Shown in pieces: positions 1 through 64,000 of a stretch of 64,000 bases of DNA. The position numbers and the translations under genes were made by a program. Below the pieces are notes generated by a model, which made no database searches, was not told the origin of the DNA, and saw only the letters and a list, made by a program, of their open reading frames with translations. Source of the DNA: Gilvimarinus xylanilyticus (GTDB lineage: Bacteria; Pseudomonadota; Gammaproteobacteria; Pseudomonadales; Cellvibrionaceae); contig NZ_JAMFTH010000001.1 of NCBI RefSeq assembly GCF_024195295.1, forward strand, positions 1,612,001 to 1,676,000. The letters run 5' to 3'. The first letter of the stretch is position 1. Each line of letters begins with the position of its first letter.

Positions 1-1584
1 TTTGCGGTCATACTTAACACACCACTGTTTAATATAGGGATGAATCGCCTCGTTGATCGAGACGGAAGGGTTGTAAACGCCGAGACCGGCCAACTCTTAG
101 CGAATGTTTTCACATACACCAATCCGGCGCATCACTACGGATACCTAACTGTCGAGAATGCCATCTACAACGAAAGCCAAGACGTGGTTACAATTGTCGA
201 ACGAGACCGGGTCATCACCCTCAGCGCAGGACCTTTACATACTATAGAGTCCAACCCGGTGTCTTCTCAATATTTTGGGCTATTTTATTACGACGGAAAA
301 CGCATCGCTCTTGAGCGAAACTATGATCACCTAAGCTGGGCTGTGGAAGACCACCCTTGCCCTGATTGTGCGAGCAACCTACCACCCACCGCGAGCTTTT
401 CTACTTCACTCAAAAATGACGAGAACAACTCCGTACAAGTTCTATTGGACGCGAGCTCGAGTGTTGATCCCGAAGGCGCACCGCTTACCTATTACTGGGA
501 CCTAGACGGCGATCAGCAGTGGGACCTGAAAACAAACAACAACAAGGTCGAACACAACTATATGATTGATGGCAGTTATGCCATAACCATGCTGATTGCG
601 GATGCTGCAGGTAAAACGTCACACGCGCGTGATAACGTGGAAATTAACACTTCTCCGGACTCAGGCACACCCACACATTCCCCCACGCCCGGAACTCTCA
701 ACATTGGCGCCGACAAAGTGGAGTACTCCCCCGAAACTCAAAAGATGTATGTTTTAGATACTTCTGAGAAACGTTTATACACCATTGACATGGCGAGTCT
801 TAGCCTTGAACGTTATCACCAATTCACCCACACACCTGTGGCCCTTGACCTTAGCAGTGATAGTAAACGTTTAGTGGTCGCCATACAGCCAATCCCTATC
901 GATGAATACTATTCGGATCCAAACAGTGGCTTCGTAGCTATTTTCGACGCCACTACTGGAATGAGAACTCACAATGTTCAAATTGATCAATCCCCTGCAG
1001 ACTTAGCAGTTAGCACTTCTGGTGAGCTTTATATTTCTGGCGCGCAAGATGAAAGTTTGACAGCCTATGCGCTCGACGATACTTCCAACATCTACGCGGC
1101 AACCTTCTTCGACAGACATTTCGAAATATTCCTGAACAACGAAGAGGACAGAGTATTTACTACCGAGCCCGGTTCTTATTCGAATAGAGTCAGTGTTTTG
1201 CGCACAGGGGAAAACCTGAATCGTAATATAGAGACCGTTAGTCACTATGATGCCCCAAGCTTTCGTATCGGCAACCGAATTTGGCTACATCCAGACAATG
1301 ACTATTTTGTCGGTAGCTCGGGCGTTATTCTTAATACCAACGGCGAATATCACAATCAGGACCTTCCACATGGCGTGATAGATGCGGCGTTCAATGAAGA
1401 TGGCTCAGAACTGACTTATATTGGTGAGGACGAATCGATTTATCATATCAATACCAGCGATTGGACTGTTCTGAACAGCGCCTCGGACATTGCCCAGCCT
1501 CGTCATCTTGTAAGACACAATGATGTCTACTACGTGCTGGCCGGACCCGATGGTGCCACAACACTCGAAGCACTCACTTTCTAA
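1..1584 (+). CDS. PKD-domain / beta-propeller protein, 5' end outside window
   Basis: The reading frame is open from base 1 through the first ATG at 40, so the gene most likely starts upstream of the window and this is its C-terminal part. About 120 residues after the ATG lies a PKD domain (PPTASF start, WDLDGD core, YAITMLIAD end). The remainder has repeated short beta-strand units of the YVTN/WD-like propeller kind (VEYSPETQKMYVLD, LDLSSDSKRLVVA, AVSTSGELYISG). The part before the PKD also looks propeller-like. PKD domains in this lineage are extracellular adhesion or carbohydrate-associated modules, so a surface or secreted location is likely, but no signal peptide can be seen because the start is missing. 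Substrate unknown. Confidence 0.75.
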   Translation, partial: FAVILNTPLFNIGMNRLVDRDGRVVNAETGQLLANVFTYTNPAHHYGYLTVENAIYNESQDVVTIVERDRVITLSAGPLHTIESNPVSSQYFGLFYYDGKRIALERNYDHLSWAVEDHPCPDCASNLPPTASFSTSLKNDENNSVQVLLDASSSVDPEGAPLTYYWDLDGDQQWDLKTNNNKVEHNYMIDGSYAITMLIADAAGKTSHARDNVEINTSPDSGTPTHSPTPGTLNIGADKVEYSPETQKMYVLDTSEKRLYTIDMASLSLERYHQFTHTPVALDLSSDSKRLVVAIQPIPIDEYYSDPNSGFVAIFDATTGMRTHNVQIDQSPADLAVSTSGELYISGAQDESLTAYALDDTSNIYAATFFDRHFEIFLNNEEDRVFTTEPGSYSNRVSVLRTGENLNRNIETVSHYDAPSFRIGNRIWLHPDNDYFVGSSGVILNTNGEYHNQDLPHGVIDAAFNEDGSELTYIGEDESIYHINTSDWTVLNSASDIAQPRHLVRHNDVYYVLAGPDGATTLEALTF

Positions 1585-1607
1585 TTCAAAACTGGGACAT
1601 ACAGAGT

Positions 1608-2021
1608 ATGATTTTACCGATGGCAGCCCTTGTATTACTCACCTTTATCGTGGCATTTACTATGCTGGCTGCTCGTATTCGCGCCGTTAAAAGCCGCGAG
1701 GTATCGCTCAGTTACTTTAAAACCTACGATGCTTCACCGCGCGAGCTGCCCGAGCGAATGGTACTGACCCAGCGCTGTTTTAATAATTTACTGGAAATAC
1801 CACCACTGTTTTACGTTGCCTGCCTGGCGGCGATGGTGATTGGTATGAGCGGGCTGCTGATGCTGACTCTGGCCTGGACGTATGTGGCCCTACGCGCGGT
1901 GCAGGCTTTTATTCATTTAAACGGCAATAATGTGATCTGGCGCATGCGCAGCTTTTTGCTGGGTAACCTGGTGCTGCTAGCGATGTGGGCGATCTTGGTG
2001 GTGGCGCAGCTTGGCGTTTAG
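1608..2021 (+). CDS. MAPEG family membrane protein
   Basis: A 137-residue protein with four hydrophobic segments (about residues 1-22, 62-80, 83-105, 115-135). It carries the MAPEG pattern: RCFNNLLEIPPLFYV resembles the conserved N-x-x-E-x-P helix, and AWTYVALRAVQAFIHL the third helix. Eukaryotic MAPEG members are glutathione-dependent enzymes of eicosanoid and detoxification metabolism. Bacterial short members are mostly uncharacterised, so only the family is assigned. It begins 23 bases after the PKD gene and ends immediately next to the stop of the convergent barrel gene, with no spacer. Confidence 0.8.
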   Translation: MILPMAALVLLTFIVAFTMLAARIRAVKSREVSLSYFKTYDASPRELPERMVLTQRCFNNLLEIPPLFYVACLAAMVIGMSGLLMLTLAWTYVALRAVQAFIHLNGNNVIWRMRSFLLGNLVLLAMWAILVVAQLGV

Positions 2022-3182
2022 TTAAAACGCCTCGCCAATGCCAAAGTAGAACTGAGAGCCGTTTTTGCCCACGGCCCAGTCCGCCGATAAGCTGACCTGA
2101 TGCTTGCGCGAGAGCATATAGCGGGCGCCCACACCGGCGGCGGGCAACGGATTGTGGAAAAACTCACGCGGTGATGAGGCCACCTCCCCCACCCCGGCAA
2201 AGCCGGTTAGCACCCAGCGGGGGTTTAGCCGCCAGCGGTACTCGCCCTGCACGGCGTACATGTCTTTATCGCGGTAGCGGCCGGTATCGTAACCGCGCAA
2301 ATCTGTCTTACCGCCAAACGAGCTGAGCAAAAAGAATGGTGCATCGCCGCTGGCGGTGCGGTACATGGCGCGCACGGCAATCACATCGCCCTGGGCCACG
2401 GGGCGATAGATATTGGTGTCGAACTTGCCGATTTCCGCACTAAAATCCGACCCCATCCAGTCGCGGTACAAAGAGTAACTTAACTTTGTCATCGAGCCGC
2501 GAGTAGGAAAGTATAGATCGTCGCGGGTATCAATTTTGGACGTCATCTCGAAAGCACCCAGGGTCAGCTCCAGGCTGGGGTCGGGCAGCTCGCTTACAGG
2601 GGGCGACCAGTGCCGCAAAGCGACTTCCGATCGCCCGCCCAGCACACCAATGCCCGTGTAAAAATGTTGGAATAGCTCGTACATAACCAGGGCGTAGCCA
2701 AACTGTCCATCCTGGCGGATATCCAAGTGCCTGCCGTTTTGGCCGGCGTCGTTACCAATCCCCCAAAAGCGGTAGTTATAAGTCAGATCCCCCGCCAAGA
2801 CCACCAGCCGCAAGCGGTCCTGTAACCAGTGAAAGCTGCCCCCCAGGCCCGCAGCATGGCTGCCATTTTCGGCGCCCATGGCCATGGCGCCCACGATCGA
2901 GGCCGGTTGATCGTCACTCTCTTGAGGCAAAAAGTACCCCGCCCCTAACGCCAGGCTCCACCCCAGCTCGGAGGAGTGCCCCGGCACAGGCGCCAACACC
3001 AAATCTTCGGGCCAGCGGGCAAACACTGAGGTAGCCGGATTCCCCTCAAGCTTGGCAGCGTCTACCTCGTCCACCGCCTGGTCCGCAGGCAGAGGTATCT
3101 CACCTACGGCGGCGGCGCGCGCGATAGAGCTAAATGCCAATAGCACCCATGCCAGGCTTGCCCACCAACATCGGAGCGCCAT
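2022..3182 (-). CDS. Omp85/D15-type outer-membrane beta-barrel without POTRA domains
   Basis: About 386 residues. The start at 3182 is preferred over a longer frame from 3278: it gives a clean signal peptide (MALRCWWASLAWVLL...ARA) and overlaps the upstream stop as TAATG, a classic coupling arrangement. The C-terminal half matches the surface-antigen D15/Omp85 barrel: the L6-loop motif DLRGYDTGRYRD, then alternating strands ending in a terminal phenylalanine (FGIGEAF) as needed for BAM recognition. There is no room for POTRA domains, unlike BamA or TamA. Omp85 members insert or export proteins or lipids. With the preceding SYLF-barrel gene this suggests a two-protein outer-membrane unit; the cargo is unknown. 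Confidence 0.75.
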   Translation of the reverse strand: MALRCWWASLAWVLLAFSSIARAAAVGEIPLPADQAVDEVDAAKLEGNPATSVFARWPEDLVLAPVPGHSSELGWSLALGAGYFLPQESDDQPASIVGAMAMGAENGSHAAGLGGSFHWLQDRLRLVVLAGDLTYNYRFWGIGNDAGQNGRHLDIRQDGQFGYALVMYELFQHFYTGIGVLGGRSEVALRHWSPPVSELPDPSLELTLGAFEMTSKIDTRDDLYFPTRGSMTKLSYSLYRDWMGSDFSAEIGKFDTNIYRPVAQGDVIAVRAMYRTASGDAPFFLLSSFGGKTDLRGYDTGRYRDKDMYAVQGEYRWRLNPRWVLTGFAGVGEVASSPREFFHNPLPAAGVGARYMLSRKHQVSLSADWAVGKNGSQFYFGIGEAF

Positions 3183-4648
3183 TAAAAACGCACCGTTACC
3201 GATGAGGTGAAGGCTTCGCGAGTGCCGATAAAACCATCGTACTCCAGCATGACCGATAAACGGGTGCTGATATCCCAATTAAAACCCAGCAATAGGTTCC
3301 ACGGGTCTTGATTGCGTTGATGAATCCGGTAGTCCAGCACTTGGCTGGTCGCGGGAATCGCCCAGCTGCCGTCCACGATATTTTCGCTGTCCAGATAATT
3401 GCCGCCAGCGAATACCGTCAGGTTCCCCGCCCGGGGCAAACTAATCAGACGCCCGACTCGGGGCGACAAAGTGAGCGAGCGACCGTCGAAGTTTTTGTCA
3501 TTGGCAAAGCTGTAACTGAGATTAAACGGCAATATCCCCACCCAGCCGTGCCAGGCCCCCGCCAGCACAAAGCCACCCCCGGCGGTGTAGGGATTAACAC
3601 GGGCACGGACGGGAAAAGTCACGCGGCGCTCATCCAGCACAAAACAGGCCGGGGGCGGCAAGCGTTTGCTGCAGTCAGTACCCAACTGCGCCAGCAGGTC
3701 GCTGCCATCTAAGGTGATGTCCATATTGATATCGCCGTGCACCTCGCCCAGGGTGGCGTACAGGTTTAAAAACGGCAGTACCCAGGTGTCCAACTTAAGC
3801 TGGTTGGTAATAATGTCAGCCTCAGCATTGCTGACTCCCACAAAGCTGTAGGGCATTTTGGCGCCGCCGTTAAAACCCACATCCAGGTCCGTAAGGGTCA
3901 TAATCTGCTCTACATCCGAGCGAATCCAGCCGGCGCCATAGGGACGCGGCAGATTAATGCCCCGGTCAATCACCTGTTGCGCTAATAACGGCAAAACATA
4001 GGGCCACTGCCGGGGGGCCGCATCGCCCTGCTCACCGGCATAGGCCGGATCCCGGCCCGGTATTGTCGAACGGGCCAAGCCAGTATCGGTCAAGCGGCTG
4101 TTGACCTGAATATGCGCCAGACTCAGGCCGGCACCAATAGCGGCCCCCGATTCGCTGCGCAGGTAAAGGTCGTATTCGTTGGTGTGCAGTAGATAATCTG
4201 GCCCCTGCTCGCCCAGGGTAGAGCTGGCGGTGGGATTCACCTGCCAGCGACCGCGGCGCAAACTATCCAGCGTCTGGGGAGACTTTATAACCGCCAAAAA
4301 ACGACCATCGCGCGCGCCCAAGCCCATGCCTAGCCCCAGGCTGGTAATATTCAGGTAAGTCGTACTCTGGTCGCGCTGATCGACCAATACCGCCACGGCC
4401 TTGGCGCGCCCCAATGGGCCCAAAAGCAGGGTATCGCCCGTGCCCACCAAATAACCAGGGGCGCGATCCAATTGCGCGGCCAGATCGGGCTCTTCACGCA
4501 AAAAGCTATCCAGCGCGGCCCGGGCCTTCTGATCCATTTGCTGGCGCAGCTCCGCGTGCTGCGCCTCTTGTGCCTGCCCGTGGCCTGCCAGCGACAGTGC
4601 CACACACACAAACACGGCGCCCCACCACCGGCTTATCGCTTGCCTCAT
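3182..4648 (-). CDS. SYLF (YSC84-like) domain fused to an outer-membrane beta-barrel
   Basis: The start at 4648 is chosen because AGGAAGG lies just upstream and a signal peptide follows (MRQAISRWWGAVFVCVALSLAGHGQAQ). Residues about 35-190 read as a SYLF lipid-binding domain: ARAALDSFL helix, AGYLVG-type turn, GRAKAVAVLVDQ, GLGMGLGARDGRFLAVI, then the L-x-x-L-R-x-GRW motif. Residues 230-488 are rich in alternating aromatic strands and end in VTVRF, the C-terminal signature of outer-membrane barrels. SYLF domains are known to bind phosphoinositides or lipids in eukaryotes and occur as bacterial lipoproteins; fusion to a barrel is less usual. It is the first gene of the coupled pair with the D15-type barrel. 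Confidence 0.65.
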   Translation of the reverse strand: MRQAISRWWGAVFVCVALSLAGHGQAQEAQHAELRQQMDQKARAALDSFLREEPDLAAQLDRAPGYLVGTGDTLLLGPLGRAKAVAVLVDQRDQSTTYLNITSLGLGMGLGARDGRFLAVIKSPQTLDSLRRGRWQVNPTASSTLGEQGPDYLLHTNEYDLYLRSESGAAIGAGLSLAHIQVNSRLTDTGLARSTIPGRDPAYAGEQGDAAPRQWPYVLPLLAQQVIDRGINLPRPYGAGWIRSDVEQIMTLTDLDVGFNGGAKMPYSFVGVSNAEADIITNQLKLDTWVLPFLNLYATLGEVHGDINMDITLDGSDLLAQLGTDCSKRLPPPACFVLDERRVTFPVRARVNPYTAGGGFVLAGAWHGWVGILPFNLSYSFANDKNFDGRSLTLSPRVGRLISLPRAGNLTVFAGGNYLDSENIVDGSWAIPATSQVLDYRIHQRNQDPWNLLLGFNWDISTRLSVMLEYDGFIGTREAFTSSVTVRF

Positions 4649-4796
4649 AACCTTCCTTACGTCTTTTGCGTGCCTATACAATAGCGAGTACGGCGAACAT
4701 TAAAATCCATTCTAGCCTAGGAAGGAGCACTGGAGATACAACCGCGAAGCCCGTAAAATAAGCGCCACCATTCTATTACTAGCAACCGTAAGCCCT

Positions 4797-7700
4797 ATGA
4801 TCCCCCGTATACGCGAAACTTCGCCGGTACAATCTGTCTATCTGCGCTTTATCGAAACCCTCAAGCAAGAAGGGTTTGCAGGCGATTTAAACCCGGATTA
4901 CGCCAACCGCACCGTGCTATCCACCGATAACTCGATTTATCAGGTACTGCCCCAAGGGGTGGTTTACCCGCGCCATATCGACGATTTAACGCTTATTGCA
5001 CGGTTATCTCAGCGCGAGGAGTTCCGTCAGGTAGTGCTCAGCCCGCGCGGCGGCGGCACCGGCACAAACGGCCAGTCCCTTACCGACGGCCTGGTGGTGG
5101 ATATTTCGCGCCATATGAATCAGATTCTGGAGATTAACGAATCCGAGCGCTGGGTGCGGGTGCAAACCGGGGTGGTCAAAGATCAGCTAAACGCCGCCCT
5201 CAAGCCCTACGGGTTGTTCTTTGCGCCGGAGCTCTCCACCAGTAACCGCGCCACCATCGGCGGCATGATCAACACGGACGCCTCGGGCCAGGGCTCGTGC
5301 CTGTACGGCAAAACCCGCGACCATGTGCTGGCATTAAAAACCGTGCTGCTGGACGGCACTGTGTGCGACTCCCAGCCCGCCAACGACGCTACCCTGGCCG
5401 AGCGCCGCGAACAGGCCGGGCGTATTGGCGAGGTGTACCGCGCGCTGGACGATATCGAGCGCGATAACCGCGAGCTGATCGCCGCCAAGTTTCCCAAGCT
5501 AAACCGCTGCCTGACCGGCTACGACCTGGCCCATGTGCGCACCGACAACGGCGAGTTTGACCTAAACAGCGTGCTGTGCGGCAGCGAAGGCACCCTGGGT
5601 TTTATTGCCGAGGCCAAGCTCAACGTGCTGCCCATCCCCAAGGTGGCGGCACTGGTTAACGTCAATTACCGCGACTTTAACGCCGCCCTGCGCGATGCCA
5701 CCGAGTTGATGAAAGCCGGGCCCACCTCTATTGAAACCGTGGACTCTAAAGTGCTTAACCTCGCCATGAACGATATCGTCTGGCACAGCGTCAGCGATTA
5801 CTTTCCGCCGGTGCCGGGGCAGGAAATCAAAGGTATTAACCTGGTGGAATACACCGCCGACACCCAGGATGAACTAGAGGCGGGCATTAAACGCCTAACC
5901 GATACCCTGGATGCCATGAGCGAGGCCGACAAAGAAAGTACCGGCCGCATCGGTTACACCGTGGCCATGGGCAGTGGTGCGGTGAATAAAATCTGGGGCA
6001 TGCGCAAAAAAGCCGTGGGCCTTTTGGGCAATGCCAAGGGCGAGGCGCGCCCCATTCCGTTTGTGGAAGACACCGCCGTACCGCCGGAAAACCTGGCCGA
6101 TTTTATTTTTGAATTTCGCGAGCTGCTGGATAGCCACAACTTGCAATACGGCATGTTCGGCCATGTGGACGCCGGGGTTTTGCACGTGCGCCCGGCCATT
6201 GATATGAAAGACCCCAAGCAAGAAAAACTGATTCGCACTATTTCCGACAAGGTGGTCGCCCTCACGCAAAAATACCACGGCCTGCTGTGGGGCGAACACG
6301 GCAAGGGCGTGCGCTCGGAATACGCGCCGCAGTTTTTTGGCGAGCTATACCCGCAGATTCAAAAACTCAAGGCCGCCTTTGACCCCTACAACCAGTTAAA
6401 CCCCGGCAAAATTGCCACGCCCAATAACGACAGCGAATTAATGGCCATTGACGGCGTGGTCACCCGCGGCCAGCAAGATCGCAAAATTCCCGTCCAGGTG
6501 TGGGAAGGCTACAGCGAAGGCATGCACTGCAACGGCAACGGTCTGTGCTATAACTGGAACCCCAACGATGCCATGTGCCCCTCGTGGAAGGCGACCCGCG
6601 AACGTATCCACTCTCCCAAGGGCCGCTCGTCACTGATGCGCGAATGGCTAAAGCAATTGGGCGAGCGCGACGTCAACGCCGTGGAGGAAACCCAGGCGCT
6701 TCGCAAGCAGTGGGCCATCGCCCGCCTGCCCGAGCGCATTGTCAATACCATTGGCAAAAAGCGCGGCCATTACGACTTTTCCCACGAGGTAAACACCGCC
6801 ATGCAGGGCTGCTTGGCCTGTAAATCCTGCGTGGGCCAATGCCCTATTAAAGTGGATGTACCCGAGTTTCGCGCCAAGTTTCTCGAGCTGTACTACAGCC
6901 GCTATTTGCGCCCGTTAAAAGACTATTTTATTGGCTCGCTGGAATACATGATGCCCACGCTGGCGCGGGTGCCCTGGCTGTACAATGGCCTGATGAAACC
7001 GGCGTTTATGCAAAAAGTGCTGGCCAAGACCGCCGGCATGGTCGACAGCCCATTGCTGACGGGAGTAAACCTCGACGAAGCGCTGCGCGAGGCCGGTGCC
7101 CGCTACGCCACCGCCGAAAACATCGCCACCCTTAACGCCGAGCACAAAACCAAAACCGTTATCTTGGTGCAGGACGCCTTTACCAGCTACTTTGAAACCC
7201 AGCTGGTACTGGACGCGATTAAACTGCTAAAAATACTGGGCTTTAACCCCATGCTTGCGCCCTTTAAGCCCAACGGCAAACCTTTGCACGTACACGGCTT
7301 TTTAAAGTCCTTTGCCAAGGCCGCGGACAATAACGCCCGCATGCTAAACGCTCTGGCCGATACCGGTATTCCCCTGGTGGGGCTGGAGCCCTCCATGACC
7401 CTGGCCTATCGCAGCGAGTACCAAAAACTGCAGGGCGATAAAGCGCCAAAGGTCGCGCTTATCCAGGAATGGCTGGCGGCCCAGGATGTGACCGACGCCA
7501 CCGCCCTGTTCGGCAAAAGCGGGTACAAACTGTTGGCCCACTGCACCGAAAAAACCAACGCCGCCGCCAGTATTAAAGACTGGCAGACCCTGTTTGCAGC
7601 CCTAGGCCAGGAGTTGTCGGTGGTCGATACCGGCTGCTGCGGCATGGCGGGCACCTATGGTCACGAAGCGGCCAATGTGGAGACCTCCAAAAAGATCTAC

Positions 7701-7850
7701 TCCATGAGTTGGGAAGCCGTGGTGAGCGATTCCGACAACGACGGCAAGCTGACCGCTACGGGCTACTCCTGCCGCAGCCAGGTCAAACGCCTGCAGGACA
7801 CCCGCATCCCCCACCCGCTGCAAATTCTGCTAGCGGCCTATCAGGGCTAG
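4797..7850 (+). CDS. ydiJ: YdiJ-type FAD/Fe-S D-2-hydroxyacid dehydrogenase
   Basis: At 1017 residues it matches the length of Escherichia coli YdiJ, reported to act on D-2-hydroxyglutarate. Domain order: FAD-binding type 4 domain (residues about 40-270; SPRGGGTGTNGQSLTDG and TIGGMINTDASGQG loops), FAD-linked oxidase C-terminal domain (to about 560; ends LNPGKIATP), a 4Fe-4S ferredoxin-like section with the CLACKSCVGQCP motif near residue 675, and a C-terminal CCG domain (TGCCGMAGTYGHE). This architecture passes electrons from the hydroxyacid through FAD and Fe-S clusters to the respiratory chain. Monocistronic by appearance, with a hairpin just after the stop. Confidence 0.93.
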   Translation: MIPRIRETSPVQSVYLRFIETLKQEGFAGDLNPDYANRTVLSTDNSIYQVLPQGVVYPRHIDDLTLIARLSQREEFRQVVLSPRGGGTGTNGQSLTDGLVVDISRHMNQILEINESERWVRVQTGVVKDQLNAALKPYGLFFAPELSTSNRATIGGMINTDASGQGSCLYGKTRDHVLALKTVLLDGTVCDSQPANDATLAERREQAGRIGEVYRALDDIERDNRELIAAKFPKLNRCLTGYDLAHVRTDNGEFDLNSVLCGSEGTLGFIAEAKLNVLPIPKVAALVNVNYRDFNAALRDATELMKAGPTSIETVDSKVLNLAMNDIVWHSVSDYFPPVPGQEIKGINLVEYTADTQDELEAGIKRLTDTLDAMSEADKESTGRIGYTVAMGSGAVNKIWGMRKKAVGLLGNAKGEARPIPFVEDTAVPPENLADFIFEFRELLDSHNLQYGMFGHVDAGVLHVRPAIDMKDPKQEKLIRTISDKVVALTQKYHGLLWGEHGKGVRSEYAPQFFGELYPQIQKLKAAFDPYNQLNPGKIATPNNDSELMAIDGVVTRGQQDRKIPVQVWEGYSEGMHCNGNGLCYNWNPNDAMCPSWKATRERIHSPKGRSSLMREWLKQLGERDVNAVEETQALRKQWAIARLPERIVNTIGKKRGHYDFSHEVNTAMQGCLACKSCVGQCPIKVDVPEFRAKFLELYYSRYLRPLKDYFIGSLEYMMPTLARVPWLYNGLMKPAFMQKVLAKTAGMVDSPLLTGVNLDEALREAGARYATAENIATLNAEHKTKTVILVQDAFTSYFETQLVLDAIKLLKILGFNPMLAPFKPNGKPLHVHGFLKSFAKAADNNARMLNALADTGIPLVGLEPSMTLAYRSEYQKLQGDKAPKVALIQEWLAAQDVTDATALFGKSGYKLLAHCTEKTNAAASIKDWQTLFAALGQELSVVDTGCCGMAGTYGHEAANVETSKKIYSMSWEAVVSDSDNDGKLTATGYSCRSQVKRLQDTRIPHPLQILLAAYQG

Positions 7851-7865
7851 CGGCCTGCGCCATGC

Positions 7866-7897
7866 CCGCCGCTACCGGCTCGCCCCGGTAGCGGCGG
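7866..7897 (+). terminator. GC-rich hairpin after ydiJ
   Basis: Perfect 13-bp stem (CCGCCGCTACCGG with CCGGTAGCGGCGG) around a 6-base loop, 15 bases after the ydiJ stop. No T-tract follows, so it may terminate weakly or mainly stabilise the mRNA end. Confidence 0.55.
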
Positions 7898-7904
7898 ATT
7901 CATG

Positions 7905-7910
7905 TATAAT
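7905..7910 (+). promoter_or_regulatory. -10 box of the ychF promoter
   Basis: A consensus TATAAT preceded by TG (TGTATAAT, so an extended -10) lies 38 bases before the ychF start and directly after the ydiJ hairpin. No good -35 box is visible, because the upstream bases belong to the hairpin. Confidence 0.5.
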
Positions 7911-7948
7911 CGCGGCCAAATTTTCACCACAGGCAAAGAGACAGATTC

Positions 7949-9040
7949 ATGGGCTTTAATTGCGGTATTGTCGGACTCCCCAACGTGGGTAAATCCACCC
8001 TGTTTAACGCACTGACCAAATCGGGCATTGGTGCCGAAAACTTCCCCTTTTGCACCATCGAGCCCAACGCCGGTGTGGTCGCCGTGCCCGATCCGCGCCA
8101 GGATAAAATCGCCGATATCGTAAAACCGGAAAAAATTATCGCCACCACCATGGAATTTGTGGACATTGCGGGCCTGGTGGCTGGGGCCTCTAAGGGCGAA
8201 GGCCTGGGCAACAAGTTCCTCGCCAACATCCGCGAGACCGACGCCATCGCCCATGTGGTGCGCTGCTTTGAAGACGAAAACGTGATTCACGTAGACGGGA
8301 AAATTAACCCCGCCTCGGACATTGACGTAATCAACACCGAGCTGGCCCTGGCCGACTTGGAGTCGGTAGAAAAAGCCATTCAGCGCTTTGCCAAGCTCGC
8401 CAAAGGCCAGGACAAGCACGCCATAGCCATGAAGGCACTGCTGGAGAAAATCCAGCCGCACCTGGACGAGGCCAAACCGCTGCGCTCATTCGGTTTAAAC
8501 GACGATGAAAAAGCGCTGCTGCGCGAGCTGAGCCTGATGACCCTCAAGCCCACCATGTACATCGCCAACGTCGCCGAAGACGGCTTTGAAGACAACCCGC
8601 ACCTGGACACGGTTAAAAAAATCGCCGCCGAAGAAAACGCCGTGGTCGTACCCATTTGCAACAAAATTGAAGCCGAAATCAGCGAGCTGGACGACGAAGA
8701 AAAAACCGAGTTCCTGGAGGCGCTGGGCATGGACGAGCCGGGTCTGAACCGCGTAATTCGCGGCGGTTACGACCTGTTAGGCCTGCACACCTACTTTACC
8801 GCTGGTGTTAAAGAAGTACGCGCCTGGACCATCCCCGTGGGCGCAACCGCCCCCCAAGCGGCCGGAAAAATTCACACCGATTTCGAAAAAGGCTTTATCC
8901 GCGCCGAAGTGGTCAGCTACGACGACTTTATTGAGCTAGGCGGCGAGCAAGGCGCCAAAGACGCCGGCAAATGGCGTTTGGAAGGTAAAGACTACATTGT
9001 AAAAGATGGGGATATTGTGCACTTTAGGTTTAATGTGTAA
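7949..9040 (+). CDS. ychF: Redox-regulated ATPase YchF (Obg family)
   Basis: 363 residues, normal for YchF. The P-loop is GLPNVGKST at residues 8-16 and switch II is [14 protein letters not shown]. The nucleotide-specificity motif is NVAED in place of the GTPase NKxD, which is why the family prefers ATP over GTP. A C-terminal TGS-like domain ends the protein ([19 protein letters not shown]). YchF binds ribosomes and affects the oxidative stress response. In many gammaproteobacteria it follows pth; here it follows ydiJ. The gene has its own probable promoter and a strong terminator hairpin. Confidence 0.97.
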
Positions 9041-9046
9041 ACAATC

Positions 9047-9090
9047 AAAAGTCAGACGTCTGGGGCCAGACGTCTGACACTTTTACTTTT
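9047..9090 (+). terminator. Terminator of ychF, built on the GTCAGACGTCTG repeat
   Basis: AAAA-GTCAGACGTCTGG, two bases, CCAGACGTCTGAC-ACTTTT, then a T-rich run. The 13-bp arms are perfect. The same core recurs at 45459-45476 and, less exactly, at 10873-10890, so the terminator may derive from a dispersed repeat. Confidence 0.75.
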
Positions 9091-9200
9091 TTCGCCTGAC
9101 GCAAAACTTTGACATCTGCCCCTCCCCACTTTTCCCCAAGACCTCCACTCTATATACTCCCTCTTAAAGCCTGGCAGGCAAAGAAAGCGGAGAGAAAACA

Positions 9201-10163
9201 ATGACTAACGACTTGAAGGAGTGCTTAAGCAAATCGACGCTTGAGATTACGCCCACACTTTCCCGATCCTTTACCTCGGCACAACCTTTTTCTCATTTGG
9301 TCATTGATAACTTTTTTACCCCAGATTATTGTCAGGCGCTACTGGACGAATTCCCGAGTTTCGACAACGAAAAAGCGCGCAACGAAAACGGCACCATCGG
9401 GCGCAAAGCGGTTTACACAGAACTGCGCGACATCGGACCGCAATACCAAAAGCTAGATGAAATCATTCGCTCAAAAGCGTTTTTGAATTGGGTTAGTCAA
9501 GCAACCGGTATTCCCGATTTGATCTACGACCCTGACTACTTTGGCGGCGGCACCCACGAAAACTGCCACGGGCAAGATTTAGACCCTCACGTGGACTTTA
9601 ACCGCCACCCTGTGACCAATCACCACCGCCGTTTAAACCTGATTGTCTATCTGAACCACGAGTGGGAAGATGACTGGGGCGGACTCATTGAGTTTCATCG
9701 CGACCCGCGCAAGCCACCGGCAGAAAATGAAATTACTCGAGTGACTCCACTGTTTAATCGCTGCGTCATTTTCGCTACCCACGATCATTCCTGGCACGGC
9801 TTTGAGCGTATTAATCTACCCGAGGGCGACAGAGACCCGCATTCTCGTAAGTCCATCGCCCTATACTTTTACAGCAAAACCAGGCCTGCCCAAGAGTACA
9901 AAGGCCGTCACTCTACCATCTATGTAGAACGGCCACTGCCTGAGCACATCAAGCCCGGCCAGGTTTTAAGCGACGACGACTATCAACGCATTCAAGTATT
10001 ACTGGCAAGACGCGACCAGCACCTACAACGCCTGTACCGCGACAACCACCGATTGCAAGATATGCTGGACAACCTCACCAACCACCGCGCTTTCTGGCTG
10101 GCTCGTAAAGGACTAAATGCCGCGTCTAAAATTAAGCGAACTTTGTTGGGGAATAAGAGCTAA
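9201..10163 (+). CDS. 2OG-Fe(II) oxygenase, prolyl-4-hydroxylase-like
   Basis: 320 residues, probably cytoplasmic (no signal peptide). The iron triad is visible: H and D in DPHVDFNRH (about residue 130), the distal H in HDHSWHGFE (about residue 197), and the 2-oxoglutarate-binding R in SRKSIALYFY. RLNLIVYLNHEW...WGG is the typical jelly-roll strand pair of the P4H superfamily. The C-terminal 70 residues form a charged, probably helical tail. Members hydroxylate protein side chains or small molecules; nothing nearby points to a substrate. The start has an upstream AGCGGAGAG. Confidence 0.85.
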   Translation: MTNDLKECLSKSTLEITPTLSRSFTSAQPFSHLVIDNFFTPDYCQALLDEFPSFDNEKARNENGTIGRKAVYTELRDIGPQYQKLDEIIRSKAFLNWVSQATGIPDLIYDPDYFGGGTHENCHGQDLDPHVDFNRHPVTNHHRRLNLIVYLNHEWEDDWGGLIEFHRDPRKPPAENEITRVTPLFNRCVIFATHDHSWHGFERINLPEGDRDPHSRKSIALYFYSKTRPAQEYKGRHSTIYVERPLPEHIKPGQVLSDDDYQRIQVLLARRDQHLQRLYRDNHRLQDMLDNLTNHRAFWLARKGLNAASKIKRTLLGNKS

Positions 10164-10170
10164 ACGGCTG

Positions 10171-10188
10171 GGCAGCATTACTGCTGCC
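10171..10188 (+). terminator. Short hairpin after the oxygenase gene
   Basis: GGCAGCA, four bases, TGCTGCC: a perfect 7-bp stem eight bases after the stop. No T-run follows, so this is a weak terminator candidate. Confidence 0.35.
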
Positions 10189-10236
10189 TCGGGAGTCTAG
10201 GATACATGCAGGGGATTTCATTAGCGTAGCGCCGCG

Positions 10237-10512
10237 TTAAGCAGCTCCCTGATTATGGCGAAGTTGGTACAAGTCGTAGTTGGCCTGCATGGAGAGCCAA
10301 AATTCGGCACTGCCGGCTCCCACCTGCTCCAGCGCCAATGCCATTTCCGGCGATACAGACGCGCTGCCATTGATGACCCGGTTTAAAGTGTTGCGGTGGC
10401 AGCCCAGCCGCTCGGCGACGACGGCGATGCTGTTGATTTTGTGACCGTCTTCGTCCTCGACCAAACGCTGTCGAATGATTCGACCGGGGTGCGAAGGGTT
10501 ATACATGGCCAT
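10237..10512 (-). CDS. higA: HigA-type antitoxin (XRE family)
   Basis: 91 residues from the ATG at 10512, chosen because GGGAG precedes it at good spacing; a TTG further upstream lies inside the old higB end. The protein opens with the HigA/VapI signature (NPSHPGRIIRQRL), followed by a helix-turn-helix (VVAERLGCHRNTLNRVINGSASVSPEMALALE) and the C-terminal FWLSMQANYDLYQL motif. All core residues are present. HigA represses its own operon and neutralises HigB. Its partner just upstream is broken, so it may now serve only as a regulator or be decaying. Confidence 0.9.
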   Translation of the reverse strand: MAMYNPSHPGRIIRQRLVEDEDGHKINSIAVVAERLGCHRNTLNRVINGSASVSPEMALALEQVGAGSAEFWLSMQANYDLYQLRHNQGAA

Positions 10513-10526
10513 GAGACGCTCTCCCG

Positions 10527-10749
10527 TCAATGATAATCGTCATAATCCAGCAGGTAGATATTGGCCTTTTAATTTGCCGCTTAACGGGTGCAAACCCCAG
10601 TTTCCAGCGGCAATATCGTCAAGGCTGGTGGCAGCATCCAACACGGTCAAGCGATCGCGAAGCCGATCAGCGTGATCGGTGCGAATGCCTCTCGTGCTTC
10701 CCCTCTCGAAAAACAACCTCAACCCCTTGTGCTTAATGCTTTTGATCAT
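10527..10749 (-). pseudogene. higB: HigB-type toxin, internal deletion and frame change
   Basis: The N-terminal part is a normal RelE/HigB family start (MIKSIKHKGLRLFFERGS, then the LHPLSGKLKG motif). HigB then continues for about 20 residues, including the conserved NWR-x-TF segment, before an LxDYxDYH end. Here LKGQ is followed directly by the coding bases for YLLDYDDYH and a TGA at 10527-10529, but in another frame; the original frame stops at 10540. So roughly 60-65 bases including the NWR strand are lost and the reading frame is shifted. The product would be 69 residues without the active centre. Confidence 0.85.
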
Positions 10750-10872
10750 CCCTAATCAACCCGCTTTTCGGTGTGCTCAATTATTGTATCGTGTCACGCG
10801 ACAGTGTTCAACATCCCTTTAAATAGCCTCCCTAAGACCACAACGATACACGGCAGCTCGTTTTAGCATCGA

Positions 10873-10890
10873 GCATCAGACCTCCGACTT
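10873..10890. repeat. Dispersed short repeat, GCATCAGAC family
   Basis: This 18-base stretch matches 45459-45476 with two mismatches, and both resemble the palindrome in the ychF terminator. It lies in the noncoding gap before the transglycosylase stop. Confidence 0.45.
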
Positions 10891-10905
10891 CAGACTTATC
10901 TAATC

Positions 10906-13023
10906 CTACTCCGCCGCCAAATACCCCTGATACCGCTCGCGAATATTGCGCACGTAATGCACCGGCTCGGTGCCACGTACATAGCCGAAACGGGCGTTGC
11001 GGTAGTACTCTTTGCGCGAGAGTAACAGCATGGCGCGCTCGACGTTGTTAAACCAGACATCCGGGTTCCAGCCTTTTTGCCGTGCCAGGCGGCGGGCGTC
11101 TTGCACGTGACCAAAGCCCGCGTTGTAGGCGGCCAGTGCGAACCACAAGCGCTCGTCCAGGGGCAGGTATTCTTCAAAGCGATCCCGCGTCCAATCCAGG
11201 TAAGTCACCCCGGCTTCAATGCCCGCCTCTTCGTTAAACGGCAAACTAAAGCCTAACTCTTTGGCGGTGCTGGGCAGCACTTGCAACAGTCCACGGGCGC
11301 CTGCATAGGAGCGGGCGTCGGGGCGAAAGCGGCTTTCCTGGTACATCTGCGCGACAATCAAACGCCAGTCAAACTGGTAGCTGTTGCCTAAGGGTTTAAC
11401 CACATCATCGTAAGGCGACAGGCCATCGGCAAAGGTTAAGCGCTCACCCTGGTAGCGGCCAATACGCTCGTCGTTTTCAAAGTATTTGTTGTAGGTGACG
11501 TTAAAGAACAGGCCGCGATAATGGCGCTGTAAAAACTCATTCAGCGACGCCAATAATTCGGGGTTTTCCGGCCGCACCGCCCAGGCGTGTTCACGTTCGG
11601 CAAACTCAAACCCCGGCGCCAGCGCGGTGGCAAAACGCTTTTCAATCGCCACCAGATGGCTGTCGGCAATGGTGGCATCGTATTGTCCGTCAGCCACCGC
11701 CAGCAGAATTTCGGTACTGGAAAGATCTTGCTCGGGCTCTGTCAGGGTAAAGTCCACACCGCCGTTTTTAAGCCGCTGGGCACTTTGCCAGTAGGCGTGG
11801 TCGGGGTTAATCACCAGGGTTCGCCCTTCCAGCGCCGCCAGCTCGTCCAGCGGTTCATGGTCGCGGTTGGTCACCAGCTGCTCGGCCACTTTATTGTAGT
11901 AGCGGCTAAAGGCCACCCGTTCGGCCCGTTTCGGGGTAACGGTCATGGCGGCGGCAATCACATCGCCCCGCCCCGCTTGCAGCCAATCAATGGGGTCAAC
12001 GCCCGGCGGCGCCACTTCTACCTCAAGGCGCAAGCCCTGTTCTTTGGCGTACTCTTTTAGCAGGTCGTACTCAAACCCCATCAGCTCGCCGCGCCACATA
12101 AAGTAGCTGGCGGGGTTATTGCGGGTAATCATCCGAATCACGCCGCGCTCTTTAATACCGGCGAGATCATCGGTGCGGTTCTCAAGCCCCGAGCGGGCAA
12201 TGGTATGGCTGGTTAAATACTGGTTTAAACGCGATTGCAGGTCGGTGGCATCCGGGCGCATAGCCCAACCTACCGGACGGGTTTCGGACACGGCCGCACC
12301 AACCGCAAAATCCTCGCGGTACTGAGACAGGGTTTGCGCGACATTGTCATCCAGCACTGTGGCGTCGTACTCGCCCGCCACCACTAAATCGACCAGTAAA
12401 TCCGGGTTGCCGCTGTGCTCAATCGCCTCCACCGTAAAATCCAGCTCGGGCTCGGCAAGGCGCCGATCCAACAGGCTCTGCTCGTAGGACGAACCCACCG
12501 GCACCACCACTGTTTTGCCCTGTAAAGCTTCAAGCGATTCAAAGGGCCCGGCGGCTTTAGCCGACAGCAAACGCTCACTGGCGCGAGAAATAGGCAGCGA
12601 GAAAGCCACCTGGGCGCGCCGCTCTGGGGTTTGGGTTAGGTGGTTCACCACCAAGTCCCCCTCACCGGCTAACAGCGCGGGAATTAACGCCCCCAGCGAG
12701 TCCTTGATAATCCACTGGGGCTTTAGGCCATTGTCCCGGGCAAAGGCCTCGGCCATGGCCCGGTAACCATCGGTGGGCATTCCCGAGCGGGGCAAGCCCT
12801 GGTAAGTGCGCCGGGGCGCCAACAGACGCAACACCCCACGCTCGCGAATCGCCGCCAAATCACCGGTTTCGGTGTAATTGACAAAACCGGCCGAGGCCGA
12901 ACTAGCCGCCTGAGCGGCCCCCTTCGCCGCCCCCGTTTGCTTACCCGGGGCCTCGCCCTCGGGTGAACACCCCGCCAGGGCAAGCCCCAACACCAACATC
13001 AATACCCGTATCGCGTAACTCAT
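10906..13023 (-). CDS. MltF-like lytic transglycosylase with two solute-binding domains
   Basis: 705-residue lipoprotein: hydrophobic leader with lipobox LAGC (Cys19). Two consecutive SBP_bac_3 (amino-acid-binding-like) domains follow, about residues 55-285 and 288-525; each begins with the same pattern (LAAIRERGVLRLL and LAGIKERGVIRMI). A C-terminal SLT domain (about 545-690) contains the catalytic Glu563 in MYQESRF and the GARGLLQVLPSTA motif. E. coli MltF, about 518 residues, has one binding domain. MltF cleaves peptidoglycan glycan strands and its binding domain regulates the catalytic domain through muropeptide ligands. The duplicated sensor may bind two ligands or be a gene-internal duplication. 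It is likely anchored on the inner face of the outer membrane. Confidence 0.85.
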   Translation of the reverse strand: MSYAIRVLMLVLGLALAGCSPEGEAPGKQTGAAKGAAQAASSASAGFVNYTETGDLAAIRERGVLRLLAPRRTYQGLPRSGMPTDGYRAMAEAFARDNGLKPQWIIKDSLGALIPALLAGEGDLVVNHLTQTPERRAQVAFSLPISRASERLLSAKAAGPFESLEALQGKTVVVPVGSSYEQSLLDRRLAEPELDFTVEAIEHSGNPDLLVDLVVAGEYDATVLDDNVAQTLSQYREDFAVGAAVSETRPVGWAMRPDATDLQSRLNQYLTSHTIARSGLENRTDDLAGIKERGVIRMITRNNPASYFMWRGELMGFEYDLLKEYAKEQGLRLEVEVAPPGVDPIDWLQAGRGDVIAAAMTVTPKRAERVAFSRYYNKVAEQLVTNRDHEPLDELAALEGRTLVINPDHAYWQSAQRLKNGGVDFTLTEPEQDLSSTEILLAVADGQYDATIADSHLVAIEKRFATALAPGFEFAEREHAWAVRPENPELLASLNEFLQRHYRGLFFNVTYNKYFENDERIGRYQGERLTFADGLSPYDDVVKPLGNSYQFDWRLIVAQMYQESRFRPDARSYAGARGLLQVLPSTAKELGFSLPFNEEAGIEAGVTYLDWTRDRFEEYLPLDERLWFALAAYNAGFGHVQDARRLARQKGWNPDVWFNNVERAMLLLSRKEYYRNARFGYVRGTEPVHYVRNIRERYQGYLAAE

Positions 13024-13122
13024 ATCACCCGTAAAGTCGGTTAACTTTTATCCTTCCCACCCAATATATCACGACCCACAAGCCCACCCACAAAAGCGCC
13101 CGGATTTTCTTACAACAAAGGC

Positions 13123-13151
13123 TTGACTTTAGCGGGGCGGATAGCCAAAAT
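13123..13151 (+). promoter_or_regulatory. Promoter of tRNA-Met
   Basis: TTGACT (-35), 17 bases, CAAAAT (-10, four of six matches), then a GC-rich discriminator (GCGCCC) and the tRNA 20 bases on. A GC-rich discriminator is typical of stringently controlled stable-RNA promoters. Confidence 0.5.
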
Positions 13152-13170
13152 ACGCGCCCTCGACACATGT

Positions 13171-13247
13171 GGCTAGGTAGCTCAGCTGGTTAGAGCACAG
13201 CACTCATAATGCTGGGGTCGGCGGTTCAAGTCCGCCCCTAGCTACCA
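13171..13247 (+). tRNA. tRNA-Met (anticodon CAT, elongator type)
   Basis: 77-base cloverleaf including encoded CCA. The acceptor arm GGCTAGG pairs with CCTAGCT (G-T wobble at the first pair). The D-arm is GCTCAGCTGGTTAGAGC, the anticodon loop CTCATAA has anticodon CAT, and the T-loop is GTTCAAG. The first stem bases and the GGTTAGAGCAC segment match the elongator Met tRNA (metT type) rather than initiator or tRNA-Ile2, though lysidine-modified Ile2 cannot be fully excluded by eye. It is a single gene with its own terminator. Confidence 0.93.
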
Positions 13248-13252
13248 CATTA

Positions 13253-13300
13253 AAAAAACAAAGCCCCCCTAGGCCACGCCTAGGGGGGCTTTGTTTTTTT
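13253..13300 (+). terminator. Terminator of tRNA-Met
   Basis: AAAAAAACAAAGCCCCCCTAGG, five bases, CCTAGGGGGGCTTTGTTTTTTT. The stem is perfect over about 20 bp with A/T flanks, so it could act on both strands. Confidence 0.92.
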
Positions 13301-13644
13301 AATCGATGTAGATACGGGGTAAGACGCAGAACCGCTCCGGTTCACCCATTGCGACTAAGCAATGGGCAACGAGCGCAGCGAAGCCCGAAGGGTCATAAAA
13401 CACCTTAGTGTTTTATGATTCACCCGCCCCGGCAACGCTCTGCCACAACTTATTCAAACACCCCAATCCCAGCCTACAGGGGCTTTTTGTTTTTAATCGA
13501 CTGTAGATACGGGGCTAGACGCAGAACCGCCCCCGTTTGACCCATTGGGGCCAGCAATGGGACATCCTAAAAACCACGAGGGCGAAGCGAAGTCCGTAGG
13601 ATCACAAAATACCCAAGTTTTTTGTGATTCAGCCACCCCGGCAA
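13301..13644 (+). repeat. Structured direct repeat, two diverged copies downstream of tRNA-Met
   Basis: Copy 1 is 13301-13435 and copy 2 is 13495-13644. Shared blocks in the same order: AATCGA-TGTAGATACGGGG, AGACGCAGAACCGC, a CCCATTG/CAATGGG hairpin, GCGAAGC, a second hairpin, and CCCCGGCAA. The second hairpin is TCATAAAACAC/GTGTTTTATGA in copy 1 (13393-13418) and TCACAAAATAC/GTTTTTTGTGA in copy 2 (13602-13627). The fourth pair changes from T-A to C-G on both sides, a compensatory change. Between the copies, CCCC-14 bases-GGGGCTTTTTGTTTTT looks like a decayed version of the tRNA terminator. No coding frame runs through. Function unknown. Confidence 0.7.
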
Positions 13645-13827
13645 TCCTAAACAACAAGCCCATTATCTAGCAGGTATGGACCAACGAGCACGGTTTCGCT
13701 TATGATCTGTACAACGTCCGCCGCCACTAAAATGAAAATGGAATCTTAAGGGACACGATAAAAACCGTTAGCCGACGCAGAAGAAAGACAATAGTTTGAA
13801 AAAGGATGAAGGAATAGGAGTAACACA

Positions 13828-14526
13828 ATGGCGAAGTTTTTAAACACCAGTGCAACCAACTACTTTCTAGAAGAGCTAATCAAAGACGCACGCGACAGGG
13901 TTATACTGATAAGCCCCTTCCTAAAGCTAAACGACAGAATCAAAGAGCTTTTAAGCGATAAAAACCGCTTAAAGATCGATGTGCGCATGGTGTACGGTAA
14001 AAGCGAGCTTCAACCCGAAGAAATCAACTGGCTAAACGACCTAACATTCGTTAGAACCAGTTTTTGCAAAAACCTTCACGCCAAATGCTATCTAAACGAA
14101 GACATGTGCATTATTACCAGTCTAAACCTCTACGAGTTTAGCCAGGTAAATAACAATGAAATGGGTATTCTGTTAACCCGCGAAGATGACGCAGAAACCT
14201 TTAGAGAAGCTTACGAAGAAGCACAGCGTATTATCAGAATTAGCGATGAAGTGAGAGTGAGCCTAAAGAAAATCCCTAAAGAAGATGAAAAAACCGAAAG
14301 CAAGAAAAATGATGACAAACCTGAAAAGCTCACTTCATCTAAGCTAGCCAAAAAACTGGGCAAAAACACAGACGAGTTAATGTTACTTCTTTGTGAAAAC
14401 GGCTATTTAGAAGATAAAGACGGAAAACACTTTATTACAGAAAAAGGAAAGTCTTCCGGTGGACAGTTCATGCCCAAGGGGCGTTTTGGCCCTTATTTTT
14501 TATGGCCCGCAGAACTAGAATTGTGA
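13828..14526 (+). CDS. PLD-like (HKD) protein with Lys/Glu-rich linker
   Basis: 232 residues with a strong ribosome site (AGGAG, 7 bases). Residues 1-145 form one phospholipase-D-like unit: SATNYFLEELI, VILISPFLKL, then the HxK motif in NLHAKCYLNED with ITSLNLYEFS replacing the usual GSxN. The fourth position after the Lys, normally Asp, is Asn-Glu here. One HKD unit per chain implies a dimeric active site, as in Nuc-type nucleases. A charged linker (residues about 150-175) precedes a small domain ending GRFGPYFLWPAELEL. It belongs to a cluster of unusual proteins beside a tRNA; a nuclease or nucleic-acid-binding role is inferred only. The 3' end overlaps the convergent DUF2726 gene by 34 bases. 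Confidence 0.7.
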   Translation: MAKFLNTSATNYFLEELIKDARDRVILISPFLKLNDRIKELLSDKNRLKIDVRMVYGKSELQPEEINWLNDLTFVRTSFCKNLHAKCYLNEDMCIITSLNLYEFSQVNNNEMGILLTREDDAETFREAYEEAQRIIRISDEVRVSLKKIPKEDEKTESKKNDDKPEKLTSSKLAKKLGKNTDELMLLLCENGYLEDKDGKHFITEKGKSSGGQFMPKGRFGPYFLWPAELEL

Positions 14527-15011
14527 TCAGCTTTAGGTGAGATAGCCTTATGAAGGCTATCTCTCACAGAATGAACCTGATAGGAAGCTTTAGCGGGAAA
14601 TCGTACAAGAGTCAAACCAGCACTAGAACAAGCATTCTCTAAAAAAGAATCTCTTGCCTTCGCGCGAGAGCCCCTATGGCTTTTATCGTCAAGCTCCACA
14701 ACTGCAATGACAGACAAATCCGACTTTTTGCACAGAACGTAATCAAAGTGCTTACCTGATATTTTATTAAATGCCGTTCGCCAACTCTTACGAGACATAC
14801 CCTTTTCAGGGGCCAAAATATCGGCAACACGAACCTTTCCAAAGATCCGATATTCTTCCCCAACAGCCTGATCCAAGACCCCAAGAAATGAACGTTCAGC
14901 CTTTGTAAACAATGTAACGTGCTTCCTATAGCCGTACTGGCGCTTAGCTGTAGCCACACCAAGTATGGCGAGCACAGCAAGAACTAAAACTATTAAAATC
15001 AAATATTCCAT
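14493..15011 (-). CDS. DUF2726 protein with N-terminal membrane anchor
   Basis: 172 residues. One transmembrane helix (residues 3-21) is followed by a DUF2726 domain (about 32-155): LFTKAERSFLGVLDQA, GKVRVADILAP, HFDYVLCKKSDLSVIAVVELDDKSH, then a helix and FPAKASY. The D-x-x-L-C ... VVELDDKSH arrangement resembles restriction-endonuclease-like folds, and DUF2726 is often found with topoisomerase-type zinc fingers; activity has not been shown for this form. It lies convergent to the PLD gene with overlapping 3' ends, which would make the two transcripts complementary there. Confidence 0.75.
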   Translation of the reverse strand: MEYLILIVLVLAVLAILGVATAKRQYGYRKHVTLFTKAERSFLGVLDQAVGEEYRIFGKVRVADILAPEKGMSRKSWRTAFNKISGKHFDYVLCKKSDLSVIAVVELDDKSHRGSRAKARDSFLENACSSAGLTLVRFPAKASYQVHSVRDSLHKAISPKADHNSSSAGHKK

Positions 15012-15077
15012 AGAAACGAAGTTCGAGATTTAGGATGAATCGTGTCACATCAAATAAATACAAAGCATTTAGGAGGA

Positions 15078-15974
15078 CTAGGAAAATATTGCTATTGGCA
15101 TAACCTGCACAGCGGGGCCAGGTATTTTATGGGTAAAGCTGGGAAGATTAAATCCAGTATTATGAATTATTGAATTCAAACCTTGTTGCATTTTTTTAAG
15201 GTCAGACTCAGGAAGACTATTAATAAAAGTTTTTCGAATCAAGCTAATACCTTCTTCAGGTGACTCCACTCTCTTAAAAACCTTAGCAAGAACCTTGAAA
15301 GTTCCGTCAACAAGGTCAGACATTGAAGGGTCGTTTAGAAAATCACTCTCTAAAGTCAAAACGGCCTTTACCGGAAGGTCATGAGAATCAGAAACTAAAT
15401 CAAACGTCCCTCCTTGCTCAAAATCTTGAAGAATTGAATCCATAAGCGACAATCCTCGATTTTTACCGGAGGATGGAGCTTTACCTTTTCCGCGCTTATC
15501 CGAAGATGGGGACGAAACACTTAGCTCTTTCAAGAAATCAGCAGTATTCGTTATATTTTTAGCCCCGCGAAGGTACTCTAAAGCAGGGTTAAGCTTTAGA
15601 TTTGCTTCAAAGTCTATCAAATCACCACATAAAACTGCATCGAAATCATTTAAGTTTTTAATTGCGCCTGAGTCGTGTAGAGATTTTCTTAGGGTATAAA
15701 AAATAGAGGCGGGCGTGTGGTATCTATTCTCAAAACGTGAATCATTGCTGCCCTTCCCGGAAGCCAGGTCTGATTTTGCATTAAAATCGGCCTGGACCAA
15801 TGAAGATAGGACTCCGCTAAGCCCAAATTTACCACCCACCTCCACTTTACCTGACACTGAATCATGTTTTTGTCGATTGACTGTAGTGACGGTTGAAAAA
15901 CCACCCTGTAGCATGGCAATCATGTCGAATACAGTGCGCTGATTTAAGTATACTGGAACTAGAAGATCAACCAT
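15078..15974 (-). CDS. Unrecognised protein of the tRNA-linked island
   Basis: About 298 residues from the ATG at 15974 (a GTG twelve bases upstream is the alternative). No signal peptide or transmembrane segment. The N-terminus (VPVYLNQRTVFDMIAMLQGG) and a central RYHTPASIFYTLRKSL motif look conserved; from memory they recall the DUF6414 type of family, but this cannot be confirmed. A glycine-lysine-serine rich linker follows (SSDKRGKGKAPSSGKNRG), then an alpha/beta C-terminal part (AVLTLESDFLNDPSMSDLVDGTFKVL). It is co-directional with the DUF2726 gene 66 bases downstream and may form a transcription unit with it. Function unknown. Confidence 0.6.
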   Translation of the reverse strand: MVDLLVPVYLNQRTVFDMIAMLQGGFSTVTTVNRQKHDSVSGKVEVGGKFGLSGVLSSLVQADFNAKSDLASGKGSNDSRFENRYHTPASIFYTLRKSLHDSGAIKNLNDFDAVLCGDLIDFEANLKLNPALEYLRGAKNITNTADFLKELSVSSPSSDKRGKGKAPSSGKNRGLSLMDSILQDFEQGGTFDLVSDSHDLPVKAVLTLESDFLNDPSMSDLVDGTFKVLAKVFKRVESPEEGISLIRKTFINSLPESDLKKMQQGLNSIIHNTGFNLPSFTHKIPGPAVQVMPIAIFS

Positions 15975-15986
15975 CCTAAAACTCAC

Positions 15987-16634
15987 TAACTAGGTTATAA
16001 AAACTAAGATGTATGGCAAGCATTACAGCAATAATAACAGCCATTTATTTTGTTATCAGGCCAATTCTGCTTAGCTCTCAAAACTGCGCCATGACAAGAC
16101 TCGTGATAGCCTAAGTCATTTGATTTTCAGGGAGCGGCAGATAATAACAACCCGTCGTGCGATTATGAACTTCATGATTGCCATTTCTCCGAGAGGTCTT
16201 ATTGATTATAAAAACCGGCAAGAGAATAACCTCTATCCTTGTAGTAAAATCCAAAGCTTTGAGAAGTCGTAGCTAGCTTAACCTAAAAATTTTAGAACGA
16301 CTCTGTCATATCCATTAAATAAATACTACTAAGAAAACACCACTTTAAAAACTAACAAAAGACACAACATAGCGAAGCGCTTATCTAAGCCATTGATTTT
16401 ATTAAACTTTAGGTTTTGCAAGGACTACTCCAAGGGTCTCATAACGCAAAAACCAACAACTCACCCACCACAACCCCCAATAAGCGACTCGCCCAGCAAT
16501 AACCTCTACGACAAACACAACACCACAAACCAGCACCCTCCCACCACCTTCTTGAAACCACTCACACCGCCGGGTTAATCTTGCTCCAGCTGCATTTAGC
16601 AGCCCGTATTCCATAACAAGAATTGGTACCTATC
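15987..16634. other. AT-rich noncoding stretch at the end of the island
   Basis: About 650 bases with no supported gene. It is richer in A and T than both flanks, and the frames through it are short, low-complexity and lack ribosome sites. No repeat of the tRNA-Met 3' end was found here by eye, so an attachment site is not supported. Confidence 0.5.
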
Positions 16635-17729
16635 ATGTCTATGCCTAAGCTCAGCGCCCTCTTTTTCGCGCCCCTTTTACTCGCCTGCGCGCAGCAAGGA
16701 GCCGCCGCCGATTTACCCACCAACACCCCAGCGTCTGCGGTGCCAGAGAAGGAGGTTCACCACGTCGACACACTGAACATTCACGACCCGGCGGTACTGG
16801 CGGACCCGGTCAGTAAGCGATATTACGTTTACGACAGTTTCCATTACGGCCACCCGCAGGAAAATCTGGCATCGCCCAATGGCCGGGCCGGGGTCGAGGT
16901 GTTCTGGAGTGAGGACCTGGAGCATTGGCACGGGCCCGAGCTCGCCTATGAGTTTGAGGAAGATTCCTGGGCCAACACCGACCACGCGCCCTGGGCGCCG
17001 GAGGTGGCGTTTTACGAAGACAAGTACTACCTGTTCACAACCTTTCATAATTACGATGAAACCATTGGCGAGGCCGAAGAAGGTCGGCCACCGCTGGTAC
17101 GGCGGGCATCGCAAATTCTGGTCAGTGACAGTCCGCGCGGCCCTTTCAAGCGCTTTGCCAATAAACCTCAAACCCCAGCAGACGAGATGGCGCTGGATGG
17201 AACCCTGTGGATCGAAGACGGCCAGCCCTGGATGATTTATTGCCAGGAGTGGATTCAGGCCGGTGACGGTTTGATTAAGGCCATTCGCTTAAGCGATGAC
17301 TTGACTGAAAGCATCGGCGAGCCCATTACTCTGATTAACGCCGGCGATGTGGCATGGACCGCGAAAATCAGCCGCCACGAGGGTAAAGATATTCGCGCGG
17401 TTGTGACCGACGGCCCCTGGCCCTATCGCAGCAAAACCGGAGAGCTGATGCTACTCTGGTCCAGCTGGAACAAAGACAAAGAGAAAGCCTATACCACTTC
17501 GCTTGCCTATTCCGACAACGGCAAGCTGACCGGTAACTGGACCCACCGCGAAGAGCCACTGATTGCAGGGGACCGAGGTCATGGCAACATCTTCCGCAAC
17601 TTTGACGGCGAACTGATGATCGCCCTGCACCGCTACTTCAAGCAGCCTTATACCCGCCTGCAGATTTTCGAGCTTGAAGACCTAGGGGACGATTTGGAAA
17701 TTGGCGAGCAGCTATACGGCCACCCCTGA
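16635..17729 (+). CDS. Glycoside hydrolase family 43 protein, probable lipoprotein
   Basis: About 364 residues. The ATG at 16635 is used; an in-frame TTG lies 12 bases upstream. The leader ends in LLLAC, a slightly atypical lipobox. The five-bladed propeller of GH43 is indicated by LNIHDPAVL (catalytic base Asp), ADHAPWAPEV-type second strand (here TDHAPWAPEV), LDGTLWIEDGQPWMIYC (pKa-modulating Asp), and a downstream Glu candidate in the same blade (YCQEW). GH43 enzymes remove arabinofuranosyl or xylosyl units from plant polysaccharides; the exact substrate is not predictable by eye. Stands alone with its own terminator. Confidence 0.8.
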   Translation: MSMPKLSALFFAPLLLACAQQGAAADLPTNTPASAVPEKEVHHVDTLNIHDPAVLADPVSKRYYVYDSFHYGHPQENLASPNGRAGVEVFWSEDLEHWHGPELAYEFEEDSWANTDHAPWAPEVAFYEDKYYLFTTFHNYDETIGEAEEGRPPLVRRASQILVSDSPRGPFKRFANKPQTPADEMALDGTLWIEDGQPWMIYCQEWIQAGDGLIKAIRLSDDLTESIGEPITLINAGDVAWTAKISRHEGKDIRAVVTDGPWPYRSKTGELMLLWSSWNKDKEKAYTTSLAYSDNGKLTGNWTHREEPLIAGDRGHGNIFRNFDGELMIALHRYFKQPYTRLQIFELEDLGDDLEIGEQLYGHP

Positions 17730-17735
17730 TGTATC

Positions 17736-17779
17736 AAGGCCTTTCCCGTCGATATTCATCGCAGCGGAAAAGGCCTTTT
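17736..17779 (+). terminator. Terminator of the GH43 gene
   Basis: AAGGCCTTTCC ... GGAAAAGGCCTTTT, a near-perfect stem (one bulged A) with a T-rich end, starting seven bases after the stop. Confidence 0.7.
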
Positions 17780-17912
17780 ATTGCAACACCAAGGTCCCGC
17801 TTTTTGGTAACTTTCACCGCCTGGCGCCACGCGTATATTGAAAGGAAAATGACAATTTCAGCGATGGGTTCTGGACAAAAGTGTGCAAAGGCAGGAATCC
17901 CAAAATCCCAGC

Positions 17913-17962
17913 ACTTAAAACCATTTGATCCTCGCTTTTGCGGGGATCAAATGGTTTTAAGT
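17913..17962. repeat. 19-bp perfect inverted repeat with inner hairpin
   Basis: Left arm 17913-17931 (starts ACTTAAAACC) and right arm 17944-17962 are exact reverse complements. The 12-base centre itself contains CGC-TTTT-GCG. It lies in the 400-base gap between the GH43 gene and the solute-binding gene, which are convergent. It could be a bidirectional terminator for the binding-protein gene or a small mobile repeat. The rest of the gap (17780-18133) holds no supported gene. Confidence 0.8.
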
Positions 17963-18133
17963 AATTGCCATTCAACACAGACCGAATGCTTCACGCATAT
18001 CCACAAGCGGGCTCCCGCACTACAAGTCTGTTTTCGGGCTGAGAAAAAGTCCGCACGCTTAGACCTTTACGGGTTGGATAAAGTTAATTAATAAGCGCAG
18101 ACTCTAATCAATACTCGCTTGAAAAAAGAACAA

Positions 18134-19027
18134 TCAAAGGCTTTCAAGCTTTAGCCAATAGCCTTCTCGCTCCAGCGGCGTTTGCTCTGATAACGATGGG
18201 TTTTGCAGAGGAAAGGGCTGACGGTCTTTTAGCCCAGAGCGGGTTAACGCGTCGTCAATCATGTTGGTGCCGTAAAAGTATTCGTTAAAGCGTCCCTCAG
18301 CCAAGGCCTGATCCAAGGCGGCGTGAAGCGCTTGGGCCAGCTCTGGCTTGTCGGGGCTAACGAACAAGTAGAAAGGTAATGTATAAACCAGCACCAGATT
18401 CTCCTCTACCGCCAGCGGAAGATCGGGGCGCGCCGCAAGTTCAGTCCAGGGCTCAAGCACGCCGCGAGGAAAGGCATCGAACCGCCCACCCTCGACCATA
18501 TAAAACAGGTTGTCGTATTTACTGGTGGTAATTACCTCAAGATTGTTACTTTCCAAAATGGCGATATCGGGCCAACCCGCACCTTGGCCAAACGACATTT
18601 GCTGTAAATCGGCAAACGTTTCAACCCGGTTAAAGCGAGACTGACTGGCTGGGTTAATAATAAATATTCGATAGCCCAATAGCCCCTTCAACAATGGAAA
18701 TCGTATAGGCAGTAGCTGCTCTTCAACTTCGCGGTTAGAGGCCAGCCACATCACATCCATCTGATCGGCTTCTAAACGCTCAATGGCGCGGGTCTGGGTG
18801 ATCGGGTCTTGGGTGATTTCCAGCTGGTAGTCGCCCTCGATATACTCCAGTGCTACCCGCAAAGCCCCTACCGCATAGGCATCCAGCGGATGTTCAGTCT
18901 GGTTGACTCGCAGCATGGTTTGCGCAGTAACGGCCAAAGGCGCAACACTTGCGGTTGCCACTATGCCTGGCAAACAATAACGAACCAAAAACAGGGCCGA
19001 CTTTTTAAGGTATACATTCCAACGCAT
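18134..19027 (-). CDS. Periplasmic SBP_bac_3-like protein paired with a chemoreceptor
   Basis: 297 residues with a signal peptide ending near residue 35 (VTAQ). The body resembles family 3 solute-binding proteins: RVALEYIEGDYQLEI, AIERLEADQMDVMWL, FADLQQMSFGQG, FDAFPRGVLE, FVSPDKPELAQALHAALDQAL. The usual signature is weak, so it is a divergent group, often annotated as ABC-type amino-acid binding. It starts nine bases after the methyl-accepting protein stop, with no permease or ATPase nearby. It is therefore more likely to present a ligand to the chemoreceptor than to feed a transporter; this is inference. Confidence 0.75.
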   Translation of the reverse strand: MRWNVYLKKSALFLVRYCLPGIVATASVAPLAVTAQTMLRVNQTEHPLDAYAVGALRVALEYIEGDYQLEITQDPITQTRAIERLEADQMDVMWLASNREVEEQLLPIRFPLLKGLLGYRIFIINPASQSRFNRVETFADLQQMSFGQGAGWPDIAILESNNLEVITTSKYDNLFYMVEGGRFDAFPRGVLEPWTELAARPDLPLAVEENLVLVYTLPFYLFVSPDKPELAQALHAALDQALAEGRFNEYFYGTNMIDDALTRSGLKDRQPFPLQNPSLSEQTPLEREGYWLKLESL

Positions 19028-19036
19028 GACAGGCCC

Positions 19037-20524
19037 TCAGATTTTGAACTTGTGCATACGTTCTTGCAGCTCGTTATTTTCCTCGAGCAACTTAGCCGAG
19101 CTGGAGCGCATGGTATGAGCGTGGCTGGAGACGGTTTCAGAAAGCGAGGACAAGGCGGTAATAAACTGATTAACTTCGTTAGCGACCGCGCTTTGCTCTT
19201 CGGCGGCGGTGGCCACCTGGTGGTTCATGTCGTTAATGGTGGTTACGTGACTCTGAATGCTCGCCAATACCGCCTCTACCCGCTTGCCGGTTTCAACGGT
19301 TTCTTCGGCCCACTGGGTATTCTCAGTCATAGCATCGTGGGCTTGGTCAGCGTCCACCTGTAGCTCTGCGACAATCTGTTCAATCTCTTCGGTAGAGGCT
19401 TGAGTGCGCTGCGCCAGGGTTCGCACCTCGTCCGCCACCACGGCAAAGCCCCTGCCCTGCTCGCCGGCGCGGGCTGCCTCAATGGCCGCATTCAGGGCCA
19501 GCAAGTTGGTTTGCTCGGCTATCGCGCGAATCACCTCGACCACCTTACCAATATTCTGGCTGCTGGCTTTGAGCGAATCGATTTTATGAGCGGTGGCCTC
19601 AATTTGCGCCGTCAAACGCTGAATGTTCGCCTGGGATGAACCTACCACCTGGGTCCCCTCGTCGGAGGCCTTTTGCGTGTCGCGGGTACGATCGGCGGTT
19701 TCGCCAGACGAGCGCGCCACCTGCTCCGCTGAGGCCGCCAGCTGATTGAGCGCTGCCGAGGCTTGCTCTAACTCTTTCATTTGTTGTTCGGTGGAGTGTG
19801 CGGTGTCGTCCGAGGCGGCACTCATCTGCCGCACATGGCCATCGAAGGTATGGGTCAGTTCAACCACGCCACCAATAATGGAGGCAATTTGCTCAATCAC
19901 CCGGTTATAGTTATCCGCCAGGTGGGCAATTTCATCGCCACTGTCGGTCGGCAAACGGCGGGTCAGATCACCGCCACCCTGAGCAATAGCCGAAAGGTTA
20001 TCGGCAATTAAATTCAACGGACGAACAATAATCCGGCGCGTAAGCAAAGCCTGCGCAACCAACACGGCAAGCACCAGTGCAACCACAATAACCAGCCCCA
20101 TAGTCATCTGGTTGGCCAGTACCGTCTGCATTTGACGAGTGGAGAAAACAACCTCGTACTGACCTATCACATCGCCATCGCGCACGATCTCAAGGCCCGA
20201 GCGGCGCGATTGCTGATCGGTGTCGCGACTGGCACCCGCCTCGGCCAAGGGCTTGCCACGATGATCGGTGACCACTAAACGATCAATAAGCGAGGTATTG
20301 ACCAGCGACTCGGCGATGGCCTCCACCTGCTGGAAGTCGTAGGCAAACACGGGTTCCAGCAGCGAGGAGTGAATTAACTCAATGTTACTTTCGACCTCGC
20401 GATCAAAAGCCTCTTGCTGCTGATTGGCATTAACATAGTAGCTGGCGACCATAATAAGGGCCGCAACGGTCAGCATCAGGGCGGTCATAGCGACCATGAG
20501 TTTCGTCGAAAGCGAACGCAGCAT
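19037..20524 (-). CDS. Methyl-accepting chemotaxis protein
   Basis: About 495 residues from the ATG at 20524, preceded by GGAG nine bases upstream; a TTG 15 bases further is less likely. First transmembrane helix near residues 7-29, a small periplasmic sensor domain (about 30-135), second helix about 138-160, HAMP linker, then a signalling coiled coil whose tip carries the conserved [19 protein letters not shown] hairpin and [12 protein letters not shown]. There is no C-terminal CheR-binding pentapeptide (ends HKFKI). The short periplasmic part could dock the binding protein encoded directly downstream. Confidence 0.95.
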
Positions 20525-20816
20525 GCGGGGGGACTCCAACTACTTATTAGCTTATAGTATTTTTAACTATTTATATCAGATGTACATCAAAGCTGTACAG
20601 AGCCAATATTTTGGCGTGCAACACACCCCCAGCGACAAGAAAGCCAGATTTCGCAAATATTTGACAAGAGATTCTCGGTAGCGGCCCTCTGGTAGGCGGC
20701 CTTTCCGGAAAACCCGGTGCCGCCAAATCAGCCAGCTTAACCCGCGGTATAAGCGAGCGCACAAAAAGGCCTTTAGAATGGAGTGCCCACTGCAGTAAAG
20801 GTTGGTTAAGTGCGGG

Positions 20817-21974
20817 CTACCCACGCCACATCGGCCGCCTTTTGCCATTCAGCAACCAGCCAATCGGACTCCAGCGCACCAGCAAGGCGTAGCTAAGCAG
20901 GCAAATAGCCATAGTGGTAAGGGAAGAAACCGCAAATTTATACAACCAGCCGCCCGGCTGATCCAGCAGCCAGTACTGAATGGCAATCACGATAGGCAGG
21001 TGCACAATGTAAATCCAATAGGAGGCATCGGCGATATAGCGCATGACCGCATTTCGCTGATCCAGCCATTTTCTGGCCAACACCAAACAGGCGAGACTCA
21101 TAAACACCGATATGTAAGCCGTGCACAAAATTAAAATGCTGCGCTGTAACAGCGGTGGGTTCTGATATTCAAAACTAAAGCCCGCAGGCAGGGCGCGGTA
21201 AAAAATCACAAACAGTCCCGCGCTGGCCAGGAGTAAAATCCACAGATAACGCTCGCAAGCATTAACCAATTCCATCGAGTCAAACAGCCAGTAGCCGTAC
21301 ACAAAGAAGAGTCCAAAAAAGCCAAACGCCCAGAGTGTGGGAATAAAGCCTTCGGGGGCAGCATAGGGTACAACGCCTAAAAATAAACCGGGAACCAGAC
21401 AAAGTGGCAGGAGCAACAACGCTGCCGGCGGTGAAAGGTTGGTAATAAAACGTTTAACCGGAGCAAGAGACGCCTGCCCCAGTATCCACACTAAGGCGTA
21501 AAAAAACATCAGGTAATACAAAAACCATAAATGAATGGTGCTGGGCGGAGCCGATTGCTGGGGCTCGCCGCTGCTCATCATCGACTGAATAAAACGTAAA
21601 AACGGCGATAGATTATCCACATTATGCACGGCCCATAGCATGGGCCCGATAATTCCCGCCGTAACCAGGGGAAGAAATATCACCAAAGGCAAAAGCACTC
21701 GCTTGACACGGTTTTTAAGCAAGCCCCCGATGCCGCGCCGCGATACCAAAAGTGCAGCAAAGAAACCGGCGATGAGAAAAAACAGCGGCATTCGGAAGAT
21801 GTGAGTGAAGTTGGCAACCACATCTAAAACAGGGCTATTGGCCGTATCGGCGCTCAGCCACACATCCTGAAAAAAACTGCTGTAAGCCAAAGCTGCGTGA
21901 AAGAAAACCCCAACCAGCATGACGATGGCGCGCAGGTTATCCATATAATGAAGCCGATCTTCGCCCTTGTTCAT
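20817..21974 (-). CDS. Acyltransferase family 3 membrane protein (OpgC-like)
   Basis: 385 residues with about ten transmembrane helices. The family's first-helix motif RLHYMDNLRAIVMLVGVFFHAAL contains the catalytic His; FRMPLFFLIAGFF and HLWFLYYLMFFY are further hallmarks. Members move acyl groups to glucans, O-antigens or other envelope molecules; OpgC succinylates periplasmic glucans. It begins 24 bases after the ABC permease with a GAGAG ribosome site, so it is probably the last gene of the GntR-regulated operon. The real acceptor is unknown. Confidence 0.85.
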   Translation of the reverse strand: MNKGEDRLHYMDNLRAIVMLVGVFFHAALAYSSFFQDVWLSADTANSPVLDVVANFTHIFRMPLFFLIAGFFAALLVSRRGIGGLLKNRVKRVLLPLVIFLPLVTAGIIGPMLWAVHNVDNLSPFLRFIQSMMSSGEPQQSAPPSTIHLWFLYYLMFFYALVWILGQASLAPVKRFITNLSPPAALLLLPLCLVPGLFLGVVPYAAPEGFIPTLWAFGFFGLFFVYGYWLFDSMELVNACERYLWILLLASAGLFVIFYRALPAGFSFEYQNPPLLQRSILILCTAYISVFMSLACLVLARKWLDQRNAVMRYIADASYWIYIVHLPIVIAIQYWLLDQPGGWLYKFAVSSLTTMAICLLSYALLVRWSPIGWLLNGKRRPMWRG

Positions 21975-21998
21975 TTTACTCTCGCCTGCTGGGGTAGA

Positions 21999-22676
21999 TT
22001 AAATAAACGTTTCGCGCTTGGTTTGTCGCCACAGCCCCAACCCAACCACCACAAAGGCAATCGCCAGCATAGAGGCAATCGTCACCAAGGCCGTCGGGCT
22101 CCAGTAAACCACGTCGGACTCCATATGCTCGTAGAACTCGGGGTTGCGCAGGGTGAGCATAATAAAAGGGTTCAACAACAAGTTAACCAGGACCATAAAG
22201 AAAATGCTCAACCCTTCCGACTCGGATACCACAGTAACGGTGAGTACAATGGCATAATTCATTATTAGCAACACACACATCAATACTAAAAACTGCAAAA
22301 TGCCATTGGGGATGGGCGTGGTGAGTGTCAGAAAAACCACCCCCGTCACCACCACGCACCAGGGCACTAAAAAGATCACACAGTTTGCGATGACCTTGGC
22401 CAGCACATACTCGCTGGGGCGTACAGGCAAGCTCATAATAAACGGCGTTGTTTGTTCTTTTTTCTCGCCAATAATAGTGGTGCTGATGGCGTGAAATCCG
22501 GCGGCGATCATTACCGTTAGCAGAGTCACACACCCCATATAAAACGCCCAGGCATGGGGGTAGCCGAGAATGGCCAGGCCCAAGATTCCCAGACCACAAT
22601 AGCCAGCGATAGGCTTTTGATGTAAATCCCAGTCTTTTAACACGAGACGTTTGACGGTATTAAAATCGGCATTCAT
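21999..22676 (-). CDS. ABC-2 type permease subunit
   Basis: 225 residues, six predicted transmembrane helices in the ABC-2 arrangement, with the cytoplasmic loop EKKEQTTPFIMSLPVRPSEYVLAK after the second helix, a typical feature of small exporter permeases. It overlaps the ATPase stop by four bases (ATGA), indicating coupled translation. Probably works as a dimer with the ATPase to export an unknown substrate, or in sensing cell-envelope stress. Confidence 0.88.
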   Translation of the reverse strand: MNADFNTVKRLVLKDWDLHQKPIAGYCGLGILGLAILGYPHAWAFYMGCVTLLTVMIAAGFHAISTTIIGEKKEQTTPFIMSLPVRPSEYVLAKVIANCVIFLVPWCVVVTGVVFLTLTTPIPNGILQFLVLMCVLLIMNYAIVLTVTVVSESEGLSIFFMVLVNLLLNPFIMLTLRNPEFYEHMESDVVYWSPTALVTIASMLAIAFVVVGLGLWRQTKRETFI

Positions 22677-23557
22677 TGCGCGCGCCCTCTTTTTACATTG
22701 GCAATAAAAATCTCTTCCAATGTCATACGTAAGACTTCAACCACCTCAAGCCCTTTGGACTGTAACCAGGCGGCAGTGCTGTCGTTGTAGTTATCCAGCT
22801 TTAAGTTAATGAGCGAACCGCTGCGGCGAAACTCGGCCAAGTTACTGCTTTGCAGCGCCTGGGGATCAATATCGCCCTTACAGCGCACGCAGCGCCATTT
22901 TTCTAAAAAGCTTTCTATATCTTCCGAGGCCAATACCCGACCATCGTGCAAAAAAGTGATGGAGTCAGACAGCTGCTCAACATCGTGGGTGTTGTGGGAG
23001 GAAAACAACACACTGCGGTTTTCGTTTTCTAACACCTCGGCCAGCTCTTCTAATACTTCGCTGCGCGCGACCGGGTCCAGCCCCGTGGTGGGCTCATCCA
23101 GTATCAACAGGCCCGGCCGTCGTGCCAGTAGCAACAGCAAGGCCGCCTTAACCCGCTGCCCGTGAGAGAAACCTTTTAGGTTCTGATCCAGTGGCAAGCC
23201 GAACTTTTGCGCCAGGTGTTGCGCGTAACGATTGTCCCAGCTGGGAAAAAACGACTGCACAAAATTCATATGCCAGGCCAGGTTTTTATGCTTGTACAGC
23301 CGCATATCTTCCGAGGCGAATCCCACGTCGCGCTTAGCTTCTACCTGCTGCTCGGGCAGTGAATGCCCCAGCACATTCACGCTGCCGCTGTCGGGGGCGA
23401 TTAAGCCCATAAGAATACGCAAAGTGGTGGATTTGCCCGCGCCGTTTACCCCCACCAGCCCCATAATCTCGCCGGCAGGCAAGGTCAGGTCTATATGGTC
23501 GAGCTGAAAGTTCTGGTAGCTCTTTGCGACCCCGCGCATTTGAATCACATCCGTCAT
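22673..23557 (-). CDS. ABC transporter ATP-binding protein
   Basis: 294 residues from the ATG at 23557, which has AGGA eight bases upstream; the longer frame would run into the GntR gene. Walker A is GVNGAGKST and Walker B is LLILDEPTTGLD, followed by the switch His in SSHNTHD. The signature loop reads FSHGQR instead of LSGGQ, a variant common in YtrB-like exporters. The C-terminal 80 residues are an accessory domain. Second gene of the operon, ten bases behind the regulator. Confidence 0.93.
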   Translation of the reverse strand: MTDVIQMRGVAKSYQNFQLDHIDLTLPAGEIMGLVGVNGAGKSTTLRILMGLIAPDSGSVNVLGHSLPEQQVEAKRDVGFASEDMRLYKHKNLAWHMNFVQSFFPSWDNRYAQHLAQKFGLPLDQNLKGFSHGQRVKAALLLLLARRPGLLILDEPTTGLDPVARSEVLEELAEVLENENRSVLFSSHNTHDVEQLSDSITFLHDGRVLASEDIESFLEKWRCVRCKGDIDPQALQSSNLAEFRRSGSLINLKLDNYNDSTAAWLQSKGLEVVEVLRMTLEEIFIANVKRGRAQ

Positions 23558-23567
23558 TGTGTGTTCC

Positions 23568-23951
23568 TCACTGTTTGCCGCGCTCTTCAAGGGCGGCTTC
23601 AAGGCAAAGCATTAATTCATCGGCCGACAACCCCAAGCGGTCGGCGGCGTCCAGTAACTGCACCAAATAACGATTGAGCTCAGTATCGCGCAGCTCGGCC
23701 TGACCGGCCGATTCGGCCACAAACGAGCCGCGCCCCTGGCGGGTCACCACGACCCCTTCGCTTTCGAGTTCGCGGTAGGCGCGCTTTACGGTAATTACAC
23801 TCACCTTCGTGGCGGCCGCCAGCTCGCGAATAGACGGCAAGGCAAACCCCGGCGGCCAGTCTCCGGCCACCACTTTTAATTTAATCTGCTCCATAATCTG
23901 CAGATACATTGGCCGACTGTCGGCCTGGGATAAAAACAACCCTTCAACCAC
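23568..23951 (-). CDS. GntR-family regulator, YtrA subfamily
   Basis: 127 residues from a GTG at 23951, preceded by AGGGG. N-terminal winged helix (YLQIMEQIKLKVVAGDWPPG, LPSIRELAAATKVSVITVKRAYRELESEG) and a short helical C-terminal segment of about 45 residues, the mark of YtrA rather than FadR or MocR types. YtrA regulators usually repress their own operon with an ABC transporter, and that is the arrangement here. A palindromic operator candidate lies 24 bases upstream. Confidence 0.9.
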   Translation of the reverse strand: MVEGLFLSQADSRPMYLQIMEQIKLKVVAGDWPPGFALPSIRELAAATKVSVITVKRAYRELESEGVVVTRQGRGSFVAESAGQAELRDTELNRYLVQLLDAADRLGLSADELMLCLEAALEERGKQ

Positions 23952-23974
23952 TAAGCGCCCCTACTGTGCATATC

Positions 23975-23995
23975 GTGTATACACAGTATATACAC
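23975..23995 (-). promoter_or_regulatory. Operator candidate for the GntR regulator
   Basis: GTGTATA, seven bases, TATACAC: perfect 7-bp arms in an AT-rich context overlapping the likely promoter of the regulator-ABC operon. GTGTA/TACAC half-sites with this geometry are consistent with YtrA-type sites. Confidence 0.65.
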
Positions 23996-24148
23996 ACCAA
24001 ACAAATGCGCAAGAGGTTTTAGGCAGCTCAGGTCGAAAAGAGCCAGAAGATGAGATTAAAAGGGAGAGGAGCCTTGGTGTTAGGGGGCTGTTTGCAAAGC
24101 CGCTGAGACAAAAGTAGAAGCGCAGCGGCTTTCAGGCGAGGGATAAAA

Positions 24149-25021
24149 TCAGTCGCGCGCTCGATCTAATTGCCGACACATATTCTCGGCGCCATCCAGA
24201 ATACGCATGGTGTGCCGTTGAATAATATCCGGCGGCACAAAGTAGAGGTGATTTTCTTTAACCGCGGTCAGCGTCGGGTAGGCTTTCCAGTCATCCAGCC
24301 AATCGGGGCGTTCGTCTCCCATGCCACTGGCGACTATGGCATCCGGGTCGCGGGCCAGAACCGATTCAATATTAATTTTGGGCGCCAGGGACACGGCATC
24401 GGCAAAGGCGTTGCGACCGCCACACAGGCGGATAACGCTACTGACCAAATGCTCGCCGTTTAGGGTTTGCAGCGGATCATTCCACACCTGATACAACACA
24501 CTGACCGGCGGCGCCTGTTGGTATTGCTGCTTTAGTGAGTCCAGGCGCGCCAGCCATTGGTCGGCGGCTTTGTCGGCGATCGATTCCGTACCGGCCAGCC
24601 GTCCCAGGGCGCGCACCTCGGAAGCTATGTCTTCCATGGTGCGCAGCTCATCCACATACACGGTCAGGCCCAAGCGCTCCAGTTGCCGGGCCACCTCGGG
24701 GCCGTTGCCCGAGGCCCAACCCAACACTAAATCTGGCTTAAGCGCCAAGACAGCTTCATAGTTAACGCTTTTATAGCTGCCCACTTGGGGCAGTTGCTGA
24801 GCCTCGGGTGGATAATCGCTGTAGCTGACCGCCGCCACCAGTTTGTCCCCTGCCCCTGCGCTGTATACGTTCTCGACGATATGCGGCGCCAGGGCGACAA
24901 TGCGCTGCGCGGGCTGCGCCAAAGTAACGGTTTTGCCTCGGGCGTCGGTCAGAGTTATTTCCGCAGCCCAGGCACTGGTGGCAAGCAACAGGCTCAAGCC
25001 GAAAATTATAAGGTGATACAT
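24149..25021 (-). CDS. btuF: Periplasmic cobalamin-binding protein BtuF
   Basis: About 290 residues from the ATG at 25021, with AGGAG five bases upstream; it overlaps the cobD stop by 16 bases. Signal peptide MYHLIIFGLSLLLATSAWA. The fold is the helical-backbone metal/B12-binding type: RIVALAPHIVENVYSAGAGDKLVA, PQVGSYKSVNYEAVLALKPDLVLGW, and VLARDPDAIVASG. It carries B12 or corrinoids from BtuB to the BtuCD importer. Last gene of the B12 operon. Confidence 0.92.
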   Translation of the reverse strand: MYHLIIFGLSLLLATSAWAAEITLTDARGKTVTLAQPAQRIVALAPHIVENVYSAGAGDKLVAAVSYSDYPPEAQQLPQVGSYKSVNYEAVLALKPDLVLGWASGNGPEVARQLERLGLTVYVDELRTMEDIASEVRALGRLAGTESIADKAADQWLARLDSLKQQYQQAPPVSVLYQVWNDPLQTLNGEHLVSSVIRLCGGRNAFADAVSLAPKINIESVLARDPDAIVASGMGDERPDWLDDWKAYPTLTAVKENHLYFVPPDIIQRHTMRILDGAENMCRQLDRARD

Positions 25022-26088
25022 GTCCACTCCTGTTCAATCTGATTAAGCGCTGCTTTTAAACGCACACCGCCGTCGGGGGGTAACCCCACACGAAGGTACA
25101 CCCGATAAGGCTGATCGGTTGCATCGCGCGGGGCGTTACAATCACGGTAGCCCCAGCGGGTAAAAATAGCCCGCCTGGCAAGTGCCCCGTGCAAATGCTC
25201 TAACGATGCCGCAGGGCCAGATAGCGAGACAAACAAACCCGCCGGAGACAGCGCGACTTCTAAATCCAGGCGGTCAATAAAATCGGTCAACAGCTGCATA
25301 AGGCGGCTTTGCATCAGGGCAATACGGCGAACCTGCCGCGCCTGCCACTGGCGGTTTTGCAGCGCCTGCTCACCCACCCACAGGGCCGGATGACTGACCG
25401 CCCAGGGGTCTAGTCGGGCGCGAAAACGTTCCGCCACCTCGCCCCGGCTCAACAAAAAACCCAACCGCAGTCCCGCCAAGCCAAAAAACTTACCCAGCGA
25501 TCGCAACACACACAAACGTTCGCAATCGGCCACACTGGTTGCCATGCTCTCGGCCGGATCAAAATCCATAAAGGCTTCATCGACAAGCAAATAGCCGGTT
25601 AATTGATTGTGCAGCTGCCGCAAACCGGCCGCGCTGTAAAATTCAGCGGTGGGATTATTGGGGTTAATAATCACCGCGTGGGTCACCGCACCCTGCTTGG
25701 CCAGCTGCAACAACTGCGCTGGAGTGTGGTAATAGAGCGGCGTATGCCCCGCGTTTTGCCAGTGGATTTCATGTTCCGTGTAACCGCAGGCGGGCAAGGC
25801 CACCACCGCTGGGGGCAAAAGCCCGGGCACAATTGATATGGCCGCCTGGCTACCGGGTGCAGGGACCACGGCATCGGCAGATACACCGTAATAGTCCGCG
25901 GCGGCATGCTGCAGCGCCGACGTATCCACCGGTAAATCGCGCCAAACGGTTTCCGGTACCGCCCCGACGGGAAACCCCCAGGGGCTTATGCCAGTGGATA
26001 AATCTTGCCACTGCGACAGGGGAATACCGTAACGCTCGCAGGCACGGCGCAAATCGCCACCGTGCCCTGGAATTTGATTCACCGCCAC
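25006..26088 (-). CDS. cobD: L-threonine-O-3-phosphate decarboxylase
   Basis: 360-residue PLP enzyme of the class I/II aminotransferase fold. The PLP lysine is in RSLGKFFGLAGLRLGF, with INPNNPT and VDEAFMDF as further fold motifs. It makes (R)-1-amino-2-propanol phosphate, the linker used by CbiB. Naming follows Salmonella cobD; Pseudomonas calls it cobC. Overlaps cbiB by ten bases and btuF by 16. Confidence 0.92.
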   Translation of the reverse strand: MAVNQIPGHGGDLRRACERYGIPLSQWQDLSTGISPWGFPVGAVPETVWRDLPVDTSALQHAAADYYGVSADAVVPAPGSQAAISIVPGLLPPAVVALPACGYTEHEIHWQNAGHTPLYYHTPAQLLQLAKQGAVTHAVIINPNNPTAEFYSAAGLRQLHNQLTGYLLVDEAFMDFDPAESMATSVADCERLCVLRSLGKFFGLAGLRLGFLLSRGEVAERFRARLDPWAVSHPALWVGEQALQNRQWQARQVRRIALMQSRLMQLLTDFIDRLDLEVALSPAGLFVSLSGPAASLEHLHGALARRAIFTRWGYRDCNAPRDATDQPYRVYLRVGLPPDGGVRLKAALNQIEQEWTCITL

Positions 26089-26999
26089 ACCCCCGCCGAC
26101 AGCACACTCAATACCACCAGGCTCAAAATACTCGCGCGTTTAGCCAGCCCCAGTGCGCGCTCTAAGTCCCGCGCATTGGGCTCGGCGCCGGGCAAAGTCG
26201 GTTTTTGTTGCCAGCGGCCATGGTAATAACCGCCACCGCCCACACTCACCCCTAATGCCCCCGCACCGGCGGTGATGACCGGGCCCGCATTGGGGCTGTC
26301 CCAAGCTCGGGCGTATTTACGCCAGGTGTTAACCGCGTTAGCACCGTCGCCGCAGGCGGCAAATGCCAGAGCGCATAAACGGGCAGGAATGTAATTTAAA
26401 CCGTCATCCAGGCGCGCTGCCGCCCAGCCAAAAGCCGCGAACCGGTGGGTGCGATAACCCCACATAGCATCCAAGGTGTTGGCAAAACGGTGCAGCAATA
26501 CGCCCGGCAAACCGGCCAGCGCAAACCAAAACAACGGGGCAATAATCGCATCGGAGGTGTTTTCTAACAGCGACTCCAAAGCGGCGCGAGCTATCTCTGG
26601 TGCGGTTAACTGATCGCAGTTACGACTGACTATTTTTTGCAGCGCCGCTCTTGCCCGAGGCAGGTCATTACTATTTAACGCGGCAATAACCGGGGCAATA
26701 TGCTGGGCTAAACTTTGCGCGCCCAGCGCAAAATAAACCCCCACCCCACCGACGGCTACCGCGAGCCAGGGAAACTGTAAAAGCAGCCACCACCATAAAG
26801 CCGCTGCAGCCAAGGTAATGGGCAACAGCAAAATAGTGACGGCGATAAGACCGCGCAAAGTTAACGAGCGCCTACGGTTTAACCAGCGTTCCAGCGCAGA
26901 CGCGCAAGCCCCAAATCCTACCAACGGATGCCAGCGTTTGGGTTCGGCAAAGCGCAGGTCTAAAACAAAACCCAGCCACAGGGCTAGCGCCGTTACCAC
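26079..26999 (-). CDS. cbiB: Adenosylcobinamide-phosphate synthase
   Basis: 306-residue inner-membrane protein with about four to five helices. Family motifs: LDLRFAEPKRWHPLVGFG near the N-terminus, ISRNCDQL-type (here VSRNCDQLTAPEIARAALESLLENTSDAIIAP, cited in parts), and FAAFGWAAARLDDGLNYIPAR. It joins the aminopropanol linker to adenosylcobyric acid. Lies between cobS and cobD with overlaps on both sides. Confidence 0.93.
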   Translation of the reverse strand: MVTALALWLGFVLDLRFAEPKRWHPLVGFGACASALERWLNRRRSLTLRGLIAVTILLLPITLAAAALWWWLLLQFPWLAVAVGGVGVYFALGAQSLAQHIAPVIAALNSNDLPRARAALQKIVSRNCDQLTAPEIARAALESLLENTSDAIIAPLFWFALAGLPGVLLHRFANTLDAMWGYRTHRFAAFGWAAARLDDGLNYIPARLCALAFAACGDGANAVNTWRKYARAWDSPNAGPVITAGAGALGVSVGGGGYYHGRWQQKPTLPGAEPNARDLERALGLAKRASILSLVVLSVLSAGVWR

Positions 27000-27766
27000 A
27001 GGGCCACCAATACAATCAGCACCAGAGCCTCACTCAGCTCAACCAAGGCCCCCAGACAATCGCCTGTGTATCCGCCAATCTGGTTGTGCCACAAGCGCCG
27101 CCAATACAAAAGCAAGGCAAACACACAGGCAACCAAAACAGCGGTGTTAACCCAACCCAACACTAACAGCATCAGTGCAGTCACTAACAAACTAATTAGC
27201 CACAACCTTTGACTGTTGGTGCTTAAGGTATCAGGCACCTTGCCTCCATAGCGGGCGTATTCCGACAGAGCGACAAACGGCAAGATAGCGGTACGCGCTA
27301 ACAGCGGTGCTACCAGCAAAGCGAGAGCTGCCTGCCAACCGGCATTCAAACTCGCCAGAGCAGCAAACTTTACCAACAACAGTAACACCAAAGATACCAA
27401 CGCCACAGCGCCGCAGGACGGATCGTGCATAACGCTTAAAATGCGCTTGCGACGCTCCTCCGGGTGGGTGTGCTTGTGCCCGGCGTAGTAGGCGTCCATG
27501 CAGTCGGCCAGGCCGTCTAAATGCAGTGCGCCGGTGATCACCACCCAAAGGCAGAGCAACAAGGCCGACGCCAGCAAAACACCCAGCCCCGACATTACAA
27601 TGGCCGCCGCGGCCAAAATCACACCGATAACCAAACCCACCAGCGGATAAAAATAAACCGCCCGGGTGGCGGTATCCGCCTCGGGTTTCATTACCCACCG
27701 CCCCACTGGCAGACGGGTGAGGAACATCAGTGCAAATAAAAAAGCCTGTTTAGCCTGAGTAAACAT
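26993..27766 (-). CDS. cobS: Adenosylcobinamide-GDP ribazoletransferase (cobalamin synthase)
   Basis: About 257 residues from the ATG at 27766; a longer frame is possible but would extend into cobC. Integral membrane protein with the CobS motifs FLTRLPVG, LHLDGLADCMDAYYAGH with acidic metal ligands, and MHDPSCGAVAL. Catalyses the last condensation of adenosylcobinamide-GDP with alpha-ribazole (phosphate). Overlaps cobC by 17 bases and cbiB by 7. Confidence 0.93.
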   Translation of the reverse strand: MFTQAKQAFLFALMFLTRLPVGRWVMKPEADTATRAVYFYPLVGLVIGVILAAAAIVMSGLGVLLASALLLCLWVVITGALHLDGLADCMDAYYAGHKHTHPEERRKRILSVMHDPSCGAVALVSLVLLLLVKFAALASLNAGWQAALALLVAPLLARTAILPFVALSEYARYGGKVPDTLSTNSQRLWLISLLVTALMLLVLGWVNTAVLVACVFALLLYWRRLWHNQIGGYTGDCLGALVELSEALVLIVLVALW

Positions 27767-28343
27767 ACTTGGAAGCGTCCGGGTAATCGACGGATGATAG
27801 CCCCTCGTTATACCGCAACGAAGCAGCGAAACCATAACTCACATTCAATTGCATCATCCACGCAGGCGGTTGATTGTGAGCCCGCGAAAGCAATAATTTA
27901 ATCACTCCACCGTGGGTGACCAGCAAAACCGGTTGACCATTTTCGGCAAGCGCTTTCAAGGTATCCAGTACGCGCTGGCGAAATGCAGCAAAGGCTTCGC
28001 CCCCAGGGGGCCCATGGTACTCGGGGTCGCGGCTCCAGGCCATACAGGCGGCCTCTTGCTCGCGCCAGACGCTGGCAACACACTGCCCTTCCCACTCGCC
28101 ATAGCCAATTTCCTTGAGCCCCGGCGCGATGTCTAAGGGTAATCCATAAGATTGGCTTAGGTGTTCGGCAAAGGTTCGGCAGCGCTGCAAAGGCGAGGAA
28201 ATAATACGAGCCCAATCATCTTTTAACTGCCCTACTCCAAATTCCATCTGTCGCCAACCATTAGCGGTTAACGCCACATCGGTATGGCCGCGAAAAATAC
28301 GCCCACCCTCGCACTCGCCGTGGCGCAACACATCAATGCGCAC
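27750..28343 (-). CDS. cobC: Alpha-ribazole phosphatase-like histidine phosphatase
   Basis: About 197 residues from a GTG at 28343, chosen because GGAG lies six bases before it; a longer frame would add residues not typical of the family. Histidine-phosphatase core: VLRHGEC (phosphohistidine), SSPLQRCRTFAEHL, GEWEGQ, and VTHGGVIKLLL. Removes phosphate from alpha-ribazole phosphate or adenosylcobalamin phosphate. Overlaps the end of cobT by 11 bases. Confidence 0.88.
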   Translation of the reverse strand: MRIDVLRHGECEGGRIFRGHTDVALTANGWRQMEFGVGQLKDDWARIISSPLQRCRTFAEHLSQSYGLPLDIAPGLKEIGYGEWEGQCVASVWREQEAACMAWSRDPEYHGPPGGEAFAAFRQRVLDTLKALAENGQPVLLVTHGGVIKLLLSRAHNQPPAWMMQLNVSYGFAASLRYNEGLSSVDYPDASKYVYSG

Positions 28344-29376
28344 CGGAAACTCCGGCTTCGGCAAAGGTGGCCATTTTGCTATGCAGTGCCAGCGCCTCAC
28401 GAATAATATTGGCCGCCAGCACCGCGCCGCTACCCTCGCCCAGGCGCATATTTAAATTTAGCAAAGGCTTGGCTCCGAGCTCTTGCAACGCCAGCTGGTG
28501 GCCCTGCTCATCGGATTGATGGGCATAGAGCAACCAGGGTTTAACCCCGGGGTTAATCGCCAGGGCGAGTGCCGCAGCAGCAGTGGCGATAAAGCCGTCC
28601 ACCAAAATCGGCGTTTGCATTTGCGCACTGGCGATAAATGCCCCCACAAGCGCAGCAATTTCAAAGCCGCCCAAACACTGAAGGATCGCCAGCGGGTCAG
28701 TGAGTTGTTCTTTATGCAGCACCAGAGCTTTTTCGATGAGCTCGGTTTTATGCGCGAGTGTGGCATCGTCCACCCCGGTACCCCGCCCGGTTATAGTGGT
28801 CGGGTTAAGTTTGAACAAGGCCGCTAAAATCGCCGCTGCCGAGGTGGTGTTACCGATCCCCATTTCACCGCCGATAAATAAATCGGCCGCATGCGTTTGG
28901 TCTGCCCCCAGCTTTAAGGCACGGTGCATTTGCGCTTGGGTCATGGCGTGCTGGGTGGAAAAGTCAGCCGTGCTAGTAGCGATAGGGCTGTGTACTAACG
29001 CTGCATGAGGGCTTACATCGTGCAAGCAACCCATGTTCACCGCCAGGAAGTCGGCGTTTAGGGTGCGCGATAACACGCATACCGCGGCGCCACCACGGGT
29101 AAAATTTTCTACCATTTGCGCGGTGACAGATTGGGGAAAAGCCGAAACGCCCCGAGCGGCAATACCATGGTCGGCAGCAAAAACCCGCACCACTATTTTC
29201 GTAAGCGTGGGGTTCAAATCCCGCTGGAAACCCGCAAAGCGAATCGCAATATCTTCAAGCCGACCCAGCGAGCCAGGCGGTTTGGTCAGCTGGCTCTGGC
29301 GCAGTGTGGCCGCTTGCATGGTTTTTTCATCCGGCGCGGCGATAGGCTCGTCGAGCCATTTAAGAGAATCATTCAT
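28333..29376 (-). CDS. cobT: Nicotinate-nucleotide--dimethylbenzimidazole phosphoribosyltransferase
   Basis: 347 residues. Characteristic segments: KPPGSLGRLEDIAIRFAG, VRVFAADHGIAARGVSAFPQSVT, GEMGIGNTTSAAAILAAL, TGRGTGVDDATL, and the catalytic Glu region EGSGAVLAANII near the C-terminus. It activates the lower ligand base as alpha-ribotide. Eight bases downstream of cobU. Confidence 0.95.
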   Translation of the reverse strand: MNDSLKWLDEPIAAPDEKTMQAATLRQSQLTKPPGSLGRLEDIAIRFAGFQRDLNPTLTKIVVRVFAADHGIAARGVSAFPQSVTAQMVENFTRGGAAVCVLSRTLNADFLAVNMGCLHDVSPHAALVHSPIATSTADFSTQHAMTQAQMHRALKLGADQTHAADLFIGGEMGIGNTTSAAAILAALFKLNPTTITGRGTGVDDATLAHKTELIEKALVLHKEQLTDPLAILQCLGGFEIAALVGAFIASAQMQTPILVDGFIATAAAALALAINPGVKPWLLYAHQSDEQGHQLALQELGAKPLLNLNMRLGEGSGAVLAANIIREALALHSKMATFAEAGVSGAH

Positions 29377-29383
29377 AACATCG

Positions 29384-29908
29384 TTACTTTAAAGACAGTG
29401 GTAGACCGGCAACCACCAGGGTGACCGAGTCCATACGTGCGGCCAGCGCCTGATGTAGCCAACCGCTGGCGTCGACAAACTCGCGCGACAGCTCGCCCAA
29501 AGGCACCACGCCCGAGCCTACCTCGTTACTGACAAAAATCCACGGGGGCGATATTGCCTGGCGCTGAACCGCGTCAACACACTCTAAAAACGCCCCGCGC
29601 TCGCGTTCCCACAATCCGTGATGCAGACAATTACTTATCCACAGAGTTAAACAATCAACCAAAATACAGGTGTCGGAAGCGGCATTCTCAGTCAAGGTTT
29701 GAGCTAAACGAATCGGCTCTTCCAGAGTTTTCCAAGCCGCGCCACGCTCTTGCCGGTGCGCCTGAATGCGCGCGCGCATTTCAGCGTCGCCCGCCTCGCC
29801 GGTAGCCAAGTACAAAAGCTGACCACCGGTTTGTTCGCGCCAGGCTTCGGCTTTTTGTTGAGCGATGCGGCTTTTGCCGCTGCGTGCGCCCCCTAAAATA
29901 AGCTGCAT
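29384..29908 (-). CDS. cobU: Adenosylcobinamide kinase / cobinamide-phosphate guanylyltransferase
   Basis: 174 residues from the ATG at 29908, which has AGGTGA upstream; a GTG nine bases earlier is an alternative. P-loop GGARSGKS at residues 6-13, followed by YLATGEAGDAEM, HRQERGAAWKTLEEP (guanylylated His region) and FVSNEVGSGVVP. Required to salvage cobinamide, and forms the GDP-activated intermediate for CobS. Confidence 0.94.
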   Translation of the reverse strand: MQLILGGARSGKSRIAQQKAEAWREQTGGQLLYLATGEAGDAEMRARIQAHRQERGAAWKTLEEPIRLAQTLTENAASDTCILVDCLTLWISNCLHHGLWERERGAFLECVDAVQRQAISPPWIFVSNEVGSGVVPLGELSREFVDASGWLHQALAARMDSVTLVVAGLPLSLK

Positions 29909-29932
29909 ACCAGTCACCTATTGTCCCATCGC

Positions 29933-30709
29933 TTATTGCCCAATCACTACAGGCTTGCCGGTTTTCGGGTGAGTGATTACCGTTACCTCGGTGGCAAACA
30001 CCTCGGCCAACAGCGATTCGGTTAATACGCTTTGCGCACTGCCACTGGCGACACATTCACCTTGCTTTAGCACCAACAAATGGTCGCAATAGGCCGCCGC
30101 CAGCGTCATATCGTGTACCGTCATCAGCACCGCAACGCCGGTAGCGGCAAAGTCGCGCACCGCACGCATTAACTGATGCTGATGCCCCATATCCAAGCTG
30201 GTTACCGGTTCGTCCAGTAGCAGCAACCGTTCACCAGCATCCTCAGCGCGCCAGATTTGCGCCAGTACCCGCGCCAACTGCAGGCGCTGCTGCTCACCAC
30301 CGGACAAGGTGGTGTACAAGCGTCCCGCCAAATGTAAAACATCCATGGCGCTCATGGCATCAATGCAAATTTGCGAATCGATGCGCGTGCCAGTGCTGTG
30401 GGGCCCGCGCGCCAAAGACACCACCTCGGTTCCGGTAAACGCAAACTCCAGCGAGTTATGCTGACTTAATATCGCCAGTTTTCGCGCTCGGGCGGCGGCC
30501 TCCCAGTGATATATGGGTTGGCCTGCAAACTTAATATCTCCCCGGCAGGGGATATCGCCGCTAATGGCTTTGAGTAAGGTGGTTTTACCCGCGCCATTGG
30601 GGCCAATAACCGCGGTAATACTTCCGGCGTTAAGCGATAAATTAATATCGCGCAGCAGGGTTTTATCGGCGACAGTAACCTGCAGTTTATTCACCGCTAG
30701 TAAACTCAT
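29933..30709 (-). CDS. btuD: B12 importer ATPase BtuD
   Basis: 258 residues. Walker A GPNGAGKTT, signature LSGGEQQR, Walker B LLLLDEPVTSLD and the switch region TVHDMT. Family resemblance includes heme (HmuV) and siderophore ATPases, but its place in the B12 operon with btuC and btuF decides the assignment. It overlaps btuC by four bases. Confidence 0.93.
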   Translation of the reverse strand: MSLLAVNKLQVTVADKTLLRDINLSLNAGSITAVIGPNGAGKTTLLKAISGDIPCRGDIKFAGQPIYHWEAAARARKLAILSQHNSLEFAFTGTEVVSLARGPHSTGTRIDSQICIDAMSAMDVLHLAGRLYTTLSGGEQQRLQLARVLAQIWRAEDAGERLLLLDEPVTSLDMGHQHQLMRAVRDFAATGVAVLMTVHDMTLAAAYCDHLLVLKQGECVASGSAQSVLTESLLAEVFATEVTVITHPKTGKPVVIGQ

Positions 30710-31737
30710 CGCACCAGCTCCCGATGCTGCCGTAACAAGACAATAAAAAACGGTGCGCCCACTAAAGCGGTCACCAAACCCACGGGTAATTCGGTGGGCG
30801 ATAACACCACCCGCGCCAAGGTATCGGCAAGTAAGAGTAAGCTGGCGCCGCCCAGGGCCGATAAGGGTACTAAGGCGCGATGGTCAGGCCCGGCCCACAA
30901 GCGCACCATATGCGGCACCACCAACCCCACAAAGGCAATGCTGCCTGCCATGGCGACCGACACGCCCACGCCCAATGCCACCAGGATAATCAACTGAGTT
31001 TTAAGCCGCTCTACGTTAACCCCCAGGTGCCGCGCCTGGGACTCGCCCAACAGCAACGTATTTAACTGGCGCGCGCAGCGAGTCATACTAAGCAGCAAAA
31101 CCGCTAATACCCCCAGCATTAACGCAGCGCGACTGCCGCTTGCGCCATCCAGCCCACCCATACGCCACAAGCTCATGCGGCGCAGCATTTCGTTATCGGC
31201 AAAGTAGTCCATTAAACCTGTCAAACTGGCGGCCAGAGCAGTCACGGCAATACCCATTAACAACATGGTTGCAACCGAGGTGCCGTTAACGCCAGTGGCC
31301 ACCCGGTACACCAGCCAAACACACAACAAACCACCGATAAACGCCCCCACCGCCACCAAGGATAAACCGCCCAGCACTCCCAGAGTGCCGCCACCAAGTA
31401 ATATGGCCAAACTGGCCCCTACAGAGGCCCCGGCGGTAACACCAATCAGTGATGGGTCGGCCAAGGGGTTGCGAAACAAGCCCTGCAAATAGGCGCCGCA
31501 CACCGCCAGCGTAGCCCCTACCCCGGCGGCCAAACAGGCGCGAGGCAAACGAATACGGGTGATAATGTCGCCGCTGTAACCGGGCACTGACTGCCCCAAT
31601 AGCGCCTGAATAATATCGGCCGGGGCAATCGCCACCGCCCCCATTCCCAAGGCCGCTAAAAAGCTCGCCAGTAATAAAACGGTCAGGGCCCAAGAGGCCA
31701 AGGTTACGCGCTGTTGGCGGCGGGCGGCGGGGCTCAC
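30706..31737 (-). CDS. btuC: B12 importer permease BtuC (FecCD family)
   Basis: About 343 residues from a GTG at 31737 that overlaps the cobQ stop as GTGA, with GGGAGG seven bases upstream. Ten-helix FecCD permease: [20 protein letters not shown] near the start, [34 protein letters not shown], and [17 protein letters not shown] at the end. Homodimer with two BtuD. Confidence 0.94.
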
Positions 31738-33200
31738 GAATGTGCCTCCCACTGTTTAAGCCAGGCAGAATCCAAATGCGCTTCCAGGGTATCGGCCAGC
31801 CGGTCTATCTGACGGTCGCGATAGGTGTGTAAATCAAACCCTTGGGCTTGCGCCAGCCCGGCCCAGCGCAAGACTAACCCCAAAGCCTCGGGCTGATCGA
31901 ACAGGCCGTGACAATAAGTGGTGAGAATTTGGTTGTCGGTACTCAGTGCACCGTCGGCACAATGGTTATCGACATGCTGAATAAAAACAGCGGCGTTATC
32001 GAGCGCTGGCCCACGGCTGATACCGCAGTGAATCTCGTAGCCGCTAAAAGGTGCAGTGGCGTTGTTTAAACGCACGCTACCGGCAATATTAGTAAGGGTT
32101 TTGGAGTCGGTAAGCTGTGTGGTGTAATCCAAATAGCCAAAGGCCGGAATGTCACCAGGGCTGTCCTCAATGCCATATGGGTCGCTAATACTTTTACCCA
32201 GCATCTGCAGGCCGCCGCAAATGCCCAACAGCTTGCCGCCGTAACGTAAATGCCGATTGAGCTTATCTTGCCAACCGCTGTCCTGCAGTGCCTTCAGATC
32301 GGCGCGCACGTTTTTGCTGCCGGGCAGGATTATAAGATCGCAGGGGGGCAGCTCATCGGCGACAGCGACATAACGCAAGTCTACCTGCGGGTGCAGTCGC
32401 AGAGCATCAAAGTCAGTGTGGTTACTGATGCGCGGCAGTACCGGCACCACGACCGTTAACTGTTTTTTGTCGAGTTGCTGCGCGGTGCTAATGGCGTCTT
32501 CAGCGTCCAGATAAAAATCTTTTAAATAAGGCAGCACCCCCAGCACGGGTTTACCGGTGTATTCCTCCAACCAGTCGAGACCGGATTGCAACAGCGCGAT
32601 ATCGCCGCGAAAACGATTGATGACAAAACCTTTCACCCGCGCTTGCTCTTCAGGCGACAAGAGCGCAAGAGTTCCTACCAAATGAGCAAACACCCCGCCC
32701 TTGTCGATATCGGCAATTAAAATAACGGGGCAGTCCGCCGCCTGGGCAAAACCCATATTGGCAATATCGTTTTCGCGTAGATTAATCTCGGCGGGGCTTC
32801 CGGCGCCTTCCACCAACACACAGTCGTATTGACTTTGCAGCCGGTTAAAAGAATCCATTACCGCCTGCTTGGCGGTGGCTTTGTAAGCGTGATAATCCAG
32901 CGCCTGCATATTACCTAAGGCCTTACCGTGAATGATCACCTGGGCGCCGGTATCCGATGAGGGCTTTAGCAGTACCGGATTCATATCCGTGTGTGGTTGT
33001 AGCCCAGCCGCCTGAGCTTGCAGGGCCTGGGCGCGGCCTATCTCACCACCGTTTTCCGTAACCGCACTGTTTAGGGCCATGTTTTGCGGTTTAAATGGTG
33101 CGACCTTAACCCCCCGGCGCTTTAACAGGCGTGCCAGGCCCGCTACCAGTGTGCTTTTACCGGCATCGGAAGTGGTTCCCTGCACCATTAAACAGGTCAC
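31734..33200 (-). CDS. cobQ: Cobyric acid synthase
   Basis: 488 residues. N-terminal ATP-binding half ([53 protein letters not shown]) and a C-terminal glutamine amidotransferase-like half with the nucleophile Cys in [14 protein letters not shown] and His in YCHGLFD. It amidates adenosylcobyrinic acid a,c-diamide at four positions. Its substrate would need to be imported or made elsewhere, because no ring-forming cob/cbi gene is in the window. One base separates it from cobO. Confidence 0.95.
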
Positions 33201-33812
33201 TTAGTAATCCACACCTTTGCGCGCTTTAATGCCCGACTTAAACGCGTGTTTGATATCTTTGACCTCGGAGACGGTATCCACCAAGTCTTGTAAGGCGCTG
33301 CCGCCACCGCGACCGGTGACCACCACGCTTTGCTCGCGGGGGCGATCGGCAATCGCCTGCAAGACTTTCTCTTCATCTAAATACTTATAGGCGATCATAT
33401 AAGTCAGCTCGTCCAGCACCACTAAATCCAGGCTGTCGTCGGCGAGCATTCGCCTCGCGACCGCCCAGGTGTTTTCCGCCTCGCGAATATCGCCCGAGCG
33501 ATCCTGGGTGTTCCAGGTAAAACCGGTACCCATTTGGTAAAGTTCAACCTGCGGGCAGTGTTTTTTTACGTACAGCTCTTCGCCGGATAACTGCTCACCC
33601 TTAATAAACTGGACCACGCCCACTTTATGGTCGTAGCCCAGGGCACGCATCACCATACCAAAGGCCGAGCTGGACTTTCCTTTGCCGTTACCGGTTAGCA
33701 GTATCGCCACACCGCGTTCGGTATCCGCCGCTTCAATGCGCGCATCCACTTTGGCTTTTTGTTTTTCCATCGCCTTTTTATGACGTTCGTTTTTGCTCTG
33801 CTCGTCGCTCAT
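33201..33812 (-). CDS. cobO: Cob(I)alamin adenosyltransferase (BtuR/CobO type)
   Basis: 203 residues with a basic N-terminal helix (NERHKKAMEKQKAKVDARIE), P-loop GNGKGKSSSAFG, and VVLDELTYMIAYKYLDEE and VVVTGRGG later. Transfers the adenosyl group to corrinoids. Ribosome site AGGA nine bases before the ATG. Follows btuB after a 173-base gap containing an inverted repeat. Confidence 0.95.
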   Translation of the reverse strand: MSDEQSKNERHKKAMEKQKAKVDARIEAADTERGVAILLTGNGKGKSSSAFGMVMRALGYDHKVGVVQFIKGEQLSGEELYVKKHCPQVELYQMGTGFTWNTQDRSGDIREAENTWAVARRMLADDSLDLVVLDELTYMIAYKYLDEEKVLQAIADRPREQSVVVTGRGGGSALQDLVDTVSEVKDIKHAFKSGIKARKGVDY

Positions 33813-33868
33813 GGTGTGCAGTCCTGTATGTTGCGTATTCTAGATTGTGCCATCGGTTCGGAGCGGCA

Positions 33869-33941
33869 GCGTTTGCAACACGCTGTGAACCCATCCATGG
33901 GAGCTCGGCGCCCGAATCCCTCGGGCGACGGTTGCAAACGC
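33869..33941 (-). repeat. Inverted repeat between btuB and cobO
   Basis: Outer arms GCGTTTGCAAC (33869-33879) and GTTGCAAACGC (33931-33941) are perfect. An inner stem, CGCCCGA-5-TCGGGCG (33909-33927), lies within. In the btuB-cobO gap of the operon it could attenuate transcription or stabilise the btuB message; there is no T-run, so full termination is doubtful. Confidence 0.65.
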
Positions 33942-33985
33942 CACCACTCCAAACCGCCAAAGCTTGTGGCAGCAAACCTTAAGGA

Positions 33986-35827
33986 TTAGAAGGTCACTTC
34001 CACACCCGCATAACCCGAGGCGCCGGCGGTGCGGTAGTTCGGCACCTCAACATAGTCTTCATCGGTTAAGTTTTCACCACGCACATAAAACGTCAGTGCC
34101 GGGCTCAATGCATAGCGAATGCTGGCATCAAGTACCTGATAGCTGCCTATCGGTTCACCGACGCGGTCAACAGTGCCCTCGGCGGTGCGTAGGTTAACAG
34201 ATGCCTGCAAGGCGCTGACCGGTATAAAGGTGAAACCCAGGTTCGCCATATTTTCGGGTTGGCGGGCGCGCACGGCATCCTCAGCGGTTTTGGCATCGGT
34301 GTAGGTGTAGTTGGCGTTGACCACCAGCCAGTCGGCGACGGGGAAATCGGCAATCACCTCAACACCTTCGGATGTGCTCTCGCCCGCGCTTTGTACATAG
34401 CCGCCATCCCAGTCAATTTCACGCTCAATGCTCTGGTCGAAATACACCAGCTCCAAGTGCAGGCCCGAGTGTGCGTAATACTCTACCCCAGCGTCCCAGC
34501 CTTCGCTCTCTTCGGGGGTAAGCGGTGCCAGGTCGGGATTATCTTGCTGGCGATTGTAGTCAATTTCAAACAGGCTGGGGGCGCGAAACCCAGTGCCGTA
34601 GCTGGATTTAAACTTGACCGAACCGGATGCCACATCGAGAACATAGGCGCCGCTCACGCGGTAGGTGTCGTAATCGCCAAAGTCATCGCTGTCGTCATGG
34701 CGCATACCGGCGGTGACATACAAACCCTCGCCATAGTGACCCTGATACTCGGCGTAGGCGCCCCATTGGTCACGGCTCATTTCCAGCACCGTATCTTCGC
34801 GCTGCTCCAGGCCATAGGCGATGGTGTGCGCTTCGCTGAGTTTAGCGCTGCCTAACCACTCCAGCTTTTCCAGCTCGCCTTCGGTGTCATAAGAGATAGC
34901 CCCCGCAGCGAGATTTTGACGGGCGACATCGGTGTTGGAGTAAGCCAGCTCGTTGCTAAAACGCTCGGTTTGGTAACGGGCGCTGACACGGGTGTTAGTC
35001 TGCTCAAAATCACCCACACAGTCATTCACATAGGGCCAGCTGCAGTGATCGAATTCGTTGGTAGCCTCGGTGTCACGCGCGACCGCTTCAAGGCGTAAAG
35101 CGTCGGTGACATTCCACCCTACACGACCGTGCAAGGTAGTGTTTTCATAACCATCGTCATCTTGGTTTTGCAGCAGTTCAGGGGGGGCCTTTTCATCTTC
35201 AATAACGGAGTTAAAACCTTCTGTCTCTGCGTAAGACGCACCGACAAAATAATCCACCACCTCGCTGCCACCACCGACACTGGCGTTATAGCGTTGGCTG
35301 TCGAAGCTGCCACCCTCGGCGGACAACGTAACCTGAGTCTCATCCGCTGAGGTTAGGGTGTCGATATTCAACACACCGCCGGCATCGGCGCCGTACATCA
35401 AGCCCTGGGGACCGCGCAGCAGTTCAACCTTGCCCACATCGGCGCTCATAATATGCTGTAACTGAGCACTGGCCTGGGTGCCCGTGGGGTCTGTGACATC
35501 CACCCCATCTACTCGCACCATGGTGCGGTAGCCGGATTCGCCGCGTACGCGAATCGAGGTGGGCTTGCCCATACCGCCGGTGTTGGTCACCGAGACCGAT
35601 GGCATGGTGCGCAGCACGTCGGCCAGGGCCGTAAAGCCTCGCGCCTTGATTTGAGTGTCATCAAGCACCGATACCGAGGTGGCCACCTGGCGCATGGCTT
35701 CGGGCTGGCGCGAGCTGACCACCACAATGGTTTCCAGGCTGGGTAACAGGTCTTTTTGCGTGTTTTCGGTTTGCGCCACAGCGGGCGCGGCAGCAACAAT
35801 CGCTGCGGCTAGAATGGTCTTTTTCAC
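33986..35827 (-). CDS. btuB: TonB-dependent vitamin B12 receptor BtuB
   Basis: 613 residues from a GTG at 35827, with AGGGA seven bases upstream. Signal peptide KKTILAAAIVAAAPAVA, TonB-box-like segment (ETIVVVSS), plug domain (QIKARGFTALADVLRTMPSVSV, RVRGESGYRTMVRVDGVDVTDP, VELLRGPQGLMYGADAGGVL) and a 22-strand barrel ending AGVEVTF. At about 613 residues it fits BtuB. First gene after the riboswitch; imports corrinoids across the outer membrane. Confidence 0.95.
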   Translation of the reverse strand: MKKTILAAAIVAAAPAVAQTENTQKDLLPSLETIVVVSSRQPEAMRQVATSVSVLDDTQIKARGFTALADVLRTMPSVSVTNTGGMGKPTSIRVRGESGYRTMVRVDGVDVTDPTGTQASAQLQHIMSADVGKVELLRGPQGLMYGADAGGVLNIDTLTSADETQVTLSAEGGSFDSQRYNASVGGGSEVVDYFVGASYAETEGFNSVIEDEKAPPELLQNQDDDGYENTTLHGRVGWNVTDALRLEAVARDTEATNEFDHCSWPYVNDCVGDFEQTNTRVSARYQTERFSNELAYSNTDVARQNLAAGAISYDTEGELEKLEWLGSAKLSEAHTIAYGLEQREDTVLEMSRDQWGAYAEYQGHYGEGLYVTAGMRHDDSDDFGDYDTYRVSGAYVLDVASGSVKFKSSYGTGFRAPSLFEIDYNRQQDNPDLAPLTPEESEGWDAGVEYYAHSGLHLELVYFDQSIEREIDWDGGYVQSAGESTSEGVEVIADFPVADWLVVNANYTYTDAKTAEDAVRARQPENMANLGFTFIPVSALQASVNLRTAEGTVDRVGEPIGSYQVLDASIRYALSPALTFYVRGENLTDEDYVEVPNYRTAGASGYAGVEVTF

Positions 35828-35940
35828 AGTTCAATCCCTAACAAACGTAAAGTGGGATCGAGGGGAGGAATAGCATGCGGCACACGCCACCTAAGGCGCG
35901 TGATACTTGCTGATGGTAGCCCTCCGCTCCATCGCGTTGC

Positions 35941-36077
35941 GATACAGGCCGGTATCGGGCTGACAAGCCTCAGGCTTGATCACCGTTGCGGGGGCAGCGC
36001 CGGATTGTCCGGACTTCCCGTTTAACCTACTCAGCGCCTAGAGTCAGTGACCCTAAACGCAGCAGGCACCTGCTATC
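35941..36077 (-). promoter_or_regulatory. Cobalamin riboswitch aptamer
   Basis: Read on the minus strand: outer P1 arms GATA-CAGG and CCTGTATC close the element. Inside are GGGAAGTCCGGACAATCCGG, the invariant GCTGCCCCCGCAACGGT, and the B12-box-like CAGCCCGATACCGGCCTG. About 113 bases separate it from the btuB start, containing a CACGCGCC/GGTGGCGTG hairpin that may be the expression platform. Binding of adenosylcobalamin is expected to lower expression of the operon. Confidence 0.95.
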
Positions 36078-36140
36078 GTGGCGCGCAATGTAAGGCGTGA
36101 CGGGGGTTTTGTCAATTTGCGGCGAATGGATCGGTTTATG

Positions 36141-36166
36141 GGAAACGGAAAACGGAAAACGAAAAA
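36141..36166. repeat. Short GGAAAAC tandem repeat
   Basis: About three and a half copies of a 6-7 base unit (GGAAAC, GGAAAAC, GGAAAAC, GAAAAAGC) between the riboswitch and the divergent oxidoreductase gene. It is similar in style to the heptamer array at 41630. Confidence 0.5.
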
Positions 36167-36284
36167 GCGGACGTTACCCGTGCACCCTATCCCGTTCTCC
36201 TCTCAAAAAGTGTAAAGCCCATTGCACTGCCCCGCTCCGCTTGCTGCAATGAGCAAATAGTGAACACACCGAGAGGGATTTGCC

Positions 36285-37382
36285 ATGACCGAGTTCGATT
36301 TATCGCGCCGCCAGCTGATTAAACGCGCCAGTGTCGGCGCCGCGCTGCTGAGCACGGGGGCCGGCAGGCAGGTTTGGGCCGCCACCCCCAAACGCAAATT
36401 GGGCGTTGCCCTGGTGGGGCTTGGCTACTACAGTCGCGACTTATTGGCCCCGGCACTGCAGCTAACCGAACACTGCGAGCTGCGCGGTATTGTCACCGGT
36501 AGCCCCGAAAAAATCCCCGTATGGCAGGAGAAATACGGCATTAAAGATGCCAATGTGTACCACTACGGCAATATGCATCGGCTGGCCAATAACCCGGATA
36601 TCGATGTGATTTATATTGTGGTGCCCACCGGCCTGCATATGAAGTACTCGGTCATCGCCGCCAATGCGGGCAAGCACGTATGGTGCGAAAAGCCCATGGC
36701 CATGAGCGTGCAGGAGTGCCAAACCATTATCGATGCCTGTCGCAAAAACAAAGTGAAATTGTCGGTGGGCTATCGGATGCAACACGAGCCCAACACTCAG
36801 ACCATTATGCAGTACGCCCAAAGTCGCCCCTACGGTGCCTTGCAAACCATCGATGCCGTTGCCGCCTACGCGGGTAACGGTTTACCGGCGGACAACTGGC
36901 GCATGCAAGCGGATATGGGCGGCGGCGCACTCTACGATATGGGTGTATACGCCATAAACGGCGCCCGCTACGCGGCGGGTCTGGAACCTGTAGCTGTGAC
37001 GGCCACACGGGACTTTAGTCACCCCAAGTTCGAGGAAGTGGACAACACCACCCGCCTGACTCTGGAATTCCCCGAGGGAATTATCGCCAACTGTCGCACC
37101 TCGGTGGTCGAGTCCGGTAACCGCTTGCGGGTTAACTGCGCCGACGGCTGGTACCGACTGGCGCCCATGCAGTCCTACAATGGCGTACAAGGCGAGACCA
37201 GCGATGGCAAAAAGCTGGATAAGTTTATTGCCAACCAGCAGGCGGCGCAGATGGATAACGACGCCCAGGCGATCTTGAATGGCACCGCCGTTAAAGTACC
37301 GGGCGAAGAAGGTATGCGCGATATTGCGATTGTACGCGCCGCCATAGAGTCCGATAAAAAGGGCGAGCGCATCGTGCTGTAA
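36285..37382 (+). CDS. Tat-exported Gfo/Idh/MocA oxidoreductase
   Basis: 365 residues. Twin-arginine signal: SRRQLIK followed by a hydrophobic segment to AWA-type cleavage (GRQVWAA). Rossmann fold begins VALVGLGYYS; the catalytic lysine motif is intact (WCEKPMAMS), and the C-terminal dimerisation domain includes GGGALYDMGVYAINGARYA. It resembles glucose-fructose oxidoreductase, which carries tightly bound NADP through the Tat route and dismutates sugars in the periplasm. Monocistronic; start codon preceded by GAGAGGG. Confidence 0.87.
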   Translation: MTEFDLSRRQLIKRASVGAALLSTGAGRQVWAATPKRKLGVALVGLGYYSRDLLAPALQLTEHCELRGIVTGSPEKIPVWQEKYGIKDANVYHYGNMHRLANNPDIDVIYIVVPTGLHMKYSVIAANAGKHVWCEKPMAMSVQECQTIIDACRKNKVKLSVGYRMQHEPNTQTIMQYAQSRPYGALQTIDAVAAYAGNGLPADNWRMQADMGGGALYDMGVYAINGARYAAGLEPVAVTATRDFSHPKFEEVDNTTRLTLEFPEGIIANCRTSVVESGNRLRVNCADGWYRLAPMQSYNGVQGETSDGKKLDKFIANQQAAQMDNDAQAILNGTAVKVPGEEGMRDIAIVRAAIESDKKGERIVL

Positions 37383-37395
37383 AAGATGCGCCCTG

Positions 37396-37893
37396 CTAGT
37401 ACATTTGCACCGGTAGGCGGCGCGAATGACAGCCATCGGGGCCGCAAATTTCGGCGAATAAGTAAACGTCCTGGGGCACTTTATAAATGATCGGCAGCAT
37501 ATCCACCCAGGGCCCGTTTTCGCAGGCCAAGGTAAAGTCAGTGCGGTACTGACAAAGGGCGTAACCGTCTAGGTTACAGGCCCGACCCGGTCCGCAGCGG
37601 CGCTCGTACACCCTTAGACTATCGTCAATGTAAGGGGTCTCGCCCATACTCAGGTAGAATCGGTAGGGCTCGGCATAACGCACTTCCCAAAATACTTCGA
37701 ACACCCCAGCCTCCACATAGGGATCAATGACCAGAGGCACACCGGGGTCGTAATCACTGTCGACCCCATAGCTATCAATGAGCGCGTAATCAATCAGAGC
37801 CTGGGGTGGTGGCGGAGGTGGACTGTGATGCTCCCCTTCCTTACAGCCGCCCAATAAAGCAAGAGCAAACAGCAAACCCATCTGTATTTTCAT
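37396..37893 (-). CDS. Hypothetical lipoprotein
   Basis: 165 residues with signal and lipobox LGGC (Cys17), then a polyproline stretch (SPPPPPPQ) and a compact domain with several cysteines in pairs (RCGPGRAC, CQYRTDFTLAC, CGPDGC), suggesting disulfides outside the cytoplasm. No family recognised. It is convergent to the Tat oxidoreductase, with 13 bases between the stops. The gene has a GAGGTG ribosome site. Confidence 0.7.
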   Translation of the reverse strand: MKIQMGLLFALALLGGCKEGEHHSPPPPPPQALIDYALIDSYGVDSDYDPGVPLVIDPYVEAGVFEVFWEVRYAEPYRFYLSMGETPYIDDSLRVYERRCGPGRACNLDGYALCQYRTDFTLACENGPWVDMLPIIYKVPQDVYLFAEICGPDGCHSRRLPVQMY

Positions 37894-38072
37894 GTCGACA
37901 CCTCTCGGAGGCTTATTGGCAATACCAAGCAGGTTACCCTTGGCGCCTGAACCCCGGCTGAACTAGTTACTTGTCTTTTGTGGCCGAAACACGTAGTTTT
38001 TACCTGAGAGCCTCCGATTATCTCTCCCTACTTAACCGCTTTTTCTGTTGCAGGAAAGGAACCCCCTACCGA

Positions 38073-38708
38073 ATGAACCCCGCAAGCGCCCAACGCGACG
38101 CCTCAACCCTAACCACCGCGTGCGAAGAGTGCGACTTACTGTTGACGGTGCATGCCTCCCACCGCCGACCGCGCTGTCCGCGCTGTGGGGCCGTCCAGGC
38201 ATCGGCCCGGGCCTTTAACCCCACCAGCGCCATCGCCCTGTCCCTAAGCGGGCTGATTCTTGCTATTCCGGCTTTTGTGTACCCGCAAATGAATTTCTCT
38301 TTGGTGGGTAACCCCAATACTTACACGCTTTTGGGAGGCGCCAAGGTATTAATGGACATGGGGTTTTACTGGGTAGGCGCGCTGATTTTACTGTGTACCT
38401 GTATCGCCCCCGTAGCATTGCTGATACTGGTTATGCTAACCAGTCTTGGCTGGCAGCTGCACTTACCCACTCGCTGGGTGCGAAAGGGGCTTAAGCTATA
38501 CCACCATATACTTCCCTGGGTCATGCTGGATGTCTATCTATTGGCCGTCGCGGTATCGATGATTAAATTAATGGACATGGGAGACTTCTCACTCACCCGG
38601 GGCTTTGCCTGTTTTTTGGGGCTATTAGCCGTGCTGGCACTGACGACTCGCCAATTTAACACCGACCGCTTTTGGGACTTAACGGAGCAGCGTGATGCAG
38701 GCCATTGA
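38073..38708 (+). CDS. PqiA-domain membrane protein, first LetA half
   Basis: 211 residues from the ATG at 38073, with AGGAAAGGAA upstream; a TTG-initiated longer frame lacks sense. Zinc-ribbon-like CEEC...CPRC near residues 12-38, then four transmembrane helices typical of the PqiA domain (NPTSAIALSLSGLILAIPAFVYPQM; YWVGALILLCTCIAPVALLILVML). E. coli LetA/PqiA carries two such domains in one chain; here each is its own gene. The second follows with a 14-base overlap. Confidence 0.85.
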   Translation: MNPASAQRDASTLTTACEECDLLLTVHASHRRPRCPRCGAVQASARAFNPTSAIALSLSGLILAIPAFVYPQMNFSLVGNPNTYTLLGGAKVLMDMGFYWVGALILLCTCIAPVALLILVMLTSLGWQLHLPTRWVRKGLKLYHHILPWVMLDVYLLAVAVSMIKLMDMGDFSLTRGFACFLGLLAVLALTTRQFNTDRFWDLTEQRDAGH

Positions 38709-39309
38709 GCAGCGATTAAGCCGCTGTCACACCTGCGGCAAGCTGGCGCAGGTAAGCCAGGAACCCAGCGTTTGTCCGCGCTGTTACACCCAGCTGCATT
38801 TGCGCGACCCCTACGCTCTTTCGCGCGCCTGGGCCTTTACCCTGACGGCGCTAGTGGCTTTTATCCCCGCCAACTTATTGCCCATTATGACCGTGGCAAA
38901 ATTAGACAATGTGATTCCCAGCACCATTATGGCCGGGGTTATTGATTTGGCAAAAAACGATATGCTGCCCATTGCCATTGTGGTGTTTTTGGCCAGTATT
39001 GCCGTACCCGTCTTTAAGCTGATTGGTATTATTTACTTGCTCTATACCGTGCAAAAAGGCCGGGCCATTAACGCGGCGCAAGCCACCCGTATGTACCGCT
39101 TTATTGATTTTATCGGGCGCTGGTCAATGCTGGATCTTTTTGTTATTGCTATTTTGGCAACTCTGGTCAGCTTCGGTAAAGTGGCCAGCATTGAAGCCAA
39201 CCCGGGCGCCTCGGCCTTTGCCGCGGTGGTGGTATTAACCCTATTGGCCGCCAAAAGTTTTGACCCGCGTCTTATTTGGGATTTACAGGAAAAACCACAC
39301 AATGAGTAA
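38695..39309 (+). CDS. PqiA-domain membrane protein, second LetA half
   Basis: About 204 residues from the ATG at 38695 (GGAG seven bases before). CHTC...CPRC zinc ribbon at residues 10-31, then four helices including FIPANLLPIMTVAKLDN and the conserved IDFIGRWSMLDLFVIAILATLVSFG. LetA-type proteins pass lipids to the MCE tube. Overlaps the next gene by eight bases. Confidence 0.88.
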   Translation: MQAIEQRLSRCHTCGKLAQVSQEPSVCPRCYTQLHLRDPYALSRAWAFTLTALVAFIPANLLPIMTVAKLDNVIPSTIMAGVIDLAKNDMLPIAIVVFLASIAVPVFKLIGIIYLLYTVQKGRAINAAQATRMYRFIDFIGRWSMLDLFVIAILATLVSFGKVASIEANPGASAFAAVVVLTLLAAKSFDPRLIWDLQEKPHNE

Positions 39310-41626
39310 CGACGATTCATCTTTTAGCAAGGCGTTACCCGCCGATAGCGTGGACAGTAAACGCGGCATTTCGGCGGTGTGGCTGCTGCCACTTTGTGCG
39401 GTATTACTGGGCGCCTGGCTGACGTATAAACACTTTACCGAAGCTGGCGTCAGTGTGGTCATTACCTTTCCCACCGGGCAGGGCCTGGAAGCTGGACAAA
39501 CAGAGGTGCGCTACAAAGGTATCCAAATTGGCACAGTGCGCGAGCTGAATGTACAGCCCGATTTACAGAGTGTTGCGGCCCAAATCACCATTAACAAACA
39601 GGCCGAAACCGCGCTGCGTGAAGACACCCAGTTCTGGCTGGTAAAGCCCGAGCTATCTCTGGGTGGCGTGCAAGGGCTGGATACCTTGGTATCGGGTAAC
39701 TATATCGCCGTGCGCCCCGGCCAGAACCCAAACACCCGTTATGTGTTTAAAGCGCTTAAGGAACCGCCGCCGCCCGAGCTGAACCAGGGCGATCTGGAAA
39801 TTCGCCTGTCCGCTCCCAACCTGGGTTCACTGCATGCGGGCTCGCCCATTCACTATCGCAAGCTTAAAGTGGGCGAAATTGTCGATTATGCCCTGAGCGA
39901 CGACAACGCCAGCGTTATTTTTAAGGCGCATATCGACGCCGAATACACCCACTTGCTGAACACCAACTCGCGCTTTTGGAACACCAGCGGGGTGTCAATT
40001 TCGGGCGATTTAAACAGCATTAATGTGGATACCGATTCACTCGCCTCCATTATTTTGGGCGGTTTATCCTTTGCCGAACCCGAGGGCAGTGCCCCTGGCG
40101 AACCCGTACTGGATAATCAGGTTTTTAAGATTTTCCCCAGCTACGCCGAAGCCGACACCGGTATTGAGATTGATATTGAGTTTAATACCGCCGAGAGCTT
40201 AAAAGCCAACCACACGGAAATTAAATACAAAGGCTTAACCGTGGGTAAGCTTAAAACCCTGGATATGAAAGACGACTTCTCGGCCATTAACGCCACCGCC
40301 AGCATCAACCCTATGGCCGATGTTTTACTAAACGACACCACGCAGTTTTGGCTGGCCACCCCCACCATTTCCTTGTCGCGAATTTCGGGGTTATCGACAT
40401 TGCTAACGGGCTCGCATATCGACATGGAATTTTCCGCCGACAGCGACACTCAGGTACGCGAGTTTGTTGCCCTGCAAGAGCCTCCGGCACCTCGCAAAGA
40501 CAAAGCGGGCTTGTATGTCGAGCTCACGTCCGAGGCACTGGAGGGCATCACCCGCTCCAGCGAAATCTATTACCGCAATGTCAGTATTGGCAAGGTGGTG
40601 GATTATCGGCTTAATGAAGACCAGAGCAAGGTGATAATGGATGTGCATATCGCCCCCAAGTTTGCGCCTTTAATCACCCGCGACGCACGCTTCTACCAAA
40701 ATAGCGGCATCGACATCAGTGCCGATTTAAGCGGCGTCAATATTAATACCGAATCGCTTTCCAGCATTCTGCGCGGGGGTATCGGGCTTTACCTACCCGC
40801 CAACGCCCAGAACGCACCACCGGCCGATGATCAAAGCCGTTTCGCCCTACACCCCTCCCTTGAGCAGGCGCAGGACAAGGGACCTGTGGTACAAGTCTCG
40901 TTCGTCGATAGCGATGGCTTAAGCGCCGGGGCCGAACTACGCTATTTAGGGGTCGCCATTGGCGAGGTAGAAGATATCCGCCTTAATCACCCCGAACCCG
41001 GCGTCACCGCGTTTATAAGATTATTACCCGAGGCGCAGTCACTAGTGGTCGATGGCACCGAGTTTTGGCGAGTCAAACCAGACATTAGTCTTAAAGGCAT
41101 CAACAACCTCGGGACCCTGGTGTTTGGGCAATACATTGCTATTGAACCTGGCCACGGCGAAACCATGGCCTATAACTTTACCGGTCAGGAAACGCCCCCG
41201 GACGATTATCTGAGCGAGAATGGCCTGAGCTTAACCCTGCAGGCACCCTCGCTGGCCTCCATTAAAGAGGGACGCTCGGTGTTTTATCGCGAAATACCGG
41301 TGGGCGAAGTAACCGGCTTTGAGCTGGCAGGCAACGCCCAGCACGTGAATATCTACCTGCACATTTACCCGAACTATGCTCCGCTGGTACGCCGCAACAC
41401 CGTATTTTGGAATGCCACCGGCATCGCCTTTGACTTTGGCTGGTTTTCGGGCGCTAATTTGCGTACAGGTTCGGTTCAGTCACTGCTAGCCGGCGGTATT
41501 GCCCTGGCTACCCCCAACCAACCGGGTGAGCGCGCCAGTGACGGCGAAGTCTTTACCCTAAACGACGCCCCGCAAGACGAGTGGCGGCAGTGGCAACCGG
41601 ATATTCCCTTACGGGCAGCGCCGTAA
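39302..41626 (+). CDS. Multi-MCE-domain protein (PqiB/LetB-like), six MCE repeats
   Basis: About 774 residues from the ATG at 39302. One N-terminal transmembrane helix (residues 23-44), then six recognisable MCE domains, beginning roughly at VVITFPTGQGLEAGQ, LEIRLSAPNLGSLHAG, IDIEFNTAESLKANH, LYVELTSEALEGITRSS, VQVSFVDSDGLSAG, and LSLTLQAPSLASIKEG. Each has the YK/RG..IG/VG..V core. PqiB has three and LetB seven, so this is an intermediate form. MCE rings stack into a periplasm-spanning lipid tunnel. Third gene of the pqi-like operon. Confidence 0.92.
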   Translation: MSNDDSSFSKALPADSVDSKRGISAVWLLPLCAVLLGAWLTYKHFTEAGVSVVITFPTGQGLEAGQTEVRYKGIQIGTVRELNVQPDLQSVAAQITINKQAETALREDTQFWLVKPELSLGGVQGLDTLVSGNYIAVRPGQNPNTRYVFKALKEPPPPELNQGDLEIRLSAPNLGSLHAGSPIHYRKLKVGEIVDYALSDDNASVIFKAHIDAEYTHLLNTNSRFWNTSGVSISGDLNSINVDTDSLASIILGGLSFAEPEGSAPGEPVLDNQVFKIFPSYAEADTGIEIDIEFNTAESLKANHTEIKYKGLTVGKLKTLDMKDDFSAINATASINPMADVLLNDTTQFWLATPTISLSRISGLSTLLTGSHIDMEFSADSDTQVREFVALQEPPAPRKDKAGLYVELTSEALEGITRSSEIYYRNVSIGKVVDYRLNEDQSKVIMDVHIAPKFAPLITRDARFYQNSGIDISADLSGVNINTESLSSILRGGIGLYLPANAQNAPPADDQSRFALHPSLEQAQDKGPVVQVSFVDSDGLSAGAELRYLGVAIGEVEDIRLNHPEPGVTAFIRLLPEAQSLVVDGTEFWRVKPDISLKGINNLGTLVFGQYIAIEPGHGETMAYNFTGQETPPDDYLSENGLSLTLQAPSLASIKEGRSVFYREIPVGEVTGFELAGNAQHVNIYLHIYPNYAPLVRRNTVFWNATGIAFDFGWFSGANLRTGSVQSLLAGGIALATPNQPGERASDGEVFTLNDAPQDEWRQWQPDIPLRAAP

Positions 41627-41629
41627 ATT

Positions 41630-41705
41630 TTACGGGTTACGGGTTACGGGTTACGGGTTACGGGTTACGGGTTACGGGTTACGGGTTACGGGTTACGGGT
41701 TACGG
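41630..41705 (+). repeat. Heptamer tandem array (TTACGGG) about 10.9 copies
   Basis: 76 bases of uninterrupted TTACGGG repeats, starting four bases after the MCE gene stop and ending 32 bases before the next start. The repeat purity suggests recent expansion; copy number could vary between strains. Confidence 0.97.
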
Positions 41706-41737
41706 AACATGCTAGCAATAACAATAAGGATATCGAA

Positions 41738-42187
41738 ATGAGTGAATACGAATTGGTGTATTTGGCCAGCGAATACATTAACAGGACGTGGCAGCTACTG
41801 CAGTTTTGGGCCAGCGTATCTTTTGGTTTACTGGCTGTGTCCTACCTGGCGGCTAAGCATTTAAATTTAGCGATGGCGGTGATGCTTACCCTGCTCTACT
41901 GCTCGTTTACGCTATTTATTATGACCATGCTGGGCTTAAACGGCGAAGTCGTAGATGGCTTTATTAGCGATTTAGCAGGTTTGGATAGTAAAGACGCAGG
42001 CAGTCCCCTTACCTCTCAAGGCGCGCAAAAAATTGTCACCACCTCGCCTGGCCCATTGCCCATGGCGCTAATTGTCAGCGCCTTTTTTGGCACCTTTGTC
42101 AGCACACTCTATTTTCTCTGGCGATCATTTCTGTCGACTCACAAAACACAAAACCCAGACACCCTTAACGAAAAAAGCTCGCTATAA
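41738..42187 (+). CDS. Hypothetical membrane protein, three helices
   Basis: 149 residues with helices at about 22-40, 45-68 and 105-128, and an extra-membrane loop of about 36 residues. AAGGA precedes the ATG. No family recognised. The heptamer array lies just upstream and its stop codon is inside the following terminator. Confidence 0.7.
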   Translation: MSEYELVYLASEYINRTWQLLQFWASVSFGLLAVSYLAAKHLNLAMAVMLTLLYCSFTLFIMTMLGLNGEVVDGFISDLAGLDSKDAGSPLTSQGAQKIVTTSPGPLPMALIVSAFFGTFVSTLYFLWRSFLSTHKTQNPDTLNEKSSL

Positions 42188-42204
42188 GCCTATAGCGAGC
42201 TTTT
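42173..42204 (+). terminator. Terminator overlapping the stop of the small membrane protein
   Basis: AAAAGCTCGCTATA, four bases, TATAGCGAGCTTTT: perfect 14-bp stem with A and T flanks. It may serve both this gene and the convergent isomerase gene. Confidence 0.88.
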
Positions 42205-42257
42205 ACATAATACTTACGGCGCAGCGGCTTACGCCTTACTGCGCCACACGGGGCTAA

Positions 42258-43244
42258 TTACAGCACGTCCATCAGTCCGTCTTTAGAGGCCTTGACGGCC
42301 TCCATAGGGGTCATTCCCTCTGGATAAACTTCTTGCTCGACTACCAGCCAAGTCGATTTAGAGGTGTCTTTAAAAGCTTCAATTACCGCACTCCAATCAA
42401 CCAAATCCTGTCCCACAATAGACGTTACACCGTTATCGGCGGCGGTGACTTTATTCAGCTCGGCAAATACCAGCCCCATCTTCTCACCCCACCCCTCTGG
42501 GTTGGCTTTTTCGATGGCGGGCATGGCGTCTTTATAGTGAGTCACCTGGGCTTTAATGTGTGCAGTACGCACCCGGCTTTCGTATTGACGAATCAGCTTG
42601 GCAGGGTCCATACCGGCAAAGTAAGCCCAGCTGATGTCCAGCTGCATAATCACATTGTCGGCGGTGTTATCGGCCATATACTCCCAATAAGTCGAGTCTT
42701 TATAAGTATTAAACTCGTCCTGGTGGTTGTGATAGCCAATTTGCATGCCATGAGGGGCCAGGCGCTCGGCCATGGCATTTAAGTCGGCCACAATATCTTC
42801 AATGCCGTCGTCGTTCCAGGCGCGACCATCAGCCGGTACAATTAACCAGTTAACCCCCAAGGTTTTGTAAAACTGAACCGTCGCATCGAATTTCTCATCG
42901 GTTAACTGATCAAACCCCACATGGGCGCCGGAAACCTCTAACCCCAGCGAGTCCAAATAGGCCTTAAAGGCTTGGGCGTCATCGCCGAACTCGCCCAGGT
43001 TACCCGCCAGCTCGACGCCATCAAAACCCCAGTCGGCGAGCTGCTTTAGGGTGCCTTTTACATCGTCACTCACGTCGTCTTTAACCGACCAAAGCTGCAC
43101 CGAAACGCCTTCAAAAATACGCTCTTCGGCATGCTTGTGGTGATGATCGTGATCTCCTGCCGCCAGGGCCGCGCCGCTAAAACTAAAGGCCACTGCCGCC
43201 AACCAGGGCATGGCAAATCGTTTTAAAGTATTAAGTGCTGTCAT
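42258..43244 (-). CDS. Secreted sugar phosphate isomerase/epimerase-like TIM barrel protein
   Basis: About 328 residues from the ATG at 43244 (GGAG five bases before). Signal peptide (LKRFAMPWLAAVAFSFSGAALA) then a His-rich segment (GDHDHHHKHAEE), which could bind metal. The xylose-isomerase-like barrel shows metal-ligand candidates: IGYHNHQDEF, MQLDISWAYFAG, RTAHIKAQ, and WLVVEQE near the C-terminus. Such exported members occur in sugar-oxidation clusters. No partner is adjacent; substrate unknown. Confidence 0.8.
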   Translation of the reverse strand: MTALNTLKRFAMPWLAAVAFSFSGAALAAGDHDHHHKHAEERIFEGVSVQLWSVKDDVSDDVKGTLKQLADWGFDGVELAGNLGEFGDDAQAFKAYLDSLGLEVSGAHVGFDQLTDEKFDATVQFYKTLGVNWLIVPADGRAWNDDGIEDIVADLNAMAERLAPHGMQIGYHNHQDEFNTYKDSTYWEYMADNTADNVIMQLDISWAYFAGMDPAKLIRQYESRVRTAHIKAQVTHYKDAMPAIEKANPEGWGEKMGLVFAELNKVTAADNGVTSIVGQDLVDWSAVIEAFKDTSKSTWLVVEQEVYPEGMTPMEAVKASKDGLMDVL

Positions 43245-43657
43245 AACCACTCCGATTATTGTCGTTAGTAAAGAGCGCAAGAATAGTATTGTTTACCGCA
43301 GTTGGACAGCCCCCATAATTCAAGACAATCGACCGAGCCGACCACAAAGATCGTAAACCCTGGCAAAAGCCCGTCATCTGGCCCTTTGCGGGGGCTGTGA
43401 TCAGTATCAAATTTTGTGAATAAAAGTTGCCGCAGTTTACAAACCAGGCTTGGTACACAACTCACCCCCAGCGCCCGCCCTGCCTGACCTTTCGCAACTG
43501 AACAAAAAACAAACCAATCTAAACGCAATATTAACGCTGCCCCCTCATTAAATATTAATATAGTTTAATCATACAATTATAGTCGGAACCTCTCTAAGAT
43601 TGGGCCGCTGAGGGTTCTCAGCCTATACCTATAACGGATAAACAATGAGGTTCTTCC
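43245..43657. other. Noncoding gap between divergent isomerase and pectate lyase genes
   Basis: 413 bases without a supported gene. The right 110 bases are AT-rich and include ATTATAGTC and similar promoter-like words before the pectate lyase gene; no clear operator was seen. The left part is close to average composition. Confidence 0.4.
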
Positions 43658-44839
43658 ATGATAAAGACAATTTTCACCCTAATGACGCTGCTCAGCCTGA
43701 GCATAACGGCACTAGCGGGTCCGCCCTCGGGCCGCTATGTGATTATTTCCAAGCTAAACGGCAATGCCCTGGATGTGGATAGTTTCAGCAACGACAATGG
43801 CGCCAATGTGATGCAGTGGTTCGCCATGGGTGGCGCCAATCAGCAGTTTGATATCCAAACCCTGAGCGACGGCAGCTACTCCATTCGTGCCGTACACAGT
43901 GGTAAATCTTTGGATGTCTGGGAATGGAATGCCGATGACGGTGCCGAGCTGCGCCAGTGGGACTACCTGGGCGGCGACAATCAGCGCTGGTTTATCGATG
44001 ACCAAGGCGGCGGCTATTTTTCTATTACCTCTAAATTCAGCGGCAAATCCTTGGATGTATGGGAAATGAATATGTACGCCGGTGCCGATATCCGCCTGTT
44101 TAGCTACTGGGGCGGCGACGGCCAGCTGTGGACCTTCCAGCGCGTAGGCGACAGCAGCGAGTGCTACGCCGGCGCCACCCTTACCCATCGCTTTGTGGAT
44201 TGCGGCGGTAAAACCATCGGTCTGAGCTGTAACGGCGATAGCGAAAGCCAGGACCCGGTGTTAAACCTGCACAACTCGTCCGTGCGCAATGTACGTCTGG
44301 CAGCCAATGGCGGGGCCGATGGTATTCACTGTGAAGCGGGCCACTGCACCCTGACCGACGTGGTGTGGGAAGATGTCTGCGAAGACGCGGCCACTAACAA
44401 GGCCGAGAACGGCACCATGACCATCGTGGGCGGTTCGGCCTACAACTCCAGCGGCGGTTATGGCGGTAGCCCAGACAAGATCTTCCAACACAACTCTAAA
44501 AACAGCACCACCTTTATTTCCGGCGGCTTTACCACTTTCGGCGAACACGGCAAACTGTGGCGCTCGTGCGGCAACTGCACCAACAACGGCGGACCGCGCA
44601 ACGTTTACGTGTACGACGTTAATATCGACTCGGAAATAGGCTCCATTGTGGGTGTAAACCGCAACTACGGAGACCGCGCCACAATCCGCAATCTTCGCAT
44701 TCGCAATTATTCATCGGGCGACCCCAAGGTGTGCGAAGAATACCAAGGCGTGGAAAAAGGCAGCTCCTCCAGTAAGTACGGCGAGTACTGGAACAGTGCT
44801 AGCTGCGATGTGTCCACCTCTGATGTGAACCCTCTGTAA
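43658..44839 (+). CDS. Pectate lyase family 3 with N-terminal CBM13
   Basis: 393 residues. Signal peptide to about residue 20 (ITALAG), a ricin-type CBM13 module (about 23-165; repeated SGKSLDVWE-type and QQF/QRW motifs), then a PL3 catalytic domain: GADGIHCEAGHCTLTDVVWEDV, GTMTIVGGSAYNSS, DKIFQHNSK, GKLWRSCGNC, and VGVNRNYGDRATI. PL3 enzymes cleave polygalacturonate by beta-elimination with calcium. The carbohydrate module before the enzyme would target plant cell walls. Secreted. Confidence 0.93.
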   Translation: MIKTIFTLMTLLSLSITALAGPPSGRYVIISKLNGNALDVDSFSNDNGANVMQWFAMGGANQQFDIQTLSDGSYSIRAVHSGKSLDVWEWNADDGAELRQWDYLGGDNQRWFIDDQGGGYFSITSKFSGKSLDVWEMNMYAGADIRLFSYWGGDGQLWTFQRVGDSSECYAGATLTHRFVDCGGKTIGLSCNGDSESQDPVLNLHNSSVRNVRLAANGGADGIHCEAGHCTLTDVVWEDVCEDAATNKAENGTMTIVGGSAYNSSGGYGGSPDKIFQHNSKNSTTFISGGFTTFGEHGKLWRSCGNCTNNGGPRNVYVYDVNIDSEIGSIVGVNRNYGDRATIRNLRIRNYSSGDPKVCEEYQGVEKGSSSSKYGEYWNSASCDVSTSDVNPL

Positions 44840-44847
44840 GCACTTTT

Positions 44848-44871
44848 GCCCCGGCTTTTCGCCGGGGCTTT
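44848..44871 (+). terminator. Terminator of the pectate lyase gene
   Basis: GCCCCGGC, loop TTTT, CGCCGGGGC then TT TGCT. Strong stem with a short T end, nine bases after the stop. Confidence 0.75.
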
Positions 44872-44924
44872 GCTCATTGCCGGGCATAAACGATATGATG
44901 GGACTCCAACCGAGGAGCGTCGTC

Positions 44925-45410
44925 ATGGCCAAAATCCACACGTTTACCATCCACAGCTTACAAAACCAGCCTATCGACTTTACCCAATTTGAAGGCAAGG
45001 TTCTGCTGTTAGTGAACACCGCCAGCAAGTGCGGCTTTACCCCACAGTACGAAGGCCTGCAGAAACTACACGACACGTATAAAGATGATGGGCTGGTAGT
45101 CATTGGCTTTCCCTGCAACCAATTTGGCGAGCAGGAGCCGGGGGAGCCCGATGAAATCAAAAACGGTTGTTTAATTAACTATGGGGTAGATTTTTTAATC
45201 ACCGAAAAAATCGACGTAAACGGCCCCGACGCCCACCCTATTTTTCAATTTATAAAAGAGGCCTGCCCTGGATTAATGGGAAACGATATTAAATGGAACT
45301 TTACCAAATTTCTAGTGGCCCGCGATGGCACACCGCAAAGACGCTACGCGCCGATTACCAAACCGAAGAAACTGGAAAGCAAAATTAAAAGGTTATTGAA
45401 AAACGGGTAA
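44925..45410 (+). CDS. Glutathione peroxidase (thiol type)
   Basis: 161 residues from the ATG at 44925, decided by GAGGAG seven bases upstream; upstream in-frame ATG codons lie in noncoding sequence. Catalytic Cys in NTASKCGFTPQY, Gln in the same loop region, and Trp/Asn in KWNFTKFLV. Selenocysteine is replaced by cysteine as in most bacteria. Reduces hydroperoxides, probably with thioredoxin. Cytoplasmic. Confidence 0.95.
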   Translation: MAKIHTFTIHSLQNQPIDFTQFEGKVLLLVNTASKCGFTPQYEGLQKLHDTYKDDGLVVIGFPCNQFGEQEPGEPDEIKNGCLINYGVDFLITEKIDVNGPDAHPIFQFIKEACPGLMGNDIKWNFTKFLVARDGTPQRRYAPITKPKKLESKIKRLLKNG

Positions 45411-45423
45411 AGGAGATCAGTTG

Positions 45424-45476
45424 CGTCTGAGGTCTGACAAAAAAGCGTCGGACATCCGGCATCAGACGTCTGACTT
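45424..45476. repeat. Imperfect inverted element with GCATCAGACGTCTGAC
   Basis: CGTCTGAGGTCTGAC ... GCATCAGACGTCTGAC. The 14-base core GTCAGACGTCTGAC family is also in the ychF terminator at 9051-9078 and, with two mismatches, at 10873-10890. Placed 13 bases after the glutathione peroxidase stop and may act as a terminator. Confidence 0.55.
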
Positions 45477-45535
45477 TTCCAACCTTTCGCAAAAACATAA
45501 TCCACCAAATTTCCCCACCAACAGGAATAACCACA

Positions 45536-45805
45536 GTGCTCCACTACCTTAAAATTTTCAGCTGGCTGCTGTTTACCTTTGCGATCGTGGGCTTAATTGC
45601 CCTGTTGGCGGGGCTGGAACCGACCATGACCAGTGTTTTTAAAGCGACCTGGTTGTTACTGGGGCAAACAGCGGTTGCATCGATACTGCTGCTGGGCTTT
45701 AAGTACTACCGCTTGGGCAAAATATCGCAGAAGCTTTTGCTTTACAGTGGTTGGACACTGATTGCTCTACTAGTCATCACCGGGCAAATTTGGCTTAACC
45801 TTTAA
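45536..45805 (+). CDS. Hypothetical small membrane protein
   Basis: 89 residues from a GTG at 45536 (AGGA nine bases before). Three hydrophobic helices (about 7-27, 38-55, 65-86). No recognised family. The stop is two bases from the convergent MocR regulator stop. Confidence 0.6.
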   Translation: MLHYLKIFSWLLFTFAIVGLIALLAGLEPTMTSVFKATWLLLGQTAVASILLLGFKYYRLGKISQKLLLYSGWTLIALLVITGQIWLNL

Positions 45806-45807
45806 CG

Positions 45808-47208
45808 CTAAGCGGTCAGCAGTTTTGCCAAGGTCAAAAGCCCCCGCTCGACTCTCGCATCCCACTTAACCGCGCAGTTTATGCGCAGACAATTGGCAAA
45901 CTTTCCCGTGGCCGAGAACAAACTGCCGGGGGCGAAGCTGACCCCCGCCTCCATGGCGGCCTGCAAACGCTCGGTGGTGTTGATCTTGCCGGGCAGCTCC
46001 ACCCAGAGTACAAATCCTCCGGCGGGGCGACTGATGCGGGTATCGGGCGGAAACAACTGACTAACCCGATCAATCATCCGCGCCACCGCGAGTGAATAAT
46101 CGCTGCACATTCCGCGAATTAAACGCTGGTAACGGCTTTTATCCAGCACCTCGGCCAGCGCCAATTGCGCCGGGGTATTCACACTCACGGTATTAATAAA
46201 CTGCAAATACTCGGCGCGCTGGATATTTTTCCCCGGCACCAGCCAGCCCACCCGCAAACCCGCCGCCAAAGTTTTAGACGATGACGAGCAGTAATACACC
46301 AAACCTTGGGTATCCCAGCTTTTAACCGGTCTGGGCCTCGGGCCACTTAGCGGTAACTCGCCGTAAATATCGTCCTCCACCAAGGGCACATTGTGTTTTT
46401 CCAGTAAACGCAATAACTGTTGTTTGCGCTCATCAGACAAACAGGTTCCCAGCGGATTTGAAAAGCTGGGCACAAACACACAGGCAGCTACAGGCCAGCT
46501 CTCAAGCGCGAGCTCAAGTGCGCCCAGGGACAACCCCTCGGTGGGGTCGGTGGGAATTTCTAACGCTTTTAACCCCAGCTGCTCCACCACCTGCAGCAAG
46601 CCGTAATAGGTGGGTGACTCCAGCACCACAATATCGCCTGGCTGAGTAACCTGCTTAAGCGCAATGGCGATAGATTCCTGGCAGCTGTTGGTGATTAACA
46701 CCTGCTCGGGATTGACCCGACACTGTAAACTGGCCAGGTGCCGGGCGATGTGAGTTCGAAGCTCGGGCGCCCCCGGAGGAAACTCATAACCCACGCAGCG
46801 CCTGCGCTGTTCGCGCCACACTTGGCGAAAAGCTTTTTCAATCACATTGACCGGCAAAAAGTCAGCGGCGGGAATGGCGGTGCCCAGGTTAACCATCTCG
46901 GGATTATTGGCCGCCTGTACCAGTTGCAGCACACGCTCCTGCCCGGACACGGGCTTGGGGGTTTTACTCACCGTGCGAATGCGCGGCGGCTTATGTTTTG
47001 TGGCCGCTTGGCAGACGAAGTAACCCGAGCGCGGCTTAGCCTGCAAAAGCCCCCGCCGCTCCAATTCCTGGCAGGCATTCACAGCGGTAGAAACACTCAC
47101 CTTATGCTGCTGGCTCAGCTTGCGCACGCCGGGCAGTGCCACACCTGGTGGGTAGACTTCGTCGTCAATTAATGTCTGTAGGCGGTTGGCCAATTCACGG
47201 TATAACAT
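45808..47208 (-). CDS. MocR-family transcriptional regulator
   Basis: 466 residues: GntR-type winged helix at the N-terminus (LYRELANRLQTLIDDEVYPPG, LPGVRKLSQQHKVSVSTAVNACQELE) joined to a class I aminotransferase domain with PLP lysine in YCSSSSKTLAAGLRVGW. MocR proteins use PLP or an amino compound as an effector. It is divergent from a LysE-type exporter, which it probably controls through the repeats in the intergenic region. Confidence 0.93.
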   Translation of the reverse strand: MLYRELANRLQTLIDDEVYPPGVALPGVRKLSQQHKVSVSTAVNACQELERRGLLQAKPRSGYFVCQAATKHKPPRIRTVSKTPKPVSGQERVLQLVQAANNPEMVNLGTAIPAADFLPVNVIEKAFRQVWREQRRRCVGYEFPPGAPELRTHIARHLASLQCRVNPEQVLITNSCQESIAIALKQVTQPGDIVVLESPTYYGLLQVVEQLGLKALEIPTDPTEGLSLGALELALESWPVAACVFVPSFSNPLGTCLSDERKQQLLRLLEKHNVPLVEDDIYGELPLSGPRPRPVKSWDTQGLVYYCSSSSKTLAAGLRVGWLVPGKNIQRAEYLQFINTVSVNTPAQLALAEVLDKSRYQRLIRGMCSDYSLAVARMIDRVSQLFPPDTRISRPAGGFVLWVELPGKINTTERLQAAMEAGVSFAPGSLFSATGKFANCLRINCAVKWDARVERGLLTLAKLLTA

Positions 47209-47250
47209 ATTTCCCCCTTGCCATCAGTGTACGCCCAGGCCCGCACACAA

Positions 47251-47341
47251 AGCGGTACAGTTGCCGAATTGCACACCAGTACAGATACAGGTCAGAATAA
47301 TCTGTATCGCACCAATTGTCATTTTTTGCATCTGTACCGCT
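47251..47341. promoter_or_regulatory. Nested inverted and direct repeats, MocR operator candidates
   Basis: AGCGGTACAG (47251-47260) is the exact reverse complement of CTGTACCGCT (47332-47341). Inside them GATACAG (47284-47290) faces CTGTATC (47302-47308). The two CTGTA-[TC]-CG copies also form a direct repeat 30 bases apart, the kind of spacing MocR dimers use. Located between the divergent regulator and exporter. Confidence 0.65.
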
Positions 47342-47394
47342 CACCGTCTCGCCGCCTAATCTGTGCCTTTATCACAGGCATAAGGAATAAGCCC

Positions 47395-47973
47395 ATGAAC
47401 GAGGCACTACTGGCTCAAGTAAGCATTATTATGGTGATGGTCGGCACCCCCGGCCCCAACAACTTCCTACTGTTAAACTCCGGCGTTAACTTCGGCGTGC
47501 GTCGCTCTATACCGCTGCTAGCGGGCATTCTGATGGGCTGTCTGGTAATGCTGCTGGCACTGGCCACCGGTTTAGGACAAGTGTTTGCGCACTACCCACT
47601 AAGCCTGACAATCATGCGCGTGATCAGTGCGGGCTTTCTCGCCTACCTGGTTATTAAATTGCTGCAAACGCGGGGCACAAACAGCCACCGGGAAAGTGCG
47701 GTTAAGCCTTTGGGGTTCTGGCAGGGAGCGGCCTTTCAGTGGGTCAACCCCAAGGCGTGGATGATGTGTTTATCCTTGATTACCGCAGGCGTGACTCACT
47801 CCGACATGGCCATGTTGCTGATTATTTTTGCGGTGACGGCTCTGCCCCTGCTTCTCGCCTGGAACCTGGGCGGACTGGCATTGCGTCAGTGGTTAAGCGT
47901 GGGGACCCGGTTGGTGTGGTTTAACCGGGCGATGGCACTGCTGTTGTTAAGTTGCGTGGTTATGATTTTTTGA
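47395..47973 (+). CDS. LysE/RhtB family amino-acid exporter
   Basis: 192 residues from the ATG at 47395 (AAGGA eight bases before). Family motif TPGPNNFLLLNSGVNFGVRRS near the N-terminus, six helices, and FQWVNPKAWMMCLS in the fourth. Exports amino acids or related amines. Divergent from MocR. Confidence 0.9.
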   Translation: MNEALLAQVSIIMVMVGTPGPNNFLLLNSGVNFGVRRSIPLLAGILMGCLVMLLALATGLGQVFAHYPLSLTIMRVISAGFLAYLVIKLLQTRGTNSHRESAVKPLGFWQGAAFQWVNPKAWMMCLSLITAGVTHSDMAMLLIIFAVTALPLLLAWNLGGLALRQWLSVGTRLVWFNRAMALLLLSCVVMIF

Positions 47974-47987
47974 TCAATTAACTGGGT

Positions 47988-48018
47988 GGATAAATAGATC
48001 GTCCTGATCTATTTATCC
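47988..48018 (+). terminator. Perfect hairpin after the LysE gene
   Basis: GGATAAATAGATC, five bases, GATCTATTTATCC: a 13-bp perfect stem, 15 bases after the stop. No T-run follows, so it may be a processing or stabilising hairpin. Confidence 0.6.
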
Positions 48019-48113
48019 TTAGCCCTAAAAATCAGGCGGCTTGTGCGAAAACCCTGGATTTTTACGGCTTGCATGAACCTTCGGCTCATGGTGGTGCGTC
48101 CCTGCCCCCCCTA

Positions 48114-48143
48114 TTAACCCGGCATATACTGCCACCGGGTTAA
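48114..48143. repeat. Inverted repeat TTAACCCGG / CCGGGTTAA
   Basis: Perfect 9-bp arms with 12 bases between, in the gap between the convergent exporter and multidomain lipoprotein genes. It lies between two other hairpins. Confidence 0.6.
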
Positions 48144-48174
48144 TACAACCCTCAGTTTTTTTGCCAGCCTTCCT

Positions 48175-48200
48175 CCACGACCGCAGCGCTGCGGTCGTGG
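48175..48200. terminator. 26-base perfect palindrome after the multidomain lipoprotein gene
   Basis: CCACGACCGCAG-CGCTGCGGTCGTGG reads identically on both strands, 11 bases after the stop (minus strand). GC-rich and without a T-run. Strong hairpin or cruciform candidate, probably the mRNA 3' end. Confidence 0.65.
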
Positions 48201-48210
48201 GGAAATGACA

Positions 48211-51200
48211 TTACTGCCTTTCGAGCGTACGAATATAAGACACCACATCCTTAAGCGCTTGCTCGTCGGGCAGCATCTTGGCAAAGCTTGCCATTTGCTG
48301 ACCCACCGGATCGCGCGGGTCGCCGCCGCGAGCCCCCGATCGGTAGTTACGCAGCTGCGTCAGCAGATACCAGTCGGCCTGCCCCGCCAGCGCCGGGGCA
48401 CCCAATTCGCGATTACCCTGCCCTTGTACGCCATGACAAGCCGCGCAGGCAGTGTAATGCAGCGCGCCCTGTGCCGGGTTACCCTCAATCGTGGCGGGTT
48501 GCTCGTCTCTTTCCAAGCTTTCAAGGTAGCGTGCCAAACTGGAAATAGGGCTGTTTGGCTGGGGCTCGGCCTTGAGAAACTCCAGCGCCGCGCGCATGGA
48601 AATCCCGTTGGGGTCGCGAAAATGGGTGCCGCGAACACCGGCGTGAAATTTCTGCAATTGGGTCTGCGCATACCAGTTTTCAATACCCGCCAAAGGTGGC
48701 GCCGCCTGGGCCGGATCGCCCACGGCGTTACCGCCGTGACAGCCCGCGCAGTGCTGCCCGTAAAGGGTCTCGCCCCAAGAGGTGCTGCCCCATCGCCAAA
48801 CCTCGGGTTCAAACACATGCCGGGCGTGATACTCGGCGTAAGCCTCGTCCTCGACCTTGGCAAAGTTCAGATCGAGACCCGAGGAGCGCAGCTTGAGTGC
48901 CATCTGCGCTTGCGCATCAACCTCATTCACCAGCGCCTGTAAAGATGCCAGCTCGGCCGCACTGGGCTCGGCGCCCCGTTCACGCCAAACATCCAGCGCC
49001 GCCACACTCATCAACCCCAAACGCCCCGAGGGCAAACCACGCCAACTCTGCAAGGTTGAGGTCAAATCGTCGGCCTCGGCCTGTAACGTCCTTTGGGCGA
49101 CCAGGTATTCCGGCGTTTGCTCAAGGTTTTTAAAGCCCTGTAAAAAATCACCGACAACGACAATATCGGCATCGTTCATCGCCTGCCAATAAAAATCACC
49201 ATGCTTTAAGGCCGCCAAGGTAAAAGCCTGGGCGGACCATTCATCTACCGCTAACTGGGTACGCATTTGCAGCAATTGCTTACCCGCGTTTTCCGATGGC
49301 GCCTGCTCGGACAGTGCCAGCAGGGCCCATAGCCGGGCGCGCGGATCGGCGTCGTCAAGGGCCTGGGCGGCCAGCGCCAGATCGGCGGGTGTAGCGTTAT
49401 CCACCAGTGCCTGCACCGCATTTTTACGGGTGGCATCGGAGGGATGATTAAGTGCCGCTTGTACCGCCGCCTGAGTATCGCTTGAGGTGGCGCTAAACGC
49501 CCCCAGACCGTGCAGCGCCCAAATGGCGTGAATCGAGGCAACATCCAAGCCCAGGGCGTCGCTTCTGGGTGTGCCGGTGAGCAGCATTTTCAGCGCCGGT
49601 ATGGCGTCCGTCCGCTGTTCTGTGACCAGTTTGCGCTGAGCGGTAAGACGCCAGAACATATTGTCATTGGCTAAAGTCTCGACCAGGGTGGCGGTATCTG
49701 CCTCACTCAAATCCAGTGGTTCGTAAGTGGGTGAGTCTTTCGCCACCAGGCGATAGATACGACCGCGCTTGCGATCGCGTAGGGGGTTAACGTGGGCGTT
49801 ACCGGCGCCTTTCTCGGCGTCGAACCCGGCTGATTCCTGATCGGGAATCGGGTTGTGCTGAATAATAAAGTTGTACCAGTCCGCCACCCACAGCTGGCCG
49901 TCCGGCCCCACTTCCATATGCACGGGCGACAACCACTCATCAACGCTTGCGATTATGGAGCCTAAATTTTGCGCGCGATAACCGACGCTATTGTCTTGCG
50001 GCTCAAGGGCAAACTGCCCTAACAGGTGTGCGGTCGGTTCACCGATAAACGCCCCGCGATTCCAAAAGCGTTGCGGGAAAGCGCGGGCGGTATAAATATT
50101 TAAACCGGAACCTGCGGTATAGCGGCCAATATTATCAACCTGAAGATAATTGTAAGTAACGGGAAAGATCTGCCCGAACTCGTCAATTTGCGCCGCCATT
50201 TGCGGGGCCACTTCTTTTTGGCGACCGTACACGTAACTGCGCCACAAGGGCACATGCCAAATCGGCGCGCCGTTGGCGGTAGAGCCAAAGACCTCAAACT
50301 CTTCGTTAAAGGCGAGGCCCCAGGTGTTGTTGCTTAACTGGGCCACAGGCTCGATGTTACTACCGTCCAGATCCATGCGGTAGAGACCGTTTTGAAACGA
50401 TTCACCGTTTTCATCTTCCGGAGCCTCGGAATAGCCCACCGCGCCCCACAGGTGATTGTCATGGCCGTACTTTAAGTTTGACGGCCCGGCGTGGGTATCG
50501 TCCGTTCCCCAACCGGAATTGAGCACCTTGCGCAGGTCGGCCTTGCCATCGCCGGTGGTGTCTTTTAGAAACAGAAAATCCGGCGCTTGCGAGACAATAA
50601 AACCGCCATCGTAGGCCATAATGCCCGTGGGTACGCTGAGCTTGTCGGCAAACACTTGGCAGTGGTCCGCGCGGCCGTCGCCGTCGGTATCCTCACACAT
50701 GGAGATGCGATCCTTGCCGTCTTCACCATCGGTGCGATCATTGGGGTAATCCACCGACTCCACCACAAACAGGCGGCCCTGTTCATCCCAGGTAAACGCC
50801 ATAGGGTTGATGATATCCGGCTCGCTCACAAACAATTGCAGCTCGAAGCCCTCGGACACCATGGTCAACGCCATGGATTGCTCGGCGGTAAACGCCTCCT
50901 GGAATTGGGGCGCGGGCTCGACCCGGCGGTAATTGGGAATGGTAAGCTCATCGCGATACTCGCCCTCGGGCAGAGTGTCGACCAACGCGCGGTTGGCCTC
51001 GCGCTTTTCATCGCCCACCGCCCAGAGAATGCCGCGAATCAACAAATCGTGAAACGCCGGCTGACTCCAGGTGCGCTCATCGTGACCATAGGCGGTGTAA
51101 AACACCCGGCCCTCGCCCTGTTCGCGGGTCCAGGTCCAGGGTTCTTGCTCGCGCTGCATCAGCACCGTGCGACTTTCTTCGTTGTGGTCGCTGTGTGCGT

Positions 51201-51780
51201 AGGTTTCATCCCAGGTTTCGAAGGTGTTAAAGCCTTCCATAACAGGATGGTCTTCCTGTCCCGGCGCAATAGTCGCGGTAAACTCGCCCGCACCGTGACT
51301 TTTAAACCGCGCCCCGACCAGATCGACAAACGCATCGGAATGACCGAAGCAGGCGCTGGCACTGTGTACAGGCAAAAAGGCGCCCCCGTTTTCCACATAG
51401 TTGAGCAGTGCCTGCTCGCGCTCGGGCGAAATTTCGCCGTAATTGGCATACAGCATCACCGCATCAACATCTTCCAGACCCTCAGCGCTTAAGCGACTAA
51501 GATCCTCGACGTATTCCATGTTTATTTTTTCACGCCCGAGAGATTGGTTAAACAAGGGCGCATTTATATGCGATAAATGATAACCGCCTGTGTCGCGGCG
51601 CTGATCGTGACCGATAAACAGCAGGTTAATCACACCATCTTCTGCACTGATAGTTTTACTAGGATTCTGAGTATCGGCCTGCTCGTTAGAACAAGCTGCC
51701 AACAATGATCCCCACAGGGCCATTGTCAGCATTAGCGTGTAGGACCTTAGGCGGGCCCTTCTTGGGTAGTGTGGTCTCAT
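48211..51780 (-). CDS. ThuA - dehydrogenase propeller - HEAT - diheme cytochrome c fusion lipoprotein
   Basis: About 1189 residues from the ATG at 51780; a TTG upstream is less likely. Lipobox LAAC (Cys30). Order: ThuA-like flavodoxin-type domain (about 45-275; VINLLFIGHDQ, YANYGEISPEREQAL, GRVFYTAYGHDERTW), a dehydrogenase-type beta-propeller as in planctomycete membrane-bound dehydrogenases (about 300-690; MAFTWDEQGRLFVVES, SVPTGIMAYDGG, VGPDGQLWVADWYN), HEAT-type helices (about 700-960), and two cytochrome c domains with CxxCH at 1011-1015 and 1112-1116 and methionine-containing tails. No stop or frameshift within. The architecture points to periplasmic oxidation of a sugar or polyol with electrons leaving via heme; substrate unknown. 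Downstream in the gene order of the Gfo/Idh and epimerase genes. Confidence 0.85.
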   Translation of the reverse strand: MRPHYPRRARLRSYTLMLTMALWGSLLAACSNEQADTQNPSKTISAEDGVINLLFIGHDQRRDTGGYHLSHINAPLFNQSLGREKINMEYVEDLSRLSAEGLEDVDAVMLYANYGEISPEREQALLNYVENGGAFLPVHSASACFGHSDAFVDLVGARFKSHGAGEFTATIAPGQEDHPVMEGFNTFETWDETYAHSDHNEESRTVLMQREQEPWTWTREQGEGRVFYTAYGHDERTWSQPAFHDLLIRGILWAVGDEKREANRALVDTLPEGEYRDELTIPNYRRVEPAPQFQEAFTAEQSMALTMVSEGFELQLFVSEPDIINPMAFTWDEQGRLFVVESVDYPNDRTDGEDGKDRISMCEDTDGDGRADHCQVFADKLSVPTGIMAYDGGFIVSQAPDFLFLKDTTGDGKADLRKVLNSGWGTDDTHAGPSNLKYGHDNHLWGAVGYSEAPEDENGESFQNGLYRMDLDGSNIEPVAQLSNNTWGLAFNEEFEVFGSTANGAPIWHVPLWRSYVYGRQKEVAPQMAAQIDEFGQIFPVTYNYLQVDNIGRYTAGSGLNIYTARAFPQRFWNRGAFIGEPTAHLLGQFALEPQDNSVGYRAQNLGSIIASVDEWLSPVHMEVGPDGQLWVADWYNFIIQHNPIPDQESAGFDAEKGAGNAHVNPLRDRKRGRIYRLVAKDSPTYEPLDLSEADTATLVETLANDNMFWRLTAQRKLVTEQRTDAIPALKMLLTGTPRSDALGLDVASIHAIWALHGLGAFSATSSDTQAAVQAALNHPSDATRKNAVQALVDNATPADLALAAQALDDADPRARLWALLALSEQAPSENAGKQLLQMRTQLAVDEWSAQAFTLAALKHGDFYWQAMNDADIVVVGDFLQGFKNLEQTPEYLVAQRTLQAEADDLTSTLQSWRGLPSGRLGLMSVAALDVWRERGAEPSAAELASLQALVNEVDAQAQMALKLRSSGLDLNFAKVEDEAYAEYHARHVFEPEVWRWGSTSWGETLYGQHCAGCHGGNAVGDPAQAAPPLAGIENWYAQTQLQKFHAGVRGTHFRDPNGISMRAALEFLKAEPQPNSPISSLARYLESLERDEQPATIEGNPAQGALHYTACAACHGVQGQGNRELGAPALAGQADWYLLTQLRNYRSGARGGDPRDPVGQQMASFAKMLPDEQALKDVVSYIRTLERQ

Positions 51781-51872
51781 AGTTTTTATCACTTTGTGAT
51801 TATTGTTTTGCTGCAACTTTGACTAGCAGAGGCCGTTGAAAAACAAGCGGGGTTTTGCAACGGCCCATCGTT

Positions 51873-53000
51873 TTACTCCAGCGTAAACGCCGGCATTTTT
51901 TTCACTTCGCCACCGGCCAGCGCCGACTCGTGGGCCAGAATACCAACGCAGGTAATATTGGCCGACTCCACCACATTGGGGTAAGCGTTGTAATCTTCCA
52001 GCACACAGCGAATAAAGTTGTGCACTAAATGCGGATGCGAGCCGCCGTGACCGCCGCCCTGGGTAAAGCTCAGGTGTTCATTGGCCTCATCGTAAACGCC
52101 GTGGCCGGTGAAGGAGCGAATTTCTTCGGGCAACAAGTGCGCGTAATCGGGTACGGTTACCTGCTCGGGCACCTCGGGCTCGGGCTTGCCACGGGTGTGC
52201 ATAACCGGGTTTTCGCCTTCTACCAGCGGCCACTCGTAGGATTTCTCCGAGCCGTAGACATCAAAGCTCTCGCGGTACTGGCGCGCGGTGTCGTAGAGCG
52301 AGCGATAGATGCGCGCCCCCACATCCGAGTCCTGCATTTGAATGTGGCAGGATTCAATGGCGAAAGGCGAGCCGTAAATACCGGCGAACTCATCGCGAAT
52401 TTTGCCCGAGCCGATGCACTGCACCTGATTGGCCAGTTTGCGCTGCAAGCCCAACACCGGGCCCACACAGTGGGTGGCATAGTGCATGGGGGGCATACCC
52501 TCCCAGTAGCTGGGCCAGCCGTCCATATCCTGCTGGTGGCTTGCCTGCAAAAACTGAATGCGCCCCAGATCGCCCCGGTCGTACATTTCTTTTACGAACA
52601 AGTATTCGCGGCTGTAGACGACGGTTTCCATCATCATGTACTTTTTGCCGCTGGCCTTAGTGGCTTTTACGATACGCTCACAGTCTTCCACGCTGGTGGC
52701 CATGGGTACCGTGCAGGCGACGTGTTTGCCCGCCTCCAACGCCATAATGCTGTGCTTGGCGTGATCGCCAATGGGGGTATTGATGTGAATGGCATCCACA
52801 TTGGGGTCGGCCAGCATATCCTCGTAGGAGGTATAGCGCCCGCCTTCCACACCAAACTTGTCGGCCAGCTCGTTCAGGCTTTGCTCGTTGCGCTGACACA
52901 GTGCCACCACTTCGGCATTGGGGTGGGCCTGATAAATGGGGATAAACTCTGCGCCAAAGCCCAGACCCACCAATCCTACTCGCAATTTATTATTCGCCAT
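51873..53000 (-). CDS. Gfo/Idh/MocA oxidoreductase, atypical catalytic motif
   Basis: 375 residues, no signal peptide. Rossmann start VGLVGLGFGAEFIP, and IHINTPIGDH. The canonical EKP lysine motif is replaced by CTVPMATSVEDC, so the usual catalytic lysine is absent; other subfamilies with CTVP exist and may use different residues. The C-terminal domain is rich in His near GGGHGGSHPHLVHNF. AGGAGG precedes the start. Lies 92 bases upstream of the fusion lipoprotein and 33 bases after the epimerase gene, same strand. Confidence 0.87.
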   Translation of the reverse strand: MANNKLRVGLVGLGFGAEFIPIYQAHPNAEVVALCQRNEQSLNELADKFGVEGGRYTSYEDMLADPNVDAIHINTPIGDHAKHSIMALEAGKHVACTVPMATSVEDCERIVKATKASGKKYMMMETVVYSREYLFVKEMYDRGDLGRIQFLQASHQQDMDGWPSYWEGMPPMHYATHCVGPVLGLQRKLANQVQCIGSGKIRDEFAGIYGSPFAIESCHIQMQDSDVGARIYRSLYDTARQYRESFDVYGSEKSYEWPLVEGENPVMHTRGKPEPEVPEQVTVPDYAHLLPEEIRSFTGHGVYDEANEHLSFTQGGGHGGSHPHLVHNFIRCVLEDYNAYPNVVESANITCVGILAHESALAGGEVKKMPAFTLE

Positions 53001-53033
53001 GCTTCCTCCTCATCGGGAATGTTCAAGTGTGTA

Positions 53034-53885
53034 TTACGCCTGCGCCGACCATCGACGCAAAAACTCTAAGCCCCGGCGGGCAAATTCGTCCTGCGAGCTG
53101 GCAAACCGGCGCCAGATGCACACCGCCTCGGCCAGGCTGGAGGCGTCGGGGGAAAAACTCTCAATGGACACTTTGCCGTCATAACCGACCGCTTTTAGCC
53201 CCTCGCGCAGGCCCGCCCAGTCGCTGTTGCCGTCGCCGGGCACGCCGCGATGACTTTCCGATACCTGAACGTGTACCAATTGTTCACCGGCCTGTTTAAC
53301 CGCCGCGCAAAAATCGGCCTCTTCGATGTTCATATGAAAACTGTCCAGAGCGATGGCCAGGTGCGGGTGGTTAACATCAGCGAGCATACGTTTGGCATCG
53401 GCAACGGTGCAGACCATATCCGTCTCAAAGCGGTTAAGCGGCTCTAAACCCAGGTGAATGCCCCGCTCGCCCGCCATAGTGGCCAACCGGTGCAGGTTGG
53501 TCGCCGAGCGCTCCCACTCGGCGCGGCGCAGCGCCTCAGTGGCAAGGCGAGGTTTGGCCACCGGCGCGTACAGCGGGCCGACCAGAACGCCGGAACCCAG
53601 GTTTTCGGCTAACGCCAGACAGCCGCCAAAATAGTCCAGTGCCTTATTGACGACATCCGGGTCCGCAGAACTCAAATCCCGATCACCCACTACCGCCGTG
53701 CAGATAATGGCCTCCAGGCCTAAATCCTGCAGCACAGGCCTGAGTTTGGCGGCATCGATATGTTCAGGGTCTTCCACTGGAATCTCGACAAAATCGAAAC
53801 CCATATGGGCGATTTTTTGCAGCAGCTGCACATCATCGCTGGTAAAGGGTGAAGTCCACAGCCAGGTACTGGCGCCAAATTGCAT
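53034..53885 (-). CDS. Ketose 3-epimerase-like sugar isomerase (TIM barrel)
   Basis: 283 residues, cytoplasmic. D-tagatose/D-psicose 3-epimerase features: the metal-binding Glu in [12 protein letters not shown], Asp and His in [24 protein letters not shown], and the second Glu in VSIESFSP. It probably epimerises or isomerises a keto-sugar. First gene of the three-gene minus-strand cluster and divergent from the AraC regulator. Confidence 0.88.
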
Positions 53886-53986
53886 GCTTGTACTCCCAGA
53901 TCGTTATATTTGTAGCTGACGACATGCTAGCGCTAAACCCCGAATGTGGCTTGTACCTTGTCGTAAAAAAATTGTATTATTTCGAC

Positions 53987-54730
53987 ATGAAAACGATAGA
54001 AGCCTGGCTCGCTCAACTGGACCCCCGACATTCGGCGGCGCAGATTTTTGAGTTTATGCCCAGCGTGCTCTACTTTGTAAAAGATCGCGACGGCCATATC
54101 ATGACAGGCAACCAGGCCTTTGCCGAGCGCTGTGGCTGCGCCTCGGCCCGCGAACTCTACGGCCGTCGGGATGACACTTTATTCCCCCTGTACATGGTGG
54201 AAAAATTTCGCCGCGACGACGCCACCGTGTTTCACACCGGCGCCCCGCTGCACGATTTGATTGAACTCTTCCCCACCCGCGAGGGGCTGCCCGAGTGGTG
54301 CGTGACCCATAAGGTGCCGCTGTTGAATTTGCATGGCGAGGTGGTGGGCCTGTGCGGCATTGTGCAGAGCTACGAGCGCATGTCCGACCACCCCGAACGG
54401 CCGGAGTTTCAGGTGGTGGAATACATTCGCGCCCATTACGCCGAGCGTTTAAATATCCCCGACATAGCCGAGCAGTTTGGTTTTTCCCAAAGGCAGCTGG
54501 AGCGTCGCTTTGCCGACACCTTTGGCGCCAGCCCGCGCGAGTACATTATCAGGCTGCGCACCCTGGTCGCCTGCGAGCATTTACGCAGCAGCAATACCCC
54601 CGTGTCCGATGTGGCGCTTGAGTGCGGTTTTTACGACCACAGCAGTTTTATTCGTCACTTTAAGCGCATTTTGGGGGTTACGCCGCTGGCTTACCGCAAA
54701 CACCAAAACAGCCAAGGCGGTAGCCATTAA
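53987..54730 (+). CDS. PAS-AraC transcriptional regulator
   Basis: 247 residues from the ATG at 53987; the upstream frame is noncoding. An N-terminal PAS-like domain (about 20-120: VLYFVKDRDGHIMTGNQAF, LPEWCVTHKVPLLNLHGEVVGLCGIVQ) precedes the two helix-turn-helix units of AraC (LNIPDIAEQFGFSQRQLERRFADTFG and PVSDVALECGFYDHSSFIRHFKRILG). 101 bases separate it from the divergent epimerase gene, a likely regulatory region for the cluster. The PAS domain may sense a small ligand. Confidence 0.93.
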   Translation: MKTIEAWLAQLDPRHSAAQIFEFMPSVLYFVKDRDGHIMTGNQAFAERCGCASARELYGRRDDTLFPLYMVEKFRRDDATVFHTGAPLHDLIELFPTREGLPEWCVTHKVPLLNLHGEVVGLCGIVQSYERMSDHPERPEFQVVEYIRAHYAERLNIPDIAEQFGFSQRQLERRFADTFGASPREYIIRLRTLVACEHLRSSNTPVSDVALECGFYDHSSFIRHFKRILGVTPLAYRKHQNSQGGSH

Positions 54731-54823
54731 CCTTCCAGCTCGGCCGGAACAGCATTTAAATAGTGAAGCAAATAGGTGGGGCGGTGTTTGGATTTTTACG
54801 CTTAAAACACTCGCTAATTGAGA

Positions 54824-54857
54824 CACTACCGGGGGGTTTAACTTCCCTCCGGCAGTG
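54824..54857. terminator. Imperfect hairpin between convergent AraC and hydrolase genes
   Basis: CACTACCGGGGGG ... TCCCTCCGGCAGTG, imperfect stem around a short loop. Lies between the convergent genes. Weak support. Confidence 0.4.
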
Positions 54858-54871
54858 CAGTTTATAAAGCG

Positions 54872-55873
54872 TTAAAAAATAGTGTTAAGAATTTTCTGGT
54901 AGCGATCAAAAGCCTCAAACTGTGGCATATGCCCGACATCTTCCAGCTCGTGCAAGGTCGCATCGGGAATGCGCTCGGCAGCGGCTTTTCCCAGCTTGTC
55001 GTACTGACCCAGGGTTCGAGTCACGCCCGGCTTTTTCCAGTTTCGCCCCGGGCCTGTGGTATCGCGGGTGCCGATGATTAAATGCACCGGCATACGGAAC
55101 TGGTCAAACTCGTTAATCACCGCACCGGTAAAAATCACATCGTAAGTCTGGGCGTTATTCCAGGCCACCTGCTCCCAGTCGGGGCCGTTTATCCAGCCTT
55201 TGTGAATCGTGGTGAGCGCTTCGTAGTCGTCGCTCCATTTGCCGTCATAGTAGTTCTTTTTTTGGTAGGAAATCACATCGGCGGCGGTTTTTTGCAATTC
55301 GTTTTGGTAGAAAAACTCCGGGTCTTTGTACTCGACGTATTTTAAATAATCTTCCAGCCCCACGGGGTTCACCAAAACCAGTTTTTGCACCTGATCGGCA
55401 TAATTCAGCGCATAGCGACTGGCGAGCATGCCGCCCATGGAATGCCCCATCACTACTAAGTCACCGATGCCCAACTCTTGTACCAGCGCGTTCGTATTCG
55501 CGACCAGCGCCTCGGCGCTAAACTGATAATGCGCAGGCTTAGAGGATTTACCAAAACCAATTTGATCGGGCATTAATACCCCGTAGCCGCGCTTGCGCAG
55601 AACCTCGGCGGTTCCCTGCCAGTAATCGGCAGCAAAGTTTTTACCGTGCATTAGAAGCACCGTAGGCTTGTCCTTTTCGGCGGGTAAATGCATATAAGCC
55701 ATTTCCAGCTCTTGGCGCTGGGAGTTGAAACTAAAGTTATGCACTGGGTAAGGGTAAGGATATTGGCTGAGCCGCGCATCGTATGCAGGCTCTTGCGCTA
55801 CGACGCTAAGAGCCGAGCCGCTAACAGACAATATTAGCAACCACACAGCGGTTAGAAATGCGGTGTTTTTCAT
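54872..55873 (-). CDS. Periplasmic alpha/beta hydrolase
   Basis: 333 residues with a signal peptide (LTAVWLLILSVSGSALSVVA). Nucleophile elbow GHSMGG (Ser near residue 143), oxyanion LLMHGKNFAADYW, catalytic Asp in IIGTRDTTGPG, His in EDVGHMPQFEAF. Substrate unknown; the fold includes esterases, lipases and epoxide-type hydrolases. Confidence 0.87.
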   Translation of the reverse strand: MKNTAFLTAVWLLILSVSGSALSVVAQEPAYDARLSQYPYPYPVHNFSFNSQRQELEMAYMHLPAEKDKPTVLLMHGKNFAADYWQGTAEVLRKRGYGVLMPDQIGFGKSSKPAHYQFSAEALVANTNALVQELGIGDLVVMGHSMGGMLASRYALNYADQVQKLVLVNPVGLEDYLKYVEYKDPEFFYQNELQKTAADVISYQKKNYYDGKWSDDYEALTTIHKGWINGPDWEQVAWNNAQTYDVIFTGAVINEFDQFRMPVHLIIGTRDTTGPGRNWKKPGVTRTLGQYDKLGKAAAERIPDATLHELEDVGHMPQFEAFDRYQKILNTIF

Positions 55874-55997
55874 GTAGGGTCCTATGCTCGGTGGTGTACA
55901 CTTGGCGAACTGTCATCGTCTTTTGCGATGGCGTCACATACAATAACATCTGACAGATCAAACCTTTGTGACTAACCAGATACTTTTACAAAACATA

Positions 55998-56582
55998 ATG
56001 AACAGCGACGGCGGGCTTCCCACCATTGAACTCTCGAGACCCAGGCTGAGGTTACGCCAATGGCAAAGCTCTGATTTCCCCGCGTTTGCACACATGAACC
56101 GCGACCCAGAGGTCATGGCATTTTTTCCATCCGCGTTGACGACCACGGCCAGCGATAATCTGGCGCAAAGATGTCATTTGGACATTGCCAAACGCGGCTG
56201 GGGACTATGGGCCCTAGAGCTTGCCACCAGTGGCGAATTTATCGGTTTTACCGGCTTCAATATTCCCGGCAAAAACTTACCCTTCAGCCCCTGCATTGAA
56301 ATCGCATGGCGTCTGGCTCGCCCCTACTGGCGCCAGGGCTACGCCACCGAGGCGGCACAAGCGGCTTTGGAATTTGGCTTTAATGCTCTGGGCTTTTCTG
56401 AGGTGGTGGCTTTCACGGCGCAGAATAATTTCCGTTCGCGCGCGGTTATGCTGAGGTTAAACATGCAACCCAGTGACCAAAACTTCTTACACCCCGATAT
56501 AGACCCACAACACCCGCTGGCCGAACACGTGCTGTTCAACCTAACCCGTGAGCGCTGGCACGCCACCCATTCTGACGCCTGA
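55998..56582 (+). CDS. GNAT acetyltransferase (RimJ/RimL-like)
   Basis: 194 residues from the ATG at 55998; a GTG at 55968 is an alternative and neither has a clear ribosome site. RLRLRQWQSSDFPAFAHMNRDPEV opening, then GYATEAAQAALEFGF (acetyl-CoA loop) and EVVAFTAQNNFRSRAVMLRLNM. Typical of N-terminal or small-molecule acetylation. No neighbour relation evident. Confidence 0.88.
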   Translation: MNSDGGLPTIELSRPRLRLRQWQSSDFPAFAHMNRDPEVMAFFPSALTTTASDNLAQRCHLDIAKRGWGLWALELATSGEFIGFTGFNIPGKNLPFSPCIEIAWRLARPYWRQGYATEAAQAALEFGFNALGFSEVVAFTAQNNFRSRAVMLRLNMQPSDQNFLHPDIDPQHPLAEHVLFNLTRERWHATHSDA

Positions 56583-56588
56583 TTTAAC

Positions 56589-56625
56589 CTGCATACGTAT
56601 TCAATTTTTCTGCATACGTATGCAG
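56589..56625 (+). promoter_or_regulatory. Tandem operator with central CG, upstream of the amylase
   Basis: CTGCATACGTAT-TCAA at 56589 and the perfect 16-base palindrome CTGCATACGTATGCAG at 56610-56625, 21 bases apart, two helical turns. Palindromes with a central CG are typical of LacI-family regulators. They sit 137 bases before the alpha-amylase start. No LacI gene is in the window. Confidence 0.7.
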
Positions 56626-56761
56626 TTTGGCGGTTAACCGTTTACAGCCTTAGCTTTTGCACCGGCATTTACAAAACCTAACATGCCGGCAGTTCTTTGT
56701 TTTCACGTCCGTGTCATATCTGCCTTCAAGACAATAATCATAATGAATTGGAGAACCTGAG

Positions 56762-58990
56762 ATGAAATTAAAACAGTCTGTAAAAATGCTAAGTTCCGCA
56801 GCCGCCCTTTTGGCCGCTAGTCAAAGCGCCTCGGCAGGCAGCGCCTTTGTGCACTTATTTGAGTGGAGCTGGAACGACATCGCCCAGGAGTGCGAAACCT
56901 TTTTAGGCCCCAAAGGCTTCGATGCTGTGCAGATCTCACCGCCCAGCGAGCATGTGAATATCTCCCAGTGGTGGGCGCGCTATCAGCCTATCACCTACCA
57001 AAACCTGACCAGTCGCAGCGGCACCGAAGCCGAGCTGCAAAGCATGATCAACCGCTGCCACGCCGCAGGGGTAAAAATTTACGCGGATATCGTCGTCAAC
57101 CAAATGGCGAATAACCTCGACGGCGGCAACACCGGCATAGGCGGCACACCCTGGTCGCCGCGAAATTACCCTGAATTTAGCCCGCAAGATTTTCACCCCA
57201 GCTGCGATACCAATTACGGCGATGCCAACTCGGTATGGAGCTGCGAGTTGTACGGCATGCCGGATTTGGACCACAGCCTGCCCTACGTACGCGACACCAT
57301 CGGCGCCTACATTAAGCGTTTAAGCGACATGGGGGTCGACGGCTTTCGCATTGATGCCTCAAAACACATGCCGCCTGCGGACATTCAAGGGTTCTTAAAC
57401 GCCGCCGGTAACCCCTGGGTCTTTTTAGAGGTAATTGGCGCCGCCGGTGAGGCCTCGCAAATTCAACCGCCTAATTACACCTACTTGGGCCCTGTCACCG
57501 AGATGGGCTATGGCACGGCCGTGGCCGGTAACTTTAATGGCCAGATCAAACACCTGCTTAACCTGGGTGAAAGCTGGGGTCTGCTGCCATCCAACGATGC
57601 GCTGGTGTTTATCGATAACCACGACCGCGAGCGCGGCCACGGCGGCAATGGCAATTTAACCTATCACAATGGCGCTAAATACAATCTTGCCAATGTGTTT
57701 ATGCTCGCCTACCCCTACGGCTACCCCAAAGTGATGTCCAGCTACCAGTTTGACCCCAACACCACAGCGGGCACGGATATGGGTCCACCGGCACCCGGCG
57801 GCTGCGATGCCAACGGCTGGGTGTGCCAGCACCGCTGGGGCAACATTGCCAATATGGTGGGCTTTAGAAACTACACCCTTGATGCCTGGAGCCTGGATAA
57901 CGCCGTAACCATCAGCGATAACGCCATCGCCTTTGGGCGCGGCGATAAGGGCTTTGTGATCATCAATAATGAAAGCCAGAGCGTCAGCGAGACACTCTAC
58001 ACCGGCATGCCCCAGGGCAGTTATTGCGATATTCTCGCCGGCGAAGACGAGTGCAGCGGAACCCTTATTCAGGTGGATGCCAGCGGCAATGCCACCTTCA
58101 ATGTGCCCGCCGAATCGGCCTCGGCCATTCACGGCGGTGCCGTACCGGGCGGTAACCAAACCCCGACCGCAAACATTAGCGCCGCGCCCGGCACCGAGGT
58201 TTCGGTGGGCACTCAGGTCACCCTGGACGCTTCTGGCTCCAGCGATCCAGACGGCAGTATTGTCTCTTATCAATGGAGCACCGGTGCGAGCAGCGCCGCC
58301 ATCAGCGTTACACCGCAAAGTGCGGGCAGCACCACCTACACCGTAACGGTAACCGATAACCAGGGCGCCACTGACGACGAGAGCCTTACCATCAGCGCCA
58401 CCGATGGCGGCGCGGCCAGCAATTTTGAACAGCTGTATTTTCGCGGCACCGCCAATAGCTGGGACACCACGGCAATGAGCTTAGTGGCCGATTACACCTG
58501 GCAAACCGAGGTGTATTTTGATGGCCAGGCGAACCAGCGATTTAAATTCGATGTGTTTGGCGACTGGAGCTATAACTTTGGTGACAATGGCGCCGACGGT
58601 ACGCTGGAGCAAACCGGTGGGGATATTTTTACCAACGTGATCGGCCACTACCAAGTCACGGTTAACGACCAGCAGCTGACCTACCAACTGCAACCCTTGG
58701 ACGGGTTTAGCAGTAACTGGAGCGGCGTGTATGTGCGCGGTACCTTCAACAACTGGGGCTGCACCGCTATGACACTGGTGGATGACAATACCTGGGCGGC
58801 CTCGGTTACTCTGGATGGGCAAAGCAACCAGCGCTACAAGTTCGATCGCCACTGCGACTGGAGTGATAACTACGGCGACAACAACGCCGATGGCAGCTTG
58901 GAGACTAACGGTGCGGATATTTTTGATGCCAGTAACGGCGTTAAAACCCTGCAGCTAAATGACAGTGAGCTCACCCATACTAGCTTTTAG
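56762..58990 (+). CDS. Animal-type alpha-amylase (GH13) with PKD and two starch-binding-like modules
   Basis: 742 residues, secreted (MKLKQSVKMLSSAAALLAASQSASA). GH13 catalytic domain begins AFVHLFEWSWNDIAQECE, as in chloride-dependent animal-type amylases. Catalytic residues: Asp198 in DGFRIDASKH, Glu223 in FLEVIG, Asp285 in FIDNHDRERG. A PKD domain follows (about 465-545), then two tandem modules of about 85 residues that share the pattern FRGTxNxW, AMxLVxDxTW, NQRFKFD, NFGDNxADGxLE. They resemble SusE/SusF-like starch-binding modules. Degrades starch or glycogen outside the cell. Behind the double operator. Confidence 0.93.
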   Translation: MKLKQSVKMLSSAAALLAASQSASAGSAFVHLFEWSWNDIAQECETFLGPKGFDAVQISPPSEHVNISQWWARYQPITYQNLTSRSGTEAELQSMINRCHAAGVKIYADIVVNQMANNLDGGNTGIGGTPWSPRNYPEFSPQDFHPSCDTNYGDANSVWSCELYGMPDLDHSLPYVRDTIGAYIKRLSDMGVDGFRIDASKHMPPADIQGFLNAAGNPWVFLEVIGAAGEASQIQPPNYTYLGPVTEMGYGTAVAGNFNGQIKHLLNLGESWGLLPSNDALVFIDNHDRERGHGGNGNLTYHNGAKYNLANVFMLAYPYGYPKVMSSYQFDPNTTAGTDMGPPAPGGCDANGWVCQHRWGNIANMVGFRNYTLDAWSLDNAVTISDNAIAFGRGDKGFVIINNESQSVSETLYTGMPQGSYCDILAGEDECSGTLIQVDASGNATFNVPAESASAIHGGAVPGGNQTPTANISAAPGTEVSVGTQVTLDASGSSDPDGSIVSYQWSTGASSAAISVTPQSAGSTTYTVTVTDNQGATDDESLTISATDGGAASNFEQLYFRGTANSWDTTAMSLVADYTWQTEVYFDGQANQRFKFDVFGDWSYNFGDNGADGTLEQTGGDIFTNVIGHYQVTVNDQQLTYQLQPLDGFSSNWSGVYVRGTFNNWGCTAMTLVDDNTWAASVTLDGQSNQRYKFDRHCDWSDNYGDNNADGSLETNGADIFDASNGVKTLQLNDSELTHTSF

Positions 58991-59005
58991 CTGGCTGCTA
59001 AACTC

Positions 59006-59031
59006 AAAACCGCGCTCAGGCGCGGTTTTTT
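59006..59031 (+). terminator. Terminator of the amylase gene
   Basis: AAAACCGCGC, four bases, GCGCGGTTTTTT: perfect stem and T-run, 16 bases after the stop. Its symmetric A/T flanks could serve the convergent lipoprotein gene too. Confidence 0.88.
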
Positions 59032-59043
59032 CACCATTCCGAT

Positions 59044-59562
59044 TTACTCCACGTCAGCCAATACCGAATTTAACGCCCGATCGAGCTTGCGGTTATCACC
59101 ACTGTAGCGCAGCCCCTGGCGGGCGAACTGGGCCGCCTGAGTCTCATCGCCTGACTGGTAATAGCTTTTTGCGAGCACCAGGTACGCCTCGGCGCTGCGC
59201 CGGTCGATGCGCAGGGCGCGCTCGGCGCTGGCAATGGCGCGCGGGTAGTCGTTTTGTTGATAATAGCCCGCCGCCTGGTTCAGCAGCGAGACCACCGCTG
59301 AGTTGGGGCCACTCGAGCGCGGAGGAGCGGTTTGCGGTTCGGGCTCATCTTGGGGCTGGGTAATCTGCCAGCCGCCATTATCGCCGCTCGGTTCTGTGCT
59401 TTCGCGCCGAGACTCGGGCCGGGTTTCAGGCTCGGTGGTTTGGGAGGGCTGATCCGGCTCGCCCGCGTCACTTACCGGTGCGCCCGGGCCGGTGGTGGCA
59501 CAGCCACCCAGCAGTAACGCAGCCAGTCCCAAAGCGCCGATAATCGTGCGTGTTTCAGTCAT
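59044..59562 (-). CDS. TPR lipoprotein, LpoP-like PBP1b partner
   Basis: 172 residues. Signal and lipobox LGGC (Cys21), a disordered Pro/Glu/Thr-rich linker (about 25-80), then two to three TPR-type helices (VVSLLNQAAGYYQQNDYPRA, AEAYLVLAKSYYQSGDETQAAQFA). It starts three bases after the mrcB stop. In Pseudomonas the TPR lipoprotein LpoP is encoded next to PBP1b and activates it; context and architecture match. No symbol is given because direct evidence is lacking. Confidence 0.8.
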   Translation of the reverse strand: MTETRTIIGALGLAALLLGGCATTGPGAPVSDAGEPDQPSQTTEPETRPESRRESTEPSGDNGGWQITQPQDEPEPQTAPPRSSGPNSAVVSLLNQAAGYYQQNDYPRAIASAERALRIDRRSAEAYLVLAKSYYQSGDETQAAQFARQGLRYSGDNRKLDRALNSVLADVE

Positions 59563-59565
59563 AGG

Positions 59566-61914
59566 TTAGTTCCAGAATCTCTGCCACCAGCCGCGCGAAC
59601 CCTCGTCTTCGCGATTGAGACGACAATCCACCGCATCGGCGGGTAAGTAATCAGTGTGTAGGGGCACCCACATCGCCCCCTCGCAACCCTCGGCGCTGAG
59701 CATACCACTGTCGCGGTCCAGCCAATCGAAGGTCACACTCTCGGGCGGCTGGGTATTGACGCCGCGGGTAGGCAACTGGCTCATTAAATCCGCCCAGACT
59801 TTAAGCGCCCCGCCGCTGCCGGTCAGCGGGGTTTCGCTGTTGTCGTCGCGCCCTACCCAGCTCACCGCCAGGTGCTCGCCGCTAAAGCCGGCAAACCAGC
59901 TGTCGCGCTGGTCATTGGTGGTGCCGGTTTTACCCGCCAGGGGTAAATCGGCGGGAAAGCGGTGATACACCTGCCGGCCGGTGCCCTCGCGCAAAACGGC
60001 CTGCAGGGCGTACTGCAACTCGAACACCCCGGCACTGCTAAAGCGCTGCTGAATTTGCAGCGGATAGCGTTTAAGGGGCTCGCCGGTGGCGGTCAGTACA
60101 TCGCGAATGGCTCGGAGCGGCGTATAGGTGCCCTCGGCGGCCAGGGTGTGGTAAATGCCCGCCACCTCATAGGGCGACATATCAATCGCCCCCAACGTCA
60201 TGGCCGGAACCGGCGGAATATAGCCCTCAAAGCCCGCGCGCTGAATGGTCTGGGCCACCTGACGCAAACCCAGCTGCATGCCCAAACGCGCGGTGCCCTG
60301 GTTATAGGAGTGCACCAGCGACTCAATTAAGGGCACCTGGCCGTGACTTTCGCGGGAATAGTTCTGGGGCTCCCATAGGGTGCCATCATCGCTCTGCACG
60401 GTCACCGGCTCGTCCGATACCGGGGTACCCAAATTGTAATTGGCCGGTTGTTCCAGTGCCGTTAAGTATACGAAAGGCTTAATCAGTGAGCCCACCGGTC
60501 GCTCGGCATCCAGAGCGCGGTTAAAGCCAGCGTAGCGCGGGCTGCGATCACCCACCAGGGCCAGCACCTCGGCCGCCCCTACCGAGGTCACCACCATCGA
60601 GGCCTGCAGGTTATCGACTTTGTAGGCCGATTCCAGATTATCCAGCCGCTTGGCCACGGCCTCTTCGGCCTGGCGCTGCACCATGGGCGATAGGGTGGTA
60701 AAAATCCGCAGCCCCTCGCTGCGCAAGTCTTCTTCTTTGTAGTCGCGGGCCAACTGGCGTTTGACCAAATCCACAAACGCGGGGTAAGTGCTCTGGGAGT
60801 TCTGCCCCGGCTCTACCACCCCCAGGGGCGCGGTCTGAGCACTCTTAAACTGAGGGTCGCTAAGCAGCCCTTCGCGGTGCATCACCGTTAGCACCAAATC
60901 GCGGCGCTTTTTGGCCCGCTCGGGATTGCGCCAGGGGTTGTAAAACGAGGCCCCTTTGACCAACCCCACCAGCAGTGCCACCTGCTGAGCGTTAAGCTCG
61001 GACACCGGCTGGCGGAAATAATACTGCGAGGCCAAAGCGAAACCGTGTATCGCGCGAGCGCCACTCTGGCCCAGATACACCTCGTTAATATAGGTTTCCA
61101 GAATTTCGGATTTACTGTAGTGCAGCTCCAACAGCACCGACATAATCGCTTCCTGGGCTTTGCGGGTCAGGCTGCGCTCGTGTGTGAGGTAAAAGTTTTT
61201 GACCAACTGCTGAGTGAGAGTACTGCCCCCCTGCACCACCTGCCCCGATTGCAGATTAACCCAAGCGGCCCGGACAATGCCGGTGGGCGAGATGCCATAG
61301 TGATCGAGAAAGTTTTTGTCCTCCACCGCCAATAGGGTTTCCCCTAAAAGCGGGGGTAAATCGGACAACTGCACCAACAATCTGTCCTCGGCCTGGGTGG
61401 GGTAAATACCGCCGATCTGCTCGGGCTCTAAGCGCACCAAAGGCAGGGGCTCGTCATTGGTGGTAAGGCTGGCCACCCCCGAGGGGCCCAGCACGACATC
61501 AAAGCGCAAGGCTTTATCGCGGCCGTCCCAAAACTCAAACCCACGGCTGTAAATACGGTAGCGGGTGTAGCTGCCCGCACTGTGGCGACTGAAATACCCC
61601 GGCCGGGTCACCGATTCGACCGGTCGGTAGCCCAGGGCGTTTAGCTCGCGCTCGAGCAAATTGGGGGTTAGCGCCAGACCCTCGTATAGCTCCAGCGGCC
61701 GGGCGTAGACTCGCGCAGGCAGCGACCACTTTTTGCCGTCAAACTTATCGCGCACCACAAAATCCAGGTACACCACCCACAAACCGCCCACAATCAGGCC
61801 CGCCAGTACGGCATAGGTCAAAAGAATTTTAAACAGCGAACGGCCGTGACGTTTTGCGTTGGGCTTTTGTTTGCGGGCGCGGCGGCGCGGGGCTTGCGTA
61901 CGGCGTTTGGTCAT
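59566..61914 (-). CDS. mrcB: Penicillin-binding protein 1B, bifunctional peptidoglycan synthase
   Basis: 782 residues: cytoplasmic basic N-terminus (RRTQAPRRRARKQKP), one transmembrane helix (about 28-50), UB2H domain, glycosyltransferase domain with EDKNFLDHYG (catalytic Glu) and GGSTLTQQLVKN, transpeptidase domain with serine in GSLIKPFVYL, SYNQG, and KTGTTNDQRDSW. Polymerises glycan strands and cross-links peptides. Operon with the TPR lipoprotein. Confidence 0.97.
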   Translation of the reverse strand: MTKRRTQAPRRRARKQKPNAKRHGRSLFKILLTYAVLAGLIVGGLWVVYLDFVVRDKFDGKKWSLPARVYARPLELYEGLALTPNLLERELNALGYRPVESVTRPGYFSRHSAGSYTRYRIYSRGFEFWDGRDKALRFDVVLGPSGVASLTTNDEPLPLVRLEPEQIGGIYPTQAEDRLLVQLSDLPPLLGETLLAVEDKNFLDHYGISPTGIVRAAWVNLQSGQVVQGGSTLTQQLVKNFYLTHERSLTRKAQEAIMSVLLELHYSKSEILETYINEVYLGQSGARAIHGFALASQYYFRQPVSELNAQQVALLVGLVKGASFYNPWRNPERAKKRRDLVLTVMHREGLLSDPQFKSAQTAPLGVVEPGQNSQSTYPAFVDLVKRQLARDYKEEDLRSEGLRIFTTLSPMVQRQAEEAVAKRLDNLESAYKVDNLQASMVVTSVGAAEVLALVGDRSPRYAGFNRALDAERPVGSLIKPFVYLTALEQPANYNLGTPVSDEPVTVQSDDGTLWEPQNYSRESHGQVPLIESLVHSYNQGTARLGMQLGLRQVAQTIQRAGFEGYIPPVPAMTLGAIDMSPYEVAGIYHTLAAEGTYTPLRAIRDVLTATGEPLKRYPLQIQQRFSSAGVFELQYALQAVLREGTGRQVYHRFPADLPLAGKTGTTNDQRDSWFAGFSGEHLAVSWVGRDDNSETPLTGSGGALKVWADLMSQLPTRGVNTQPPESVTFDWLDRDSGMLSAEGCEGAMWVPLHTDYLPADAVDCRLNREDEGSRGWWQRFWN

Positions 61915-62062
61915 TGAATATAGGGCCTAAGTGTCTTTGCCTGGAGCGCGGTTATTTTGCATAATGTGCGCCCGATTACAATCATCGGACAGCGCTAGAC
62001 GGGTAATTATCATCCTGGAAACGTGAACTGTCCGACATCCCCCCTATTTCCAAGAGGCATTT

Positions 62063-63067
62063 ATGACAGAGCAATACCACATTTATGGCATCGGCGCGGC
62101 GCTGGTGGATATGGAAATTACCGTGAGCGACGACGATTTGGCCACCATGGGTGTGGATAAAGGCGTAATGACCCTGGTGGATGCCGAGCGTCAAAGCCAG
62201 CTAATTGCTCACCTGGAAGACCACCTGGTCGCCTCACAGCGCGCCAGCGGGGGCTCGGGCGCCAACACCATTATCGCCGCCGGCTACTTTGGCTGTCGCA
62301 ACTTTTACTCCTGCAAGGTGGCCGACGATGACAATGGCCACTTTTACCTCAAAGACATTGAAGACGCCGGGGTTACCTACCCCAAGCATATTGGCACGGA
62401 CGAGGGGATTACCGGCAAATGTCTGGTTATGATTACCCCCGATGCCGAGCGCACCATGAACACTTATCTGGGCATTAGCGCCAGCGTGTCGGTGAACGAG
62501 CTGGACGAAGCGGCCATTGCCGCCTCCCAGTGGGCATACATTGAAGGCTATTTGGTCAGCTCGGACACCGGCCGCGCCGCCGCGATTAAGTTGAACCAAC
62601 TGGCGCGCCAAAACAATACCAAAATCGCACTCAGCTTGTCGGACCCTGCGATGGTGAAATTTTTTAAAGACGGTTTAACCGAGATGATTGGCGAGGGCGT
62701 AGATTTATTGTTTTGCAATCGCGACGAAGCCCTGGGCTACACCGACACCGACAACCTGGATGACGCCATTGTGGCCCTTAAACCCATTGCCAAAACCCTG
62801 GCCATTACCTGCGGCGCCGAGGGTTCGGTCGTGTTTGACGGCGAACGAGAAATACATATTCCCACCGAAAAGGCTAAAGCTATCGACACCAACGGCGCGG
62901 GCGACATGTACGCCGGAGCCTTTTTATACGCCCTAAGCCAGGGCGAAACCTACGAGCGCGCGGGCCAATTTGCCAATAAAGCAGCCACCTTAGTCGTTAC
63001 CCAGTACGGCCCACGCTTGCGCGCTGAACAACATCGCGAACTAAAGGCGGCGTTTTTTAATGGGTAA
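62063..63067 (+). CDS. PfkB-family adenosine kinase
   Basis: 334 residues. N-terminal GIGAALVDMEITVSDDDL and ASGGSGANTIIAAGYFG, C-terminal PfkB signature DTNGAGDMYAGAFLY with the catalytic Asp. The sequence type is that annotated as adenosine kinase in Pseudomonas- and Vibrio-like genomes, though a related nucleoside or sugar is possible. An inverted repeat TCGGACAG (61985-61992) / CTGTCCGA (62028-62035) lies in its leader. The 3' end overlaps the convergent M48 gene by 11 bases. Confidence 0.88.
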   Translation: MTEQYHIYGIGAALVDMEITVSDDDLATMGVDKGVMTLVDAERQSQLIAHLEDHLVASQRASGGSGANTIIAAGYFGCRNFYSCKVADDDNGHFYLKDIEDAGVTYPKHIGTDEGITGKCLVMITPDAERTMNTYLGISASVSVNELDEAAIAASQWAYIEGYLVSSDTGRAAAIKLNQLARQNNTKIALSLSDPAMVKFFKDGLTEMIGEGVDLLFCNRDEALGYTDTDNLDDAIVALKPIAKTLAITCGAEGSVVFDGEREIHIPTEKAKAIDTNGAGDMYAGAFLYALSQGETYERAGQFANKAATLVVTQYGPRLRAEQHRELKAAFFNG

Positions 63068-64000
63068 AATCCTCTAGCCGTTTCTCTAAGTTGGGGTGAG
63101 TCGAGAGATAGTCCAGCCACTGGGCGCTCTCGTCATCGCCCTGCTCTTCCGCTAGCTTTTCACACAGCTGCAGGCGTTCGGTTTCGCTGAGTTGCTCCGG
63201 CTCGACGTTTTCGGCCTCATCCAGTAAATGCTGGCAATGCGCGGTTTCCCCCAAGCGCGTCATTAAATCCACGAACACCTGACGATCAATTCCCATTTTA
63301 TCAAGATAGCGTGCGGCAAATTCATCGGCTTCGGTCTCGTGATCGCGCGAATAGGATAAAGTCGTGGCCAGTACCGGCAAGCCCACCAGCAAGTCCCCCA
63401 CCGCCGAGCCATCGCCCACTAGAGTGACATAGGCAAAACCCAACACCGCGTTTTGAATCACCGCCCGCAAGCTGTGGCGCAAAGCCACATGGCCAATTTC
63501 GTGGGCCAGCACCGCGCGCAGCTCATCGTGACTGTGTGACAACGCCACCATTTCGTCGGTAAAAATCATGGTGCCGTCGGGCAGCGCGAAGGCGTTGGCA
63601 CCAATGTGCTCACCCCCGGTGCGAAACTCTACCCGCAAATCCAATTCTGGGTAATCCGCCAACACCGGAGCAAAGGCCCGATGCAGTTCGTTTTTTTCCC
63701 CTTGGCTTAGCTGGCTGGGCTCGAAATGAAATTTGTCCAGTATACTCATGGACTCAGAGGCGACAGAATCCAGGGTATCTTGCGGCAGCTGATAAGCGAT
63801 CATTTTCGAGACCGCCGGAACACCGTAAAGCGCGCCCCCCACCACTAAGACCAATACCACTAAGCTGGCGGCAATCACTAACCCCAAATGCGTTTCTAAA
63901 CGGTGCAACAGGCCCCGCCACAATCCCGGCTGCCACTGGCGCTGCAGCTCGTCGACTTGAGCATTTTCGGTGGTTTCAAACGCCGCGCCACCGCTAAAGC
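63057..64000 (-). CDS. M48 metalloprotease, N-terminal part outside the window
   Basis: The frame continues upstream of the first TTG/ATG to the window edge, so the gene starts beyond base 64000; the residues there (GGAAFETTENAQVDELQ) look like the end of a DUF7092-type N-terminal domain. One helix follows (about 30 residues, LVIAASLVVLVLVVGGALYG), then the M48 core with HExxH in LAHEIGHVALRHS and the third ligand in SRDHETEADEFAARY. Membrane-anchored zinc protease. Overlaps the adenosine kinase gene tail to tail. Confidence 0.88.
   Translation of the reverse strand, partial: FSGGAAFETTENAQVDELQRQWQPGLWRGLLHRLETHLGLVIAASLVVLVLVVGGALYGVPAVSKMIAYQLPQDTLDSVASESMSILDKFHFEPSQLSQGEKNELHRAFAPVLADYPELDLRVEFRTGGEHIGANAFALPDGTMIFTDEMVALSHSHDELRAVLAHEIGHVALRHSLRAVIQNAVLGFAYVTLVGDGSAVGDLLVGLPVLATTLSYSRDHETEADEFAARYLDKMGIDRQVFVDLMTRLGETAHCQHLLDEAENVEPEQLSETERLQLCEKLAEEQGDDESAQWLDYLSTHPNLEKRLEDFTH

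What the first reader, a model, noticed from the sequence alone, without database searches (positions are those of the whole stretch)
48211..54730. Possible oxidative keto-sugar pathway built around a five-module fusion lipoprotein
One lipoprotein joins ThuA, dehydrogenase-type propeller, HEAT and two cytochrome c domains. The same strand carries a Gfo/Idh/MocA protein and a ketose-3-epimerase-like protein, and a PAS-AraC regulator is divergent. ThuA/ThuB, Gfo/Idh and such TIM-barrel isomerases are known together in 3-keto-glycoside metabolism. The fusion with its own diheme tail would allow periplasmic oxidation feeding the respiratory chain. The assignment to a pathway is inference; the domain order is seen.
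Basis: partly seen in the sequence, partly recalled or inferred. Interest (0 to 1): 0.8.

Follow-up and report, generated by a model that had tools for sequence, protein, structure and literature searches.

The report
Swappable-tail sugar oxidation gene cassette
Three neighbouring genes, one of them a large membrane-anchored protein with a built-in electron carrier, recur together in distantly related bacteria and probably oxidise a sugar outside the cytoplasm and finish its breakdown inside; the carrier looks like a haem protein in some bacteria and a copper protein in others.

Summary
Window 48211-51780(-) encodes a lipoprotein with ThuA, a TIGR02604/DUF7133 propeller, HEAT-like helices and two cytochrome c domains. 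Beside it on the same strand lie a Gfo/Idh protein and a ketose-3-epimerase-like TIM barrel; a PAS-AraC regulator is divergent.

The co-conservation test passes: 73 of the 80 loci examined carry all three genes on one strand, in Cellvibrionaceae, Pelagicoccus (Verrucomicrobiota) and Bacteroidota, in two gene orders.

Three new points. (1) In 71 of 78 relatives the tail carries an azurin-like copper motif instead of haem, the best evidence that the core is a redox enzyme with an electron exit. (2) The Gfo protein lacks the EKP lysine (Val in 73 of 73) and resembles GH109 NAD-dependent glycosidases; the barrel has Gln in place of a metal His. (3) The propeller fold is nearest PQQ sugar dehydrogenases, but strict PQQ-site motifs are absent (0 of 29).

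Most likely: periplasmic oxidation of a sugar or glycoside, electrons leaving through the tail, completed in the cytoplasm. Substrate, cofactor and a 3-keto step remain inference.

The parts
48211..51780 (-). Fusion lipoprotein (1189 aa from ATG; a TTG reading starts at 51816): signal-ThuA-propeller-HEAT-diheme cytochrome c
51691..51780 (-). Lipoprotein-type signal, LLAAC with Cys30
   Evidence: motif read by eye, no signal-peptide predictor run
51019..51585 (-). ThuA domain
   Evidence: PF06283, 123.2 bits; Foldseek ThuA-like 4jqs/4pxy/4e5v
49735..50886 (-). DUF7133/TIGR02604 propeller
48817..49695 (-). Helical HEAT-like region
   Evidence: HEAT_2, just under cut-off; model helices 696-988
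48736..48750 (-). First haem motif CAGCH (residues 1011-1015)
48433..48447 (-). Second haem motif CAACH (residues 1112-1116)
48223..48789 (-). Two C-terminal cytochrome c domains (best PDB match cytochrome c4, 1etp)
51873..53000 (-). Gfo/Idh-fold protein with Thr-Val-Pro in place of the EKP motif; GH109-like active-site residues
53034..53885 (-). Ketose-3-epimerase-like TIM barrel with Gln207 in place of a metal-ligand His
53987..54730 (+). Divergent PAS-AraC regulator (ATG start; a GTG reading starts at 53849)
   Evidence: similar gene divergent in 5 of 5 barrel-Gfo-fusion loci
53886..53986 (.). 101-base intergenic region between the barrel gene and the regulator, presumed control region

Best explanation
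The locus is a three-gene oxidative carbohydrate cassette split across the inner membrane. The lipoprotein sits in the periplasm; its propeller, helped by the ThuA domain, oxidises or oxidatively rearranges a sugar or glycoside. The electrons leave through a fused carrier at the C-terminus: two c-type haems here and in Pelagicoccus, one haem in Roseibacillus, an azurin-like copper domain in Bacteroidota. The carrier passes them to the respiratory chain. The oxidised product enters the cytoplasm, by an MFS carrier that is encoded within or beside the cassette in three loci. There the GH109-like Gfo protein (NAD-dependent oxidation, elimination or reduction) and the metal-dependent TIM barrel (isomerisation, elimination or hydration) return it to a common sugar. 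Shown: gene content, domain make-up, co-occurrence, exchange of the tail, conserved active-site changes in both partners. Inferred: redox chemistry of the propeller, direction of electron flow, cellular location of each protein, substrate, order of steps, any 3-keto intermediate.
Confidence: 0.55

Rival explanations
1. The propeller is a redox-neutral hydrolase, lactonase or lyase of the SMP-30/DFPase/virginiamycin-lyase kind, and the carriers serve another purpose.
Against: Exchange of unrelated electron carriers at the same place is hard to explain without electron flow. The sugar-dehydrogenase folds rank above. The reported activity was measured on protein made in E. coli BL21(DE3)pLysS with a glucose-release assay, so host beta-galactosidase is a concern (my comment; strain background recalled).
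Confidence: 0.2
2. The propeller is a PQQ-dependent sugar dehydrogenase like soluble GDH, with PQQ scavenged from outside.
For: Best fold matches are PQQ enzymes and their kin. The own genome carries a GSDH with intact PQQ-type motifs (L119) although no PqqC was found there, so the host may scavenge PQQ.
Against: HRNxQG, EHGxxGGDE, GGDE and R[IVLT]R[DHTY]: 0 of 29 propellers; control GSDH set 16, 18, 19 and 19 of 19. A looser RNx[QE][GA] pattern hits 2 of 29 (18 of 19 controls), both at an unrelated place. PqqE over cut-off in 0 of 5 Cellvibrionaceae genomes with the fusion (weak under-cut-off matches in all 5); PqqC 0 of 9 genomes of other phyla with the fusion (no control rang there); positive control PqqC over cut-off in 12 of 114 Gammaproteobacteria.
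Confidence: 0.12
3. The cassette handles an inositol, uronate or rare ketose rather than a glycoside: the barrel epimerises a free keto sugar and Gfo reduces or oxidises it.
For: The barrel's best families are D-psicose 3-epimerase (173.1 bits) and IolO 5-keto-L-gluconate epimerase (138.5), both under cut-off. Ketose 3-epimerases are its best PDB matches. Gfo matches IolG and levoglucosan dehydrogenase models weakly.
Against: Metal His replaced by Gln in all module barrels aligned; Gfo lacks the EKP lysine and is GH109-like; weak sugar-binding-type matches in some fusions point to bound carbohydrate.
Confidence: 0.25
4. The neighbourhood is accidental and the fusion is just one of many PVC-type proteins.
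For: Weaker matches to parts of the fusion are common in related genomes (57 of 58 have some match) and two loci carry the fusion alone (L052, L111).
Against: 73 of 80 loci with both partners on one strand across three phyla; a divergent AraC-type gene within 1.5 kb in 59 of the 62 loci that have that gene family and a fusion ORF.
Confidence: 0.03

Closest known systems
PVC-type heme-binding CxxCH proteins (TIGR02604 / DUF7133), incl. Lac161_ORF7 (PMC5342196)
   Same: Same propeller family (221.8 bits, cut-off 122.2), with HEAT and cytochrome c as described for Lac161_ORF7
   Different: N-terminal ThuA, a c4-like diheme tail instead of TIGR02603 (16.0 against 68.15), a copper tail in Bacteroidota, fixed linkage to two other enzymes
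Planctomycete-specific cytochromes PSCyt/PSD (PMC5615132)
   Same: Multidomain cytochrome proteins of the PVC group, some with carbohydrate-binding modules (passages); functions unknown
   Different: Different domain families; I tested no relation beyond a weak PSCyt1 match in L036 (E 0.07)
Soluble PQQ sugar dehydrogenases (GSDH PF07995; 3a9g, 2ism, 2g8s, AA12)
   Same: Nearest solved folds of the propeller; a ThuA-GSDH fusion exists in the own genome
   Different: No PF07995 match at E 0.1; strict PQQ-site motifs absent
A. tumefaciens glycoside operon: GlycDH, AtOGE, AtHYD, Gfo (PMC10628242)
   Same: Oxidising enzyme, Gfo protein and TIM barrel in one operon
   Different: Its oxidising enzyme is a flavoenzyme of the pyranose oxidase family, not a propeller; two barrels there, one here; the Gfo there acts as a reductase, ours lacks the EKP Lys
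GH109 NAD-dependent glycosidases (2ixa, 6t2b)
   Different: No PF21252 hit at E 0.1; the Tyr of YQHD (2ixa) / YLHD (L140) is His155 here; an ordinary EKP Gfo scores higher with our profile than a GH109 does (61.5 against 44.5 bits)
Ketose 3-epimerases (D-tagatose, D-allulose, L-ribulose)
   Same: Nearly full-length homology (7cj4 4.8e-43, L-ribulose 3-epimerase 3vyl 5e-43); Glu148, Asp181, Glu242, Arg213, His184 kept
   Different: Metal His replaced by Gln207; family score 173.1 under the 300 cut-off

Membership tests
PVC-type TIGR02604 | Score over curated cut-off | tested here: met
   221.8 against 122.2
PVC-type TIGR02604 | C-terminal CxxCH haem | tested here: met
   two in the window; absent in 72 of 78 relatives (71 with the copper motif in frame, L112 with it in another frame)
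PVC-type TIGR02604 | PVC haem domain TIGR02603 | tested here: not met
   16.0 against 68.15
ThuA (PF06283) | Score over curated cut-off | tested here: met
   123.2 against 33.4
PQQ sugar dehydrogenase (GSDH) | Propeller fold of the soluble sugar dehydrogenase type | tested here: met
PQQ sugar dehydrogenase (GSDH) | PF07995 match | tested here: not met
   none up to E 0.1
PQQ sugar dehydrogenase (GSDH) | Site motifs HRNxQG, EHGxxGGDE, RxR (their PQQ role recalled) | tested here: not met
   0 of 29 against 16, 18 and 19 of 19 controls; motif counts, not a structural map
PQQ sugar dehydrogenase (GSDH) | PQQ binding and PQQ-dependent activity | not testable with these tools
   needs protein
Azurin-type cupredoxin (tail of Bacteroidota relatives) | Copper-bind profile over cut-off | tested here: met
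   34.1-48.0 against 21.2 in L046, L052, L062, L113 (4 of 7 fusions scanned, 5 of which have the copper motif); L041 has the motif but no profile hit. TIGR02695 azurin in L046 is 39.3, under its 105.1 cut-off
Azurin-type cupredoxin (tail of Bacteroidota relatives) | His...Cys-His-Met ligand set (pattern recalled from azurin) | tested here: met
   C/H/M in 71 of 78 ORFs; also MxHN at the tested spacing in 62
Gfo/Idh/MocA NAD-dependent dehydrogenase | Rossmann domain PF01408 | tested here: met
   92.7 against 24
Gfo/Idh/MocA NAD-dependent dehydrogenase | EKP lysine (role recalled; Glu-Lys-Pro seen in GFOR and DgpA alignments) | tested here: not met
   Val98 in 73 of 73 rows, window plus 72 loci
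GH109 | PF21252 C-terminal domain | tested here: not met
   no hit up to E 0.1; a GH109 in a relative, L140, scores 174.4
GH109 | Active-site Glu149, Tyr225, His228, Tyr307 (numbers recalled; H228 seen in PMC6521355) | tested here: met
   E125 by alignment to 2ixa; Y174 and H177 by alignment to L140, Y242 only approximate; each 73 of 73
GH109 | Active-site Tyr179 (number recalled) | tested here: not met
   His155 in 73 of 73
Ketose 3-epimerase | Metal ligands Glu, Asp, His, Glu (set recalled) | tested here: not met
   E148, D181, E242 kept in 75 of 75; His replaced by Gln207 in 74 of 75, the exception being a second, opposite-strand barrel in L057
Ketose 3-epimerase | NCBIfam equivalog score | tested here: not met
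   173.1 against 300
3-keto-glycoside pathway | C3 oxidation of a glycoside | not testable with these tools
   no substrate information

The most novel reading that the evidence does not exclude
The TIGR02604/DUF7133 propeller is a class of respiratory carbohydrate oxidase independent of the known PQQ site. It works as a tethered redox enzyme whose electron exit has been exchanged between haem and copper. With a GH109-like Gfo enzyme and a Gln-variant metal barrel it forms a portable oxidation-elimination route for cleaving glycosides. This would give the PVC-type cytochrome proteins a mechanism.
Probability: 0.35. Interest if true: 0.8.

Novelty: new variant of a known kind. Interest (0 to 1): 0.6.

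Why it matters
[quoted passage not shown] The TIGR02604 proteins are a different family but pose the same puzzle (my comparison). This cassette gives a compact case in named isolates (Gilvimarinus algae, Marinimicrobium, Algoriphagus, Maribacter, Pelagicoccus): the haem-for-copper exchange predicts electron flow out of the propeller, which spectroscopy can test directly, and the two linked enzymes narrow the substrate search.

Tried and rejected
PQQ dehydrogenase by sequence: profile search of the propeller in the PDB gave only 5 WD-40-type propeller sequences, judged repeat-driven; hhalign against 19 GSDH proteins aligned 68 columns (probability 45.6, E 0.00021), so no residue-by-residue PQQ-site map was made, only motif counts.

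PQQ synthesis as an argument: weak, since the own genome has a GSDH without a PqqC match. PqqE and PqqC reached their cut-offs in none of the 14 control genomes; the positive control is. Of the 9 genomes, 8 hold the cassette and 1 (L052) shows the fusion alone.

Viral fold library: nothing informative. Plasmid collection: no match at 1e-50. Gfo ortholog at 1e-80 in 369 Gammaproteobacteria genomes, an even draw: only the own genome.

Gfo as a plain GH109 member: rejected as membership (no PF21252; Tyr to His; scores), kept as 'works like'. A metal-site idea for Gfo His173/His177 was not pursued: His173 is Tyr in 2 of 73.

Literature searches that listed no description of this cassette: (open-access library; listings only, four papers opened in part).

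Full report
WHAT IS THERE. The finding's coordinates hold four genes. The fusion protein reads 48211-51816(-) from a TTG, but the ATG at 51780 gives 1189 residues with a lipoprotein-type signal ending in LLAAC, so that start is preferred. Pfam finds ThuA, DUF7133, a sub-threshold HEAT_2 and two cytochrome c stretches; NCBIfam calls it a PVC-type heme-binding protein (TIGR02604). The best solved relative of the tail is cytochrome c4 (1etp, E 1e-12). AlphaFold2 with 29 aligned sequences gives mean pLDDT 76: ThuA, propeller and helical region are mostly good, the haem domains poor. On the same strand lie a Gfo/Idh-fold protein (51873-53000) and an AP_endonuc_2 TIM barrel (53034-53885); a PAS-AraC regulator is divergent.

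WHERE IT OCCURS. The window is from a 3.93 Mb genome whose nearest named relatives for this cassette are Gilvimarinus algae and Marinimicrobium agarilyticum, so probably Gilvimarinus or close kin. A near end-to-end fusion match of at least 72% identity is in the own genome and 4 others of 58 searched; 57 of 58, the own one included, have some match, many to single domains. In those 4 the Gfo and barrel genes adjoin the fusion (L005-L008; the barrel is cut by the fetched flank). A close Gfo ortholog is in 1 of 369 class genomes, the own one. So the cassette is sporadic in Gammaproteobacteria. In GTDB contigs, 244 stretches encode a relative of the fusion, of which the 80 best were fetched: Cellvibrionaceae, Pelagicoccus, many Bacteroidota, one Roseibacillus MAG and one Gemmatimonadetes MAG.

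CO-CONSERVATION. Of these 80 loci, 73 carry both a Gfo match (over 50% identity) and a barrel match (over 40%), all on the fusion's strand. The order is barrel-Gfo-fusion in 5 loci (Cellvibrionaceae and Pelagicoccus) and fusion-barrel-Gfo in 68. Three more have the barrel and then the contig ends. Of the four with neither, two (L050, L081) lie at contig ends; L052 (Dyadobacter, 10 kb on each side) and L111 (Roseibacillus, 5.3 and 2.5 kb) lack them nearby. A gene like the window's PAS-AraC is divergent in all 5 barrel-Gfo-fusion loci. In the other order a different AraC-type gene family (so called from the HTH matches and by eye, not scanned) is divergent within 1.5 kb in 59 of the 62 loci that have it and a fusion ORF. 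Identities of the window proteins to Pelagicoccus (55-57% fusion, 73-75% Gfo, 63-66% barrel) all exceed those to Bacteroidota (about 43-48, 61-67, 43-50%). The Gfo tree puts the 3 Gamma and 3 Pelagicoccus rows in one starred set (100/99) with 67 Bacteroidota rows outside (its output was cut, and I saw only part of the fusion tree and none of the barrel tree). The three genes have therefore probably moved or been inherited together. An MFS transporter family sits directly after the fusion in L036 and L037 and between fusion and barrel in L049 (only L036 was scanned in Pfam).

THE TAIL IS EXCHANGED. The Bacteroidota fusion ORFs have no CxxCH. Instead they end in a pattern such as CTVPGHWRIMNG, the type-1 copper pattern of azurin (pattern recalled). 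Of 78 loci with a fusion ORF, 71 have C/H/M in that spacing, 62 of them also an upstream MxHN; 5 have two haem motifs; L111 has one; L112 is broken but has the copper motif in another frame. Of 7 fusions scanned in Pfam, Copper-bind passes its cut-off in 4; L041 has the motif without a profile hit. TIGR02695 azurin matches L046 at 39.3 bits, under its own cut-off of 105.1. By contrast 14 of 14 opposite-strand propeller relatives in the same loci keep a CxxCH. Some copper- or single-haem-tailed fusions also show weak sugar-binding-type matches, mostly under cut-off: Laminin_G_3, Glyco_hydro_2_N and CBM_4_9; BetaGal_ABD2 in L046 passes (25.1 against 23). Unrelated one-electron carriers at the same end of the same core are best explained by an electron exit. 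Eight loci also have a small gene of one family just after the cassette; the one scanned, in L041, is a cytochrome c.

PUBLISHED CONTEXT. PMC10628242 (section 7 and passages) shows an A. tumefaciens operon with a flavoenzyme glycoside dehydrogenase, two TIM barrels (beta-eliminase and probable hydratase) and a Gfo reductase: oxidation, elimination, hydration, reduction. PMC5342196 (section 15 and passages) reports lactose hydrolysis by a purified TIGR02604-HEAT-cytochrome protein. [quoted passage not shown] PMC6521355 (passages) gives the GH109 mechanism and H228. No paper on this cassette was listed in the searches named under Tried and rejected.

VERDICT. A real, widely shared three-gene cassette with an exchangeable electron exit.

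Noticed in passing
window 36285-37382 (+): A second Gfo/Idh protein with an apparent Tat-type leader (by eye) and an intact EKP motif, not part of the cassette.
   Followed up: partly
window 42258-43280 (-): An apparently secreted (by eye) AP_endonuc_2 TIM barrel, sugar isomerase-like, next to a ricin-type/pectate-lyase-like gene at 43658-44839 (name by eye).
   Followed up: partly
L002 (own genome contig C10, 75594-77237): A separate fusion of ThuA with a GSDH-type (PF07995) propeller; ThuA-plus-propeller fusions occur more than once in this genome.
   Followed up: partly
L119 (own genome contig C4): A GSDH with intact PQQ-type motifs in a genome without a PqqC match: PQQ scavenging or an apo-enzyme.
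   Followed up: partly
L041:15696-16163: A 155-residue cytochrome c gene follows the cassette; its family recurs after the cassette in 8 of the 80 loci, possibly the acceptor of the copper tail.
   Followed up: partly
L112: Fusion and Gfo reading frames look split in Maribacter litopenaei; real decay or sequencing error not decided.
   Followed up: no
L036:13495-15042, L037:13544-15088, L049:13667-15217: MFS-family gene just after the fusion in Pelagicoccus and inside the cassette in Botryobacter; the two Pelagicoccus genes have weak matches to the L-fucose symporter model.
   Followed up: partly
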